Assembly (NCBI GenBank): GCA_005843815.1
Contig: SZYA01000002.1
Location: 1-56,719 of the forward strand
Reading direction: 5' to 3'
DNA length: 56,719 bases
From: Chlorobium sp.
GTDB lineage: Bacteria > Bacteroidota > Chlorobiia > Chlorobiales > Chlorobiaceae
Positions within the stretch are counted from its first letter, which is position 1. Each line of letters begins with the position of its first letter. Position numbers and translations under genes: made by a program. Below are positions 1 to 56,719 of this stretch, in pieces. The notes beneath the pieces are model-generated. The model was not told the origin of the DNA. It did not search any database and saw only the letters and a program-made list of their open reading frames with translations.

Positions 1-1
1 G

Positions 2-958
2 GAAAACTCACCCCTTCCCCGAATGACGACAGCGTCCGACCAGCCACACCTGCGCAGCTTCAGCGGAAGGGTTGACACTGGCTGGCGGGTCTCAAGTTTC
101 ACCTCTTTCAGTCGTCACGACTCCACGCATCAGCCGCACAGCGCAGAGCTGCCGGATCGCGATGAGCCCCGTCAGGCAGGGGAGTCACCGATTGCTGCCG
201 GTAATGAGGCGAGTATTTTTACTTTCCCTAAAGGGGCTCAAGCGGGTATTTTCATGCACGCAATTTTTGAAAAGCTCGATTTTGCCGCCCCCTCTGATAA
301 GTCGATTCGTGAGCTGGTGGTGCAGGGGCTGGAACGGCACAACTATAAACTGGAGTGGGAACCGCATATTACCGGGATGGTGCACAACGTGCTCAGGGCA
401 CCGCTTTCGTCGCCTGACGCTCTCTTTACCCTTGGCGCTCTCAAGCAGGGGGGCTGGAGTGCGGAGCTGGAGTTTTTCTTCCCTCTCCGCTTTATCAACT
501 CTTCGCTGCTTGGCGAGCTTTTTGCGCGTCACGGTTTTTTATCCGGCGGGATTGACTTTACCCGGCTTGCAGAGGCTCTTCAGTTCAAGCCGGTCAAGGG
601 GATGCTTATGGGATTCATGGATATGGTTTTTGAGGAGGGAGGACGTTATTATCTGCTCGACTGGAAATCCAACCATCTCGGCAACTCCATTGAGAACTAC
701 GGGCAATCCGCCATGACGCAGGCGATGCAGAGCAACCTCTATCCGCTCCAATACCTGCTCTATACGGTGGCGATCAACCGTTATCTTTCGCTGCGGATAA
801 AAAACTACCACTATGCCAGCCATTTCGGCGGCGTGATCTACGTTTTTCTGCGAGGTGTAAGCAAGGAGCAGGGGGAGAGCAGAGGATTTTTTCGTGACCT
901 TCCTTCCGAAGGGCTCATTGAGGCATTGACCGATCTTTTGATTGAGGAGGGAGGATAA
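2..958 (+). CDS. recB: RecB C-terminal part (exodeoxyribonuclease V beta subunit), cut by window edge
   Basis: The reading frame is open from the first bases of the window, so this is the 3' end of a larger gene; about 318 residues are visible. RecB is the helicase-nuclease subunit of RecBCD, which processes double-strand breaks. The visible part is the PD-(D/E)xK nuclease domain: a GxFMHAIFE segment, then GFMDMVFEEGGRYYLLDWKSN, holding the catalytic Asp and the DWK motif, and the downstream YPLQYLLYTVAINRYL helix found in RecB-type nucleases. The stop lies 3 bases before recD, so the two are almost certainly co-transcribed. An internal ATG at 23 is not a likely true start. Family and subunit assignment are firm; the helicase part cannot be judged. 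Confidence 0.9.
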   Translation, partial: ENSPLPRMTTASDQPHLRSFSGRVDTGWRVSSFTSFSRHDSTHQPHSAELPDRDEPRQAGESPIAAGNEASIFTFPKGAQAGIFMHAIFEKLDFAAPSDKSIRELVVQGLERHNYKLEWEPHITGMVHNVLRAPLSSPDALFTLGALKQGGWSAELEFFFPLRFINSSLLGELFARHGFLSGGIDFTRLAEALQFKPVKGMLMGFMDMVFEEGGRYYLLDWKSNHLGNSIENYGQSAMTQAMQSNLYPLQYLLYTVAINRYLSLRIKNYHYASHFGGVIYVFLRGVSKEQGESRGFFRDLPSEGLIEALTDLLIEEGG

Positions 959-961
959 GCT

Positions 962-2710
962 ATGACTATTGAGTTTCAGGAACGGGCCATTGATCGTTAT
1001 TTTGCTGACTTTATCTGCAGGCAGTCCGCAGGCAGAGTCAGTGATATGTTTCGGTGTCTCTTCTCTTTTGCCAGCAATACTGTCGGGCAGGGTAACCTCT
1101 GCCTGAACCTTGTCGATATTGCAGGGGAGAGAGTCAGGGTGAACGGGAGAGAGTTGCTGCTGCCCCGGCTTGACCTGTTGCTTGAACAACTAAGGAAAAG
1201 TCCGGTTGTCAGTCTGAATGGGCAGCATCACCGCCCTCTGGTGCTGGATGGCTCTAATCGTCTCTATCTCTACCGCTACTGGAGATACGAGCACGATCTT
1301 GCCATGACGATTCTGCACAAAGCTGGCGCGGTTGCCGGGAACATTGATGAGGCGACATTGCAAAGCTCTTTCGTGCGGCTTTTTCCCGAAAGCACTGATG
1401 ACCTCCAGAAAAAAGCGGCCAAAATGGCTCTCCAGAGGCAGTTCTGTGTTATCTCCGGTGGCCCTGGAACCGGCAAAACATCGACCGTAGTCCGCATTTT
1501 GGCGCTGCTGCTGGAGCAGAAGGGGGGCAAAAAGCAACGGATAGCCATGGCAGCCCCCACTGGCAAGGCCGCTGCAAGGCTGAAGGCATCGGTTAACTCC
1601 ATCCGCCAGAGCCTTGACTGTTCCGAAGAGGTCAAGTCTGCAATGCCTGACGATGTTGTCACCATCCAGCGGTTGCTTGGAGTGATCTCCGACTCAACCC
1701 GTTTTCGCCACTCTGCCCGCAATCCGCTCCCTTTTGATACCGTGATTATTGATGAAGCCTCAATGGTCTCTCTCCCGCTGATGAGTGCGCTCGTCAATGC
1801 ACTCAAACCAGAGGCCCGCCTTATCCTGCTTGGCGACAAAGATCAGCTTGCCTCTGTTGAGGCCGGTGCGGTACTTGGCGATATCTGCAATGCTGCCGGG
1901 GAGGGGAACCCTGCATCGCCCCTCTCCTCTTCACTCGTTGTGCTTGAAAAAAACTATCGTTTTCAGCCGGGGAGCGGCATTGCTGAAATCAGCCGTGCCG
2001 TGAATGCCGGTCTGGAGAGGGATGCGCTGGTGATCCTGAAGAGCAACACGACCGGTACCATTGTCTGGCACTCCTCGCCCTCTCGCGAAGAGTTGTGGAG
2101 TGCTCTTGCACCAAAAGTGGTCGCAGGCTATCAGAGCTATCTTGAGGCTGCCTCTCCTGAAGAGGCGCTGGAGCGCTTTGATCGATTCAGGATACTCTGT
2201 GCGCTTCGAGACGGCCCTTATGGTGTGAGTGGTCTCAACTCGCAGGTTGAAAACACTCTTGCCCGAAAAGGGCTGATTGCACCATCAACCATCTTCTATG
2301 CGGGACGTCCAATTCTTGTCACCGTCAACGACTATGCCATGCGCCTCTTTAACGGTGACACAGGAGTCCTCTTCCCCGATCCTGAATATGGAGGCGCACT
2401 CAGAGTCTTTTTCTCAACTCCTGACGGAGGAGTTCGCAGCGTACCCCCGGAACGTCTGCCTGCTCATGAAACAGCTTACGCCATGACGATTCACAAAAGC
2501 CAGGGATCGGAGTTTGAGCGTGTACTCATGGTGCTCTCCCCTGTTGACAGCGAGCTACAGACACGGGAGCTGATCTACACTGGTATGACAAGAGCTAAAA
2601 AAAGTGTTGAAATATGGGCAGATGAAGCTGTATTTTGCGCTGCTGTAAAGAAAAAAACAGAACGAAGCTCCGGGCTCAGAGAAGCACTGCGCTGGAATGA
2701 ACAGCAATGA
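962..2710 (+). CDS. recD: RecD, exodeoxyribonuclease V alpha subunit (5'-3' helicase)
   Basis: This 582-residue protein is the second motor of RecBCD. A Walker A motif, GGPGTGKTS, lies near residues 166-174. A Walker B type DEAS follows near residue 263, a GDKDQLASVEAG segment near 300, and the superfamily 1 motif MTIHKSQGSEF near residue 510, followed by TGMTRAKKSV. An N-terminal region of about 150 residues precedes the motor, as expected for the RecD1 type. The start follows the recB stop by 3 bases and has GGAGGGAGG just upstream. Length is close to the family norm (about 600), and no defect was seen. Confidence 0.93.
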   Translation: MTIEFQERAIDRYFADFICRQSAGRVSDMFRCLFSFASNTVGQGNLCLNLVDIAGERVRVNGRELLLPRLDLLLEQLRKSPVVSLNGQHHRPLVLDGSNRLYLYRYWRYEHDLAMTILHKAGAVAGNIDEATLQSSFVRLFPESTDDLQKKAAKMALQRQFCVISGGPGTGKTSTVVRILALLLEQKGGKKQRIAMAAPTGKAAARLKASVNSIRQSLDCSEEVKSAMPDDVVTIQRLLGVISDSTRFRHSARNPLPFDTVIIDEASMVSLPLMSALVNALKPEARLILLGDKDQLASVEAGAVLGDICNAAGEGNPASPLSSSLVVLEKNYRFQPGSGIAEISRAVNAGLERDALVILKSNTTGTIVWHSSPSREELWSALAPKVVAGYQSYLEAASPEEALERFDRFRILCALRDGPYGVSGLNSQVENTLARKGLIAPSTIFYAGRPILVTVNDYAMRLFNGDTGVLFPDPEYGGALRVFFSTPDGGVRSVPPERLPAHETAYAMTIHKSQGSEFERVLMVLSPVDSELQTRELIYTGMTRAKKSVEIWADEAVFCAAVKKKTERSSGLREALRWNEQQ

Positions 2711-2804
2711 TCGTCGAAGGGTTATAGTTCCCGGAACGATTGGATAGATGAAAAAGCATTATAACGGCAGATATACAACACGATAACACAGAGGGAGAGC
2801 AAGT

Positions 2805-3374
2805 ATGCATAAAAAAATTGGGTTCGCGGTAATAATTGCTGGAGCACTCCTCGGTCATCCCGCCACTGATGCAAGGGGGGAGGTCAGTATCCATATCGGC
2901 TTGGGGGTACCACAGCGAGCACCGTTTGTGATCGATACACGTCCCAGATTTGTTGTTCTGCCGGATATGGGCTTTGCGGTGGCGGTAGGAAGCCCTTACG
3001 ATATCATCTTTTTTGGCAACTCCTATTACGCATTTCAGAACGGTATATGGTATGGATCCGATGATTATCGCGGGCCATGGGTTATTGTGCATGAAAGCAG
3101 GCTTCCTTATGGAATAAGACAACACCGATGGGAGGAGATAAGGCGGTCGCGTGATGTTGAATATCGCAGGCAAGACCGCAGGTACGATGGACGGTATGAC
3201 TGGAGGGATAACAGACGTCAACGGTTTGATGGCAACAATCGTGACAATGTCAACAGGAACGAGCGCTTCGACAATCGGGGCAACAACAACTCCCGTGATC
3301 AGCGCAATGACAACCAGAACCAGCGTAACATCGGCAACGATAATCGGCGGGATGAGGGCGGTAGACGAAATTGA
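2805..3374 (+). CDS. Exported protein with Arg/Asn/Asp-rich tail, unknown function
   Basis: This 189-residue protein has an N-terminal signal peptide (hydrophobic stretch at residues 5-18, likely cleavage after DARG). A globular middle part follows with aromatic-rich segments: a YYAFQNGIWYGSDDYRGPW stretch near residues 75-93 and a LPYGIRQHRWEEIRR stretch. The last 75 residues or so are low complexity and almost entirely Arg, Asn, Asp and Gln. The start is supported by a GGGAGAG ribosome site 6-12 bases upstream. The middle part resembles small exported proteins of unknown function in other Gram-negative bacteria; the tail looks intrinsically disordered and strongly charged. Function is not known. 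A long open frame on the opposite strand over the same bases is a composition shadow. Confidence 0.75.
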   Translation: MHKKIGFAVIIAGALLGHPATDARGEVSIHIGLGVPQRAPFVIDTRPRFVVLPDMGFAVAVGSPYDIIFFGNSYYAFQNGIWYGSDDYRGPWVIVHESRLPYGIRQHRWEEIRRSRDVEYRRQDRRYDGRYDWRDNRRQRFDGNNRDNVNRNERFDNRGNNNSRDQRNDNQNQRNIGNDNRRDEGGRRN

Positions 3375-3391
3375 TGGAGCTGTCAGCACAA

Positions 3392-3422
3392 TGTGACCGC
3401 AAGCTTAACTCTTGCGGTCACA
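3392..3422. terminator. 12-bp hairpin between convergent genes
   Basis: Perfect inverted repeat TGTGACCGCAAG (3392-3403) / CTTGCGGTCACA (3411-3422) with a 7-base loop. It lies between the stop codons of two convergent genes. It lacks a clean T-tract on either side, so it may act as a weak bidirectional terminator or a protective 3' hairpin. Confidence 0.6.
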
Positions 3423-3432
3423 CCAGTCTCAA

Positions 3433-3612
3433 CTATTTTGCAGGTTCCCAATAGCACCGTTTTGGGGAGACAATTGACCCATCCTCTTTCATTGCCTTCA
3501 TTGCCTTGTCTACCTCTTTCCGCTCAAGATCGCCAAGTTCGGTAATCTTGCCAGCATTCAGGGGTTCACCCTCCTGTTTCAGGATCTCGAGTATTTTACT
3601 TTTTATATCCAT
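3433..3612 (-). CDS. Small winged-helix-like protein
   Basis: A 59-residue protein starting MDIKSKILEILKQEG. The pattern of helix, a GEPLNAGKI turn, a second helix and a third helix EVDKAMKAMKEDGSI, then SPKRCYWEPAK, fits a minimal winged helix-turn-helix fold. Such small proteins probably bind DNA, but the target is unknown. The frame can be extended upstream to an ATG at 3687, giving 84 residues. The extra part (FKNVTSPPIHITATK) does not look like part of the fold, so the internal start is preferred, although neither start has a strong ribosome site. Confidence 0.65.
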   Translation of the reverse strand: MDIKSKILEILKQEGEPLNAGKITELGDLERKEVDKAMKAMKEDGSIVSPKRCYWEPAK

Positions 3613-3929
3613 TTTTTTAATCTGATTTTTTGTTGCAGTAATGTGTATCGGGGGTGAAGTTACATTTTTGAAAATGATAAATCTCATGCATCAGGCCCTG
3701 TAATGCAGATAAATACGCACAAACATCTTTATTTGCATTGCAATAATTCAATATTCATCATATTTACGAGGTATATGGGTGGCGGGCGTTTTTTTAGCGG
3801 GTCCTGTTTTTTTTTTGTGCGCAACTGTTGTAAGTTTACACCTCTTTACCCGTGCAGTTTGGAATAGTGATGCAGGACATTCTACTCCCTGAAACTGGTT
3901 CAGGGGCAACTCAAACAAAAGGAGAATAC
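3613..3929. other. Intergenic region upstream of livJ
   Basis: About 317 bases between the divergent small regulator and livJ. It is AT-rich and contains a T-run of ten near 3810, after a GC-rich stretch. The ribosome site AAAGGAGA for livJ lies near 3918-3926. The livJ promoter must be here, but no convincing -35/-10 pair was found, and no other gene was recognised. Confidence 0.4.
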
Positions 3930-5075
3930 ATGAAGAACAGGTTTGTAACAATAGTCGCTGCGGCGCTGTTGGCTTTTCCGATGTTGGCGCAGGCGGCACC
4001 GGTCAAAATCGGGTTTATCAACTCTATTACAGGCAAAGAGGCGCAGATCGGTGAGAATCTCACCAATGGTGCTTCGATGGCAATTGAGGACTTGAAAGCA
4101 AAGGGTATTCAGGTTGAGCTGGTTAAAGAGGATGATGGCGGAGATCCGAAAAATGCTTTGGCAGCTTATGAAAAGCTGGTGACGCGTGATGGTGTTGTTG
4201 GCGTTGTTGGTCCTTATACCTCTGGATGTGCTAATGTTGTGGCCTCAAGGGCGGATCAGTATCAGGTGCCGTTGCTTGTTCCGGCCGCAGCCAAGGAGGA
4301 GATTACCATGAAAGGTTACAAGAACGTGTTTCGTCTGAATGCACCAGCCAATGTTTATTCACAGGTGTTGATGGATGCTGTGAAGGCATTCAAGCCGAAA
4401 ACCATCGCTTATGTGTATGCTGCAACCGATTTTGGTGTCTCTACGGTGAAGACTGCCCAGGAGAATGCTCTAAAAATGGGATTGCGGGAGGTTGCCAACG
4501 AAAAGTACCAGCAGGGGCAGCCGGATTATCGTCCGTCTCTCTCCAAGATCAAAGCTGCCAATCCTGATCTTGTTTTTCTGGTCTCCTATGATGCAGATGC
4601 CATCCTGCTGATGCGTCAGGCGAAAGAGATTGGACTCACTCCAAAGGCATTCCTTGGTGCAGGAGCTGGTTATACCACCGCCCAGTTTGCTCAGCAGACA
4701 GAAATTTCCAGTCTTGTCGTCTCTGCCTCGCAGTGGACTGATGATGTCAACTGGCCAGGCGCTGCCGATTTTGGCCGTCGTTACAAGGCGAAGTATGCAA
4801 AAGAGCCATCCTATCATGCGGCCTGTGCTTATGAAGCTATGAGAATTATGGTTGAAACGGCTTCCAGGGAAAAAACCGCCCCAAAACTTCGTACGGCTCT
4901 TAAGGCCGGGAGCTGGAATGGTATTCTTGGGCCGGTAAAATTTGCAGACTATGCTGGTTTTACCAATCAGAACAACCACCCCATGCTGGTGCAGCAGATC
5001 CAGAATGGCAAGTATGAAACGGTCTATCCTGCCCAATTCAGCAAAAAAACGCTTGTTTATCCTTTTAAGCGGTAA
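3930..5075 (+). CDS. livJ: Branched-chain amino acid type ABC transporter, substrate-binding protein
   Basis: This 381-residue periplasmic binding protein begins with a classic signal peptide (MKNRF, hydrophobic core, LAQA cleavage site), then PVKIGFINSITGKEAQIG, the usual opening of type I binding proteins of the hydrophobic amino acid (HAAT) family. Later hallmarks include DDGGDPKNALAAYEKLV, GVVGPYTSG and FRLNAPANVYSQ. The ATG at 3930 follows AAAGGAGA; a frame extension back to 3852 would put 26 residues before the signal peptide and is rejected. It heads a five-gene operon. Substrate could be branched-chain amino acids, but this family also carries urea or short amides, so specificity is open. 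Confidence 0.88.
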   Translation: MKNRFVTIVAAALLAFPMLAQAAPVKIGFINSITGKEAQIGENLTNGASMAIEDLKAKGIQVELVKEDDGGDPKNALAAYEKLVTRDGVVGVVGPYTSGCANVVASRADQYQVPLLVPAAAKEEITMKGYKNVFRLNAPANVYSQVLMDAVKAFKPKTIAYVYAATDFGVSTVKTAQENALKMGLREVANEKYQQGQPDYRPSLSKIKAANPDLVFLVSYDADAILLMRQAKEIGLTPKAFLGAGAGYTTAQFAQQTEISSLVVSASQWTDDVNWPGAADFGRRYKAKYAKEPSYHAACAYEAMRIMVETASREKTAPKLRTALKAGSWNGILGPVKFADYAGFTNQNNHPMLVQQIQNGKYETVYPAQFSKKTLVYPFKR

Positions 5076-5115
5076 GGATATTTTTTCAATGTTTTCAGAA
5101 TATCTTGTTTACCAT

Positions 5116-5139
5116 GCCTCCAGCACTTTTGCTGGAGGC
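5116..5139 (+). other. Intercistronic hairpin after livJ
   Basis: Inverted repeat GCCTCCAGC (5116-5124) / GCTGGAGGC (5131-5139) with a 6-base loop and no following T-run. Its place between the binding-protein gene and the permease genes suggests an RNA stabiliser or partial stop that lets livJ be made in excess, as is common in such operons. Confidence 0.5.
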
Positions 5140-5188
5140 GATTTAAGGGCATAAGTACCGAGCCTCCATTTTATTACACGAAAACCTC

Positions 5189-6058
5189 ATGTCATTTCTT
5201 CAACCACTGATATCCGGAATACTTACTGGCGGGGTCTATGCCCTTGCCGGCATAGGTATGTCCCTTGTTTTTGGCGTTATGAACATCAGTAATTTTGCGC
5301 ATGGTGACCTGATGATGCTCGGCATGTATCTCGCCTTCTTTGCCTTTACCCTGCTTCATATCGATCCATACATCTCGCTTGTGCTGATTATCCCGATCTC
5401 CTTTTTATTTGGCTATATGATGGAGAGGATTTTTATCAACAAAGTTATTCATCACCCTCACCAAAACCAGATTCTGCTTACCATTGGTCTTGGTCTGATT
5501 ATGAGCAATACGGCGCTTCTTGCATTTACAAGTGATCCGAAAATATTGACAACAACATATTCGAGCAGCGCATTTACTCTCTTTGGAGATGTTTCAGTAT
5601 CTGTCCCCCTGCTGTTATCATTCCTGATTACCTGTGGCATTACGCTCATCCTCTATCTTTTTCTTTCCAAAACATCAACAGGTATGGCGCTTCGGGCAAC
5701 AAGCCAGAATCGCGAAGCTGCCCAGTTGATGGGTATCAATGTCGCTAAAATGAGCGCTATAGCGTTTGGTATTGGCACGGCGCTTGCCGCAACAGCCGGC
5801 GCTCTTATTGCCCCGACCTATTATATTCACCCTCTGGCGGGCCACACTTTTCTGCTGAAAGCCTTTACTATCTGTGTTCTGGGTGGTCTTGGCTCGGTTG
5901 TTGGAGCTGGCGTTGGTGGTATTATTATAGGTGTTGTTGAGGCAATGTCATCAACATATCTCTCCAGTGACTGGAAAGATGTGATTGTGTTTTTGATTTT
6001 TCTGGCGGTTCTGCTTCTTCGGCCGCAAGGGTTATTTGGTAAAAAGGGAGGCCAATAA
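5189..6058 (+). CDS. livH: Branched-chain amino acid type ABC transporter, permease LivH
   Basis: A 289-residue inner-membrane protein with about eight hydrophobic segments. The opening GILTGGVYALAGIGMSLVFGVMNISNFAHGD is diagnostic of LivH-type permeases. Near the C-terminus LGGLGSVVGAGVGGIIIGVVEA matches the conserved cytoplasmic loop that contacts the ATPase. The stop overlaps the livM start by one base (TAATG), which implies translational coupling. The gene is separated from livJ by about 110 bases that contain a hairpin. No strong ribosome site precedes the ATG. Confidence 0.9.
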   Translation: MSFLQPLISGILTGGVYALAGIGMSLVFGVMNISNFAHGDLMMLGMYLAFFAFTLLHIDPYISLVLIIPISFLFGYMMERIFINKVIHHPHQNQILLTIGLGLIMSNTALLAFTSDPKILTTTYSSSAFTLFGDVSVSVPLLLSFLITCGITLILYLFLSKTSTGMALRATSQNREAAQLMGINVAKMSAIAFGIGTALAATAGALIAPTYYIHPLAGHTFLLKAFTICVLGGLGSVVGAGVGGIIIGVVEAMSSTYLSSDWKDVIVFLIFLAVLLLRPQGLFGKKGGQ

Positions 6059-7053
6059 TGAAACAGATCGCTTTTCTGGCAGTTCTGGCGGCAGTTGCTC
6101 TTGCACTACCGCTTGTCATTGGGGAGAACCCCTATATCATCGGTATATTGATTTCGATGCTGATGATGGCCGCGCTCTCTTCGGCATGGAATATTCTTGG
6201 CGGTTATGCCGGGCAGTACAGTTTTGGCCACGCAGCTTACTTTGGAGCTGGTGCCTATACCACACTAATTCTGCTGACGCTGTACAACCTCAATCCACTT
6301 TTCTGTATTGCCGTGGGGATTGTTGTCGCCTCCATTATTGCGCTTGTTACCGGCAGTATTGTTTTCCGGTTGCGTGGTCACTACTTTGGCCTTGCCTCTA
6401 TAGCTGTGGCCGAAGTTGTCCGTCTGTCGGTGCTCAATTTTAATTTTACGGGTGGTGCGCAGGGTATTTTGCTCAGTGATGTTGCATTGTGGGATCTTGA
6501 CCTGAACAGTAAAACCCCATTTTATTATGGTATGTTGCTGGTGCTCGTTGTTACTCTCTCCATAACGGCATATTTGAGGAGATCGAAAACGGGCTACTAC
6601 CTGCAGGCAATTCGTGAAGATCAGGACGCGGCGGCTTCGCTTGGTATCAATATCTATTTCTATAAAAATAAGGCATTGCTTCTCTCTGCGGCATTGACCT
6701 CCGTTCTTGGTTCCCTCTATGGGCTCTACATCCGCTTTATTGATACCTCGGCAGTGCTTGACCTTCGCCTCTCCATTGAAATTATTCTGACTGCCATTAT
6801 CGGAGGTGTCGGTACCTTGTGGGGCCCGGTTATTGGCGCACTCCTTCTGGTGCCTTTGGCCGAAATACTTCGTTCCAACCTCATTGGAGATGTGCTGATC
6901 AAAGCTGGTCTGGTCTCTGAAACGTCAGGGGTTGGACTCTTTTTGAAGGGGAGTCTGGCCAATGCCCATGTGCTGCTCTATGGTATCATCACGGTGCTCT
7001 GCATACTTTATCTGCCCAAAGGTATTCTCGGGCTTTTCCGGAGAAAAAAATGA
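6058..7053 (+). CDS. livM: Branched-chain amino acid type ABC transporter, permease LivM
   Basis: A 331-residue inner-membrane permease, partner of LivH. Hallmarks are the SSAWNILGGYAGQYSFGHAAYFGAGAY region near residue 40, the RLRGHYFGLASIA loop, and IREDQDAAASLGINIYFYK followed by GGVGTLWGPVIGA, the ATPase-coupling loop. Start and stop overlap the neighbouring cistrons by 1 and 4 bases. Length and topology are normal. Confidence 0.9.
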   Translation: MKQIAFLAVLAAVALALPLVIGENPYIIGILISMLMMAALSSAWNILGGYAGQYSFGHAAYFGAGAYTTLILLTLYNLNPLFCIAVGIVVASIIALVTGSIVFRLRGHYFGLASIAVAEVVRLSVLNFNFTGGAQGILLSDVALWDLDLNSKTPFYYGMLLVLVVTLSITAYLRRSKTGYYLQAIREDQDAAASLGINIYFYKNKALLLSAALTSVLGSLYGLYIRFIDTSAVLDLRLSIEIILTAIIGGVGTLWGPVIGALLLVPLAEILRSNLIGDVLIKAGLVSETSGVGLFLKGSLANAHVLLYGIITVLCILYLPKGILGLFRRKK

Positions 7054-7778
7054 TACAACATCTTCTTCATATCAGCCATGTCAGCAAACATTTTGGTGGA
7101 AATGTTGCGGTCTCTGATGTCTCTTTCTCTGTTGAAGAGGAGCAGATTTTTGGTCTTATCGGACCGAATGGTGCTGGCAAGACGACACTCTTCAACTGCA
7201 TTACCGGTTTTTTCCCTGCGACGTCAGGCGATGTGATTTTTGATACCAAAAAGATCAATGCCTTGCGTCCCGATGAGATCTGCAAGTTGGGCATGGCGCG
7301 TACCTGGCAAAGAGTCAAGCCGCTTGGAAGCTTGACGGTGCTTGAAAATGTGATGGTTGGAGCATTTTCTGTCACAACTGTTGCCAAAGAGGCCGAAGCA
7401 AATGCAAAAGAGCAGTTGCAGGTGGTCGGGTTGAACGATTATGCAACTAAATCAGCAGGTTCTCTGCCGATTGGTCTGAAAAAGAAGCTTGAACTGGCAA
7501 GAGTTCTCGCTACCCGCCCGAAAATGCTGCTTCTTGATGAAATTTGTGGGGGATTGAACCACACCGAAACTGACACAATTCTTGATATCATCCGGGGGAT
7601 CCGAAAGAAGGGGGCGACAATTATTTTTATTGAGCATGACATGAAAGCAGTTACCTCAATCTGTGACCGGATCGTTGTGCTGAACTCCGGTGAAAAGCTC
7701 GCCGAGGGTACCCCTGGGGAGATTACTACGAATCCTGACGTTATTGCAGCTTATCTTGGAGGTGGTCATCATGCTTGA
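7050..7778 (+). CDS. livG: Branched-chain amino acid type ABC transporter, ATPase LivG
   Basis: A 242-residue cytoplasmic ATPase. Walker A GPNGAGKT is at residues 38-45. The region for the signature motif reads GSLPIGLKKKLELARVL rather than LSGGQ, and Walker B reads LLLDEICGGLNHTET, with the catalytic Glu kept. This divergent signature occurs within the LivG branch, so it is not taken as a defect. The ATG overlaps the livM stop (ATGA). The last 8 bases overlap livF. Confidence 0.88.
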   Translation: MIQHLLHISHVSKHFGGNVAVSDVSFSVEEEQIFGLIGPNGAGKTTLFNCITGFFPATSGDVIFDTKKINALRPDEICKLGMARTWQRVKPLGSLTVLENVMVGAFSVTTVAKEAEANAKEQLQVVGLNDYATKSAGSLPIGLKKKLELARVLATRPKMLLLDEICGGLNHTETDTILDIIRGIRKKGATIIFIEHDMKAVTSICDRIVVLNSGEKLAEGTPGEITTNPDVIAAYLGGGHHA

Positions 7779-8466
7779 AATTAAAAGTTTGAATGCAGGA
7801 TATGGCGAAATGCCTGTTCTGAGGGAGATCAACCTCACTATTGCCCAGGGAGAGGTTGTTTCGGTGGTTGGCAGCAACGGTGCCGGGAAATCGACTCTGC
7901 TCAAGGCAATTTCAGGGATTATAAAGTTCACTGGCGCAATCACCTGGAAGAGCGAATCATTGCATAACCTTAAAGCGCACACCATTGTTCAGAAGGGTAT
8001 TGTGCATGTTCCAGAGGGTCGCAAGATATTTCCCGAGATGACCGTTGTCGAAAATCTGATGATGGGGGGATTTCTCTGTCAGAAAGAGAGACCACAGAAT
8101 CTCGACAAGGTTTTTGCCCTTTTTCCGAAACTGGCTCAGCGCCGTAATCAGTTGGGTGGCACCATGTCCGGTGGAGAGCAGCAGATGCTTGCCATAGGAC
8201 GAGGACTTATGGGTAATCCGCAGCTTCTCCTGCTCGACGAACCAAGCCTTGGATTGTCGCCACTGTTTACCGAGGTGGTTTTTGGCGCAATTCACACCAT
8301 CAACAGCAGTGGTGTTACTGTTCTTCTTGTCGAACAGAATGTCTATCAGTCCCTGAGTATCAGTCATCGAGGCTACGTCATTGAAACCGGCAGAATAGTA
8401 CTGACCGGAACCGGCGAAGAGCTGCTGAATAATCAGGATGTGAAAAAAGCTTTTCTGGGTATGTGA
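7771..8466 (+). CDS. livF: Branched-chain amino acid type ABC transporter, ATPase LivF
   Basis: A 231-residue ATPase beginning MLEIKSLNAGYGEMPVL, typical of LivF. Walker A GSNGAGKS is at residues 34-41; the signature MSGGEQQMLAIGRGL and Walker B LLLLDEPSLGLSP follow. The start at 7771 is chosen because of the GGAGGTGG ribosome site at 7758-7765; the frame extends upstream inside livG but that part is not LivF-like. It closes the liv operon; no T-tract terminator was seen behind it. Confidence 0.9.
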   Translation: MLEIKSLNAGYGEMPVLREINLTIAQGEVVSVVGSNGAGKSTLLKAISGIIKFTGAITWKSESLHNLKAHTIVQKGIVHVPEGRKIFPEMTVVENLMMGGFLCQKERPQNLDKVFALFPKLAQRRNQLGGTMSGGEQQMLAIGRGLMGNPQLLLLDEPSLGLSPLFTEVVFGAIHTINSSGVTVLLVEQNVYQSLSISHRGYVIETGRIVLTGTGEELLNNQDVKKAFLGM

Positions 8467-8520
8467 CCTCATGATGTACTGAAAGTTGGCTAATAATCTA
8501 AATCAGAGGTTTTGGGTTAG

Positions 8521-8697
8521 TTATTCACTATTCAGCATAATAACAAACCCCTGGTACGACACCACACAACGGGAGCGATGGCGATGAAGCTTCTCGCTCC
8601 CTGATCTTTTCTTCCCGGCAACGATCCCCGCAATAATATCCATAACAGACGGATCCAGATGATAATTGAGTCGATGTAGCAACGATTCGTCATTCAT
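8521..8697 (-). pseudogene. Possible small ORF or gene remnant, 58 codons
   Basis: The minus strand carries an open frame starting MNDESLLHRLNYHLDPSV and ending IMLNSE. The frame is open a further 13 codons upstream of this ATG, so the protein-like stretch may be the tail of a once longer gene. Composition is like a real soluble basic protein (GKKRSGSEKLHRHRSR). There is no clear ribosome site and the family was not recognised. It could be a decayed gene or chance. Confidence 0.25.
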
Positions 8698-8739
8698 CCT
8701 GTGCGAAATCTCCAGGTGCTCAATCGCTTTTTTTAATAG

Positions 8740-8768
8740 TCAACTTATTAGTTATATATTGATATAAT
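8740..8768 (+). promoter_or_regulatory. Candidate promoter of the Soe-like operon
   Basis: A perfect TATAAT at 8763-8768 in an AT-rich stretch, with only a weak -35 (TCAACT at 8740-8745) at a 17-base spacing. It lies 130 bases before the first sulfur gene. The weak -35 would suit an activated promoter, but this is inferred. Confidence 0.3.
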
Positions 8769-8898
8769 GATTATATTTTGGTGTATTGTACGCATCCTCT
8801 TTCAGGTGAACGTTATGCTGCAATATTTTCTTTTGAAGTCATGCCTGATCTGATCTTTCAGTGTCTATGATATTACAATAATTAGAGCGAACCACTCC

Positions 8899-10452
8899 AT
8901 GAATTACGGTTTTGTTATTGATGCCCGGAAATGTATCGGATGCCACGCCTGCACGGTAGCATGCAAATCCGAAAACCAGGTGCCTCTCGGTGTAAACCGC
9001 ACTTGGGTGAAATATGTTGAAAAGGGTACATTTCCCGACAGCAGAAGATATTTTACTGTTCTTCGGTGCAACCATTGCGCGGAACCGCCCTGTGTCGATA
9101 TCTGTCCTGTCGAGGCTCTGCACCGTCGGGAAGATGGTATTGTCGATTTTGACCAGCGTCGCTGTATTGGCTGTAAAGCCTGCTCCCAAGCCTGTCCTTA
9201 TGGAGCTCTCTATATGGATCCCGAGACGCACACCTCCGCAAAATGCAATTATTGTGCCCATAGAAAAGAGGTGGGGCTGAAGCCAGCCTGTGTTGCGATT
9301 TGTCCCCAGCAGGCAATTGTGGCTGGTGATCTTGATGATCCTCGCAGTGAGATCGCTCGCCTTGTGGCAAAAGAGCAGACGATGGTGCGCAAGCCCGAAA
9401 AGGGTACTTCGCCAAAACTCTACTATATCAATGGGGATGGTGCGTCGCTTGATCCTCTTGAGGTTTCGGAGGTCAACGGATATCTCTGGAGCGAACAGTC
9501 TCGCGGGGTTGGCCATTTTGCGGGCAAGCACTTTGTCAAACCTGCAAAAAAATTGCTTCCATCATCAGGCGTTGATGGAAAACCAAAGGCCAGAAAGGTC
9601 TATGATATTCCTGCAAAAGGAGTGGTCTGGGGCTGGGAGGTTCCTGCTTATGTATGGTCGAAGGCTGTATCGTCAGGCTTGTTTCTGCTGATGTTTGTGT
9701 TGCAGACATTGCTGATGCATCACCTCTCCGATTCGCTGCAATGGGCTGTATGGGCAACTTCGCTTCTCTTTCTTGCCCTTACGGGAGGATTTCTTGTCAA
9801 AGATCTTGATCGACCCGAGCGTTTTTCTTCGGTGATGCTCCGTCCGCAGTTTGGTTCCTGGCTGGTGAAGGGTGGTTTGACAATTGCCGGATTTGGCGCA
9901 TTTCTTGCCTTGTGGGGAGTTGCAAAATATCTCGAATTGCCTCTTCTCGAACAGCTCTCGCTCTGGTGTGGTGCACTTTTTGCCCTTTTGACGGCTATCT
10001 ATACGGCATTTCTGTTTGGTTCAGCAAAGGGGAGAGACTTCTGGCAAAGCCCGATGCTGCTGTTGCATATATTCCTGAACTCACTGCTTGCAGGAGGTTC
10101 TGCCATGCTTGTTCTTGCCCTTTTGACCTCCAGCGCTGCTGACCTCTCTGAAACGCTCAGGCCTGCTCTTGCCGGTGGTTTTGTTCTCCATATTCTTGTG
10201 ATGCTTTCTGAACTTTTAGGCAAGCATCCCTCGAAATCTGCAGAACGGGCAGCGGAGGTGATTCTGCATGGCTCACTGAAACAACCGTTCTGGTATGGGA
10301 GCTTCTTGCTGGGCAATGTTCTGCCTCTTCTGTTGTGTCTTGCTTTTGCCGATCCTGTTATCCTTGCCGTCGCTGCCATTTTTGGACTTTGCGGTGTCTT
10401 CTACACAGAAAAAGTCTGGATTCATGCGCCGCAAACCGTCCCGTTAAGTTAA
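8899..10452 (+). CDS. soeBC: Fused FeS / NrfD-type membrane subunit of a SoeABC-like (PSR-like) complex
   Basis: A 517-residue fusion. Residues 1-150 form a DMSO-reductase-type ferredoxin subunit with four Cys clusters (C12/15/18/22, C57/60/65/69, C89/92/95/99, C116/119/131/135). Residues about 255-510 form an NrfD/PsrC-like membrane domain with about eight hydrophobic segments. The N-terminus has no signal peptide, so the FeS part faces the cytoplasm. With the downstream molybdenum subunit, which also lacks a Tat signal, it resembles the cytoplasmic sulfite:quinone oxidoreductase SoeABC and the fused polysulfide-reductase-like complexes reported in green sulfur bacteria. Sulfite oxidation feeding electrons to quinone is inferred from family and context. 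Confidence 0.78.
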   Translation: MNYGFVIDARKCIGCHACTVACKSENQVPLGVNRTWVKYVEKGTFPDSRRYFTVLRCNHCAEPPCVDICPVEALHRREDGIVDFDQRRCIGCKACSQACPYGALYMDPETHTSAKCNYCAHRKEVGLKPACVAICPQQAIVAGDLDDPRSEIARLVAKEQTMVRKPEKGTSPKLYYINGDGASLDPLEVSEVNGYLWSEQSRGVGHFAGKHFVKPAKKLLPSSGVDGKPKARKVYDIPAKGVVWGWEVPAYVWSKAVSSGLFLLMFVLQTLLMHHLSDSLQWAVWATSLLFLALTGGFLVKDLDRPERFSSVMLRPQFGSWLVKGGLTIAGFGAFLALWGVAKYLELPLLEQLSLWCGALFALLTAIYTAFLFGSAKGRDFWQSPMLLLHIFLNSLLAGGSAMLVLALLTSSAADLSETLRPALAGGFVLHILVMLSELLGKHPSKSAERAAEVILHGSLKQPFWYGSFLLGNVLPLLLCLAFADPVILAVAAIFGLCGVFYTEKVWIHAPQTVPLS

Positions 10453-10471
10453 AACAAGTGCTGGAGAAACT

Positions 10472-13333
10472 ATGAGTTATACCCATAAACCAACAGTTAT
10501 TGAAACGATAGCAGAAAAGCTGCATCTTATCCCTGATCTCCATACTGAAGGGGAGGGTCCAGCAGTGAAAAGTGCGGCCGTTAATGGCGAGCAGGTTAAT
10601 TGCCCGCCACCCGATCAGTGGGACAACTGGGTGGAGTACGATTCCAAAAGCTGGCCTGAGCGCAAGTCAAAAGAGTATATGATTATTCCGACAGCCTGTT
10701 TCAATTGTGAGGCAGGTTGTGGACTTCTGGCTTATGTTGACAAGGAGAGCATGACGATGCGCAAGCTGGTCGGTAATCCCTACCATCCGGCAAGCCGGGG
10801 CAGAAACTGTGCCAAAGGGCCAGCGACCCTCAACCAGATTGAGGACACTGACCGTGTACTCTACCCAATGAAGCGGTCTGGAAAAAGAGGTGGTGGCAAG
10901 TGGGATCGGGTAAGCTGGGACAGTGTGCTGGATGATATTGCAGGACGAATGCGCAAGGCCATACAGGAGGGTCGCAACAACGAAATTTCTTACCATGTCG
11001 GTCGTCCGGGACATGAAGGCTTCATGGAATGGGTATTGAGGGCGTGGAATGTGGATGGTCATAACAGCCACACCAATGTCTGTTCATCAGGCGCACGCTT
11101 CGGATACGCAATCTGGGAAGGACTTGATCGCCCTTCACCTGATTATACCAATGCCAAATTTATGCTTCTGGTGAGTGCTCACCTTGAATCGGGGCACTAT
11201 TTCAACCCTCATGCCCAGCGCATTGTTGAGGCCAGAATGAAAGGTGCCAAACTTGCGGTGCTCGATCCTCGTCTTTCAAACACGGCGAGTATGTCGGACT
11301 ACTGGATGCCGAGTTTTCCCGGCAGTGAGCCCGCGATTTTGCTTGCCATGGCAAAGGTTCTTCTTGATGAAGGGATCTACAATCGCGACTACCTTGAAAA
11401 CTGGGTGAACTGGAAGGAGTACCTGCAGCAGGATTATCAGGGGAGTCCGGTAACCTTTGAAAACTTCATAGAGGCTCTCAAAAAAGAGTACAGTGCCTAC
11501 ACACCGGAGTATGCAGAAAAAGAGAGTGGTGTCAAGGCGGCAATGATTGTAGAGGTTGCCCGCAAGATAGGTGAGGCTGGTACGCAGTTTGCCACACATG
11601 TGTGGCGTAGCGCAAGCAGCGGTAACCTTGGTGGCTGGGCCGTGTCACGCACCCTCCATTTTTTGAACGTTTTGACCGGCAGTGTTGGCACTCCGGGCGG
11701 AACGTCACCAAGCGCCTGGAACAAGTTCCACCCCGATGTTCATGCCAAACCGAAACCACAGACCTTCTGGAACACACTCCAGTTGCCGGATGAGTATCCT
11801 CTTGCTCACTTTGAGCTGAGCTTCCTGCTGCCCCATTTTCTGAAAGAGGGTCGCGGCAAACTTGATGTCTATTTTACCAGAGTCTTTAATCCTGTCTGGA
11901 CCTATCCTGACGGTTTTTCATGGATCGAGGCGCTGGAGGATGAATCAAAAATCGCTCTTCATGCGGCGCTTACTCCAACCTGGAGCGAAACCGCCTATTT
12001 TGCTGATTATGTTTTGCCGATGGGCCACTCCGCTGAGCGGCACGATCTTATCAGTTATGAAACCCATGCAGGCAAGTGGATTGCTTTTCGTCAGCCGGTT
12101 CTTCGCGTTGCTCATGCTAAAATGGGACACCCGGTTGAGTATACCTGGCAGGCAAATACCGGTGAGGTGTGGGAAGAGGATGAGTTCTGGATTGAGCTTA
12201 CCTGGCGTATCGATCCGGATGGAAGTCTCGGCATAAAGCAGTATTGCATGTCGCCTTACCGTCCTGGTGAAAAGATCACTATTGAAGAGTATTACCGTTA
12301 TATCTTTGAGCGTGTTCCCGGTCTGCCGGAAAAGGCGGCTAAAGAGGGACTGACAGCATTGGAATACATGCAGAAGTATGGTGCCTTTGAGGTTGAAACC
12401 AATGTCTACAAGGTTAATGAAAGAGCTGTATCACCCGCTGATATGCAGGATTCAGCAGTGGATCAGTATACAGGTTTGATAACCAAAAATGGTAAATCAA
12501 TCGGTGTTCAGGTTGCAGGTATACCTTGTACAGGTTTTCCTACACCATCTCGCAAACAGGAGTTTTACTCCCAAACGATGGTCGACTGGAAATGGCCTGA
12601 ATATCGTCTTCCAGCCTACATTAAAAGCCATGTGCATCAGGAGATTATGAACCGGAGCAAGGGTGAGTTTGCGCTTGTCCCTACCTTCCGTCTGCCAGTG
12701 TTGATTCACTCCCGTTCCGGAAATGCCAAATGGCTTGCAGAGATTGCGCACCGTAACCCGGTATGGATGAATGCCTCTGATGCAAAGAGTCTCGGTTTTG
12801 AAGATGGCGACCTCATCCGTGTGAACACTGATATAGGCTTTTTTATCAACAGGGCCTGGGTGACTGAAGGTATTCGTCCCGGGGTTGTTGCCTGTTCGCA
12901 CCACATTGGCCGCTGGCGCAGGGAGCAGGATCCTGCTGCCAACCGTTGGTCAACCAACCGGGTACAGATCAAGCGCGAAGGGGGCGGTAAATGGAAAATG
13001 AGAGTTGAGGAGAGTATTGAGCCTTATGAGAGCAGCGATCCTGATTCAACCAGAATCTTCTGGTCTGATGGCGGTGTGCACCAGAACATCACCTTCCCGG
13101 TTCATCCAGATCCGATCAGCGGCATGCACTGCTGGCACCAGAAGGTGCGTATCGAAAAAGCGCATGAAGAGGATCGTTACGGTGACGTTTTTGTTGATAC
13201 GGAGCGTTCACACCAGATTTACAAGGAGTGGCTTGCCATGACAAGGCCTGCACCGGGCCCTGATGGTCTTCGCCGTCCTCTCTGGATGGGGCGCCCATTC
13301 AGGCCCGATGAAAAGACCTTCTACATTTCATAA
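10472..13333 (+). CDS. soeA: Molybdopterin oxidoreductase, SoeA/PsrA-like catalytic subunit
   Basis: A 953-residue molybdenum enzyme of the DMSO reductase family. The N-terminal [4Fe-4S] site is C76/C79/C83/C113 (CFNCEAGC ... RNCAKGPA), and the likely molybdenum ligand is C204 in SHTNVCSSGAR. The MopB C-terminal dinucleotide-binding domain starts near residue 740 (NPVWMNASDAKSLGFEDGDLIRV). No twin-arginine signal is present; about 70 ordinary soluble residues precede the FeS site, so the enzyme should be cytoplasmic. It follows the fused FeS-membrane subunit by 19 bases. Most likely it oxidises sulfite released by DsrAB; polysulfide or thiosulfate chemistry cannot be excluded from sequence alone. 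Confidence 0.78.
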   Translation: MSYTHKPTVIETIAEKLHLIPDLHTEGEGPAVKSAAVNGEQVNCPPPDQWDNWVEYDSKSWPERKSKEYMIIPTACFNCEAGCGLLAYVDKESMTMRKLVGNPYHPASRGRNCAKGPATLNQIEDTDRVLYPMKRSGKRGGGKWDRVSWDSVLDDIAGRMRKAIQEGRNNEISYHVGRPGHEGFMEWVLRAWNVDGHNSHTNVCSSGARFGYAIWEGLDRPSPDYTNAKFMLLVSAHLESGHYFNPHAQRIVEARMKGAKLAVLDPRLSNTASMSDYWMPSFPGSEPAILLAMAKVLLDEGIYNRDYLENWVNWKEYLQQDYQGSPVTFENFIEALKKEYSAYTPEYAEKESGVKAAMIVEVARKIGEAGTQFATHVWRSASSGNLGGWAVSRTLHFLNVLTGSVGTPGGTSPSAWNKFHPDVHAKPKPQTFWNTLQLPDEYPLAHFELSFLLPHFLKEGRGKLDVYFTRVFNPVWTYPDGFSWIEALEDESKIALHAALTPTWSETAYFADYVLPMGHSAERHDLISYETHAGKWIAFRQPVLRVAHAKMGHPVEYTWQANTGEVWEEDEFWIELTWRIDPDGSLGIKQYCMSPYRPGEKITIEEYYRYIFERVPGLPEKAAKEGLTALEYMQKYGAFEVETNVYKVNERAVSPADMQDSAVDQYTGLITKNGKSIGVQVAGIPCTGFPTPSRKQEFYSQTMVDWKWPEYRLPAYIKSHVHQEIMNRSKGEFALVPTFRLPVLIHSRSGNAKWLAEIAHRNPVWMNASDAKSLGFEDGDLIRVNTDIGFFINRAWVTEGIRPGVVACSHHIGRWRREQDPAANRWSTNRVQIKREGGGKWKMRVEESIEPYESSDPDSTRIFWSDGGVHQNITFPVHPDPISGMHCWHQKVRIEKAHEEDRYGDVFVDTERSHQIYKEWLAMTRPAPGPDGLRRPLWMGRPFRPDEKTFYIS

Positions 13334-13346
13334 ACGAGAGAGAGTA

Positions 13347-14300
13347 ATGGATCACAGGATTTACAGAACGTTCGGATCAATTTCTTTTCTGACTGTATTC
13401 ACTCTGCTGCTGCTGCTGCCTGCAGCAGCTTTCGGGGTACAGACTCCTCCTCCAGTACAGACGGAATGGTGGGTTTGGGAGATTGCACTCTTCGTCTTTT
13501 CATTTTTTCTGGGGATCATTGCCGTTATAGCCGGGGTTGGAGGTGGGGTGCTCTTTGTTCCGATCGTCAGCAGTTTTTTTCCCTTCCACATCGACTTTGT
13601 CAGGGGAGCGGGATTGCTGGTAGCACTTTCCGGAGCACTTTCTGCGGGCTCTCCCTTGCTGAAAAAGGGACTTGCCAATCTCAAGCTGGCTCTTTCCATG
13701 GCACTGATTGCCTCTATCAGCTCAATAGCAGGAGCTATGGTCGGGCTGGCCATGCCGGAAAATGTTGTGCAGTTATCACTTGGTGCTACAATTCTCGGTA
13801 TTTCCGTGATTATGCTGCTTTCAAAAAACTCTGCTTATCCTGAAATATCTGAGCCAGATACGCTTTCAAAAATATTACATATCTATGGTATCTATTACGA
13901 TGAACAGCTTAAAAAAGATGTCAGTTGGCAGATCCATCGCACCCCTGTTGGAATTCTTCTGTTTATTGTGATTGGATTCATGGCTGGTATGTTCGGGCTT
14001 GGCGCTGGATGGGCAAATGTACCAGTATTCAACCTTGTTCTTGGGGCGCCTCTGAGAGTTTCCGTGGCCACAAGCATTTTTGTACTCTCTATCAATGATA
14101 CTGCAGCCGCATGGGTCTATCTGCACAAGGGAGCGGTACTCCCTCTTATTGCAGTTCCATCAATTGCCGGGATGATGATAGGGACAAAAATTGGTGCCAG
14201 ACTGCTGACAAAGGTTCATACTCGTGTTGTCAGAAAGCTTGTTATCACACTCTTGGCTGCTGCTGGATTAAGAGCTCTCTTAAAAGGATTCGGAATCTGA
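13347..14300 (+). CDS. TauE/SafE-family membrane exporter (sulfite or organosulfonate anion)
   Basis: A 317-residue inner-membrane protein with an N-terminal hydrophobic leader and about eight membrane segments. The duplicated TauE signature appears as GVGGGVLFVPIV near residue 65 and GLGAGWANVPVFNLVLGAPLRVSVATS near residue 220. A central hydrophilic loop (SEPDTLSKIL) separates the halves. The start at 13347 has GAGAGAGAG upstream and is 11 bases after the soeA stop; earlier in-frame starts lie inside soeA. Placed directly after the Soe-like subunits, it probably exports sulfite or a related anion and so relieves sulfite toxicity. Confidence 0.8.
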   Translation: MDHRIYRTFGSISFLTVFTLLLLLPAAAFGVQTPPPVQTEWWVWEIALFVFSFFLGIIAVIAGVGGGVLFVPIVSSFFPFHIDFVRGAGLLVALSGALSAGSPLLKKGLANLKLALSMALIASISSIAGAMVGLAMPENVVQLSLGATILGISVIMLLSKNSAYPEISEPDTLSKILHIYGIYYDEQLKKDVSWQIHRTPVGILLFIVIGFMAGMFGLGAGWANVPVFNLVLGAPLRVSVATSIFVLSINDTAAAWVYLHKGAVLPLIAVPSIAGMMIGTKIGARLLTKVHTRVVRKLVITLLAAAGLRALLKGFGI

Positions 14301-14315
14301 CTTTAAACATATACG

Positions 14316-14729
14316 ATGAAACAAGAACTTCATGCAAACAGGGTTCAGTTGAGCTATGCCACTGTTCTCTTCTGGACTTCGACTTTAGGAATTATTTTTA
14401 TTATTGCAGGCTATCTGACCTATGTCCTTCAGTTGCTTCCCTCGGCGGTTTCTCCCGCTGAGGTTGCTTTGCATTGGCATCTTCGGGCAGCAGAGTTGCA
14501 CAAAGTGGTTGCTGTTCCTTCAGGATGGGATTGGCTTACTCAGTTGGGTCGGGGTGATGTCATCAGTTACGCTTCAATTGTCTATCTTTCATCGGTGACC
14601 ATGTTCTGTCTTGCTGTTATTATTCCTGCTTTTGTTAAGGAAAAAGATTTCATTTATACCGTTTTAACATTGCTTCAGGTTACAGTTCTTCTTTTTGTCG
14701 CAGCAGGGGCTTTTTCAGGAGGACATTGA
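14316..14729 (+). CDS. Small membrane protein next to TauE (DUF1634-like)
   Basis: A 137-residue protein with three predicted membrane helices (about residues 22-40, 85-103 and 113-131). The first loop contains ALHWHLRAAELHKVV, rich in His. The second half (GDVISYASIVYLSSVTMFCLAVIIPAFVKEKDF) resembles DUF1634 proteins, which are often encoded beside TauE-type permeases. A role as accessory subunit of the exporter is inferred. No ribosome site stronger than weak is visible before the ATG. Confidence 0.6.
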   Translation: MKQELHANRVQLSYATVLFWTSTLGIIFIIAGYLTYVLQLLPSAVSPAEVALHWHLRAAELHKVVAVPSGWDWLTQLGRGDVISYASIVYLSSVTMFCLAVIIPAFVKEKDFIYTVLTLLQVTVLLFVAAGAFSGGH

Positions 14730-14752
14730 CAATCCTGAAACTTATGCGATTG

Positions 14753-14764
14753 GTCTCGCGAGAC
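14753..14764. promoter_or_regulatory. Perfect 12-bp palindrome, possible operator
   Basis: GTCTCGCGAGAC is a perfect palindrome in the 77-base gap before dsrE2. A TTGACA hexamer at 14726-14731 lies 21 bases upstream, so a bound protein would cover the expected -10 region, although no good -10 is visible. Regulator unknown. Confidence 0.35.
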
Positions 14765-14806
14765 AGATTTAATTATTTAATACAAACGTAAACAAAGAAA
14801 ATAACC

Positions 14807-15316
14807 ATGGCTGATACAAAAAAACTTGCAATTATTGCATCCCAGGGGTCACTTGACTGGGCATACCCTCCATTTATCCTTGCTTCAACAGCCGCAGCCA
14901 TGGATATGGAAGCGGTCATTTTCTTTACTTTTTACGGCTTGCCATTGCTTAAAAAGGAGATTGAGGCAAAAGTCTCTCCTCACAGTAATCCGGCAATGCC
15001 CATGAAAATGCCCTTTGGCAGCAAGGAGTTCCAGTCGATTAACTGGCCGATTCCAAACATCATATCAGGGAATGTTCCTGGTTTCGACAATATGGCGACC
15101 ATGCTGATGAAGGAGACTTTCAAAAAGAAAGGAGTTGCTACAATTGAACAGCTTCGGGGAATGTGTCAGGAGTTCGGTGTTCGCTTTATTGCCTGCCAGA
15201 TGACCATGGAGGTTTTCGGCTTTGAAAAAGAGGAGTTCATTGACGGAGTTGAATACGGCGGTGCGGCAACTTTTCTTGAATACGCGGCTGATGCCAATAT
15301 TTCGCTTTTTATCTGA
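14807..15316 (+). CDS. dsrE2: DsrE2-type sulfur carrier protein
   Basis: A 169-residue member of the DsrE/DsrF/DrsH-like family. Two Cys are placed as in DsrE2: C120 (RGMCQEFG) and C130 (RFIACQMTMEVFG). The early hydrophobic segment PPFILASTAAAMDMEAVIFFTF is typical and may give membrane contact. DsrE2, rhodanese and TusA genes travel together in sulfur oxidisers, where they relay sulfane sulfur into the Dsr pathway. Here they lie immediately upstream of dsrN. Role in relay is inferred from family and context. Confidence 0.85.
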   Translation: MADTKKLAIIASQGSLDWAYPPFILASTAAAMDMEAVIFFTFYGLPLLKKEIEAKVSPHSNPAMPMKMPFGSKEFQSINWPIPNIISGNVPGFDNMATMLMKETFKKKGVATIEQLRGMCQEFGVRFIACQMTMEVFGFEKEEFIDGVEYGGAATFLEYAADANISLFI

Positions 15317-15334
15317 CATAAAAATTTCCTGATT

Positions 15335-15802
15335 ATGGTGCGTTATATTGAACTTATTCGGCACTGTTTATCAGATATTCAAGAAATTATGCCTTGGGAT
15401 CTCGTTGATCGTATGAAAGCGAACCCCGATCTGCTGATCCTTGATGTGCGTGAACCTTATGAATTTGATGACATGCATATTCATGGTTCAATGAATGTGC
15501 CAAGGGGTATACTTGAATCGGCATGCGAATGGGATTTTGAGGATACTGTGCCTGAATTGGTGAAGGCAAGACAGAGAGAAGTTATTGTTGTTTGTCATTC
15601 CGGTCATCGCAGTATTCTTGCTGTTCATTCCATGCAGTTGCTTGGTTATGAACATGTTGTCTCTTTACGGACAGGGTTGAGGGGCTGGAATGATTATGAG
15701 GAACCGCTTGTGAGCAGCGCAGAAACGGTTGTTGATTCTGCTGAGGCGGATGATTATTTTGTCGCCAGGTTGCGGCCAGAACAAATGGCGCCGAGAAGCT
15801 GA
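15335..15802 (+). CDS. rhd: Rhodanese-like sulfurtransferase
   Basis: A 155-residue single-domain rhodanese. Residues 33-56 (LLILDVREPYEFDDMHIHGSMN) are the usual first motif, and the active-site loop CHSGHRS starts with the persulfide-forming C87. It sits between dsrE2 and tusA, so the likely job is moving sulfane sulfur onto TusA in the cytoplasm. The chosen ATG has no clear ribosome site; an internal ATG at 15389 (MPWDLVDRM) is an alternative. The C-terminal 30 residues (SSAETVVDSAEADDY) lie outside the domain. Confidence 0.85.
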   Translation: MVRYIELIRHCLSDIQEIMPWDLVDRMKANPDLLILDVREPYEFDDMHIHGSMNVPRGILESACEWDFEDTVPELVKARQREVIVVCHSGHRSILAVHSMQLLGYEHVVSLRTGLRGWNDYEEPLVSSAETVVDSAEADDYFVARLRPEQMAPRS

Positions 15803-15848
15803 AATGATGTGTGCGATACATAAAATAATTTAAATCAGGAGGTTGAAA

Positions 15849-16085
15849 ATGAGCGAAATTGTAAGCCAGATGGAGTTGAATTGTGAAGGATTGAATTGTC
15901 CTTTGCCAATTTTGAAAACCAAAAAAGCTATTGATTCACTGAACAGTGGCGAGATACTGAAAATGACTGCAACCGATCCCGGTTCCGTTAGTGATATGGC
16001 TTCATGGGCAAAGCGTACAGGCCATGAACTTGTCTCACACACCGAGGTGTCAAACATTCATACTTTTTTGATTCGGAAGAAGTAA
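15849..16085 (+). CDS. tusA: TusA sulfur carrier protein
   Basis: A 78-residue small sulfur carrier. The diagnostic CPxP motif is at residues 17-20 (NCPLPILKTKKAI); C17 is the sulfur-binding Cys, with an additional C12. The ATG at 15849 is preferred over a TTG two codons earlier because of the AGGAGG site at 15837-15842. It ends the rhd-tusA relay unit and is followed after 15 bases by dsrN. Expected partners are the rhodanese, DsrE2 and DsrEFH/DsrC. Confidence 0.92.
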   Translation: MSEIVSQMELNCEGLNCPLPILKTKKAIDSLNSGEILKMTATDPGSVSDMASWAKRTGHELVSHTEVSNIHTFLIRKK

Positions 16086-16100
16086 AAGGGTAATGCCGTG

Positions 16101-17498
16101 ATGCGCAATTTCCCTCGCTTGATGGTATCTGCGGCCTGGAAAAGCTCCGGCAAGACAATGGTCAGCTTGGGTATCTTACGATATCTTGTGCGTCAGGGAG
16201 TTGCTGTCAGTAGTTTCAAGAAAGGTCCGGATTATATTGATCCTTCCTGGCACAAGCTGGCAAGTGGAAGCGAGTGCTATAATCTTGATCCTTACCTGAT
16301 GGGGAGTGACGCATGCCTTGATTCATTTCATAGAAATATCAGCGAGGATGGTACCACTTTCGCTCTTGTCGAAGGTAATCATGGCCTTCATGATGGTCTC
16401 TCCCTTGATGGATCTGACAGCAGCGCTGGCCTCGCGCTGATGCTTGATATGCCGGTTTTGGTGGTGGTTGACAGCAGAAAAACGAGCAGGGGAGTTGCTG
16501 CGCTTGTTTTGGGTATGCAGCAGATGTCGCCACGGGCTTGTATCCGTGGTGTGATTTTAAACCAGGTAAAAAGTTCACGTCAGGGGGAAAAGCAGAAACA
16601 GGCGATTGAGCACTATTGCAAGGTGCCCGTGTTGGGAATGATTCCGTTTGACAGCGATCTTGTTATACCAGAAAGGCATCTTGGGCTTACAACGGTTGGA
16701 GAAACTGTTGATGCAAACCTTTATATCGAGAGAGCGGCAGAAGCTCTCGATCGATATTGTGATATGAAGGCGCTTCTTGCACTGTTTTATGAAGCCCCTC
16801 CCATGGAGATGCGCGAGAATGCGGGTTTCGTGAAGAGCATTCAGGTACGAGCAAAAATAGGCGTTTTCAGGGATGCCGCCTTCTGTTTTTACTATCCTGA
16901 CAATTTGAGGGCATTAAGGGAAAACGGCGCTGAGCTTGTGTTCATTAATTCATTTACCTCTCATGCGTTGCCTGATGTCGATGCTCTCTATCTTGGCGGA
17001 GGGTTCCCTGAATCATTCTTTGAAATATTAAGCTCAAACAATGGGCTTTTGAAAGATGTTCGTGAACATGCAGAGGCGGGTATGCCGGTTTATGCAGAGT
17101 GTGGAGGCTTTATTTATCTTTGTCGTAATGCAACCTGGGGAGGCAGAACCTATCCTCTTGCCGGTATACTTCCATTTGAAATCGGGTTTGGGCATATTCC
17201 TGCCGGGCATGGATATCTTGATTTGAAGAGCAGCAGAGATTCTCCCTGGTTCAGAAAGGATGAACGGGTCAAGGCGCATGAGTTTCACTATTCCCGAGTG
17301 CTTGCGCCTGCAGGGGAGACTCTTTTTCAGTTTGAGGTTATCCGGGGGGCAGGAATAACGGGAAAACGTGATGGCGCGCTTCATCAGAATCTTTTTGCAT
17401 CGTTTGCACATCTGCATGTTTCAGGTAATCCTGGGTGGGCTGAGCGTTTTGTGCAGCTTGCCTTCGAATTTAAAACAGGATACAGGTTTTTGGTATAG
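16101..17498 (+). CDS. dsrN: DsrN, CobB-like glutamine-dependent amidotransferase (siroheme amidation)
   Basis: A 465-residue relative of cobyrinic acid a,c-diamide synthase. An ATP-binding P-loop (WKSSGKTMVS) opens the protein; the class I glutamine amidotransferase domain in the C-terminal half has the nucleophile in AECGG (C334). In sulfur oxidisers DsrN amidates siroheme to siroamide for DsrAB, and in green sulfur bacteria it heads the dsr cluster, exactly as here. It could also serve cobalamin synthesis, but the place argues for DsrN. Start: ATG 16101, with GTG 16098 as an equally possible start; AAAAGGG lies 7-10 bases upstream. Confidence 0.85.
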   Translation: MRNFPRLMVSAAWKSSGKTMVSLGILRYLVRQGVAVSSFKKGPDYIDPSWHKLASGSECYNLDPYLMGSDACLDSFHRNISEDGTTFALVEGNHGLHDGLSLDGSDSSAGLALMLDMPVLVVVDSRKTSRGVAALVLGMQQMSPRACIRGVILNQVKSSRQGEKQKQAIEHYCKVPVLGMIPFDSDLVIPERHLGLTTVGETVDANLYIERAAEALDRYCDMKALLALFYEAPPMEMRENAGFVKSIQVRAKIGVFRDAAFCFYYPDNLRALRENGAELVFINSFTSHALPDVDALYLGGGFPESFFEILSSNNGLLKDVREHAEAGMPVYAECGGFIYLCRNATWGGRTYPLAGILPFEIGFGHIPAGHGYLDLKSSRDSPWFRKDERVKAHEFHYSRVLAPAGETLFQFEVIRGAGITGKRDGALHQNLFASFAHLHVSGNPGWAERFVQLAFEFKTGYRFLV

Positions 17499-17548
17499 CT
17501 TCTTGAGTACTTTCAGAAAAGTGAAATTTATTTATTAAAATAGAACGC

Positions 17549-17593
17549 AAAAACAATTCTTTTGTTTTTAACTATATAGATATATAGTTTTTT
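17549..17593 (+). other. Two adjacent AT-rich inverted repeats between dsrN and dsrC
   Basis: AAAAACAA/TTGTTTTT (17549-17556, 17562-17569) is followed directly by AACTATAT/ATATAGTT (17570-17577, 17582-17589) and a T-run. The 222-base gap is much more AT-rich than the genes around it. It may end dsrN transcripts and hold a separate dsrC promoter, or serve as a protein-binding site. Confidence 0.4.
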
Positions 17594-17720
17594 ATTATCT
17601 TGATTCAAGTTTTCTGGCGTATACAAGTTGGCAGCGAATGAGGTATTGGAGGCCGTTGTTCTCTGAATCAGCCGTTTGTAATTTGAGTCATATTCCCAAA
17701 TATATTTAAAGGAGCACATC

Positions 17721-18056
17721 ATGGCAATTGAAGTTAATGGGGTTAGTTATGAAACGGATGAGAATGGATATCTCATCAATCTCGATGACTGGAATGAGGA
17801 TATTGCGAAGGTACTGGCAGATGGAGAGGAGATCGAAATGACTCAGGCGCATTGGGATATGATCAATTTCCTCCGGGGATATTATGATGAGTATCAGATT
17901 GCCCCGGCCGTAAAGGTGCTGACCAAGGCCATTGCCACTGAGAAGGAGATAGATAAAAAAGCAGCATCGGAATTTCTGTACGGGCTTTTTCCAAAAGGAC
18001 CTGGTTTGCAAGCATGCAAAATTGCCGGACTACCGAAACCTACGGGTTGCGTTTAA
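17721..18056 (+). CDS. dsrC: DsrC, sulfur substrate-carrier of the Dsr system
   Basis: A 111-residue protein of the DsrC/TusE family. The flexible C-terminal arm carries both conserved Cys: C99 in GLQACKIAGLPKP and the penultimate C110 (GCV end). These form the trisulfide or disulfide that links DsrAB with DsrMKJOP. Having both Cys marks a true DsrC rather than a TusE. A good ribosome site (AAAGGAG) precedes the ATG. A 222-base AT-rich gap upstream suggests separate control and probably high expression. Confidence 0.96.
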   Translation: MAIEVNGVSYETDENGYLINLDDWNEDIAKVLADGEEIEMTQAHWDMINFLRGYYDEYQIAPAVKVLTKAIATEKEIDKKAASEFLYGLFPKGPGLQACKIAGLPKPTGCV

Positions 18057-18112
18057 TCGACAGAATAGAGGTTTGCTGATCCCAATTTTACTGTGAATTA
18101 AAGGAGGTCATA

Positions 18113-19357
18113 ATGGAAGGCGCTCAAAAGGCAGCTTCAGATGAAGTAATACAGGGCAAAGATGGTGGGAATGGGAAGTTCCTGAATCCTACCCCTATGC
18201 TTGATGAACTGGAAAAAGGCCCATGGCCAAGTTTTATTTCCGGGTTCAAGGAACTGGCAGAAAGAACGGAAAAGCCCATGTTGCGTGGCGTTATGGATCA
18301 ACTTGAGTACTCCTATAATACAAAAATGGGGTACTGGAAAGGTGGTCTGGTAACGGTAGACGGTTACGGAGCCGGTGTTATCACGCGCTACTCTATGATA
18401 AAAGACAAGTTTCCTGAAGCCACTGAATTTCACACAATGCGAATTCAGCCAGCGCCGGGACTTCATTACAATACAGCGATGCTTCGGGGGCTTTGTGATA
18501 CCTGGGAGAAGTTCGGTAGTGGAATAATTACCCTGCATGGACAGACCGGCGACATTATGCTGCAAGGCATCGAACAGGATAAAGTTCAGGAGTGCTTTGA
18601 TGAACTTAACCAGGCAGGCTGGGATCTCGGGGGTGCTGGTGCAGGTATGCGTACGGCGGTCTCCTGTATCGGACCGGGTCGCTGCGAGAACGCCTGTTAC
18701 GATGATCTCAAGGCACATCTTAAGCTGCTTAAACATTTTGTAGGGCCGCTTCATCGTCCCGAATGGAACTATAAAATCAAACTGAAATTTTCAGGATGTC
18801 CGAATGATTGTACCAATGCAATCATGCGCTCCGACTTGGCTGTTATCGGAACCTGGAAGGATGCGATCCAGATCGAACCCGAAGAGGTTACCGCCTGGGT
18901 CGAAAAGAACGGAACGGATGCACTGGTCAACCAGGTGATTAATTTTTGCCCGACCAAGGCCATCTCGCTCAAGGATGGCGAAATGGTTATTGACAGCAGG
19001 GACTGCGTGCGTTGTATGCACTGCCTGAACGTCATGCCAAAAGCGCTCTCTCCTGGCAAGGAGCGGGGAATCTCCCTCTTGATGGGCGGAAAGAACACCC
19101 TGAAGGTTGGTGTGAACATGGGCTCGCTGATTGTGCCCTTCATGAAGATGGAGAGTGACGAGGATATGGATGAGTTTATCGAACTGGTTGAGGGAATTAT
19201 CGACTGGTGGGATGACAACGGTCTTGATCACGAACGTATCGGTGAAACCATCGAGCGTGTTGGTTTGAAGCTTTTCCTTGAGGGAGTCGGCCTTGACGTA
19301 AACATCAATATGGTGACCAGGCCTCGTGACAATCCCTATTTCAAGGCAAGGTACTGA
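18113..19357 (+). CDS. dsrA: DsrA, reverse dissimilatory sulfite reductase alpha subunit
   Basis: A 414-residue subunit of the siroheme enzyme that oxidises sulfane sulfur to sulfite. The siroheme/[4Fe-4S] ligand motif is C185-X5-C191 and C229-X3-C233 (SCIGPGRC ... SGCPNDC). An inserted ferredoxin domain contributes C279, C298, C301 and C304. The start has an AAAGGAGG site. The gene lies 56 bases after dsrC. All metal ligands are present, so the subunit should be active. Confidence 0.96.
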   Translation: MEGAQKAASDEVIQGKDGGNGKFLNPTPMLDELEKGPWPSFISGFKELAERTEKPMLRGVMDQLEYSYNTKMGYWKGGLVTVDGYGAGVITRYSMIKDKFPEATEFHTMRIQPAPGLHYNTAMLRGLCDTWEKFGSGIITLHGQTGDIMLQGIEQDKVQECFDELNQAGWDLGGAGAGMRTAVSCIGPGRCENACYDDLKAHLKLLKHFVGPLHRPEWNYKIKLKFSGCPNDCTNAIMRSDLAVIGTWKDAIQIEPEEVTAWVEKNGTDALVNQVINFCPTKAISLKDGEMVIDSRDCVRCMHCLNVMPKALSPGKERGISLLMGGKNTLKVGVNMGSLIVPFMKMESDEDMDEFIELVEGIIDWWDDNGLDHERIGETIERVGLKLFLEGVGLDVNINMVTRPRDNPYFKARY

Positions 19358-19403
19358 GCCCTAAGTCCGTTGGGCGGAAGATTCTCTTGATCGCATTCAA
19401 CTC

Positions 19404-19434
19404 TCTCCCTGAGGTGGTAATACATCTCAGGAGA
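19404..19434 (+). other. Hairpin in the dsrA-dsrB spacer
   Basis: TCTC(C)CTGAG pairs with CTCAGGAGA (9 base pairs with one bulged C, 12-base loop) in the 103-base dsrA-dsrB gap. There is no T-run, so it is not a terminator; it may stabilise or process the messenger. A further short stem lies just after the dsrA stop. Confidence 0.35.
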
Positions 19435-19460
19435 AAGGCAAAATTTATAGGAATAACAAT

Positions 19461-20540
19461 ATGAGCAGTCCTGAAAAAAAGTGGAAAACCGTTGAGTCGG
19501 GGCCTCACAGCTACGAAGAGGCCTTGCATCCGGTTGTAAGAAAAAACTACGGGCAGTGGAAATATCACGAGATTCCAAAGCCCGGGGTTTTGAAGCATGT
19601 GGCACACAGTGGTGACACCATCTACACCGTCCGGGCAGGAACGCCCCGTCAGGACACGGTTGATATGCTCCGACGCCTTTGTGATGTCGCCGACAAGTAC
19701 AGTGACGGTTATCTTCGTTTTACGGTACGCAACAATGTTGAGTTTCTGACCCCCAACGGGGCGAATGTAGAGCCGATGATCCGCGAGCTCGAAGCGATGG
19801 GCTTTCCGGTCGGTGGCACAGGAATGTGTGTCTCCTCCGTGTCGCATACCCAGGGGTGGCTTCACTGTGATATTCCGGCGACGGATGCTTCCGGAGTTGT
19901 GAAGTCGATGATGGACACGCTTTATAATGAATTCAAGGGGATGGAGATGCCCAACAAGGTGAGGCTCTCGACCTCCTGTTGCGCAATCAACTGTGGCGGC
20001 CAGGCCGATATCGCTGTGGTTGTAAAACACACCCGTCCTCCAAGAATCAATCACGATCATTTGGCAACAATCTGTGAATTACCGAAAGCGGTTGCCCGCT
20101 GCCCTGTTGCAGCCATAAGGCCAACCGTGATCAATGGCAAGAAATCGCTCATGGTGGATGAGGAAAAGTGTATCTGCTGCGGAGCCTGTTTTGGTGCCTG
20201 CCCGGCCATGGAGATAAACCATCCTGAGCACTCGAAATTTGCGATTTGGGTCGGTGGCAAAAACAGCAATGCCCGCTCCAAACCATCAACGATGAGTATT
20301 GTTGCCCACAATCTGCCAAACAATCCGCCAAGATGGCCCGAGGTCACCGAGGTAGTCGGCAAAATCCTTACCGCATACAAAGCGGGTGGACGTCCCTGGG
20401 AACGAGTAGGGGAGTGGATTAACCGCATTGGATGGAAACGCTTTTTTGAAGAAACAGGACTTGTTTTTGATAATGACATGATAGACAGCTACCGTCATGC
20501 AAGAACCACATTCAATCAGTCTGCTCATGTCCGCTTTTAG
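19461..20540 (+). CDS. dsrB: DsrB, reverse dissimilatory sulfite reductase beta subunit
   Basis: A 359-residue partner of DsrA in an alpha2-beta2 cytoplasmic enzyme. Cys for the siroheme-linked cluster lie at C136 and in TSCCAINCGG (C173, C174, C178). The ferredoxin domain has C214 and C237/C240/C243/C247 (EEKCICCGACFGACP). The conserved RFTVRNNVEFLTP segment near residue 86 is also present. It is the third structural dsr gene and is separated from dsrL by only 18 bases. Confidence 0.96.
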   Translation: MSSPEKKWKTVESGPHSYEEALHPVVRKNYGQWKYHEIPKPGVLKHVAHSGDTIYTVRAGTPRQDTVDMLRRLCDVADKYSDGYLRFTVRNNVEFLTPNGANVEPMIRELEAMGFPVGGTGMCVSSVSHTQGWLHCDIPATDASGVVKSMMDTLYNEFKGMEMPNKVRLSTSCCAINCGGQADIAVVVKHTRPPRINHDHLATICELPKAVARCPVAAIRPTVINGKKSLMVDEEKCICCGACFGACPAMEINHPEHSKFAIWVGGKNSNARSKPSTMSIVAHNLPNNPPRWPEVTEVVGKILTAYKAGGRPWERVGEWINRIGWKRFFEETGLVFDNDMIDSYRHARTTFNQSAHVRF

Positions 20541-20558
20541 ACTTACAGGAGATAATTC

Positions 20559-22295
20559 ATGAAGGTAGAATCAAATCCAATTCTTGATTTTGCGACATCC
20601 TATGTGTTCCCCCCATACAGTGAACTGGCGGGAACCAATAAAATTGTCGCCTTTGGAGATCATAGTCACAAGTGTCCGGTCTATGTCAGCCAGCTTCCTC
20701 CATGTTCGGCTGAATGTCCGGCCGGGGAGAATATCCGAGGGTATCAGCGGTTGCTGAATGGTATCGACAAATCCGACAATGCCTGGAAAGCCGCATGGGA
20801 GACGATTGTCGACGCAAATCCATTTCCCGCAGTTATGGGTAGGATCTGTCCTCATCCATGCCAGAGCGCATGCAATCGCCAGTACCACGACGAAAGTGTG
20901 GCCATTAATGCTGTTGAGCAGGCGATTGGCAATTACGGTATTGATGCAGGACTGCAACTGCCTGGCGCAGCCCCTGACAGTGGCAAAAGAGTTGCTGTTA
21001 TCGGGGGTGGCCCGGCAGGACTTTCCGCAGCATACCAGCTCCGTCGAAAAGGTCATGCCGTAACGATTTACGATGCCAACGAGAAATTGGGTGGTATGGT
21101 GCTCTATGGTATCATGGGCTACCGTGTTGACCGCAAAATTCTTGAGAGTGAAATTCAGCGCATTATCAACCTTGGGGTTGCAACAAAAATGGGAGTCCGT
21201 GTCGGAACGGATATCACTCTTGAAGAGCTGGATCATGAGTACGATGCGATTTTTATTGCTCCAGGGGCGCAGGTTGGTCGTTCGCTTCCGGTGCCGGGTT
21301 CAGCAGGTACTCCCGGCGTGACCAACGCGATTGATTTCCTTAGAAACTACGAAGTCCAGGGTGACGATATTGCCATAGGGAAAAAAGTATTGGTTATAGG
21401 CGACGGAAATGTTGCCATGGATGTGGCGCGACTAGCACTTCGGCTTGGTTCCCAGGCATCAGTTATCGCAGGGGTTCCAAAGGAGGAGATGGCTTGCTTC
21501 CAGATGGAATTTGATGATGCGGCCAGGGAGGGAACAACCATGCATTATATGGCTGGGGCGCTGGAAGTCATCAGTGGAGAAAATGGCGTTCAGGCTCTGC
21601 GCTGTGCCCGCATGGTGAAAAAAGTGAAGGGAGAAGAGGGGTGGAATTCACCAATTCCCTTTTTCAGGTATAAAAACACTGAAGAAACTTTTGACATTGA
21701 GGCCGACATGATTGTCGCTGCAATTGGGCAGAGCGCCGATATGAGGGGTTTTGAAAGCGTTACTGGCGGAAGCCCCTGGCTCAAGGTTGACCGATATTTT
21801 CGCTTGCAAGGCAAAGAAAAGCTGTTTGGCGGCGGAGATGCCATAAAAGTAGATCTTATCACCACGGCAGTTGGCCATGGACGCAAGGCTGCAAATTCGA
21901 TTGACGCGTTTCTTAAAGGGGAGTCTCTTCCTGAGCAGGGTTATCGGGAGATAACAAAAGTCAATAAGCAGGACGTCCTCTATTTTGCCCACTCTGAACA
22001 GGCCAAGCGTGAGACTATTGAGCTGGAAGAGGTGGTTGGTAACCATGACGAACTCCTTGTATCGCTGACAGAGAGTGAAGCAAAGGCCGAGTCAGAACGT
22101 TGTATGAGCTGCGGGCTCTGCTTCGACTGCAAACAGTGTCTCTCATTCTGTCCACAGGAGGCAGTTACCCGGTTCAGGGACAATTTAACCGGAGAAGTGG
22201 TCTACACGAATTACTCGAAGTGCGTCGGATGCCATCTTTGTGCACTGGTATGCCCTTCCGGGTATATCCAGATGGGGATGGGTGAAGGTCTTTAG
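20559..22295 (+). CDS. dsrL: DsrL, FeS flavoprotein NAD(P)-linked oxidoreductase
   Basis: A 578-residue GltD-like flavoprotein that takes electrons from DsrAB during sulfur oxidation. N-terminal FeS Cys include C49, C53, C97, C101 and C105. The FAD fold GGGPAG is at residues 149-154, the NAD(P) fold GDGNVAMD at 281-288, and a C-terminal ferredoxin domain holds two Cys sets (C515-C531 and C555/558/561/565). It is shorter than the about 650-residue DsrL of purple sulfur bacteria, as known for the green sulfur bacterial type. The start has ACAGGAGA upstream. It couples DsrAB to the pyridine nucleotide pool. Confidence 0.93.
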   Translation: MKVESNPILDFATSYVFPPYSELAGTNKIVAFGDHSHKCPVYVSQLPPCSAECPAGENIRGYQRLLNGIDKSDNAWKAAWETIVDANPFPAVMGRICPHPCQSACNRQYHDESVAINAVEQAIGNYGIDAGLQLPGAAPDSGKRVAVIGGGPAGLSAAYQLRRKGHAVTIYDANEKLGGMVLYGIMGYRVDRKILESEIQRIINLGVATKMGVRVGTDITLEELDHEYDAIFIAPGAQVGRSLPVPGSAGTPGVTNAIDFLRNYEVQGDDIAIGKKVLVIGDGNVAMDVARLALRLGSQASVIAGVPKEEMACFQMEFDDAAREGTTMHYMAGALEVISGENGVQALRCARMVKKVKGEEGWNSPIPFFRYKNTEETFDIEADMIVAAIGQSADMRGFESVTGGSPWLKVDRYFRLQGKEKLFGGGDAIKVDLITTAVGHGRKAANSIDAFLKGESLPEQGYREITKVNKQDVLYFAHSEQAKRETIELEEVVGNHDELLVSLTESEAKAESERCMSCGLCFDCKQCLSFCPQEAVTRFRDNLTGEVVYTNYSKCVGCHLCALVCPSGYIQMGMGEGL

Positions 22296-22338
22296 GCCCC
22301 GGGAAAAGAAACCATGAAAACAAGGAGATAACGGACCC

Positions 22339-22707
22339 ATGTCAGAAGATGTCATCAATCAGGTTCAGAAGGCCATTGCATGCTCCAGAAAGTGGGCCGA
22401 AACGGGCTGGCCGGTTACTTTTGGTCATCGTAATGTAGAACTTTCGTCGCTCAAGCAGGCCGAATCACAGCCGAAGAATTTTATTTTTCGACTGGAGGCC
22501 ATCAATTATTGGAAGCAGGCAAAGCTGACCGGAAATGATGCGGCTGATTCTGGTCAGAAGGCTCTTGATGCTCTCAACAACGGCGACCTTTCCGCTGCTG
22601 AAAATGCGCTTTACTTTTGCCAGTTTATCGAAAAGCCATTTGCCGATTATTCCAAAACATGGTTGCCTTTGTATGAAGCATTTAAAGAGAAGCGTGCCGA
22701 AATCTGA
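22339..22707 (+). CDS. dsrU: DsrU, small uncharacterised Dsr-cluster protein
   Basis: A 122-residue soluble protein between dsrL and dsrE, the position of the gene called dsrU in green sulfur bacteria. It has no recognised catalytic motif, no signal peptide and no membrane segment. Predicted structure is almost all helix, with two helix pairs (AADSGQKALDALNNGD, LSAAENALYFCQFIEK) that look like a degenerate TPR or helical-hairpin scaffold. Two Cys (C14 and one in ALYFCQF) are present. ACAAGGAGA precedes the ATG. A role as accessory or assembly factor is only a guess. Confidence 0.75.
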   Translation: MSEDVINQVQKAIACSRKWAETGWPVTFGHRNVELSSLKQAESQPKNFIFRLEAINYWKQAKLTGNDAADSGQKALDALNNGDLSAAENALYFCQFIEKPFADYSKTWLPLYEAFKEKRAEI

Positions 22708-22757
22708 GAGCTTGGCATTGCATCTTTTTTCATAACATTTAAACAAACGGATTGGCA

Positions 22758-23117
22758 GTGAAAATAGGAATTTTGCTCAAGGAAGGGCCGTATAACCATC
22801 AAGCTTCGGATACGGCCTTCAAGTTTGCTGAAGCTGCTATCAAAAAAGGACATACGGTTGATGCAGTATTTCTTTACAATGATGGTGTCACCAACGTCAC
22901 GAAGCTCATGGATCCGCCCCAGGACGACCGGAATATTGCCGGACGATGGAGTGAACTGAGTAAAAAACATGGCGTTGAGATTCTGGCCTGCATAGCCGCC
23001 TCAAAACGGCGGGGAATCAGTGATGATGTTCTCATAGAGGGGAGCGCTATCACTGGACTTGGAACCCTTACCGACATTGCTATCCGTAACGACAGACTCA
23101 TAACCTTTGGAGATTGA
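22758..23117 (+). CDS. dsrE: DsrE, sulfurtransferase subunit of DsrEFH
   Basis: A 119-residue subunit of the DsrE2F2H2 complex that passes sulfur to DsrC. It begins KIGILLKEGPYNHQASDTAFKFAEAA, the typical DsrE opening. The active Cys is in EILACIAASKRRG. A GTG at 22758 gives the usual family N-terminus; a TTG at 22752 is an alternative and neither has a strong ribosome site. It is 6 bases upstream of dsrF. Confidence 0.92.
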   Translation: MKIGILLKEGPYNHQASDTAFKFAEAAIKKGHTVDAVFLYNDGVTNVTKLMDPPQDDRNIAGRWSELSKKHGVEILACIAASKRRGISDDVLIEGSAITGLGTLTDIAIRNDRLITFGD

Positions 23118-23123
23118 TAGTTT

Positions 23124-23495
23124 ATGGAAAACGAAAATATAAAAAAGATCATGCATGTGTTGCGCCATGCGCCGCACGGTACCATCTATACCTATGAGGG
23201 GCTTGAGATGATTTTGATCATGGCTGCCTACGAGCAGGATCTCTCCGTTGTCTTTATCGGTGACGGTGTCTATGCGTTAAAAAAAGGGCAGGATACCAGT
23301 GGTATCGGGATCAAGGGCTTTTCAAAGACCTTCATGGCCCTTGATGGATACGATGTCGAAAAACTCTATGTCGACAGAGTCTCACTTGAAGAGCGGGGTT
23401 TGACCGAAGAGGATCTTGTTGTGACTGTCGAAGTGCTTGACGCCGAAGAGACAGGCCGATTGATGAAAGAACAGGATGTCATTATTCACCATTGA
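23124..23495 (+). CDS. dsrF: DsrF, subunit of DsrEFH
   Basis: A 123-residue DsrE/F-like protein. The segments LRHAPHGTIYTYEGLEMILIMAAYEQDLSVVFIGDGVYAL and AEETGRLMKEQDVIIHH are typical of DsrF. No Cys is present, in line with DsrF being the structural rather than the catalytic subunit. It follows dsrE directly and precedes dsrH with minimal spacing. Confidence 0.92.
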   Translation: MENENIKKIMHVLRHAPHGTIYTYEGLEMILIMAAYEQDLSVVFIGDGVYALKKGQDTSGIGIKGFSKTFMALDGYDVEKLYVDRVSLEERGLTEEDLVVTVEVLDAEETGRLMKEQDVIIHH

Positions 23496-23506
23496 CCGCA
23501 CGAATC

Positions 23507-23800
23507 ATGTTGCATACTATCAATAAGTCCCCGTTTGAAAAGAATACCTTCGAGACCTGTATCAGGTTTTTGATGCCGGGAGATCCTCTCCTTTTTATAG
23601 AAGATGGAGTTTATGCCGTCCAGTCAGGAAATAAATTTTCGCCTGCTCTTGAGGGTGTGCTAAAAACCAATCCTGTTTTTGCATTGCGCCCGGATCTGGA
23701 TGCGCGGGGGATTACCGCCATTGCGGATGGGGTGGAGTGCGTCGATTATGAAGGATTTGTCGCTCTTGTCGAAGAGCACCAGGTGAACAGTTGGTTTTGA
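23507..23800 (+). CDS. dsrH: DsrH, subunit of DsrEFH
   Basis: A 97-residue DsrH/TusB-family protein starting MLHTINKSPFEKNTFETC. The conserved Cys is in that opening helix (C18), and LLFIEDGVYAVQSG is the family core. ATG 23507 is preferred; a TTG at 23492 overlapping the dsrF stop would add five residues. Neither has a good ribosome site, so coupling to dsrF translation is likely. Confidence 0.9.
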   Translation: MLHTINKSPFEKNTFETCIRFLMPGDPLLFIEDGVYAVQSGNKFSPALEGVLKTNPVFALRPDLDARGITAIADGVECVDYEGFVALVEEHQVNSWF

Positions 23801-23845
23801 GTTGCTGACTGAAGAGAGAATTCTGAAATCGTTACTCAGTAAGCT

Positions 23846-24319
23846 ATGAAGACAAGATGGCTCCATCAGCTCCTTGATGCACACAAGGAGATTATTCTTC
23901 AGCAGTGGCTGGAGAGTGCGCTTGGATTGTTTCCCGAAAAAATGGGTTACACCACTCCAGTTGCTATGGAGCTTTCAAGAGCGCTGGAGGTGATTCTCTC
24001 CGGGCTTGGTAGCGGCGAAAGCGATTATAAGGAGGCTCTTGATGATGTTACCCGGATTTTGGCGGTACAGAGCATTCTTCCATCAAAAGCATTGTCAATT
24101 TTTTTGGAACCAAAATTAATGCTGCGCGATATCATGTTGAAAACCACTGTGGCAGGCACCATGACGCAGGAGGTGCAGGAGGCATTCAATTCGCGTTTTG
24201 ACCTGCTTACCCTCGAAGCTTTCGACAGTTATATGCAGCATCGTGAAAAAATATATCAGCTTAAAGTTGAAGAGGGTCGTCGCAGAATGTTTATGGCGTT
24301 GAGGAGGGCTGAGGTATGA
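23846..24319 (+). CDS. dsrT: DsrT, RsbRD-N-like domain protein
   Basis: A 157-residue soluble, helix-rich protein. The pattern WLHQLLDAHKEIILQQWLESALGLFP followed by FNSRFDLLTLEAFDSYMQHREKIYQLKVEEGRRR matches the N-terminal domain of RsbRD-type proteins, which in other systems form stressosome or signalling modules. DsrT sits just before dsrM in green sulfur bacteria and sulfate reducers, as here. Its stop overlaps the dsrM start by four bases. Its function in sulfur oxidation is not settled. Confidence 0.82.
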   Translation: MKTRWLHQLLDAHKEIILQQWLESALGLFPEKMGYTTPVAMELSRALEVILSGLGSGESDYKEALDDVTRILAVQSILPSKALSIFLEPKLMLRDIMLKTTVAGTMTQEVQEAFNSRFDLLTLEAFDSYMQHREKIYQLKVEEGRRRMFMALRRAEV

Positions 24320-25311
24320 AGAAAGTGGTTATGCCGCTTGTTATGGTGGCAATTCTTGCTCTTCTCCCTTTTTTGGGCGTGCAATATGCTGGTTTATCTT
24401 ACCTGTTCGGTGTCATCATTCCCTACACGGCAACTGTTGTCTTGCTGGCTGGTTTTGTCTTCCGTATGGTAGATTGGCTCAGGAGACCTGTTCCATTCAG
24501 GATTCCAACAACCTGCGGACAGGAGAAATCTCTCGAATGGATCAGGTACGACAGGCTGGAAAGTCCCCATCGTTTCTGGGAAGCTGCGGCAAGGGTGCTG
24601 TTTGAAGTGTTCTTTTTTCGCTCTCTTTTCCGCAATACAAAGGCTGAACTGCACAAAGATTCCAATCTTGTCTATGGGTCACACAAGTGGCTCTGGCTTG
24701 GTGGTCTTGCGTTTCATTGGTCTCTGCTCATTATTGTGCTTCGTCACTCACGTTTCTTTTTTCCCATGGTTCCGGGATTTACAGATTTTCTTGAGCATGC
24801 GGATGGTTTTTTTGACATCACCCTTCCAACCTTTTATAGCACCGATGCGGTGGTTCTTGCGGCCATCACCTTTCTTGTTTTTCGCCGGCTGAACGATGCA
24901 AAAATGCGTCTTCTTTCATTGCAGACCGATTACTTTCCGCTTTTTCTCATTGCGGCTATCGTTGTGGTTGGTGTTCTTATGCGCTACGTGGTCAGGCTGA
25001 ATATCATGCCTGTCAAAGACCAGATGTTGAGGCTTGTCAATTTCAGTTTTGATGCTCCAGGAGAGATTGGAGCACTCTTTTATGTCCATCTCTTTTTGGT
25101 ATCAGTTCTTGCGATCTACTTCCCGTTCAGCAAGCTTATGCATGCCGGAGCCATTTTTTTAAGTCCGACACGCAACCTGCCGAATGACAGCCGAGAAAAA
25201 CGGCATATAAACCCCTGGAATGCTGCGATCAAGTTCAGGACATACTCCGAGTATGAGGATGATTACCGCGAAAAGATGAAAAAGGCCAAGCTCCCGATTG
25301 AAAAGCAATAA
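24316..25311 (+). CDS. dsrM: DsrM, cytochrome b-type membrane subunit of DsrMKJOP
   Basis: A 331-residue inner-membrane protein with about six hydrophobic segments and a NarI-like core. His residues that may bind heme b lie in FHWSLLIIVLRHSRFF and YVHLFLVSVLAIYFPFSKLMHAG. It exchanges electrons with quinone and its cytoplasmic partner DsrK. The start overlaps dsrT (ATGA), and the stop is 2 bases before dsrK. Confidence 0.93.
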   Translation: MKKVVMPLVMVAILALLPFLGVQYAGLSYLFGVIIPYTATVVLLAGFVFRMVDWLRRPVPFRIPTTCGQEKSLEWIRYDRLESPHRFWEAAARVLFEVFFFRSLFRNTKAELHKDSNLVYGSHKWLWLGGLAFHWSLLIIVLRHSRFFFPMVPGFTDFLEHADGFFDITLPTFYSTDAVVLAAITFLVFRRLNDAKMRLLSLQTDYFPLFLIAAIVVVGVLMRYVVRLNIMPVKDQMLRLVNFSFDAPGEIGALFYVHLFLVSVLAIYFPFSKLMHAGAIFLSPTRNLPNDSREKRHINPWNAAIKFRTYSEYEDDYREKMKKAKLPIEKQ

Positions 25312-25313
25312 TT

Positions 25314-26963
25314 ATGTCGAAATACGTTCCAAAACTCTCCGAGCTTAAAAAAGAGTTCGACGAAAAGCCCAGTGTTCTGAAAGGGGACTACTCTGCCCGG
25401 GAGTGGTGGGATATTCCCGTAGAGTTTCGCGACGGGAACTGGTGTTTTCCTGGTAAACCGGAGGTGCTTGCTGATCTTGGTTTCGCCAATCCAAGGAAAT
25501 GGATGGCCACTGACGATGATTGGCAATTGCCCGCAGGTTGGCAGAAAATCATCAGTGACGGGTTGCAGAGTCGGCTGAAAAAGTACCGTTCCCTGAAACT
25601 GTTTCTTGATAGCTGTGTTCGTTGTGGAGCCTGTGCCGACAAATGCCATTTTTTTCTGGGTACTGGAGATCCGAAAAATATGCCGGTTGTCCGGGCGGAA
25701 CTGCTTCGCTCGGTCTATCGCCATGATTTTCCTCTTGTCGAGAAGATTCTGAAAGGGTTTTCCGGCTCACGGAAGCTGACGGAAGCGGTGATCAAAGAGT
25801 GGCATATGTATTTTCACCAATGTACCGAATGCCGTCGCTGCTCTGTTTTTTGCCCCTTTGGGATTGATACGGCTGAGATAACCATGATGGTCAGGGAGCT
25901 GCTGAATCTTATCGGAGTGAATAACAACTGGATTCTTGCCCCTGTTTCGAACTGTAACCGTACCGGCAACCACCTTGGTATTGAGCCCCACACCTTTGTA
26001 CAGAATATAATGTCACTTGCTGAGGATGTTGAAGATCTGACAGGTGTTAACGTGGAGCCTACCTTCAATCGCAAAGGTGCGGAAGTGCTCTTCATTACAC
26101 CATCCGGGGATGTGTTCGGTGATCCTGGTGTCTATACGATGATGGGCTACCTGTTACTCTTCAAGCATATCGGTCTTGATTATACCATCAGCACCTACGC
26201 TTCTGAAGGTGGCAATTTTGGTATGTTCACCTCGAACGATATGATGAAGAAACTGAACGCCAAAATGTATCACGAAGCCAAGCGGCTGGGAGTGAAATGG
26301 ATACTTGGTGGTGAGTGTGGACACATGTGGCGTGTGGTGCATCAGTATATGAACACCATGAACGGCCCTGCTGATTTTCTTGAAGTGCCGGTCTCTCCGA
26401 TTACAGGAACCCGGTTTACCAATGCCGCGGCCACCAAAATGGTGCATATCGCAGAATTTACGGCCGATTTGATCTATCATAATAAGCTGAAACTGGATCC
26501 AAAACGGAACGATCATCTGCGGACAACTTTTCACGACTCCTGCAATGTCGCCAGAGGAATGGGCATGTTCGAAGAGCCTCGATATGTTCTTCGGAACGTC
26601 TGCAACAGCTTCCATGAAATGCCGGAGGATACCATAAGAGAGAAGACCTTCTGCTGTGGTTCAGGAAGTGGCCTGAATGCTGAGGAGAACATGGAAAATC
26701 GTATGAGAGGAGGATTTCCAAGAGCCAATGCGGTCAAGCAGGTCAAAGATCGTCATAAGGTTGATTCTCTGGTTACCATTTGTGCTATCGACCGTGCAAG
26801 TCTTCCCCCCTTGATGAAGTATTGGAATCCAGGAGTTTCTGTCTATGGTCTTCATGAACTTGTTGGTAATGCGCTTGTCATGCAGGGAGAGACGAAGAGA
26901 ACAACAGACTTGAGAGAGAACACCATGGCTGGTTTTGAGAATGGAGGTGATGATGAAGAGTAG
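25314..26963 (+). CDS. dsrK: DsrK, HdrD-like FeS subunit of DsrMKJOP
   Basis: A 549-residue cytoplasmic subunit. Two [4Fe-4S] motifs are seen at C101/C104/C107/C111 and C170/C173/C176/C180. The C-terminal CCG-type region contains FHDSCNVARGMG and TFCCGSGSGLN, the site thought to handle the DsrC disulfide or trisulfide, as in heterodisulfide reductase. The N-terminus has WWDIPVEFRDGNWCFPGK, typical of DsrK. The last 11 bases overlap the start of dsrJ. Confidence 0.95.
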   Translation: MSKYVPKLSELKKEFDEKPSVLKGDYSAREWWDIPVEFRDGNWCFPGKPEVLADLGFANPRKWMATDDDWQLPAGWQKIISDGLQSRLKKYRSLKLFLDSCVRCGACADKCHFFLGTGDPKNMPVVRAELLRSVYRHDFPLVEKILKGFSGSRKLTEAVIKEWHMYFHQCTECRRCSVFCPFGIDTAEITMMVRELLNLIGVNNNWILAPVSNCNRTGNHLGIEPHTFVQNIMSLAEDVEDLTGVNVEPTFNRKGAEVLFITPSGDVFGDPGVYTMMGYLLLFKHIGLDYTISTYASEGGNFGMFTSNDMMKKLNAKMYHEAKRLGVKWILGGECGHMWRVVHQYMNTMNGPADFLEVPVSPITGTRFTNAAATKMVHIAEFTADLIYHNKLKLDPKRNDHLRTTFHDSCNVARGMGMFEEPRYVLRNVCNSFHEMPEDTIREKTFCCGSGSGLNAEENMENRMRGGFPRANAVKQVKDRHKVDSLVTICAIDRASLPPLMKYWNPGVSVYGLHELVGNALVMQGETKRTTDLRENTMAGFENGGDDEE

Positions 26964-27333
26964 AAAACTGCTGTGGCTTGTTACTTTTGCTGCGATTTCT
27001 CTTTTTGCTGCATTTTATCTTTTTAGCAATGGTGAGGCAGAAACGCCACAGAAGCCTCTCGCTCGTGTTTCGGTTGTTGACAGCACAAAGTGCATCGCCC
27101 CAAAAGAGTTCATGCGTGCCAACCACATGCAGGTGTTGCATGGATGGGAGAGGTCAGTGGTGCGAGATGGAGATCGAGTGCATATCGCCTCAAATGGGAG
27201 CCGGTTTCAGAAGAGCCTGGGTACTTGTCTTGGTTGTCATAACAACCGGCTTTTCTGCTTTAGCTGTCATAGCTATGCCAATGTTAAACCAAAGTGCTGG
27301 AATTGTCATCTCTCGCCGATGGAAACACAATGA
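26953..27333 (+). CDS. dsrJ: DsrJ, periplasmic triheme cytochrome c
   Basis: A 126-residue cytochrome anchored by an uncleaved N-terminal helix (residues 6-24). Three heme c sites are visible: CLGCH (92-96), CFSCH (102-106) and CWNCH (115-119). C47 (DSTKCIAP) is the candidate for the unusual His/Cys heme ligation described for DsrJ. ATG 26953 is five bases after GGAGG; ATG 26950 is an alternative. The start lies within dsrK and the end overlaps dsrO by 4 bases. Confidence 0.93.
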
Positions 27334-28109
27334 TGAATGAACAACGAAGAGAATTTATCAAGAAAACCGCATTAGGGGTTTTTGTAGGTCTCGGTGCGGC
27401 ATCCGGGCTGGTTCCAGCATTTTCACTGGAAAAAACGGCTCTTCCCGTCTGGGATGAAAAGCCTGTACCAGGAAAAATTCGCTGGGGGATGTTGATTGAT
27501 ACCCGAAAATGCAAGGAGGGTTGTCAGCAGTGTGTTGCAGCGTGCCATCATGAGCATAATGTGCCTGCCTTCAAAAACCGGAGAGAGGAGATTCGATGGA
27601 TCTGGAAAAATTCATACAAGAATGTTTTTCCGACTGCAGATAATGCCGGTGCCAGCAAAGAGATTCAGAGCCGTACCTTTCTCTCGTTGTGCAACCACTG
27701 TGCCGATTCTCCCTGTACACAAATCTGCCCGACCGGAGCAACGTTTAAGCGCTGGGACGGTATTGTTGAGATTGATTATCATCGTTGTATTGGATGTCGC
27801 TTCTGTATGCCAGCTTGCCCTTATGGCTCGCTGAGTTTTAACTGGCAGGACCCGCGGACAGCGATTGTTGATCCGGTTACGGCATATCCGACAAGGGAGC
27901 AGGGCGTCGTTGAAAAGTGCAATTTCTGCTCAGACAGGCTGATCAAGGGTTTGCAGCCAGCGTGCGTTGAAGTGTGTCCTGAGCAGGCTCTTGTTTTCGG
28001 TGATCTGAACGATCCCGCCTCGGATATTCGCGTACTGCTTGAAAGCAATGTTACCATGCAGAGGAAGCCGGAGTTGGGAACCAAACCTTCAGTTTTTTAC
28101 ATTATTTAA
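27330..28109 (+). CDS. dsrO: DsrO, periplasmic ferredoxin-like subunit of DsrMKJOP
   Basis: A 259-residue FeS protein. The N-terminus has a twin-arginine signal ([11 protein letters not shown], Arg 6-7) and hydrophobic core, so it is exported folded. Four Cys clusters follow: [36 protein letters not shown] and a CNFC ... CVEVC set. Start ATG 27330 overlaps the dsrJ stop (ATGA); ATG 27333 is an alternative. It pairs with DsrP and DsrJ on the outer side of the membrane. Confidence 0.93.
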
Positions 28110-28118
28110 CGTTTTCCC

Positions 28119-29204
28119 ATGATTGAGAAAGCTCTGAAAGGAAACCGCAGTTACTGGATCTGGACACTGTTCCTTGGTGCGCTTGTTGCTTCCGGCCTCT
28201 CTGCCTATTATCAGCAGAGATGGCTCGGCCTGACAGTTACAGGTATGGGGCGTGAGGCGAGTTGGGGGTTGTATACAGCACAATTCACCTTTCTTGTTGG
28301 TGTTGCAGCTTCCGCAGTTATGGTCACTCTGCTTCATCAGAAGGAGTTGACTAAAACAGTTATCATTGCGCTGTTTATGGCGGCATCAGCAACCTTGATG
28401 AGTATCCTGTTTGCTGTCGCTGATATGGGAAAGCCCGATCGTCTGCTCAACATCATTTTCTACACAAATCCCCGATCACTGGTTTTCTGGGATCTCCTGT
28501 TTCTTTCGGGTTATCTTGCCACAACTCTCACCGCCGGATGGGCAATGCTTGGCGCTGAGAAGAAGGGGGTGCCCCCGCCTGCGTGGGTCAAGTCGCTCCT
28601 GAATCTCTCAATTCCTTTGGCGGTCGGTATCTTTTTTGCAACAGCATTTCTCTATGGTGGCTTGCCTGATCTAAGTCTCTGGGTGACGGGAGTGCTTGCA
28701 CTACGTTTTATAGCTTCAGCCTTTGCAGCAGGCATGGCGTTGTTGATTTTGGTTACTCTTATCGTGAAGAAAACGAAAGGGTTAGATACCGGAAAAGAGG
28801 CAAGAGAGAAGCTTGCCATGGTAGCAACTTACGCTGGAGTAGCCAATGTTCTGCTGCTTGGTGTTCAATTTTTTACTACATTCTATGGCAATGCACCGTT
28901 ACTATGGTTTTCCCTCATAGCCGGAGTTGTTTCGGTGGCGATTCTTTTGATTCCCGCCTCAAGAAAATCACAGCAGTGGCTTGTCGCGGCCTGCACCGCT
29001 CTTGTTCTCTCCGTATGGGTTGACAAGAGTGCCGGATTGCTGATTGGAGGAGAGCTTTTTCCTGCACCGCTTGGTTCAATTGTTACCTATGCACCAACGT
29101 CAACAGAGATGTTTGTTGTTGCTGGAATCTGGAGTTTTGGTTCCCTGTTGTTTACGGCACTGTTAAAGGTTGTCGTTGCAGTAAAGGCGGAACATAGAGG
29201 TTGA
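28119..29204 (+). CDS. dsrP: DsrP, NrfD-type membrane subunit of DsrMKJOP
   Basis: A 361-residue inner-membrane protein of the NrfD/PsrC family with about ten hydrophobic segments. The early [28 protein letters not shown] and [32 protein letters not shown] segments are typical. It exchanges electrons with quinone and DsrO. It is the last gene before a strong terminator, which marks the end of the core dsr transcript. Confidence 0.93.
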
Positions 29205-29245
29205 TTGCTTGCTGTAGAGTTATCTTTTTTGAACTATTATGTAAG

Positions 29246-29286
29246 GGCTCCCTGCTTTTCGGGTATGCAGGGGGCCAGTTTTTTTT
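29246..29286 (+). terminator. Rho-independent terminator after dsrP
   Basis: A 10-bp stem GGCTCCCTGC (29246-29255) / GCAGGGGGCC (29267-29276), with one G-T pair and an 11-base loop, followed by a run of eight T (29279-29286). It lies between dsrP and dsrV, so the siroheme genes need read-through or their own promoter. Confidence 0.85.
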
Positions 29287-29341
29287 GATGGAAGCTTTTT
29301 GTCATGGGAGTTTTACGGGTTTTACGGTAAAAGGAGAGATC

Positions 29342-29791
29342 ATGAAGAGTTTTTTGCCACTGAATATCAGGATAGATAACAAGAAAATTCTCTTTGTTGG
29401 GGGTGGTAAAATTGCACTCCACAAGATTAAGTCAGTGGTGCAGTACACCCGAAATATTTCTGTTGTTTCGCCTGAGATTCAGGACGAGTTGCATCAGATG
29501 GGCTTTACAGAGATTTGTAAAGAGTATGAAACCTCAGATCTTGATGGCTATTTTCTGGTTTATGCCTGTACCAACAACTTTGAGGTGAACCGAAGGATAA
29601 AAGAGGATGCGGCAGATTACGGAATTCTGGTCAATGTTGTTGATAACAGGGAGCTATCAGATTTTATCTCACCAGCGGTTATCAAGCAGGATGAGATGAC
29701 CATTGCGGTCTCTTCAAATGGTGAAAATGTAAAAAAATCAGTGGAGTGGCGGAATAAATTGAAATCGATCGTGCAACGTGGTAATTTCTGA
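29342..29791 (+). CDS. dsrV: DsrV, precorrin-2 dehydrogenase / sirohydrochlorin ferrochelatase-like
   Basis: A 149-residue protein homologous to the N-terminal part of CysG (Met8p-like). The NAD-binding segment [15 protein letters not shown] is near residue 14, and [29 protein letters not shown] is the typical core. It converts precorrin-2 to sirohydrochlorin and possibly inserts iron, for the siroheme of DsrAB. ATG 29342 with AAAGGAGAG upstream is chosen; earlier in-frame starts run through the terminator and are rejected. The length is short for a full CysG N-terminal module (about 210), so the dimerisation part is missing. Confidence 0.87.
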
Positions 29792-29821
29792 GTCACTTGT
29801 TTCAATAAGAGGAATGAAGTC

Positions 29822-30856
29822 ATGAAGAAGAAAGCAGATACTCATATACCGGTTCCGGATCCGCAGAAAAGGGGGTATGTCTATATTATTGGTGCCGGTC
29901 CGGGTGATCCGGAACTGCTGACCATCAAGGCCGCGAGGGTTTTACGTGAGGCGGACGTTATTCTTTATGATGATCTGGTCAGCAGTGACCTTGTCGCACA
30001 GTTCAATGCGCGTAAAATCTATACCGGAAAACGCAAGGACAGTCACCATTTTGAGCAGGATGCCATCAACGACGAGATTCTTCGTCATGCACGTGATGGA
30101 AAAATAGTTGCACGGCTCAAAGGTGGAGATCCCTTTATTTTTGGACGTGGTGGCGAAGAGATAGAGGTGCTGAGAGAGAATGGGATAGGGTACGAGATTA
30201 TACCTGGTATTACCGCTGCACATGGTGCCAGCGCTTATACAGAGATACCGCTGACGTTGAGAAAAGTCTCCTCCTCAGTCGCTTTTTGTACCGGTCATCC
30301 GGTCAGTAAAATCCAGGTGCCCGATGCCGATACTCTTGTCTACTACATGGTGGCCTCTACGGTTCATGAGGTGCTTGATGCGGTGGCACTACAGGGGCGT
30401 GAGGATGCGACCCCTGTTGCAATTGTGCAGAATGCGACGAGGTATAATCAGAACATTATTACCGGTACATTGGGTGAGTTGAGAAAAGGAGACAAGCAGG
30501 TTTATTCCCCGGCGCTTCTGATTATCGGCGATAATATTCGGCACTCCATTGAGGATAACTGGTACTCCAAAAAGAAAAAAATAGTGATCGCAGGGGAGGA
30601 TTTCAGCATATCCAATGCTGCTGACTCTGTAAAGGTATATTTTACCTGCAAGCGTGAGCATGCTGATTATACTGCCGACGAGCGGGATGAACCTATAGAT
30701 CTCGAGTATATTGATGAGATCTATTTTTCATCACCATCTTGTGTCAGGGATTTCCATACCGCCTATCAGTCGCTACCTGAAAAAATCAGGGTGATAACGG
30801 TCGATCAGGCCACTCAAGAGGAGTATGAAATGCTTTTCGCCAAGGGCGGGAAATGA
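29822..30856 (+). CDS. dsrW: DsrW, uroporphyrinogen-III C-methyltransferase with extra C-terminal domain
   Basis: A 344-residue SUMT/CobA-type enzyme that makes precorrin-2. Motifs: [37 protein letters not shown] and [18 protein letters not shown], all typical. The methyltransferase fold ends near residue 245. The last 95 residues or so ([13 protein letters not shown] ... [13 protein letters not shown] ... [16 protein letters not shown]) resemble the second half of uroporphyrinogen-III synthase (HemD) but are too short to be a working one. An AGAGGA site precedes the ATG, 30 bases after dsrV. It supplies siroheme with DsrV and DsrN. Confidence 0.88.
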
Positions 30857-30918
30857 TACGTATTATTTTGTGTTGCGCATAAAAATACTTGTTCAGGTGT
30901 TGCTTGGTTGCATATGTG

Positions 30919-31030
30919 ACCACCCCGTCAGGCTTCGCCTGCCACCCCTCCGATGGAGGGGAATTTTCTCCCGTCACTCCTCATCTTAATTCCCCTCCAC
31001 TGGAGGGGTGCCCCGCAGGGGCGGGGTGGT
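30919..31030. repeat. Large imperfect palindromic element (REP/MITE-like)
   Basis: Outer arms ACCACCCCG (30919-30927) / CGGGGTGGT (31022-31030) enclose a second inverted pair, TGGAGGGGAATT (30954-30965) / AATTCCCCTCCA (30988-30999). Each half also has its own hairpin: CCCCTCC-GAT-GGAGGGG at 30945-30961 and CCCCTCCA-C-TGGAGGGG at 30992-31008. It lies between the convergent dsrW and bshB genes and has no coding capacity. The layout is like REP/BIME-type elements mobilised by RAYT transposases; copies elsewhere in the genome are expected but cannot be seen here. Confidence 0.75.
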
Positions 31031-31085
31031 TCTTGACAACAGCAGGAAATGATAGGTAATATTAAGTGGTCACCACCATCCTTTA

Positions 31086-31820
31086 TCAAAAGACTTTCGT
31101 AAAAGAGCTTATCCCTAACGTGCCGGAGAGTTTGAACCCTTCTCCGTAGAGTGTACCGATTTGTTCTCCAAGGTAGCGGGCCCGGGCTTCGAGGCCGGTG
31201 AGGAATTCCCGGCGTTTGATGAGTGTTTTTGGTTCTTCCGCCCTTCCCTCCTTAAAGAACTGTGTTCCAAAGGCAAGAACGCCTTTTCTTGATGCTTCGA
31301 AGGTTGTTGAGATATCAACGATAATGTCTGGTTCAAGGTGTTTGAACTGGGTATAGTAGAGCAGGTGTTTGGGACGGTGGGGCACCTGTGCCGTGCCGTT
31401 TATGGTGGTGGTGAGTTGTTGCAGACCGGCATAGTAGCAAGCCTCTGTCACCAGTTTTGAGGCTTTGATGTGGTCGGGGTGGCGTTCGTCGGGTGGGTTG
31501 GCAAACACGACGGTTGGTCTGAACTTCCTGATCACCTTGATTATTTCAGCAATGTTCTCTTCAGTATGAAAGAGTTTGGAGTCGCCCAGGTCAAGGGTGG
31601 TTCTGCTCTGGTAGCCCATCAGTAATGTTGCTGTTGCAGCCTCTTGTTTTCTTGTTTCAGGGGTGCCGTGTGTCCCCATTTCGCCTCTGGTGAGATCGCA
31701 TACCGCGACGCTCTTCCCTTCGTTCATGATGTTAAGCAGCGTTGCCCCGCATGAAAGTTCTACATCATCGGGGTGGGCGCCATAGGCAAGCGCATAAACT
31801 GGTTCTGGTGATTGTTCCAA
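31086..31820 (-). CDS. bshB1: BshB-type deacetylase (bacillithiol pathway)
   Basis: A 244-residue LmbE/PIG-L family zinc hydrolase. The zinc-binding motif AHPDDVELSCGAT is at residues 15-27, with PDERHPDH further on as the second metal motif. BshB1 removes the acetyl group from GlcNAc-malate in bacillithiol synthesis, and green sulfur bacteria are known to make N-methyl-bacillithiol. A TTG at 31820 with AGGA four bases upstream is the likely start. It is convergent with dsrW, with the palindromic repeat in between. Confidence 0.82.
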   Translation of the reverse strand: MEQSPEPVYALAYGAHPDDVELSCGATLLNIMNEGKSVAVCDLTRGEMGTHGTPETRKQEAATATLLMGYQSRTTLDLGDSKLFHTEENIAEIIKVIRKFRPTVVFANPPDERHPDHIKASKLVTEACYYAGLQQLTTTINGTAQVPHRPKHLLYYTQFKHLEPDIIVDISTTFEASRKGVLAFGTQFFKEGRAEEPKTLIKRREFLTGLEARARYLGEQIGTLYGEGFKLSGTLGISSFTKVF

Positions 31821-31888
31821 TTGTCCTGTGGTTTATCTGTTATATTGGCGTTCAGTTATAACTTTTGACAACATACCATTTCTGAGCA

Positions 31889-32353
31889 ATGATCAAGGTA
31901 AAGATAGTTCGTCTTCACAAACAAGCAATAGTGCCGGTTTATGCTACCGCTCATGCGGCGGGTATGGATATTTCAGCCTGCCTTGAAGAGCCGGTAACGC
32001 TTGAGCCCTTGTCAACAGCGCTCATTCCTTCAGGATTTGCCATTGAGTTACCCGAAGGGTATGAGGCTCAGCTTCGTCCGAGGAGCGGGCTGGCCTTGCG
32101 CTCAATGATTTCGCTCCCAAACTCTCCGGCAACAATTGATGCTGATTATCGTGGGGAGGTTAAAGTTATCCTCATCAATCACGGGAGAGAGCCATTCACC
32201 GTTTGCCATGGTGATCGTGTTGCGCAGATGGTGGTGGCAAGGGTTGAGCAGGTACATTTTGAAGAGGTGGAGGAGCTTGGCTCAACGGTTCGAGGCGAAG
32301 GGGGATTTGGTCACACAGGCACCGGTTTCCGGCAGGTTGGGCAACCAGGCTGA
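31889..32353 (+). CDS. dut: dUTPase (deoxyuridine 5'-triphosphate nucleotidohydrolase)
   Basis: A 154-residue trimeric-type dUTPase that hydrolyses dUTP to dUMP. The five family motifs are present: AGMDISA near residue 25, RPRSGLAL near 71, [12 protein letters not shown] near 89, GDRVAQMVV near 112, and the C-terminal [10 protein letters not shown]. It lies divergently from bshB and is followed by the convergent repeat protein gene. Confidence 0.94.
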
Positions 32354-32414
32354 GCGAGGCACCCCCCCGGTAAGAGAAGCTTCGCTCAATATGATGGCTG
32401 GAGAACTCTTTGTC

Positions 32415-33116
32415 TCAGAGTTGATTAGCTTGAACAGGCGGGGCTGTAACAACCTCTTTTGGAGTGAAGCGGATCTCTGTGACATCTTTCTTCTGCCTGT
32501 TTCCTGAGGTACCACCCATTCCCCCCGGCACAAAGGAGTTGTTCATGAGCTGCCCAAGCCCGAGGCTGACGTTGTTGAAGAGGTTCTGTATTTGGTTTGA
32601 GCTGCCAACTGTATTCAGGTTTTCGAGCAAACCGGTCCATAATTTGCCGAGTTCCTGAAAAGAGTTTTGGGTGGTGGAGGTCACGCCATCAATCAGTTGC
32701 CCGGAAACGGAGGTAACATTGTTGAAAATCTCCTGTACGGGTTGTGAATTGATGGTGGAGGTCACGCCGTCAATCAGTTGTCCTGTCGCCGAAGTGACAG
32801 AATTGATCACTCCCTGAATTGATTCGACCGTAATGGTAGAGGTGACACCGTCAATCAGTTGTCCGGTAGCTGAACTGACAGAATTGAACACTCCCTGTAC
32901 TGGCTCAGATTTGATTGTAGAGGAGACACCTTCAATAATCATTCCGGTCGCTGAGCTTACCGAACTGATTGCCTCCTGCACCGATTCAATTGTTGAGTCA
33001 ATCAAGGAACCCATGCTTCCAATCAGATGAGCCATGTCACCATTTCCGATGCCGTTTTCCGGATTGCCCGTTGAGGCAGGTGTACCCGCCGACTTGCTGA
33101 GTTCTTCTGCAGCCAT
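32415..33116 (-). CDS. Tandem-repeat amphipathic protein, possible chlorosome envelope protein
   Basis: A 233-residue protein. Residues 44-151 contain four repeats of 27 residues (core SATGQLIDGVTSTI), and a fifth degenerate copy sits near 174-196. The repeats alternate small, hydrophobic and Ser/Thr residues, giving long amphipathic helices. No signal peptide is seen. Such composition resembles chlorosome envelope proteins of the CsmC/CsmD/CsmH type, and the next gene is a carotenoid desaturase, whose product is stored in chlorosomes. This is an inference, as no signature specific to those families was proven. The start MAAEELSK (33116) is preferred; the frame extends to a TTG at 33170. Confidence 0.6.
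   Translation of the reverse strand: MAAEELSKSAGTPASTGNPENGIGNGDMAHLIGSMGSLIDSTIESVQEAISSVSSATGMIIEGVSSTIKSEPVQGVFNSVSSATGQLIDGVTSTITVESIQGVINSVTSATGQLIDGVTSTINSQPVQEIFNNVTSVSGQLIDGVTSTTQNSFQELGKLWTGLLENLNTVGSSNQIQNLFNNVSLGLGQLMNNSFVPGGMGGTSGNRQKKDVTEIRFTPKEVVTAPPVQANQL
32664..32987 (-). repeat. Four in-frame 81-bp coding repeats
   Basis: Four consecutive 81-bp units encode the 27-residue repeats of the overlapping protein. Units 2 and 3 are most alike. No spacers lie between them, so this is not a CRISPR array. Confidence 0.75.
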
Positions 33117-33292
33117 AATTATAAGGATATTAATAGTGAGTAAATGAAAGAAATTTTTTGAATATAACAACTTATTTGCTAAGTCGTCACATCTTGCTGC
33201 TATTTACTGAAAGTGATGCACATCCTTCGTGGTGCTACAATATTTCTCATGCAGAGTCTGATTGACATCTTTGGGGGAACTTGTTTTGCCGC

Positions 33293-34654
33293 TCAGTTGC
33301 CGAATCTGCTGAGCAGCTTTTCTGCCACCAGCTTTCCGCTCAGCGCCGCTCCTTCCATTGAAGCCAGATAGTGCTGATCGGTGTAGTCACCCGCAAGGAA
33401 AAAGTTTTTGACAGGGCTGATCTGGTCAGGGCGATATTTGTCGACACCGGGTACTGCCTTATAGACAGACTGGGGAATTTTGACAATGGTTGATTTCAAA
33501 AGTTTGGCATCGCAAGATTTCGGGAAACGATTATGAATCTCCTTGATGACGATATCGGTAATAACGTCATTGGGCATATCCAGCAACTGATGCGCAGGAG
33601 CGAGCACCAGGCTCATGACACTGCCCCCGTTTGCTGTGCCCATCCCGTTCTGGAAGTCATCCGGGCAGGTGATTGAGACATCGGCAAAGGTTGCAAAAAG
33701 AGTGCCTTGCGAAAACATGAGATTATCGATATCGGTAATTTTCCGGTCAAACCAGAGTTGGCAGTTTATGACAGGGCTGCCGACGAATTCGTGCAGGTTT
33801 CGGAAATATTTGTGTGCAAGCCATTGCGGGGGCAGAATTTTTTTGAGGTTGTGTACAGGCAGTGCCGAGATATAGGCATCAGCCACTATTTTATGACCAT
33901 CCCGTAGTACCGCCTCCTTGATGGTATCATCGCTGTTCAGCTCAAACCGGCTCAGTTTTGCATCAACAAAAATGCGCCCCCCCTTGCTCTGGATATATTG
34001 ACGAATCGGTTCAATCATGGAGTCGCCGGGGTTTTTGCGGAAAAAAGCAAACCTTGTTGCTGTGTAATTGGTGCCAAAATAGTTGAAAATGGTAATCATC
34101 GGACGGGCGCTGATGATGTTGGGCTCAATGAAATTCATGGCCAGGGCAATGGCTCGCCACAGTTTTTGCAGAGAGTGTTCTGAAGCTCCTTTTCGCCGAT
34201 GCCACTCTGAATAGGTCATACCATCCTGACTGCGGAAATAGGCTTCATTGCCGGTAATAGCGGGGTAGAGCCCCTTTATAAGCGAAAGTTTATCCCGGAG
34301 TGTGAGAAAATCTGTCTGGAGACAGCCCATCACCTCTCCCCATGGACTTGGCAAGTTGGCTTTTTTAAAAACCGTCAGCATGCCGTTCTCCTCAGCATAG
34401 ATAAGAGAGTGCTCTTTCCACTGATAGTTATCTTCTGCGCCAACGCGTTTCAGATATTTCTGGAGCTGTTCATAGCCACCGAAAACGATGTGCAGTCCCG
34501 ATTCTATTGAGTCACCCTCACTGTCTTTCCAAACTGAAACTTTACCGCCAAGGACCTTGCGTTTTTCATAGATCTCTACCGAGTGGCCTTTATCGACAAG
34601 TTCCACTGCTGCTGCAAGGCCTGCCAATCCAGCGCCGAAAATTGCTATTTTCAT
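33293..34654 (-). CDS. crtQ: Plant-type carotene desaturase, CrtQ-like
   Basis: A 453-residue FAD-dependent desaturase. The N-terminus MKIAIFGAGLAGLAAAVELVDKG is the FAD-binding Rossmann motif; GGKVSVWKDSEGDSIESGLHIVFGGYE follows, as in plant and cyanobacterial phytoene/zeta-carotene desaturases. The segment ISARPMITIFNYFGTN and the C-terminal AGDYTDQHYLASMEGAALSG are typical. Green sulfur bacteria use CrtP and CrtQ of this family plus CrtH; similarity here is closer to the zeta-carotene desaturase CrtQ, but CrtP is not fully excluded. It is on the same strand as, and upstream of, the repeat-protein gene. Confidence 0.75.
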   Translation of the reverse strand: MKIAIFGAGLAGLAAAVELVDKGHSVEIYEKRKVLGGKVSVWKDSEGDSIESGLHIVFGGYEQLQKYLKRVGAEDNYQWKEHSLIYAEENGMLTVFKKANLPSPWGEVMGCLQTDFLTLRDKLSLIKGLYPAITGNEAYFRSQDGMTYSEWHRRKGASEHSLQKLWRAIALAMNFIEPNIISARPMITIFNYFGTNYTATRFAFFRKNPGDSMIEPIRQYIQSKGGRIFVDAKLSRFELNSDDTIKEAVLRDGHKIVADAYISALPVHNLKKILPPQWLAHKYFRNLHEFVGSPVINCQLWFDRKITDIDNLMFSQGTLFATFADVSITCPDDFQNGMGTANGGSVMSLVLAPAHQLLDMPNDVITDIVIKEIHNRFPKSCDAKLLKSTIVKIPQSVYKAVPGVDKYRPDQISPVKNFFLAGDYTDQHYLASMEGAALSGKLVAEKLLSRFGN

Positions 34655-35002
34655 GGGAGTTATAAGGTTCGGTCGCTTTTAGTGTTTCATAAATAAATAA
34701 TTAGGTCGCTTATTTTCAATAAGATAAGGACTACCGAAAAAACCGTTTTTCACGATTGTTTCGCCTCTATCGTTAAAGCTGGACGGAAGATATTGAATTT
34801 TTTCTGATAATTTCATGTACTAATAAGCAGCGGGCTTAAAAAATCATGGTGGGATTAAATAATAGTGCCAATACATCAACATCAATACTCTTTTTCCTAA
34901 ATTTGTTAAGATTATTGTTGAAAAAGTCACTAATTTTAAAGAAATGATTGGTTATTTCTTACTTTTATGTAATTTCCGCCAACAATGAAATGAAAAAAAA
35001 AT
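34655..35002. other. AT-rich divergent intergenic region between crtQ and lrp-type gene
   Basis: About 350 bases, strongly AT-rich, holding the start sites of two divergent genes. There are several A/T runs, but no convincing promoter pair, palindrome or RNA gene could be assigned. Confidence 0.4.
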
Positions 35003-35527
35003 ATGTCTGGCCATCTTGATCTGATAGATCTTAAAATTATAGAATCTCTTGGAGAAAACGGCAGGGTTCGTTTGAGCGAGCTTGCGGAGGTGGTAGGACT
35101 GTCAATACCATCGGTCAGTGAACGGCTTGACAAACTGCAGAAGGGGGGGATCATCAAAGGCTTTACGATGGAGGTTGATGAACGGCAGCTTGGTTTTGAT
35201 ATCCATGCATTTGTAAGAGTGCGGATCGATTCGTCGAGGCACTACAAGTCATTTATGGAGCATGTGATGAAAGAGGAGGAGATTATGGAGTGCTTTTCTG
35301 TTACCGGAGAAGGATCGCACATTTTAAAGGTGATGACGCACAACACCGCTTCGCTCGAACAGTTTTTGTCGAGAATACAGAGTTGGCCTGGCGTTCTTGG
35401 AACCAACACCAGTTTTGTTCTCTCCCAGTTGAAGAAAACCAAAAAAATCTGTGCGGAAATTGTCCGAAAGAACCTTCAGGATCGGCAGGTGCTGACAGTA
35501 TTTGATGAAAAAAGATCAAAAAAATAA
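35003..35527 (+). CDS. Lrp/AsnC-family transcriptional regulator
   Basis: A 174-residue regulator. The N-terminal helix-turn-helix covers about residues 5-60 (LIDLKIIESLGENGRVRLSELAEVVGLSIPSVSERLDKLQ). The RAM effector-binding domain follows, with GFDIHAFVRVRID and CFSVTGEGSHILKV. The tail after residue 155 is basic. It lies 60 bases upstream of GSIII on the same strand, so it may respond to an amino acid and control that gene. Confidence 0.87.
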   Translation: MSGHLDLIDLKIIESLGENGRVRLSELAEVVGLSIPSVSERLDKLQKGGIIKGFTMEVDERQLGFDIHAFVRVRIDSSRHYKSFMEHVMKEEEIMECFSVTGEGSHILKVMTHNTASLEQFLSRIQSWPGVLGTNTSFVLSQLKKTKKICAEIVRKNLQDRQVLTVFDEKRSKK

Positions 35528-35587
35528 CGGCCGTTTAATAAAGCGAACAAGCTCATATCACGTAAATCATTATCACAGGAGGCTCTT

Positions 35588-37732
35588 TTGAACAGCGATA
35601 GTAAAATTCCGGTTTCGACCTACTTTGGTTCGATGACCTTTGATCATAAGGCCATGCGTGCAAAACTGCCTAAAGAGGAGTTTGCTGCATTGCAGGATAC
35701 GATCAAGGCTGGTAAAAAAATTACTTCTGAAATCGCCGGAGTGGTGGCACATGGAATGAAAGAGTGGGCCATGGAGAAAGGCGCTACCCATTATACCCAC
35801 TGGTTTCAGCCGATGACTGGTTCAACGGCAGAGAAACATGACGCATTTTTATCAATTGACCGCGATGGAACCCCGATTGAGCGCTTTTCAGGTGAGCAGC
35901 TTATTCAGGGTGAGCCGGATGCCTCCAGTTTTCCATCCGGAGGAATGCGTACCACCTTTGAAGCTCGCGGTTATACCGCATGGGATCCTTCCAGCCCCGC
36001 ATTTCTTATGAAGGGAGGAAAAGATCTGACACTTTGTATCCCGACAGTATTTATCTCTTATCATGGAGAGGCGCTTGATGCCAAAACGCCGCTGTTGCGC
36101 TCCATGGAAGCGGTCAGCAAGTCTGCCATGAGACTGCTCGAGGTGCTTGGTGTTACGGGTGTCTCTCGTGTAAAGACCTTTGCAGGTATCGAACAAGAAT
36201 ATTTCCTGATTGACAAAAAGTTCTATTCCGAGCGTCCAGACCTTGTCATGTGCGGGCGCACTCTTCTTGGCGCGCTCCCACCAAAAGGGCAGCAACTTGA
36301 GGATCACTATTTTGGCGCTATCCCTGATCGTGTACTTGAATTTATGCAGGATGTGGAACATGAGCTTTATCTGCTCGGCATTCCAGCCAAAACTCGTCAC
36401 AACGAGGTTGCTCCTCACCAGTTTGAAATTGCCCCTATTTTTGAAGAGGCCAATATATCCGTTGACCACAATCTGCTGGTGATGGAGGTGATGAGAAAGA
36501 TTGCCGACAAGAGAGGTTTTGCCTTGTTGCTGGCTGAAAAGCCTTTTGCTGGTATCAACGGTTCAGGCAAGCACAATAACTGGTCAATCGGTACCGATTC
36601 CGGCATTAATCTTCTTGATCCGGGTGATACTCCTGAAAAAAATGTTCACTTCCTCGTTTTCCTTGTGGCTGTTCTTAAAGGTGTCTACAAGAGGGCGGAT
36701 ATTTTGCGGATGTCGATAGCGAGCATGGGTAACGACCACCGTCTTGGTGCCAATGAGGCTCCACCGGCTGTGGTAACTGTTTTCCTGGGCGAGCTGCTCG
36801 AAAAGGTACTTGATGCCATTGAGAGCGGCAAGGTTGACCTGAAAACTGAAAAACAGGTGCTCAATCTTGGTCTTTCACAGGTGCCTGTGGTCAACAAAGA
36901 CTATACTGACCGCAACCGCACATCACCATTCGCCTTTACCGGCAACAAGTTTGAATTCAGGGCTGTTGGCTCTTCGCAGGCAACCTCTGTCCCGAATATG
37001 GTGCTCAATACGCTTATGGCGGAGGCTGTTGATGATATTTCCGATGCCATTCTTGCAAAAATCAAGGCAGGAAAGGAGCGGGATTCAGCCATTCTTGAAA
37101 CGCTTCGCGAGCAGATTACGGCCACCAAGCCGATTCGTTATCAGGGTGATAACTATGCTGAGGCTCTTCAGCAGGCAGCCAGGGAGAGAGGTTTGCCGAA
37201 TTTGAAGAATACCCCCCAGGCACTCAGAGTGCTGCTCAACAAGGATATACAGGCGATGTTTGCCAAATATGGTGTTCTGAGTGTTGAGGAGATTGATGCG
37301 CGTCTGCATATCCGTCTTGAGCGGTATGTCAAGGGTGTTGATATCGAAGCGCGTACCCTGCAGCTTATGCTGAAGACCTTTGTTATTCCTGATGTTTCTG
37401 AATATCAGGGAAGCATTGGAAGCTCATTTAATACCCTGCTTGATGCCTCTGAAGCTATTGGGCTCTCCGAAAAGGCACTCAAGAGTCAGGCGGATCATCT
37501 TAAAATGTTGGCTGAAAATCTTTCAACGGTTATTGATCTGTCTGCCGAGCTCGATGAAGCTATCGAAAAAATCGAAACGCTTGCCACCGAGTTTGACAAG
37601 GCTGACTACTGTGCCGAGACACTGCTTCCGTTTATGCTGGAAATACGTGTTGTTGTTGACCGACTTGAACAGGTTGTTGACCGCAGCCGCTGGCAGCTTC
37701 CTACCTACTCGGAAATGCTGTTTGAGCATTGA
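35588..37732 (+). CDS. glnN: Glutamine synthetase type III
   Basis: A 714-residue GSIII enzyme that makes glutamine from glutamate and ammonia. Hallmarks: an N-terminal segment STYFGSMTFDHKAMRAKLP; GIEQEYFLID and RHNEVAPHQFEIAPIFEEAN in the catalytic core; KPFAGINGSGKHNNWSIGTD, the ATP-binding part; and NRTSPFAFTGNKFEFRAVGS near residue 440. The likely start is TTG at 35588, five bases after AGGAGG; the first ATG lies 15 residues further and would cut the conserved N-terminus. It ends in a clear terminator. An Lrp-type regulator gene is directly upstream. Confidence 0.93.
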   Translation: MNSDSKIPVSTYFGSMTFDHKAMRAKLPKEEFAALQDTIKAGKKITSEIAGVVAHGMKEWAMEKGATHYTHWFQPMTGSTAEKHDAFLSIDRDGTPIERFSGEQLIQGEPDASSFPSGGMRTTFEARGYTAWDPSSPAFLMKGGKDLTLCIPTVFISYHGEALDAKTPLLRSMEAVSKSAMRLLEVLGVTGVSRVKTFAGIEQEYFLIDKKFYSERPDLVMCGRTLLGALPPKGQQLEDHYFGAIPDRVLEFMQDVEHELYLLGIPAKTRHNEVAPHQFEIAPIFEEANISVDHNLLVMEVMRKIADKRGFALLLAEKPFAGINGSGKHNNWSIGTDSGINLLDPGDTPEKNVHFLVFLVAVLKGVYKRADILRMSIASMGNDHRLGANEAPPAVVTVFLGELLEKVLDAIESGKVDLKTEKQVLNLGLSQVPVVNKDYTDRNRTSPFAFTGNKFEFRAVGSSQATSVPNMVLNTLMAEAVDDISDAILAKIKAGKERDSAILETLREQITATKPIRYQGDNYAEALQQAARERGLPNLKNTPQALRVLLNKDIQAMFAKYGVLSVEEIDARLHIRLERYVKGVDIEARTLQLMLKTFVIPDVSEYQGSIGSSFNTLLDASEAIGLSEKALKSQADHLKMLAENLSTVIDLSAELDEAIEKIETLATEFDKADYCAETLLPFMLEIRVVVDRLEQVVDRSRWQLPTYSEMLFEH

Positions 37733-37759
37733 ACGGCTACTCTCTGTTTTAAAAAAGTG

Positions 37760-37787
37760 AAGGCTCGCTTATGCGGGCCTTTTTTTT
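37760..37787 (+). terminator. Rho-independent terminator after GSIII
   Basis: Stem AAGGCTCGC (37760-37768) / GCGGGCCTT (37773-37781), with a 4-base loop, one G-T pair and eight T at 37780-37787. It is well placed 28 bases after the glnN stop. Confidence 0.88.
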
Positions 37788-37873
37788 GCGAAATATTTTA
37801 TTGCAAACGTTGCGTTAACCCTTATTTTCAGAATCGCATTACCCGTATTCAGTAACAATAACCCATACCCGCC

Positions 37874-38380
37874 ATGTCAGAGATTTTTCATTATCCCATG
37901 ACCTATCCTGCCTTTTGGCTTGATTACTACTACATTGCAACGTGGTGCATGAGTATGCTTTTTCTCGCCGTGGTGTGGGCGATTTTCTTCCGATACGGAA
38001 AATTTACTTATGGTGTCGATCTTGGCTGCTTCTGGAAAACTGCTGTACTCGTTTTTTTTACCACGATTTCACTGGGGGTGCCGAATTACTATAATACCCG
38101 TTTTGTGGGGGAGCATGGTCAGGATGGAGATTCCGTGAGGATAACCAATGACAAACTGCTCTCTATTGATCGCAAAGGCAATGAAAAACAGATAGATCTT
38201 GCCGATATTATTGCCATATACCAGGAGAGTATAACCTACAACCCACCTCCAAAGATCTTTATTGTTGCTGCCAAATCATCAGTCAGGGACTCCCTGTTCG
38301 TAACAACCAACCTTGTCGATTACAAACGTTTTCTTTCGGACTTGTCAAAGAGAACCGGTATTGACGCAAAGCTGCGCTGA
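37874..38380 (+). CDS. Membrane protein of unknown function
   Basis: A 168-residue protein. Two membrane helices (about residues 20-40 and 52-70) are followed by a cytoplasmic or periplasmic domain of about 90 residues with alternating strands (GDSVRITNDKLLSIDRKGNEKQIDLADIIAIYQ ...), which resembles a small PH-like beta fold. It ends 2 bases before coaX, so the two are probably co-transcribed. Family not recognised. Confidence 0.6.
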   Translation: MSEIFHYPMTYPAFWLDYYYIATWCMSMLFLAVVWAIFFRYGKFTYGVDLGCFWKTAVLVFFTTISLGVPNYYNTRFVGEHGQDGDSVRITNDKLLSIDRKGNEKQIDLADIIAIYQESITYNPPPKIFIVAAKSSVRDSLFVTTNLVDYKRFLSDLSKRTGIDAKLR

Positions 38381-38382
38381 GT

Positions 38383-39210
38383 ATGTCTGGAGAGACCATC
38401 ATGCGTTTTGCCGGAAAAGAGCCCTATGCTGATTCGTTGCTTCTTGTCGTAGAGGTTGGAAATACCAACACCTCTTTTGTGGTTTATCAGGGCCATGAGA
38501 TTCTCGAAAAAGTGAAGGTTTCCTCCAAAAGCCTCATTGATCCTGATGGTTTTCCTGGCACTTTGGCACAGATGATCATGAGGTATCCCTCACTTGGTGA
38601 TGCAGCAATTTGCAGCGTGATCCCTATGCTTGAGCGTACGACAGGCGACTACCTTCGCCATCATCTCTCTGGGCAGGTTATGACGGTTTCTGCTTCAATC
38701 ACTCTTCCCTTTGTGCTCAATTATGCCCCCCCGGACTCCTTTGGCGCTGATCGTCTTGCGCTTTGTGCCGTGAGTCAACTTCTTTACCCTGAAGCGGCGG
38801 TTATAGCCATCGATATTGGCACAGCTATAACGGTTGATGTCGTTGGTTCCACTCAGCGATATCTCGGAGGGTTGATTTTGCCGGGTCTTGATCTCATGGC
38901 AAAAGCGCTGCACGAACATACCGCCCAATTGCCTCTTGTTGCTCTAGATCGTCCTGAAACTCTTCTTGGATGCTCAACAACTGATGGTATCAAAAACGGG
39001 ATTATTCATGGCTGCGCCTCCAGCATGGATGGCCTCGTCGCCAAAATTACAGGCTGGCTTCAAGAGGAGCGGAGTGAAACTGCTGTTAATGTGATGGTGA
39101 CCGGTGGTAATGCTCCCCTGATTGCCGGAATGCTTGACTGTTCTCCAAGGCACGAAGAGTTGGCCGTTGTCAAGGGGACACGCTATCTCTTTTCTCTTAA
39201 CGCAGAGTAA
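38383..39210 (+). CDS. coaX: Type III pantothenate kinase
   Basis: A 275-residue acetate/sugar-kinase fold enzyme that starts coenzyme A synthesis. The phosphate-binding motif reads VEVGNTNT near residues 23-30, with Glu where most CoaX have Asp (DxGNT). Other motifs are conserved: FGADRLALC and IAIDIGTAITVDVV, then GGLILPGL. The start is the ATG 2 bases after the upstream gene. The last 14 bases overlap the aroB end on the other strand. Confidence 0.88.
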   Translation: MSGETIMRFAGKEPYADSLLLVVEVGNTNTSFVVYQGHEILEKVKVSSKSLIDPDGFPGTLAQMIMRYPSLGDAAICSVIPMLERTTGDYLRHHLSGQVMTVSASITLPFVLNYAPPDSFGADRLALCAVSQLLYPEAAVIAIDIGTAITVDVVGSTQRYLGGLILPGLDLMAKALHEHTAQLPLVALDRPETLLGCSTTDGIKNGIIHGCASSMDGLVAKITGWLQEERSETAVNVMVTGGNAPLIAGMLDCSPRHEELAVVKGTRYLFSLNAE

Positions 39211-40294
39211 CCGGTTTGAGTCGTGCCTGGGCTTCGTCGATGGCTTTCAGCACCTGCTGGTCATCAATATTTTCCTCCAGCAGAAAGGCCTCTCCAATTT
39301 TTTTCAGCAACACAAAACGAAGCTTTTTGTTGAGCTTCTTTTTGTCAGAGAACATGCTCTCCAGAAGCAGGTCGCGGTCAATATCCAGAAACCTGCGCTT
39401 CAGCAGCCCCTTGGGAAAGCGGAACTTTTGCAGGAGGGTGAGCCCGCGCTCCAACGACTGGCGGTCGAGATAGCCAAGATTATGCGATAAAAAGAGGGCA
39501 CAGACCATTCCCATGGTCACCGCTTCTCCGTGGCGCAGGTGACGGTACTCTGCAAGTTTTTCCAGTCCGTGGGCAAAGGTGTGGCCAAAATTAAGTGTGG
39601 CTCGAAGCCCATCGGTCTCCCTGAAATCCTTCGTCACCACGTCGTCCTTGATAAAGGCGCTTTTTTTGATTGCCTCGGTGAGGTATGGCTCCTGCAGGGA
39701 TGTAATGTCGCTGAAATGAAGGTCAAGAAAGCTGAAAAGTGGCTCGTCAGCGATAAACCCATATTTGACAACCTCAGCCATTCCAGCATAGATTTCCCGC
39801 TGCGGCAGGGATGCAAGGTATGATGGATCAATCAGCACCAGCTCCGGGGAGTGAAAAAAGCCAATCAGATTTTTGCCAAGCGGGTGGTTGATGGCCACCT
39901 TTCCGCCAATAGAGCTGTCCGTCATGGCAAGAAGCGTCGTAGGAAGCTGGATGACCGGTATCCCGCGGAAATAGCTTGCGGCAATAAATCCACCAAGATC
40001 ACCCACAACGCCACCACCAACCACAAGCAGGTTCCAGCTTCGGTCTACATCAGCCTCAATCATGCTGCCATAGAGTCGAAATGCAACGCTGAAACTTTTG
40101 GAGGCCTCCCTTGCGGGCACAACAAGCTCTTTCAACTGAAAGCCCTCATCGTGAAGCCTCTTGACAAGTTCGTCACCAAACAGCTTGCGGGTATGTTCAT
40201 CGAAAAGCAACACGGTTTTTTTTGAAAGCCCATGGGCTTTGAACAACTCTCCAAGCCCGGTAATAACCGGTGTCCCAACAATTATGGTGCTCAC
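39197..40294 (-). CDS. aroB: 3-dehydroquinate synthase
   Basis: A 365-residue NAD- and metal-dependent enzyme of the shikimate pathway. Motifs: VVGGGVVGDLGGFIAASYFRGIPVIQLPTTLLAMTDSSIGGKVAIN in the NAD-binding half and LNFGHTFAHGLEKLAEYRHLRHGEAVTMGM with metal-binding His residues. The start is a GTG at 40294. It is 15 bases downstream of aroK and forms an aroK-aroB unit. Its end overlaps coaX on the opposite strand. Confidence 0.93.
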   Translation of the reverse strand: MSTIIVGTPVITGLGELFKAHGLSKKTVLLFDEHTRKLFGDELVKRLHDEGFQLKELVVPAREASKSFSVAFRLYGSMIEADVDRSWNLLVVGGGVVGDLGGFIAASYFRGIPVIQLPTTLLAMTDSSIGGKVAINHPLGKNLIGFFHSPELVLIDPSYLASLPQREIYAGMAEVVKYGFIADEPLFSFLDLHFSDITSLQEPYLTEAIKKSAFIKDDVVTKDFRETDGLRATLNFGHTFAHGLEKLAEYRHLRHGEAVTMGMVCALFLSHNLGYLDRQSLERGLTLLQKFRFPKGLLKRRFLDIDRDLLLESMFSDKKKLNKKLRFVLLKKIGEAFLLEENIDDQQVLKAIDEAQARLKPVTLR

Positions 40295-40309
40295 AGTATT
40301 TGTTTAAAT

Positions 40310-40885
40310 TTATTGATCCTCAGTTGTGGCAGAAGCATTTCGCACATGGCGCTCAATTTTGCGGGTCAACTCTTCAACGGTTGAGCCGATTCGTTGAATA
40401 TCGGTCTGAACGGTGATTTCAGCGGTTTCATAGCGTGGCTCACGTTTGGTGAGAATAGCCTCTATTTTCTCCTCAATCTCTTGACGAGAAAGTTTTTGCC
40501 CCTCTTCGCCCCTGAGCAAAGGTCGATCGGCTTTGTTGCAGAGTCTTCTTGCAAGGGTTGTGATGGGTGATTTCAGATAGACCATGGTGCCGGACTTCTG
40601 GATGAGGGTGTACGATTGATCATTTTCGAGCACACCTCCACCAAGCGAGATAACCATGTCATTTTTAGCTATAAGGGTGTGAAGGGTCATCATTTCAAGA
40701 TTTCTGAAGTAGGTCTCTCCATCCTCACCAAAAATCCTGGTAATGGTTTTCCCGGCCTTTTTCTCAATAGCCTGATCAAGATCAACGAACTCATAGCCAA
40801 GCGAATTGGCCAGCAGAGGCCCTATTGTTGACTTACCTGATCCGCTAAATCCGGTTAAAAAAATGAGCGAGCGTTGTTTATTCAC
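40310..40885 (-). CDS. aroK: Shikimate kinase
   Basis: A 191-residue kinase. The P-loop GFSGSGKST is at residues 12-20; the shikimate-binding DLDQAIEKKAGKTI, FRNLEMM and SLGGGV segments and lid region RPLLRG follow. It begins with a GTG at 40885. The C-terminal extension after residue 165 is helical and charged. It is co-transcribed with aroB. Confidence 0.92.
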   Translation of the reverse strand: MNKQRSLIFLTGFSGSGKSTIGPLLANSLGYEFVDLDQAIEKKAGKTITRIFGEDGETYFRNLEMMTLHTLIAKNDMVISLGGGVLENDQSYTLIQKSGTMVYLKSPITTLARRLCNKADRPLLRGEEGQKLSRQEIEEKIEAILTKREPRYETAEITVQTDIQRIGSTVEELTRKIERHVRNASATTEDQ

Positions 40886-41208
40886 GGTAGCCTGTTCAAA
40901 ACTCTCTGTTAACTCAGTAGCGTTGCGACGTATCGCAATGCCTCTTTATAATCAATAATAAACAAAACGGTCATCTTCCCTCAAAATAAATCTCCACGAC
41001 CTGTATCCAGATGCTATTATTGTTATAAGGGTAGCGGTTATTCTGTTTATTCCATGAATAACGATGAAGATGCAAATATTGGATTGAAATTCTGGTCGAT
41101 TATATTCACTGCAGAAACGTGCTGTCAAACTGAACGCTTCATCGTGTAACCCATAACTTTAAACGTATGGGTGAGTTACGCAACCAGATAACCTTAAGGG
41201 AGTTATTA
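40886..41208. other. Divergent intergenic region between aroK and aminotransferase
   Basis: About 320 bases. It contains an inverted repeat, TTGCGA-CGTA-TCGCAA at 40923-40938, close to the aroK start, which may be an operator. The rest is AT-rich without recognised features; a good ribosome site (AAGGGAG) is at 41196-41202. Confidence 0.4.
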
Positions 41209-42387
41209 GTGCCAGAAACAAGCAGGCGAACAAGCCATTTTACAGAATCAATTATTCGGAGAATGACCCGTGTGGCCAATGACTGTGCCGCCATCAATCT
41301 GTCGCAGGGGTTTCCCGATTTTGATCCCCCCGAAGCGCTGCTTGTTGCGGCTGAGCTCGCAGGCCGACAGGGTCCGCACCAGTATGCAGTGACCTGGGGA
41401 GCGGCAAATTTCCGTCAGGCTTTTGCCCGCAAACAGTCACGATTCATGGGAATTCCTGTTGATTCGGAAACCAACGTGGTGGTGACCTGCGGCAGTACGG
41501 AGGCGATGATGGCTGCCATGATGACCGCATGCAATCCTGGCGACAAGGTTGTCATCTTTTCCCCGTTCTATGAAAACTATACCGCCGACACCATTCTCAC
41601 CGGTTCAATTCCTCTCTATGTCCCATTGCGTCCACCGGATTTTTCCTTTGACCCTGATGAACTCCGCAAAGCTTTTGAGCAACACCGACCCAAAGCCTTG
41701 ATTCTCTGTAATCCGGGGAATCCCACAGGAAAAGTGTTCTCGCAGGGTGAACTGGAAATCATTGCAGGCCTTGCCATTGAATTCGATACCTTTGTCATCA
41801 CTGATGAGGTCTATGAGCACATTGTCTATGCGCCGCACACTCACCGAAGCATCGCGGCGTTGCCGGGTATGTTTGAGCGCACCATCACCTGCAGTTCGCT
41901 CTCCAAAACCTATTCAATCACCGGATGGAGGCTTGGAACAGTGGTGGCTGCGCCCCGTGTTATCGATGCCATCCGCAAGGTGCATGACTTTCTCACCGTT
42001 GGAGCAGCAGCGCCATTGCAGGAAGCCGCCGTGACAGCGCTTGAATTTCCCGACTCCTATTATGATGCACTCCAGGCGAGTTACACCGAAAAACGGGATA
42101 TTTTTCTCGGTTGGCTCGACCAGGCAGGGCTCTCCTATACGCGGCCACAGGGAGCCTATTATGTGATGGTTGATGTTGGTGAATTTGGCATCAGTGATGA
42201 TCTCCTCTTTTGTGAATGGCTTGCACGCACGGTTGGAGTTGCTGCCGTTCCCGGATCAAGCTTTTTCCGTGAACCGGTTCACAACCTGATCCGGTTTCAT
42301 TTCGCCAAACAGGTGGCGACTCTCAATGCCGCAGGAGCACGTCTGTTGACGTTACGTGCGCAGGCGAAACAGTACAGCAATGGTTGA
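41209..42387 (+). CDS. PLP-dependent class I/II aminotransferase
   Basis: A 392-residue fold-type I enzyme. The PLP lysine is in SSLSKTYSITGWRLG, with CNPGNPTGKVFS and ITDEVYEH as cofactor motifs. The pattern INLSQGFPDFDPPEAL is shared with methionine/kynurenine-type and aspartate aminotransferases, so the exact substrate is open. GTG 41209 is preferred because of the ribosome site AAGGGAG six bases upstream; an ATG at 41167 without such a site would add 14 residues. Confidence 0.83.
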   Translation: MPETSRRTSHFTESIIRRMTRVANDCAAINLSQGFPDFDPPEALLVAAELAGRQGPHQYAVTWGAANFRQAFARKQSRFMGIPVDSETNVVVTCGSTEAMMAAMMTACNPGDKVVIFSPFYENYTADTILTGSIPLYVPLRPPDFSFDPDELRKAFEQHRPKALILCNPGNPTGKVFSQGELEIIAGLAIEFDTFVITDEVYEHIVYAPHTHRSIAALPGMFERTITCSSLSKTYSITGWRLGTVVAAPRVIDAIRKVHDFLTVGAAAPLQEAAVTALEFPDSYYDALQASYTEKRDIFLGWLDQAGLSYTRPQGAYYVMVDVGEFGISDDLLFCEWLARTVGVAAVPGSSFFREPVHNLIRFHFAKQVATLNAAGARLLTLRAQAKQYSNG

Positions 42388-42436
42388 GATGCGTTGGCAC
42401 GGGAGAGTGATCGCATTGTGATGCTGTTTTTGCCTC

Positions 42437-42462
42437 TTCCGGGAAGATGTTTTATTCCCGGA
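42437..42462. terminator. Hairpin between aminotransferase and cyclophilin genes
   Basis: TTCCGGGA (42437-42444) / TCCCGGAA (42455-42462) with a 10-base loop. It is placed between convergent genes, with only three T after it on the plus strand, so it is a weak terminator at best. Confidence 0.4.
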
Positions 42463-42506
42463 ATTTCATTTGGTACCCCCCCCCGTGTTCCTCAGAACCC
42501 TCAAAC

Positions 42507-43073
42507 TCACGGTTTTACATCCGCAGCGACCTTCATACGCACTATTCTGGTGGGATTGGAAACCGCGCCATTGTTGTACTGCGAACCAGCCTTTACCTTG
42601 TCAACAAATTCCATTCCGGAAACGACTTGTCCCCAAACGGTGTATTGCCCGTCGAGAAATGGCGCTGGTGCGAAGCAGATGAAAAACTGGCTGTCGGCAC
42701 TGTTGGGGTCAGAGGCGCGGGCCATGGAGAGGGTGCCCCTGATATGCTGCTCGCGCGAAAATTCAGCTTTAAGCTGTTGGCCGGAACCGCCGGAACCGTC
42801 ACCCTGCGGATCGCCGGTCTGGGCCATAAATCCCGGTATAACACGGTGGAAGGTGAGACCGTCATAAAAACCTTTGCGGGTCAACTCTTTGATGCGCGCC
42901 ACATGGCGTGGGGCAATATTTGGAAGCATCTGGATGACGACTCGTCCTGACGGAAGGTCGAGATAGATCGTGTTTTCGGCATTGAGTGCTGGCGCTGCAG
43001 AGAGCGTCAAGGGATGTAAAGCGGTTAAAAGCCCTAAAAAAACGACGAGAATTCTCAATGGTTTATTCAACAT
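42507..43073 (-). CDS. Exported cyclophilin-type peptidyl-prolyl isomerase
   Basis: A 188-residue protein. The signal peptide (MLNKPLRILVVFLGLLTALHPLTLSA) leads to a cyclophilin domain with FYDGLTFHRVIPGFMAQTGDPQGDGSGG, GTLSMARASDPNSADSQFFI and FLDGQYTVWGQVVSGMEFVDK, all conserved. It speeds proline isomerisation of exported proteins. The start MLNKPL (43073) fits the signal peptide better than the earlier in-frame start at 43127. Confidence 0.9.
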   Translation of the reverse strand: MLNKPLRILVVFLGLLTALHPLTLSAAPALNAENTIYLDLPSGRVVIQMLPNIAPRHVARIKELTRKGFYDGLTFHRVIPGFMAQTGDPQGDGSGGSGQQLKAEFSREQHIRGTLSMARASDPNSADSQFFICFAPAPFLDGQYTVWGQVVSGMEFVDKVKAGSQYNNGAVSNPTRIVRMKVAADVKP

Positions 43074-43426
43074 GGGGTTCTTGTTACGTTTGGATGAATA
43101 TGTTTTCCTGAATATAAGGAAGTACATACAGGTTCAACACTGCTTTTCATCAGAAAAATTGTGAATGAATCTGCCCCGAAACGAGGTTTTTGCATCCCAT
43201 ATTCATGGTATTTTTATGGTATATGCTTGGATTTTATGATGATAGAAGGCTTTATTGACAACTGTAAATCAAACGTTACTCATATAAACTATCAACTTTT
43301 GACACAGAACAGCATTATTAGTGGCAGCTCTTATGGCTGTTGTTGTCTCTTGATGGGCTTTGAAAGGCGGAAGAACCGATTATCGACATGATGACACCTG
43401 TTGTTCAGGTCTGATTATTTTTTTAA
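43074..43426. other. Intergenic region upstream of tRNA-Cys
   Basis: About 350 bases of AT-rich sequence. TTGACA hexamers occur near 43256 and 43300, but without a good -10 at normal spacing. A short stem (ACCTG-TTGTT-CAGGT) and T-run precede the tRNA. An open frame over this region has odd composition and is not accepted as a gene. Confidence 0.4.
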
Positions 43427-43500
43427 GGCGATGTGGGTGAGTGGTCTAAGCCAAGGGTCTGCAAAACTCTTTATCACAAGTTCGAATCTTGTCATCGCCT
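43427..43500 (+). tRNA. trnC: tRNA-Cys (anticodon GCA)
   Basis: A full cloverleaf is readable. Acceptor arms GGCGATG / CATCGCC; D-stem GGT / GCC; anticodon stem AGGGT / ACTCT with loop CTGCAAA (anticodon GCA); T-stem ACAAG / CTTGT with loop TTCGAAT. The discriminator base is T, as in Cys tRNAs. CCA is not encoded. The last base is also the end of the convergent cbiO gene. Confidence 0.92.
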
Positions 43501-44219
43501 CACTCTTGTAGACGTAGTGGAAGTTCAAGACCATTTGCTTCAAGGAGTTCTCTGTTGCTGAGGATCTCCCTTGTTGCTCCATGGGCGGTAATTTTTCCTT
43601 CTGCCATGATATAGACCCGGTCACAGGTATCCCAGATAAAATCAAGGTCGTGAGAGACCGTTATTTTTGTTGATTGCAGTGTGTTGACGAGATTGATCAG
43701 CTTTCGTCTGTTTCGGGGGTCGAGGTCCGAGGTTGGTTCGTCCATCACCAGCACTGGCGGCTGCATAATCAATACAGCAGCAAAGGCGGCAAACCTTTTT
43801 TGCCCCTGGGAAAGCTGAGAGGGGGGCTTGTCTCGCAGTTCCCAGAGGTCGAGATTTCTCAGAAGCTGCTCTGCTGCGGCATCAACATCCTGTTTATTCC
43901 TGCCAAGGTTGAGCGGACCAAATAGCACATCATCATATAAACGTGCCGTAAAAAGCTGGTCGTCAGGGTTCTGAAAAACCAGTCCGACCTGCTGGCGGAT
44001 TGTTTCGATATTCTTTTTGTTGATCACAAGGCCCCCAATGCAGATTTTTCCATCATCTGGCAGAAAATAGCCATTCAGATGGTTGAGGAGGGTCGATTTC
44101 CCTGCTCCGTTAGCCCCCACGATGCCTGCCGATTCACCGGCAAGAATGGTCAGTGAAAGATTGTCAAGCGCTTTGGTGCCATCAGGGTAGAAAAAGCTTA
44201 CCTCTTCTGCAATGATCAA
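43500..44219 (-). CDS. cbiO: Energy-coupling factor ATPase, CbiO-like
   Basis: A 239-residue ATPase of a cobalt/nickel ECF transporter. Walker A is GANGAGKS, with LSQGQKRFAAFAAVLIMQPPVLVMDEPTSDLDP holding signature and Walker B, and VFQNPDDQLF the Q-loop, typical of CbiO. A TTG at 44219, seven bases after GGAGGA, gives the normal N-terminus (IIAEEVSFFYPDG). A longer in-frame ATG at 44297 would overlap cbiQ and adds non-homologous residues. Its stop codon meets the tRNA-Cys end. Confidence 0.86.
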   Translation of the reverse strand: MIIAEEVSFFYPDGTKALDNLSLTILAGESAGIVGANGAGKSTLLNHLNGYFLPDDGKICIGGLVINKKNIETIRQQVGLVFQNPDDQLFTARLYDDVLFGPLNLGRNKQDVDAAAEQLLRNLDLWELRDKPPSQLSQGQKRFAAFAAVLIMQPPVLVMDEPTSDLDPRNRRKLINLVNTLQSTKITVSHDLDFIWDTCDRVYIMAEGKITAHGATREILSNRELLEANGLELPLRLQE

Positions 44220-44235
44220 GGGGAGTCCTCCGGTC

Positions 44236-44994
44236 TCAGTGAATAAATACCATACGCACAGCCAGAAAGCTGAGAAACGAGAAAAACAGGGCAGCAATGT
44301 CCACTCTTGTGAATGGTGGTGTCTCTGCTTTTTCAGCTAATCCATGCTGGAAGCCTCGGGCTGTCATTGCCATGTAGATTTTTTCAGCTCTGGCTGTTGT
44401 TCTGATGAGGAGTGAGCCAATCAGTTTCGCTGTCGTGAAGAGATCTTTGCCTTTACCGCCAAACGAACGCATATCCCTTGCTCTCTTCATTGCACCAGCC
44501 TCCTTGGCCAGGAGAAAGCTGTACCGGTAAACCAGAAGCAGTTGCGTAACAAAAAGTTCAGGCACGCCCACTCTTTTCAGGGCAAGAGCAAGACGATAAA
44601 ATGGTACAAGCAGGGTGAGCAACTGCAGGGCTATCATGGTAACCATACTCTTGACGACAATAACCATGCCTGAAATCACTCCTCCGCTTACCGTTATTCC
44701 AAACAGATCAAAGAATGGGCGACGGTCAAGCCATGGGTTTGCGGCAGCCATGAGGAGTACAAAAGGGGAGAGGAGGAGAAGGCGATGCAAGAGTGGCTTT
44801 ACAGGAATATCTGCTGCTGTTATCAAAAGAAGTGGAAAGGAGGCATAGCTGATTACTGCAGGTAAATTGTATTTCGGTACCGAGAGCACAAAAAGCAGAA
44901 ACATGGCCGACAGAATAAGCGCTGGCTGGTCGCCGATCGGAATAAAAAGGTGCGGAGCTTTGTTATCTCTGCTCCGAATATTGATATCCTTCAC
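44236..44994 (-). CDS. cbiQ: Energy-coupling factor transmembrane protein, CbiQ-like
   Basis: A 252-residue inner-membrane protein with five or six hydrophobic segments. The coupling motif region KRARDMRSFGGKGK ... AEKIYMAMTARGF is the diagnostic CbiQ feature that contacts the ATPase. It starts four bases inside the CbiM gene (overlap ATGA), and is followed by cbiO. Confidence 0.9.
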   Translation of the reverse strand: MKDINIRSRDNKAPHLFIPIGDQPALILSAMFLLFVLSVPKYNLPAVISYASFPLLLITAADIPVKPLLHRLLLLSPFVLLMAAANPWLDRRPFFDLFGITVSGGVISGMVIVVKSMVTMIALQLLTLLVPFYRLALALKRVGVPELFVTQLLLVYRYSFLLAKEAGAMKRARDMRSFGGKGKDLFTTAKLIGSLLIRTTARAEKIYMAMTARGFQHGLAEKAETPPFTRVDIAALFFSFLSFLAVRMVFIH

Positions 44995-46034
44995 CGTACT
45001 TGGGAGTTTGCTATCTTTTTTTCTCTTTTCGGTGCTCTTTTTTTCAGTACAAAACCTGCCGCTCCGGCAAGAAGCAGCATAGAGAGGCTTCCCACGATTC
45101 CAGAGACGCTTGTACCAGGATTGACAGGAGAGGCGGATATTGCTGTTTTTTCGACAGCGTTGCCGGATATTTTGAATGAATAATCAGGAAGAAATGCTGT
45201 ACGATCTTGCAGAGAAGCCAAGATATCATGAACATTATCGCTCCTGCTGTATAATTTCTCCTGTTGGCTTACCTTGGCGATGGACCATTCCAGGCCGTCA
45301 GGCAGGGGGGAGGCAAACAGTGATAGAACACCCCCTCCGATCATTGCGGCAAGAGTAAACAGGGCAAGAGTGAAACGTGGTTTTGATGATGCAGATTGCC
45401 GGGCAAGAAGAGCTGGTTCGGTTTTCATGACAAACGATACTATTGCCAGGGTAACCAGCCCTTCAACGATACCAATCGCCAGGTGAATCGGTAGCATGAA
45501 GAGCAGAAATGTGCTGAAGGGCAGTTCGGTTATGCCTGACAAGGTGGTTTCCAGAACAACGCAAAATGCTCCCATCACAAGGCAGGCCATAGCCGCTGTC
45601 ATGGTGCCGGCAGTACGTTTACCCGAAGATGAAGAGTTTCCGGTAATAACTTGATAGATGCATGGAAAGGCAACAAATGCGGGTAAAAAGGCGAGGTTGA
45701 ATATATTGCAACCAAGCGCCAGGATTCCACCATCGGCAAAAAAAAGAGACTGGATGACAAGTACTGAGGCAAGAGAGATAAATGCCCGGTATGGACCAAG
45801 CAAGAGCGTCAGGAGAAGCCCTCCGCTGAGATGTCCACTGGATCCTGTGCCGGGGATCGTGAAATTGATCATTTGAGCAGCAAAAATAAAAGCTCCGAGT
45901 ACACCCATAAGTGGTGTTTTGGAGCCATCCACTTCCAGTGATACTTTTTTTGCGGAATAGCCGATCAGCGAAACGCTTATCGCCCAGAATGCTCCGCCGA
46001 CCACAGGAGAGAGTAAAGCATCGGCGACGTGCAT
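44991..46034 (-). CDS. cbiM: CbiMN-type fused substrate-binding membrane protein (cobalt or nickel)
   Basis: A 347-residue fusion. Residues 1-210 or so are CbiM: the N-terminal MHVADALLSP keeps the His2 needed for metal, and NFTIPGTGSSGHLSGGLL follows. The C-terminal part contains PDGLEWSIAK, the hallmark of the CbiN/PDGLE domain, and ends in a membrane helix and a Lys-rich tail. The complex is CbiMN-Q-O. Cobalt for cobalamin fits the biology, since bacteriochlorophyll synthesis needs cobalamin, but nickel cannot be excluded. An AGGGAG ribosome site is present. No cobalamin riboswitch was recognised upstream. Confidence 0.87.
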   Translation of the reverse strand: MHVADALLSPVVGGAFWAISVSLIGYSAKKVSLEVDGSKTPLMGVLGAFIFAAQMINFTIPGTGSSGHLSGGLLLTLLLGPYRAFISLASVLVIQSLFFADGGILALGCNIFNLAFLPAFVAFPCIYQVITGNSSSSGKRTAGTMTAAMACLVMGAFCVVLETTLSGITELPFSTFLLFMLPIHLAIGIVEGLVTLAIVSFVMKTEPALLARQSASSKPRFTLALFTLAAMIGGGVLSLFASPLPDGLEWSIAKVSQQEKLYSRSDNVHDILASLQDRTAFLPDYSFKISGNAVEKTAISASPVNPGTSVSGIVGSLSMLLLAGAAGFVLKKRAPKREKKIANSQVR

Positions 46035-46204
46035 AGTTGTGAACTCCCTGAGTTTGCTTGAAAAAATGAATTAAAATAACAACACTGCTCTCCACAAACA
46101 AACCTCTCCCTCTTTCTCCCCTTTTTTCTTATAATACCGTACATTGTTCCTTTGCTATCAATGGCATAACAGGAATCAACCAGAACGAAGAGGCGTGGCG
46201 ACTG

Positions 46205-46924
46205 ATGGCTGAAACTATTCTCAGGCTTGAAAACATCCGCAAGGAGCTTGGTCTCTCCAAGGCTATCCGCCAGACCATCATTCCAAATATTTCACTTGAT
46301 ATCTATGCGGGGGAGTTTGTTGCCATTACAGGCCCCTCCGGTTCAGGTAAATCGACACTGCTTTATCTTATGGGAGGGCTTGACAAGCCGACATCTGGCA
46401 ATGTGTGGCTTGAAGGGGAGAAGATTTCTGAAAAAAATGAGACGGAGATGAACCGTATCAGAAATGAAAAAATTGGGTTCATCTATCAGTTTCATTTTTT
46501 GCTGCCTGAGTTCAACGCTGTTGAAAATGTCAGTATGCCCATGATGATCAATGGCCGACGTACTCGTAAGGAGATTAAAGAGCGAGCGATGAAGCTGCTC
46601 GACATGGTTGACATGCAGAACAAGTACACCAACAAACCGAGTCAGTTGTCGGGAGGCCAGCAGCAGCGGGTGGCTATTGCGCGAGCTCTTGCCAATGAGC
46701 CTAAAGTGCTGCTTGGTGATGAACCGACCGGCAACCTTGATTCCCGCTCGGCCAACAATGTCTATCAGCTTTTTGACCGTCTGAACCGGGAGATGCATCA
46801 GACGATTATTGTTGTCACTCATGATGAGGAGTTTGCCAACCGTGCCGGGCGGAGGATTCATCTGGTTGACGGGCAGGTTGAGAGTGATCGCTTGTTGCGG
46901 GTAAAGGAAAAAGAGCCCCTTTGA
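46205..46924 (+). CDS. lolD: LolD-like ABC transporter ATPase
   Basis: A 239-residue ATPase of the LolD/MacB group. Walker [10 protein letters not shown] is near residue 44; the signature [33 protein letters not shown] holds the LolD-type GDEPTGNLD. The permease gene (LolC/E or MacB type) is not adjacent. It is followed by cruA and ligA on the same strand. Substrate could be lipoproteins (sorting) or another lipid-linked cargo. Confidence 0.83.
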
Positions 46925-46958
46925 CAGAACGACACTACTACCACTATTTTTTACCGAT

Positions 46959-48497
46959 ATGTCCTTGTTACTTGAAAGCATCAAGCAGACTAAACCCCAT
47001 CTTTTTCGAGCATTTTCATTGATTGAGGATGGTGAAGAGCATCTTCAACGAATCATTGAGCTTGATCGATATTGGGAGCAGTTGAAACAGCCTGTGCGGA
47101 GGGTGATTTTTCCCTCCAGTGATCTCCCGAAAGATGTGGTTATCAGAGGCGAGTACGATTTGATCTATGCGGGGGGGACGCTCAGCCTGCTTCATGCTGC
47201 GGTGATGGCAGGGAGGTATGGGCGCAAAGTGATGATTTTTGATCGCCAGCAACCGGCAAAATCAACCAGAGACTGGAATATTTCCCGAAAAGAGTTGCTG
47301 AAACTTTCCTCTATCGCTCTTTTTACCGAACGTGAGATTGACTCGGTTATTGTTCGTCAGTACAAAAATGGCTGGGTTGAATTTTACCAACCTGACGGAA
47401 GTCAGAAGAGGCTGGTGATTGACAATGTGCTTGATTGTGCTGTTGATGCCGACAAGCTTCTTGGCCTTGCAAAAGAGAAGGTTCAGGCTGTGCCAGGAAG
47501 CACGATTATTGCCGGGAGTACCTTTCTCTGTTGCTATCAGTGTGATGACCATATTGTGGTAAAGATGGAGGATTCTCAGGGTGGCCTCATTTATTACAAG
47601 GCACGAGTTTTGATTGATGTTATGGGGATACTCTCTCCCATTGCCATGCAGCTTAATGGAGGAAAGCCGCAAACCCATGTCTGTCCGACGGTTGGTACCA
47701 TAGCGAGCGGTTTTGAGGATGTTGATTTTGATACTGGTGAAATTCTCGTCACAACAGCTCCTGCCGATACAGCACCAGGGAAAGGGCGACAACTGATCTG
47801 GGAGGGTTTTCCCGCTGAAGGCACAAAGTATATCACCTACCTTTTCTTTTATGACGAGGCGGACTCCACCAATGACAACTCGTTGCTGGCGCTTTTCGAC
47901 ACCTATTTCAGAATACTTTCCGAGTACAAAAAACCGGGAAAAGATTTTGTGGTCCACCGGCCTGTCTACGGGATTATTCCTGCCTATTTCCATGACGGCT
48001 TTGAGCGCATTAGAGAGATTGCCGAAAACAACATCATTCTCTTCGGCGATGCGGCTTCACTTGCCTCACCACTTACCTTTTGCGGTTTTGGCTCGATGGT
48101 ACGCAACCTTGAGCACCTTACTGGCTCTCTTGACCGGGCACTCTCCGACAACAAACTGTCGAAAAAGCATCTTGAAATGATCAGCGCTTACGAGCCCAAT
48201 GTCGCCTCCATGGCTAATCTCATGAAGTATATGTGTTTTAACGTGGCAACCGATGAGCCGAATTTTGTCAACGATCTGATGAATGAGGTGATGATTGTTC
48301 TTGACGATCTTCCTCAGCACTACCGTCAGGCGATGTTTCGTGATGAAATGAAGATTGAAGAGCTTGCAATAGTGATGCTCCGGGTTGGATGGCGCTATCC
48401 CAAAGTGGTGATGGCAACCTGGGAGAAGCTTGGTATTCAGGGCTCTCTCGGTTTTCTCAAAAATATTGTTGGATGGGCATTTTCACCAGTCAGATAA
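46959..48497 (+). CDS. cruA: CruA-type lycopene cyclase
   Basis: A 512-residue FAD-dependent protein. The nucleotide-binding segment YDLIYAGGTLSLLHAAVMAGRYG is followed by the family hallmark TRDWNISRKELLKL. A second FAD contact, ILFGDAASLASPLTFCGFGS, is near residue 365. These are shared with CruA/CruP, the lycopene cyclases of green sulfur bacteria and cyanobacteria, which make gamma-carotene for chlorobactene. Cyclase activity is inferred from family. It is 34 bases after the LolD-like gene and 15 before ligA. Confidence 0.83.
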   Translation: MSLLLESIKQTKPHLFRAFSLIEDGEEHLQRIIELDRYWEQLKQPVRRVIFPSSDLPKDVVIRGEYDLIYAGGTLSLLHAAVMAGRYGRKVMIFDRQQPAKSTRDWNISRKELLKLSSIALFTEREIDSVIVRQYKNGWVEFYQPDGSQKRLVIDNVLDCAVDADKLLGLAKEKVQAVPGSTIIAGSTFLCCYQCDDHIVVKMEDSQGGLIYYKARVLIDVMGILSPIAMQLNGGKPQTHVCPTVGTIASGFEDVDFDTGEILVTTAPADTAPGKGRQLIWEGFPAEGTKYITYLFFYDEADSTNDNSLLALFDTYFRILSEYKKPGKDFVVHRPVYGIIPAYFHDGFERIREIAENNIILFGDAASLASPLTFCGFGSMVRNLEHLTGSLDRALSDNKLSKKHLEMISAYEPNVASMANLMKYMCFNVATDEPNFVNDLMNEVMIVLDDLPQHYRQAMFRDEMKIEELAIVMLRVGWRYPKVVMATWEKLGIQGSLGFLKNIVGWAFSPVR

Positions 48498-50513
<2,016 letters not shown>

Positions 50514-50559
50514 CCACCAAAACAATCATTACCACAATAACTCCCCATCATTCAAAATC

Positions 50560-50970
50560 TTAATTCTGTTTATTTCGAATAACTTTTATGACTTTGGAAT
50601 TCAATTGTCCAACAGGCCATACTTCCAATACTTGTCCCTCTGCAATTGTCTCAGTTGGATTAGCTATCGCCTTAATCTCAAAATCGCGAATGTTGGCGGT
50701 GGGAGTAGAGTTACCAACATAAGCCTTGATTTGCCATTGGCCACTCTTCCGTGCCGTGACTTTTGGTTGTACCCAGTATTCTGATTTTTCAAGAGCATGA
50801 ACAATAACCCATACAGTACTGGCACCATCAACAGTACCTTTTACTATGGGTCGCCAGGAAACGCTTGCACCATCTGCAGGAGTATCAATGGTCAAGTTGG
50901 CACAAAAAGCACGTTGAATCGGAGCTAAACAGAGAAACTGAATAGCCATGAGAATAATCACTTTTCGCAT
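50560..50970 (-). CDS. Secreted protein with Ig-like domain, unknown function
   Basis: A 136-residue protein. The signal peptide (MRKVIILMAIQFLCLAPIQRAFCA) is followed by NLTIDTPADGASVSWRPIVKGTVDGAST, the typical start of a bacterial Ig-like or fibronectin-like domain, and a beta-rich remainder. The ATG at 50970 has AAGGGGA upstream; a longer frame to 51036 is rejected. Function unknown. Confidence 0.72.
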   Translation of the reverse strand: MRKVIILMAIQFLCLAPIQRAFCANLTIDTPADGASVSWRPIVKGTVDGASTVWVIVHALEKSEYWVQPKVTARKSGQWQIKAYVGNSTPTANIRDFEIKAIANPTETIAEGQVLEVWPVGQLNSKVIKVIRNKQN

Positions 50971-51257
50971 TTTGAATCCCCTTGTTTGTGAATCTGTTAG
51001 TTGGCGGAAGTTTCGTGAATAATGGATGACTAACATAACCTCTTATTTTGTAGTAATTTATTGGTGCAAGAATAGCTGGATTGGTAACGACAACAACCAG
51101 CGAATACGTACATCGAAAGTATAACTAAAAAATTCGTTTTTCAGGACATCCCTGCCAATTTTTTCGACAGCTCATTATCGATCCTCATTACACAGGCGGC
51201 AATATGTTGTTCAGCAAGGATTATCGGCATTTTTTCCCGTAACAATGTCTCAAATGC

Positions 51258-51980
51258 CTATTTTTTTGCCACATACAATATGGAGGTTTCAAAAGTCATG
51301 GGGAAATACTCGGCGCTCCTGAATCCATTTTTTTTAAGAATGGTGGTAAAGGCTTCAGCCTGAGGAAACTGCTCGACGGAGTTCGGCAGATAGTCGTAGG
51401 CAAATGAAGATTTACTGAACAGCCCGGCAATTTTGGGGAGTACCTTCTTGAAATAAATCAGGTAGAGTGATTTCATGGTGCCATTGCGCGGAATCATCGG
51501 TTCAATAATGAGAGCATGGCCGCCTGGTTTCAAAACCCGGTGGAACTCGCGCATTCCAGCATCAAGGTTTTCGAAATTCCTTACACCAAAGCCTGCGCTG
51601 ACTATATTGTAGGTGGCATTACCAAAGGGAAGTTTTTCCGCATATCCCTCATGAAAGATGATATGCGGATACTTCTTTTTTGCAATCACCAGCATTTCGG
51701 GAGAGAGGTCAAGAGCGGTAACCCTGGCACCGGAAATTTTTGCCATGGAGGCGGCCAGGTCACCCGTGCCGGTTGCGACATCAAGAATTATTGGGGCACT
51801 GTTGTTGCCAAGCAGTTGTTTTGCTTTGTTGGCAGTTTTGGCACGCCAATAGTTGTCTATGCCCAAGCTGAGCAGATGGTTGAGGAAATCATAGGTTGGG
51901 GCAACTTCATCAAACATTGTCCGTATTGATCCTCTCGACTTTGTCCTCAGAAGGGACTTTGTTTCAACTATTTTTGCCAT
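51258..51980 (-). CDS. menG: UbiE/MenG-type methyltransferase (demethylmenaquinone methyltransferase)
   Basis: A 240-residue SAM-dependent enzyme. [27 protein letters not shown] is the family opening, [16 protein letters not shown] the SAM-binding motif I, and [29 protein letters not shown] the later motifs. It methylates demethylmenaquinone to menaquinone. The start MAKIVETK (51980) is chosen; ATG 51989 is an alternative. It overlaps the hisI end by 17 bases. Confidence 0.92.
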
Positions 51981-52377
51981 ACACCTCATCCGGATTAAAC
52001 ATCAGGGTATCACATATTTCCATGGTGAGTTCATCGGTTGCTTTACGGTAAAAGCAGGAGTGATAGCCAGCATGGCAGGCACCACCGGTTTGGGAGACCT
52101 TCAAGAGCAGGGTATCACCATCGCAGTCGATCAGGATGTCATGCACCACTTGCATATTGCCGGAGGACTCTCCCTTCAGCCAGAGCTTTTTGCGACTTCG
52201 GCTCCAGTAACAGGCTTTCTGTTTTTCGAGCGTCATTTGAAGGCTTTCGAGATTCATCCAGGCCATCATAAGCACTTTTCCTGTCTCATGATCTTGCACA
52301 ATTGCCGGAACAAGCCCTTTTTCATCGAACTTTACTGTTTCAAGAAAGCTATTATTTATATCTTGGCTGTTGCCCAT
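51964..52377 (-). CDS. hisI: Phosphoribosyl-AMP cyclohydrolase
   Basis: A 137-residue HisI of histidine synthesis. Motifs: [40 protein letters not shown] and the metal-binding [28 protein letters not shown], with three conserved Cys (in ACHAGYHSC and ILIDCD). There is no HisE domain. It is followed by menG with an overlap. Confidence 0.95.
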
Positions 52378-52446
52378 TGATTGGTGTAGATTTGATGTTT
52401 TTCAAGCACGATCAGGCTCTTGAGAGCAGGAAAAGAAAAATGTTCC

Positions 52447-52468
52447 TGAATATTGATAAAAATATTGA
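52447..52468. promoter_or_regulatory. Near-palindromic AT-rich site between hisI and the membrane fusion gene
   Basis: TGAATATT (52447-52454) and AATATTGA (52461-52468) form an 8-base inverted repeat with one mismatch, in the 166-base divergent gap. It may be an operator. Chance is not excluded in such AT-rich DNA. Confidence 0.25.
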
Positions 52469-52543
52469 AAAATCAAGGTCAGAATGGATAAAAAGTTAAA
52501 AACTTGTAACTTCCGAAAGCTGAATCCATAACCAAGGCGCCTC

Positions 52544-53626
52544 ATGAAGTCCCTGCAGAAATTTCTTCCTAAATATTCCATTGCACTTGCTCTTCTTTTT
52601 ATAGCTACGCTCATTTTTTTGATGACGAAAGGGAACTCGGTTACTATTGACGTCGTCGAGGTTACTCATGCAGAGTTGATTCAGGCGGTCTATGCCACCG
52701 GTTTTGTGGAAGCTGATGCCGTTGCCAATCTTAATGCAGAGTGCTCCGGCACGGTGAGTTATGTCGGTGCACTTGAGGGTCAGCATGTCAAAGCTGGTCA
52801 GAAACTTTTTCAGTTTGATAGCCCTCAGCCTCAGCTTGCTGTTCATGAAGCACAATCGGCCCTTGCCGAACAACAGGCGCTTTTGCGGGACAGCAGTCGT
52901 CGAAGTGCCAGAAAGAAAAATCTTTTCAGTGAGGGTGCAATATCTCGTCAGGAGCTTGAAGATGCTGAAAAAAATAGTATACAGAGTGAAGAGCTGCTTC
53001 AGCAGCGGGTGTTTCAGTTGAAGATGCGTGAGGATGATCTGAAAAAGTTGACCGTCTCGGCCCCATTTTCTGGTGTCCTGACCTTGCAGAGTGTGAAGAA
53101 GGGTGATTATGTTACCATCAACACTCTTGTTGCCCGGGTGGTTGATACCTCACGATTTATGATCAGTGTTGAGGTTGATGAGCTTGATGTTCCAAGGATG
53201 CGTCATGGTCAGGTGGCTACAGTTGCCTTTGATGCCTATCCAGACAAACGATTTTCGGCAGTTGTTGCTCGTATAGTGCCTCAGACTGACCAGATCACGA
53301 AGACTTCGAGAATTTTCCTGACCCTTGACCATCTGCCCGGAAATATTCAGGCAGGCATGACCGCTACAGCCAACATTATTTATAATGTCAAGCCAAATGC
53401 GCTTCTTGTTAAAAAAAGCTCCTTGTTTGAAGATAACCGTCAGAGTTATGTTTGGAAAATAGAGAAGGGCCGGTTAAAAAAACAGCCTGTTCAGCAGGGA
53501 GAGAGTGATATGAGCTATGTTGAAGTGCTTCAGGGGCTTAAAAAAGGGGACAAGATTGCTCTCTCTCCCGACAAGAGTTTTCATGAAGGGCTGGAGGTCA
53601 ACATCACTCCAGCAAAAATGCCTTGA
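52544..53626 (+). CDS. HlyD/RND-type membrane fusion protein (periplasmic adaptor)
   Basis: A 360-residue adaptor. One N-terminal membrane helix (about residues 13-30) anchors it. A lipoyl half-motif (ECSGTVSYVGALEGQHVKAGQKLFQFD) is followed by a coiled coil (about residues 95-165, rich in Gln/Glu/Ala), the second lipoyl half (VSAPFSGVLTLQSVKKGDYVT) and beta-barrel domains. It links an inner-membrane pump to an outer-membrane channel, but the pump gene is not next to it. A MacA-type role is possible. Confidence 0.83.
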   Translation: MKSLQKFLPKYSIALALLFIATLIFLMTKGNSVTIDVVEVTHAELIQAVYATGFVEADAVANLNAECSGTVSYVGALEGQHVKAGQKLFQFDSPQPQLAVHEAQSALAEQQALLRDSSRRSARKKNLFSEGAISRQELEDAEKNSIQSEELLQQRVFQLKMREDDLKKLTVSAPFSGVLTLQSVKKGDYVTINTLVARVVDTSRFMISVEVDELDVPRMRHGQVATVAFDAYPDKRFSAVVARIVPQTDQITKTSRIFLTLDHLPGNIQAGMTATANIIYNVKPNALLVKKSSLFEDNRQSYVWKIEKGRLKKQPVQQGESDMSYVEVLQGLKKGDKIALSPDKSFHEGLEVNITPAKMP

Positions 53627-53771
53627 AACAGTGTTGATCCGAGAATTAGCGAGAGAGGGACATTTTTTTTAAAAATAAATCATCAGGGTGTTGAGTTTGT
53701 GCCTCTCAATTACGTTATTGAAATAGTTTGTTTACCCTCCGTTAAAAACCACAGAACAGTATATCTTGAAT

Positions 53772-55052
53772 ATGCAATTGACTACCCTGAGATCCGCGAT
53801 GTACAGTTCACGGAAACAGGCCTCCCGTGCGCAGAGGATGCCCTCCGCCCTGAGGTGTTTTCCGGTGCTTGCAGCCCTCCTCATTTCAACATTGTTTTAT
53901 CCTCTCTCACTTTCTGCGAAGGGTGTTGTGGATTCCTCGTCGCAGCAGCACTCTGTCGACTCCTATATTGTAAAGGAGATAGGAAAACCAACCGCTCTAA
54001 TGGCCAAGGATATTGAACGTCCGGTTTCACCAGCAAGCCTCACCAAAATACTGACCTGTATTATGGCAATTGAAAGTGGTAAGCTTGACCGGGAAGTACT
54101 TATTACAAAAGAGTCAACGATGGTTGAACCCTCAAAAGCGGGTTTCAGGGAGGGAGATAAAATCAAGCTGATCGATCTGGTCAGGGCGGCAATGGTGAGT
54201 TCAAGCAATGACGCAGCTTTTGCTATTGCTTTATTTCTCTCAGGTAATGTTGAATCATTTGTTGCCGCAATGAACTCCAAGGCAAAAATGATTGGCATGA
54301 AAAATTCGACTTTTACCAATCCAGCCGGATTCGATAACGGTCCCTATGCAGGCAATATTTCAACCGCAGGTGATCTGATGCGCCTGACAGAATATTCTGT
54401 ACGGAATCCACTTTTCAATCAAATTGCTCGACTGGATAAGGTCGTTGTACAAGAGCAGTCGAGTCAGAGAGTCTACTGGCTGAGGACGCATAATAAGCTT
54501 CTCGACAAATATCCCTACGCAGTCGGCATCAAGACAGGGTATACCAGCAAGGCTGGAGGTTGTCTTATTGCCCGTGCTATCAAGGATAACAAGGATATGC
54601 TTCTGGTTATGCTTAACGCTCGGAACAGATGGGATATAGCATCCAATATGTTTGATACAGCTTTTGCTGCTAACGGTTCAAACCAGGTTTTGGTCAATAC
54701 AGCATCCCTGAGTGGTTCAGTTCCGTCCAAACGTCTGATGCTCAGAGAAGATGAAAAACAAAAGAAGATAACGATTGCTTCTACGGTAAAAAGCAGCCAT
54801 AAAAAGAGGTTGCTTCTTGCAGAGAAGAGGCAGTCTATTGTAAAACTGAAGAGTGGCAGAAATTCGAAGACGCTTGTTGCCACCAGGTTGAAGCCAGCCC
54901 GTCCGTCAAAAATAGAGGCAATTGCAGAATTTAATGGGAATAAAAAGCTGAAGAAAAATGCAATTGCGGAATCGAAAAGCAAGTTGAAGAGGCGTCAGCT
55001 TCTTGCTTCGAAGCCGGTCAAAAAAACGAAAAAGAGAGTTGATCTTTCTTGA
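53772..55052 (+). CDS. D-alanyl-D-alanine carboxypeptidase with Lys-rich tail
   Basis: A 426-residue peptidase of family S11 that trims peptidoglycan side chains. A hydrophobic signal segment (LRCFPVLAALLISTLFYPLSLSA) leads to the catalytic SxxK (SLTKI in SPASLTKILTCIMA), SxN (SSN in VSSSNDAAFAI) and KTG (KTGYTSKAGG) motifs. The last 100 residues or so are very rich in Lys, Arg and Ser (KSSHKKRLLLAEKR ... KKTKKRVDLS), likely to bind acidic polymers of the wall. The start is uncertain: ATGs at 53772, 53799 and 53838 are possible. Confidence 0.86.
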   Translation: MQLTTLRSAMYSSRKQASRAQRMPSALRCFPVLAALLISTLFYPLSLSAKGVVDSSSQQHSVDSYIVKEIGKPTALMAKDIERPVSPASLTKILTCIMAIESGKLDREVLITKESTMVEPSKAGFREGDKIKLIDLVRAAMVSSSNDAAFAIALFLSGNVESFVAAMNSKAKMIGMKNSTFTNPAGFDNGPYAGNISTAGDLMRLTEYSVRNPLFNQIARLDKVVVQEQSSQRVYWLRTHNKLLDKYPYAVGIKTGYTSKAGGCLIARAIKDNKDMLLVMLNARNRWDIASNMFDTAFAANGSNQVLVNTASLSGSVPSKRLMLREDEKQKKITIASTVKSSHKKRLLLAEKRQSIVKLKSGRNSKTLVATRLKPARPSKIEAIAEFNGNKKLKKNAIAESKSKLKRRQLLASKPVKKTKKRVDLS

Positions 55053-55140
55053 TAGCGAACCATTCTCTATTGGCGTTTCAGAAAGAGTGGCAGAGGCTTG
55101 CGGATCCCTGGTAAATTGGTTGGTATGACCGGACAAGTGA

Positions 55141-55176
55141 AAAAAAAAGCGGATGGTTTTCACTATCCGCTTTTTT
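55141..55176. terminator. Bidirectional rho-independent terminator
   Basis: Stem AAAAAAGCGGAT (55143-55154) / ATCCGCTTTTTT (55165-55176) with a 10-base apex, A-run upstream and T-run downstream, so it works on both strands. It serves the carboxypeptidase gene (plus) and the ferredoxin gene (minus). Confidence 0.88.
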
Positions 55177-55193
55177 AACGATCCTGGTGCGAG

Positions 55194-55382
55194 TTATCCC
55201 TGAACGATGCACTCGGCGGGGCAGACGGCTGAGCAGCTTGGTGCGTCAGAATAACCTACACATTCTGTGCAGGTACCGGCGTCGATAACATAAGCATCAT
55301 CGCCAGCAGTAATTGCAGTGACTGGACATTCTGGTTCACAGGCTCCACAGTAGGTACATTCTTCGGTAATAAAGAGTGCCAT
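55194..55382 (-). CDS. fdx: 2[4Fe-4S] ferredoxin, Chlorobium type
   Basis: A 62-residue ferredoxin. The first cluster motif is CTYCGACEPECP; the second is spread as CTECVGYSDAPSCSAVCPAEC, with the eight-residue insertion between the second and third Cys known from Chlorobium and Allochromatium ferredoxins. It is the likely low-potential electron carrier of photosystem and reverse TCA reactions. A GAGG ribosome site is present 9 bases before the ATG. Confidence 0.95.
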   Translation of the reverse strand: MALFITEECTYCGACEPECPVTAITAGDDAYVIDAGTCTECVGYSDAPSCSAVCPAECIVQG

Positions 55383-55592
55383 AGTAATTTCCTCGCTTAA
55401 AGATTTGTAGAAAATATAGAAAGGTACGGATAAGAACGATTGCGGTCAATCTCGAGAAAGATAATATTTATTCAGCTCAAAAAAAATCTTTCTGTTTTAT
55501 CTTGGCGTTCTGGATATTGTTCACGGATTTCGCAGGTGTTCATGATTTCCCAATCACTCGCATACACGCTTGTAACGGGCAAAAGCTGTTTT

Positions 55593-56606
55593 TCAAGGGA
55601 GATTGTGCTGATCCCCCTGATATTTTTTCCCGCACTCAAAATATGGAGTTTCGGAAGAGAGATAGTGCTGCATATACTCCTGTACGCCATCTTCAATTGA
55701 GGTGAGGGGTTTGCTGTATCCCGACGTGCGAAGCTTTGTAATATTTGCACAAGTGTAATACTGGTATTTGTCACGCAAAGTTTCCGGCATGGGGATGTAG
55801 TCGATAACCGGCTTTTGTCCAAGAGCCGAGAATGTGGTGGTTGCCAAATCCTTGAAGCTCCTTGCCGTTCCGCTCCCGACATTAAAAAGGCCTGCTACGG
55901 GGTTTTCGAGCAGCCATGCCATGATGCGGGTACAATCCCTGATGTAGACAAAATCTCTCAACTGCTCCCCATCCTGATAGTCAGGTCTATGCGACTGAAA
56001 GAGTTTCACATACCCTTTTTCGCGTATCTGGTGAAAAGCCTTGAACGCAACGCTGCTCATATCATCCTTGTGATACTCATTCGGGCCATAAACATTGAAA
56101 AATTTAAGTCCCGCAGCATGGTTGAGTACATTATTTCTGAGAGCCCACTGATCAAAAAGTTGTTTTGAATAGCCGTACATATTCAGTGGACGAAGCTTGC
56201 CAAGCCCACTCATATCATCACTATACCCATTCGTTCCATCTCCGTAAGTTGCAGCGCTTGATGCATAGATCAGCCTGACATTCTGAGCCATGCAAAAAGA
56301 GGCAATTTTCTTGGAATAGCCAAAGTTGTTGGCCAGGAGATGATCACCATCTGTTTCTGTTGTTGAGCTGTTTGCCCCCATATGAATAATGGCCGAAATT
56401 CCCTTGATAGCCCCTCTCTCAAGCATATCAGGAAAAAGATCTATCGGGATGATATCAGCAAATTGGAGTGAAGAGAGATTGCGCCATTTTTCAGTGGTCG
56501 TTGAGCCCGGATTGTCCACAATGATCACATCATCCACTCCCATGCAGTTGAGTTCCCAAAGCATGGCACTCCCGATAAATCCAGCTCCACCCGTAATAAT
56601 AATCAT
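55593..56606 (-). CDS. hldD: ADP-L-glycero-D-manno-heptose 6-epimerase
   Basis: A 337-residue short-chain dehydrogenase/epimerase. The NAD-binding motif TGGAGFIGS is at the start, the catalytic YxxxK occurs as YGYSK near residue 140, and FFNVYGPNEYHKDDMSSVAFKAFHQI, typical of HldD, follows. It makes the heptose for lipopolysaccharide core. The start MIIITGGAG (56606) is preferred over a longer in-frame start at 56678. About 20 extra residues at the C-terminus (after MQHYL) are not part of the family core. Confidence 0.9.
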   Translation of the reverse strand: MIIITGGAGFIGSAMLWELNCMGVDDVIIVDNPGSTTTEKWRNLSSLQFADIIPIDLFPDMLERGAIKGISAIIHMGANSSTTETDGDHLLANNFGYSKKIASFCMAQNVRLIYASSAATYGDGTNGYSDDMSGLGKLRPLNMYGYSKQLFDQWALRNNVLNHAAGLKFFNVYGPNEYHKDDMSSVAFKAFHQIREKGYVKLFQSHRPDYQDGEQLRDFVYIRDCTRIMAWLLENPVAGLFNVGSGTARSFKDLATTTFSALGQKPVIDYIPMPETLRDKYQYYTCANITKLRTSGYSKPLTSIEDGVQEYMQHYLSSETPYFECGKKYQGDQHNLP

Positions 56607-56668
56607 GAAGAAAAAAATGTTGATTCCATGAGGAAAGAGGCCAAAATATAAAGAGGCTGGCAGAAAAC

Positions 56669-56703
56669 AAAAGGCCACCGTTATTTATTCCTTGTGGCCT
56701 TTT
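56669..56703 (-). terminator. Terminator upstream of hldD
   Basis: AAAAGGCCAC (56669-56678) / GTGGCCTTTT (56694-56703) is a 10-bp stem with a 15-base loop. On the minus strand it is followed by further T residues. It probably ends the transcript of a gene beyond the right edge of the window. Confidence 0.6.
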
Positions 56704-56719
56704 ATCGAAAATTCGCGGA

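Follow-up and report, generated by a model that had tools for sequence, protein, structure and literature searches.

We have assigned the gene at positions 32415 to 33116, on the minus strand of a 56,719-nucleotide stretch of Chlorobium sp. DNA (the window), to csmH, encoding the known chlorosome envelope protein H, with a probability of about 0.95. The assignment follows from a match to the family model TIGR03058, from the mass of the presumed C. tepidum orthologue, and from the presence of CsmA and CsmC genes in the same genome. The protein is an ordinary and already known member of its family, with the family-typical repeat and neighbourhood.

Assignment of the gene to csmH

The csmH open reading frame begins with an ATG at 33116 and its stop codon ends at 32415, giving a product of 233 residues (23.9 kDa, pI 4.3) that contains neither cysteine nor tyrosine. 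A TTG situated 54 nt upstream of the ATG is a possible alternative start, but the MAAEEL-type start is common to csmH orthologues. Substitutions relative to the nearest relative, L062, are distributed 11/10/54 over codon positions 1, 2 and 3, which shows that the gene is coding. The product matches the NCBIfam model TIGR03058 (rpt_csmH, 'chlorosome envelope protein H'), an equivalog-domain model of the 27-residue unit with a cut-off of 60 bits, at 148.3 bits (E 3.3e-44) in four domains, and the gene call is further supported by the start shared with orthologues and by gene order. Of 148 genomes sampled across the phylum, 31 match TIGR03058, 23 of them over the cut-off; all 31 are green sulfur bacteria of the window's family, and the other families sampled gave no match.

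In addition to csmH, the genome has csmA (two copies of PF02043) and csmC (PF11098), and with CsmA-type and CsmC genes encoded together the host is predicted to make chlorosomes. The two CsmA-type genes are at G000:C67:10206-10439 (minus) and G000:C72:14000-14227 (plus), one of them beside csmC, and the other may be csmE. We also note that the genome has three CsmB-related genes (L180, L181 and L185) compared with two each in G129 and G091, and that a 99%-complete relative, G001, has csmH and gives no match to CsmC (PF11098).

Comparison with a well-described species relies on genome G129, which we take, partly from how its csmC, csmB and crt genes are spaced, to be that of C. tepidum (TLS). 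Its presumed orthologue is 212 residues long (21.8 kDa) and matches TIGR03058 at 97.7 bits, and csmC and csmB are spaced in G129 as expected from the gene numbers CT1943 and CT2054 (PMC12285230). CsmH of C. tepidum has been published as a 21.6 kDa protein of the chlorosome envelope (PMC3175400), and the agreement between the two masses supports the CsmH identity. CsmH is likewise placed among the C. tepidum envelope proteins elsewhere (PMC9316378), and csmH is among the chlorosome genes of Prosthecochloris (PMC5095472). The window's protein is orthologous to CsmH of C. tepidum and other Chlorobiaceae, sharing the 27-residue repeat model, the N-terminal motif, the C-terminal region and the gene neighbourhood, but it has four full units where the G129 protein has two, and the C-terminal tails differ.

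The repeat array and its age

Residues 42–149 of CsmH consist of four tandem, gapless 27-residue units: TIESVQEAISSVSSATGMIIEGVSSTI (unit 1, 32913–32993), KSEPVQGVFNSVSSATGQLIDGVTSTI (unit 2, 32832–32912), TVESIQGVINSVTSATGQLIDGVTSTI (unit 3, 32751–32831) and NSQPVQEIFNNVTSVSGQLIDGVTSTT (unit 4, 32670–32750), all on the minus strand, as are the other segments of the gene. The 81-bp period is found by TRF, and the self-match of the protein at an offset of 27 is 66 residues, compared with at most 34 in 2000 shuffles. At 100 degrees the helical hydrophobic moment of the averaged unit comes to 0.35, a value reached by none of 2000 shuffles, whose mean was 0.12. An N-terminal module (residues 1–71, 32904–33116), delimited by hhalign and by whole-genome matches in both directions, extends to about the end of unit 1. 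The array is followed by a C-terminal amphipathic region (residues 150–195, 32532–32669) with the cores FQELGKLWTGLLENLN and QIQNLFNNVSLGLGQL, a hydrophobic moment of about 0.5 and an hhalign value of 91% to the repeats; the repeat HMM gives a weak, degenerate match within it at residues ~173–190. Orthologue alignment defines a variable tail (residues 196–233) that, with the stop codon, occupies 32415–32531.

The preliminary description of this DNA had proposed four 27-residue amphipathic repeats, and both the number and the amphipathic character are borne out by these measurements. It had also called the repeats near-identical and the product of a recent 81-bp duplication, and in this genome neither holds. 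The units are 41–78% identical to each other in protein and 54–78% in DNA, whereas each is 85–94% identical in DNA to the unit at the matching position in L062. Because the units are closer to their positional counterparts than to their sisters, the array predates the split from L062, and the four-unit array in this genome is old and inherited.

The expected variation in repeat number is found between species. We counted full units, leaving partial ones out, in 46 complete csmH genes (two of the records, G006 and L063, appear to be one), and 23 have two units, 11 have three and 12 have four. On a quick gene tree built from the Dut, BshB1 and desaturase proteins of 44 loci, repeat number changes at least seven times. 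The window's gene falls in a clade of 11 genes (SH-aLRT 98) of which ten have four units, and the change to four units took place in an ancestor of the clade containing this genome; in a second genus (g9), most members have two. Recent duplication does hold for some relatives (G002, G077, G103 and G121), in which pairs of units are 89–98% identical in DNA. Both this near-identity and the differences in copy number between species would fit a surface switch of variable phase or length, built on a tandem repeat that expanded recently and changes fast. We nonetheless consider such a switch improbable, as the units here are much closer to their L062 counterparts than to one another, and four units are kept in nearly all genes of the supported clade around the window's gene.

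Gene neighbourhood and alternative identities

A carotenoid desaturase of the CrtP/CrtQ type (33293–34654, minus strand) is situated 176 bp upstream of csmH on the same strand, so that the carotenoid gene described earlier as its neighbour is indeed present. The desaturase scores 431 bits against TIGR02731 (phytoene) and 352 bits against TIGR02732 (zeta-carotene), both below the equivalog cut-offs, and has one paralogue elsewhere in the genome, 37% identical to it. In G129 the desaturase adjoining csmH maps to 1.325 Mb and its paralogue to 0.770 Mb; crtQ and crtP of C. tepidum are CT1414 and CT0807, which would make the csmH neighbour CrtQ, and the csmH-adjoining desaturase is probably CrtQ. 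In most genomes of the family, G129 among them, the genes follow one another as carotene desaturase, csmH, dut, bshB1, with inserts in some; in several genomes no desaturase was detected in the stretch that was read.

Further along the window, bshB1, for a bacillithiol biosynthesis deacetylase (31086–31820, minus strand), matches TIGR04001 at 303 bits (cut-off 182.5), and it is also near dut and csmH in relatives. The dsrMKOP sulfur oxidation genes are at 24316–29204 on the plus strand, with DsrM, DsrK and DsrO above their NCBIfam cut-offs and DsrP at 303 bits against a cut-off of 350. They are followed at 29201–30856 by siroheme synthesis genes, an arrangement typical for green sulfur bacteria.

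The preliminary description had read the adjoining carotenoid gene and the Csm-like composition as signs of a chlorosome surface protein, possibly a new or diverged one. The first part is supported by the TIGR03058 match. The second, a protein outside the known Csm set, is refuted by a match to the curated CsmH model so far above its cut-off, together with the typical repeat and the conserved family gene order, and a search of the genome for further CsmH-like genes gave only a weak match, to a 74-residue protein; we regard this second reading as very improbable. Profile searches had been proposed against Csm and phasin families, and the outcome is positive for CsmH, whose model is in NCBIfam only and not in Pfam, and negative for the CsmC/CsmD motif family, tested through CsmC, which is absent from the Pfam scan and gives 1.6% by hhalign, and for phasins, none of which is among the Pfam matches with E up to 1. 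CsmC thus belongs to the envelope of the same organelle and is encoded in the same genome, but has no detected homology to CsmH. Amphipathic repeats rich in Ser, Gly, Thr and Val could also serve as a coat on other hydrophobic bodies, but a phasin-like or storage-granule coat protein resembling CsmH only through low-complexity amphipathic sequence is equally improbable, since the Pfam scan gave nothing above gathering score, phasin or other, the repeat match is position-specific, and orthologues are confined to the window's Chlorobiaceae-type family. A PDB sequence search with CsmH gave chance matches only, and tblastn matches on plasmids proved to be phage tail tape-measure proteins of ~26% identity, which we judge to be compositional.

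A related small protein and the possible role of the repeats

Residues 1–71 of CsmH are homologous to a protein of 71–76 residues (hhalign probability 97%, E 3.6e-11) encoded outside the window at G000:C35:18344-18565 on the plus strand (L141), with a counterpart, L157, in G129; both lie between a mannose-1-phosphate guanylyltransferase gene and ileS. Each of the 21 family genomes tested encodes this small protein, next to ileS in every case, and the guanylyltransferase gene was also found in 20 of the 21 stretches. Substitutions in its gene are mainly at third codon positions, indicating that it is coding, and NCBIfam holds no named family for it. It includes roughly one repeat unit but, unlike CsmH, is without tandem repeats and a C-terminal region, and it is a separate gene. 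Identity with CsmB or CsmF was ruled out, as csmB of G129 is at 1.950 Mb and a CsmB-related gene, taken to be CsmF, at 0.984 Mb. CsmB and CsmF are similar in size to the N-terminal module of CsmH and may be linked to CsmH through the small protein in two hhalign steps (73%, then 97%), the first of them weak, whereas direct profile comparison with CsmH gives 11%, which is not significant. We tentatively suggest that the small protein may be a chlorosome envelope protein that has escaped recognition. In the same proposal, which we hold to be less likely than not, CsmH would descend from a one-unit ancestor of this kind whose 81-bp unit was duplicated step by step, with the number of repeats tuned in each lineage.

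An AlphaFold model of CsmH, computed from an input of five sequences from the window and related loci, places helices over the repeats, but its mean pLDDT of 35 makes it unusable as evidence, and Foldseek found no match with it; helices placed on the surface are thus a prediction from the sequence. With that basis, we favor a mechanism in which each CsmH unit would form a short amphipathic helix lying on the galactolipid monolayer that encloses the pigment aggregate. The number of repeats might then set the length of surface covered by each CsmH molecule and so tune coat packing, chlorosome size or shape, although we hold this tuning to be doubtful. The role would be neither essential nor catalytic. 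Loss of any single one of the nine non-CsmA proteins is reported to change the phenotype little (PMC3175400), so that the role of CsmH is most likely a redundant structural one, and any part in size or shape would be subtle or redundant.

These results settle the annotation of csmH in this genome and correct the view that its repeats were duplicated recently. The two-, three- and four-repeat forms of csmH across green sulfur bacteria constitute a small natural series for testing what the repeats do, and could be used to test a role in chlorosome size or surface coverage. The ileS-linked small protein is a cheap candidate for checking in chlorosome proteomes.
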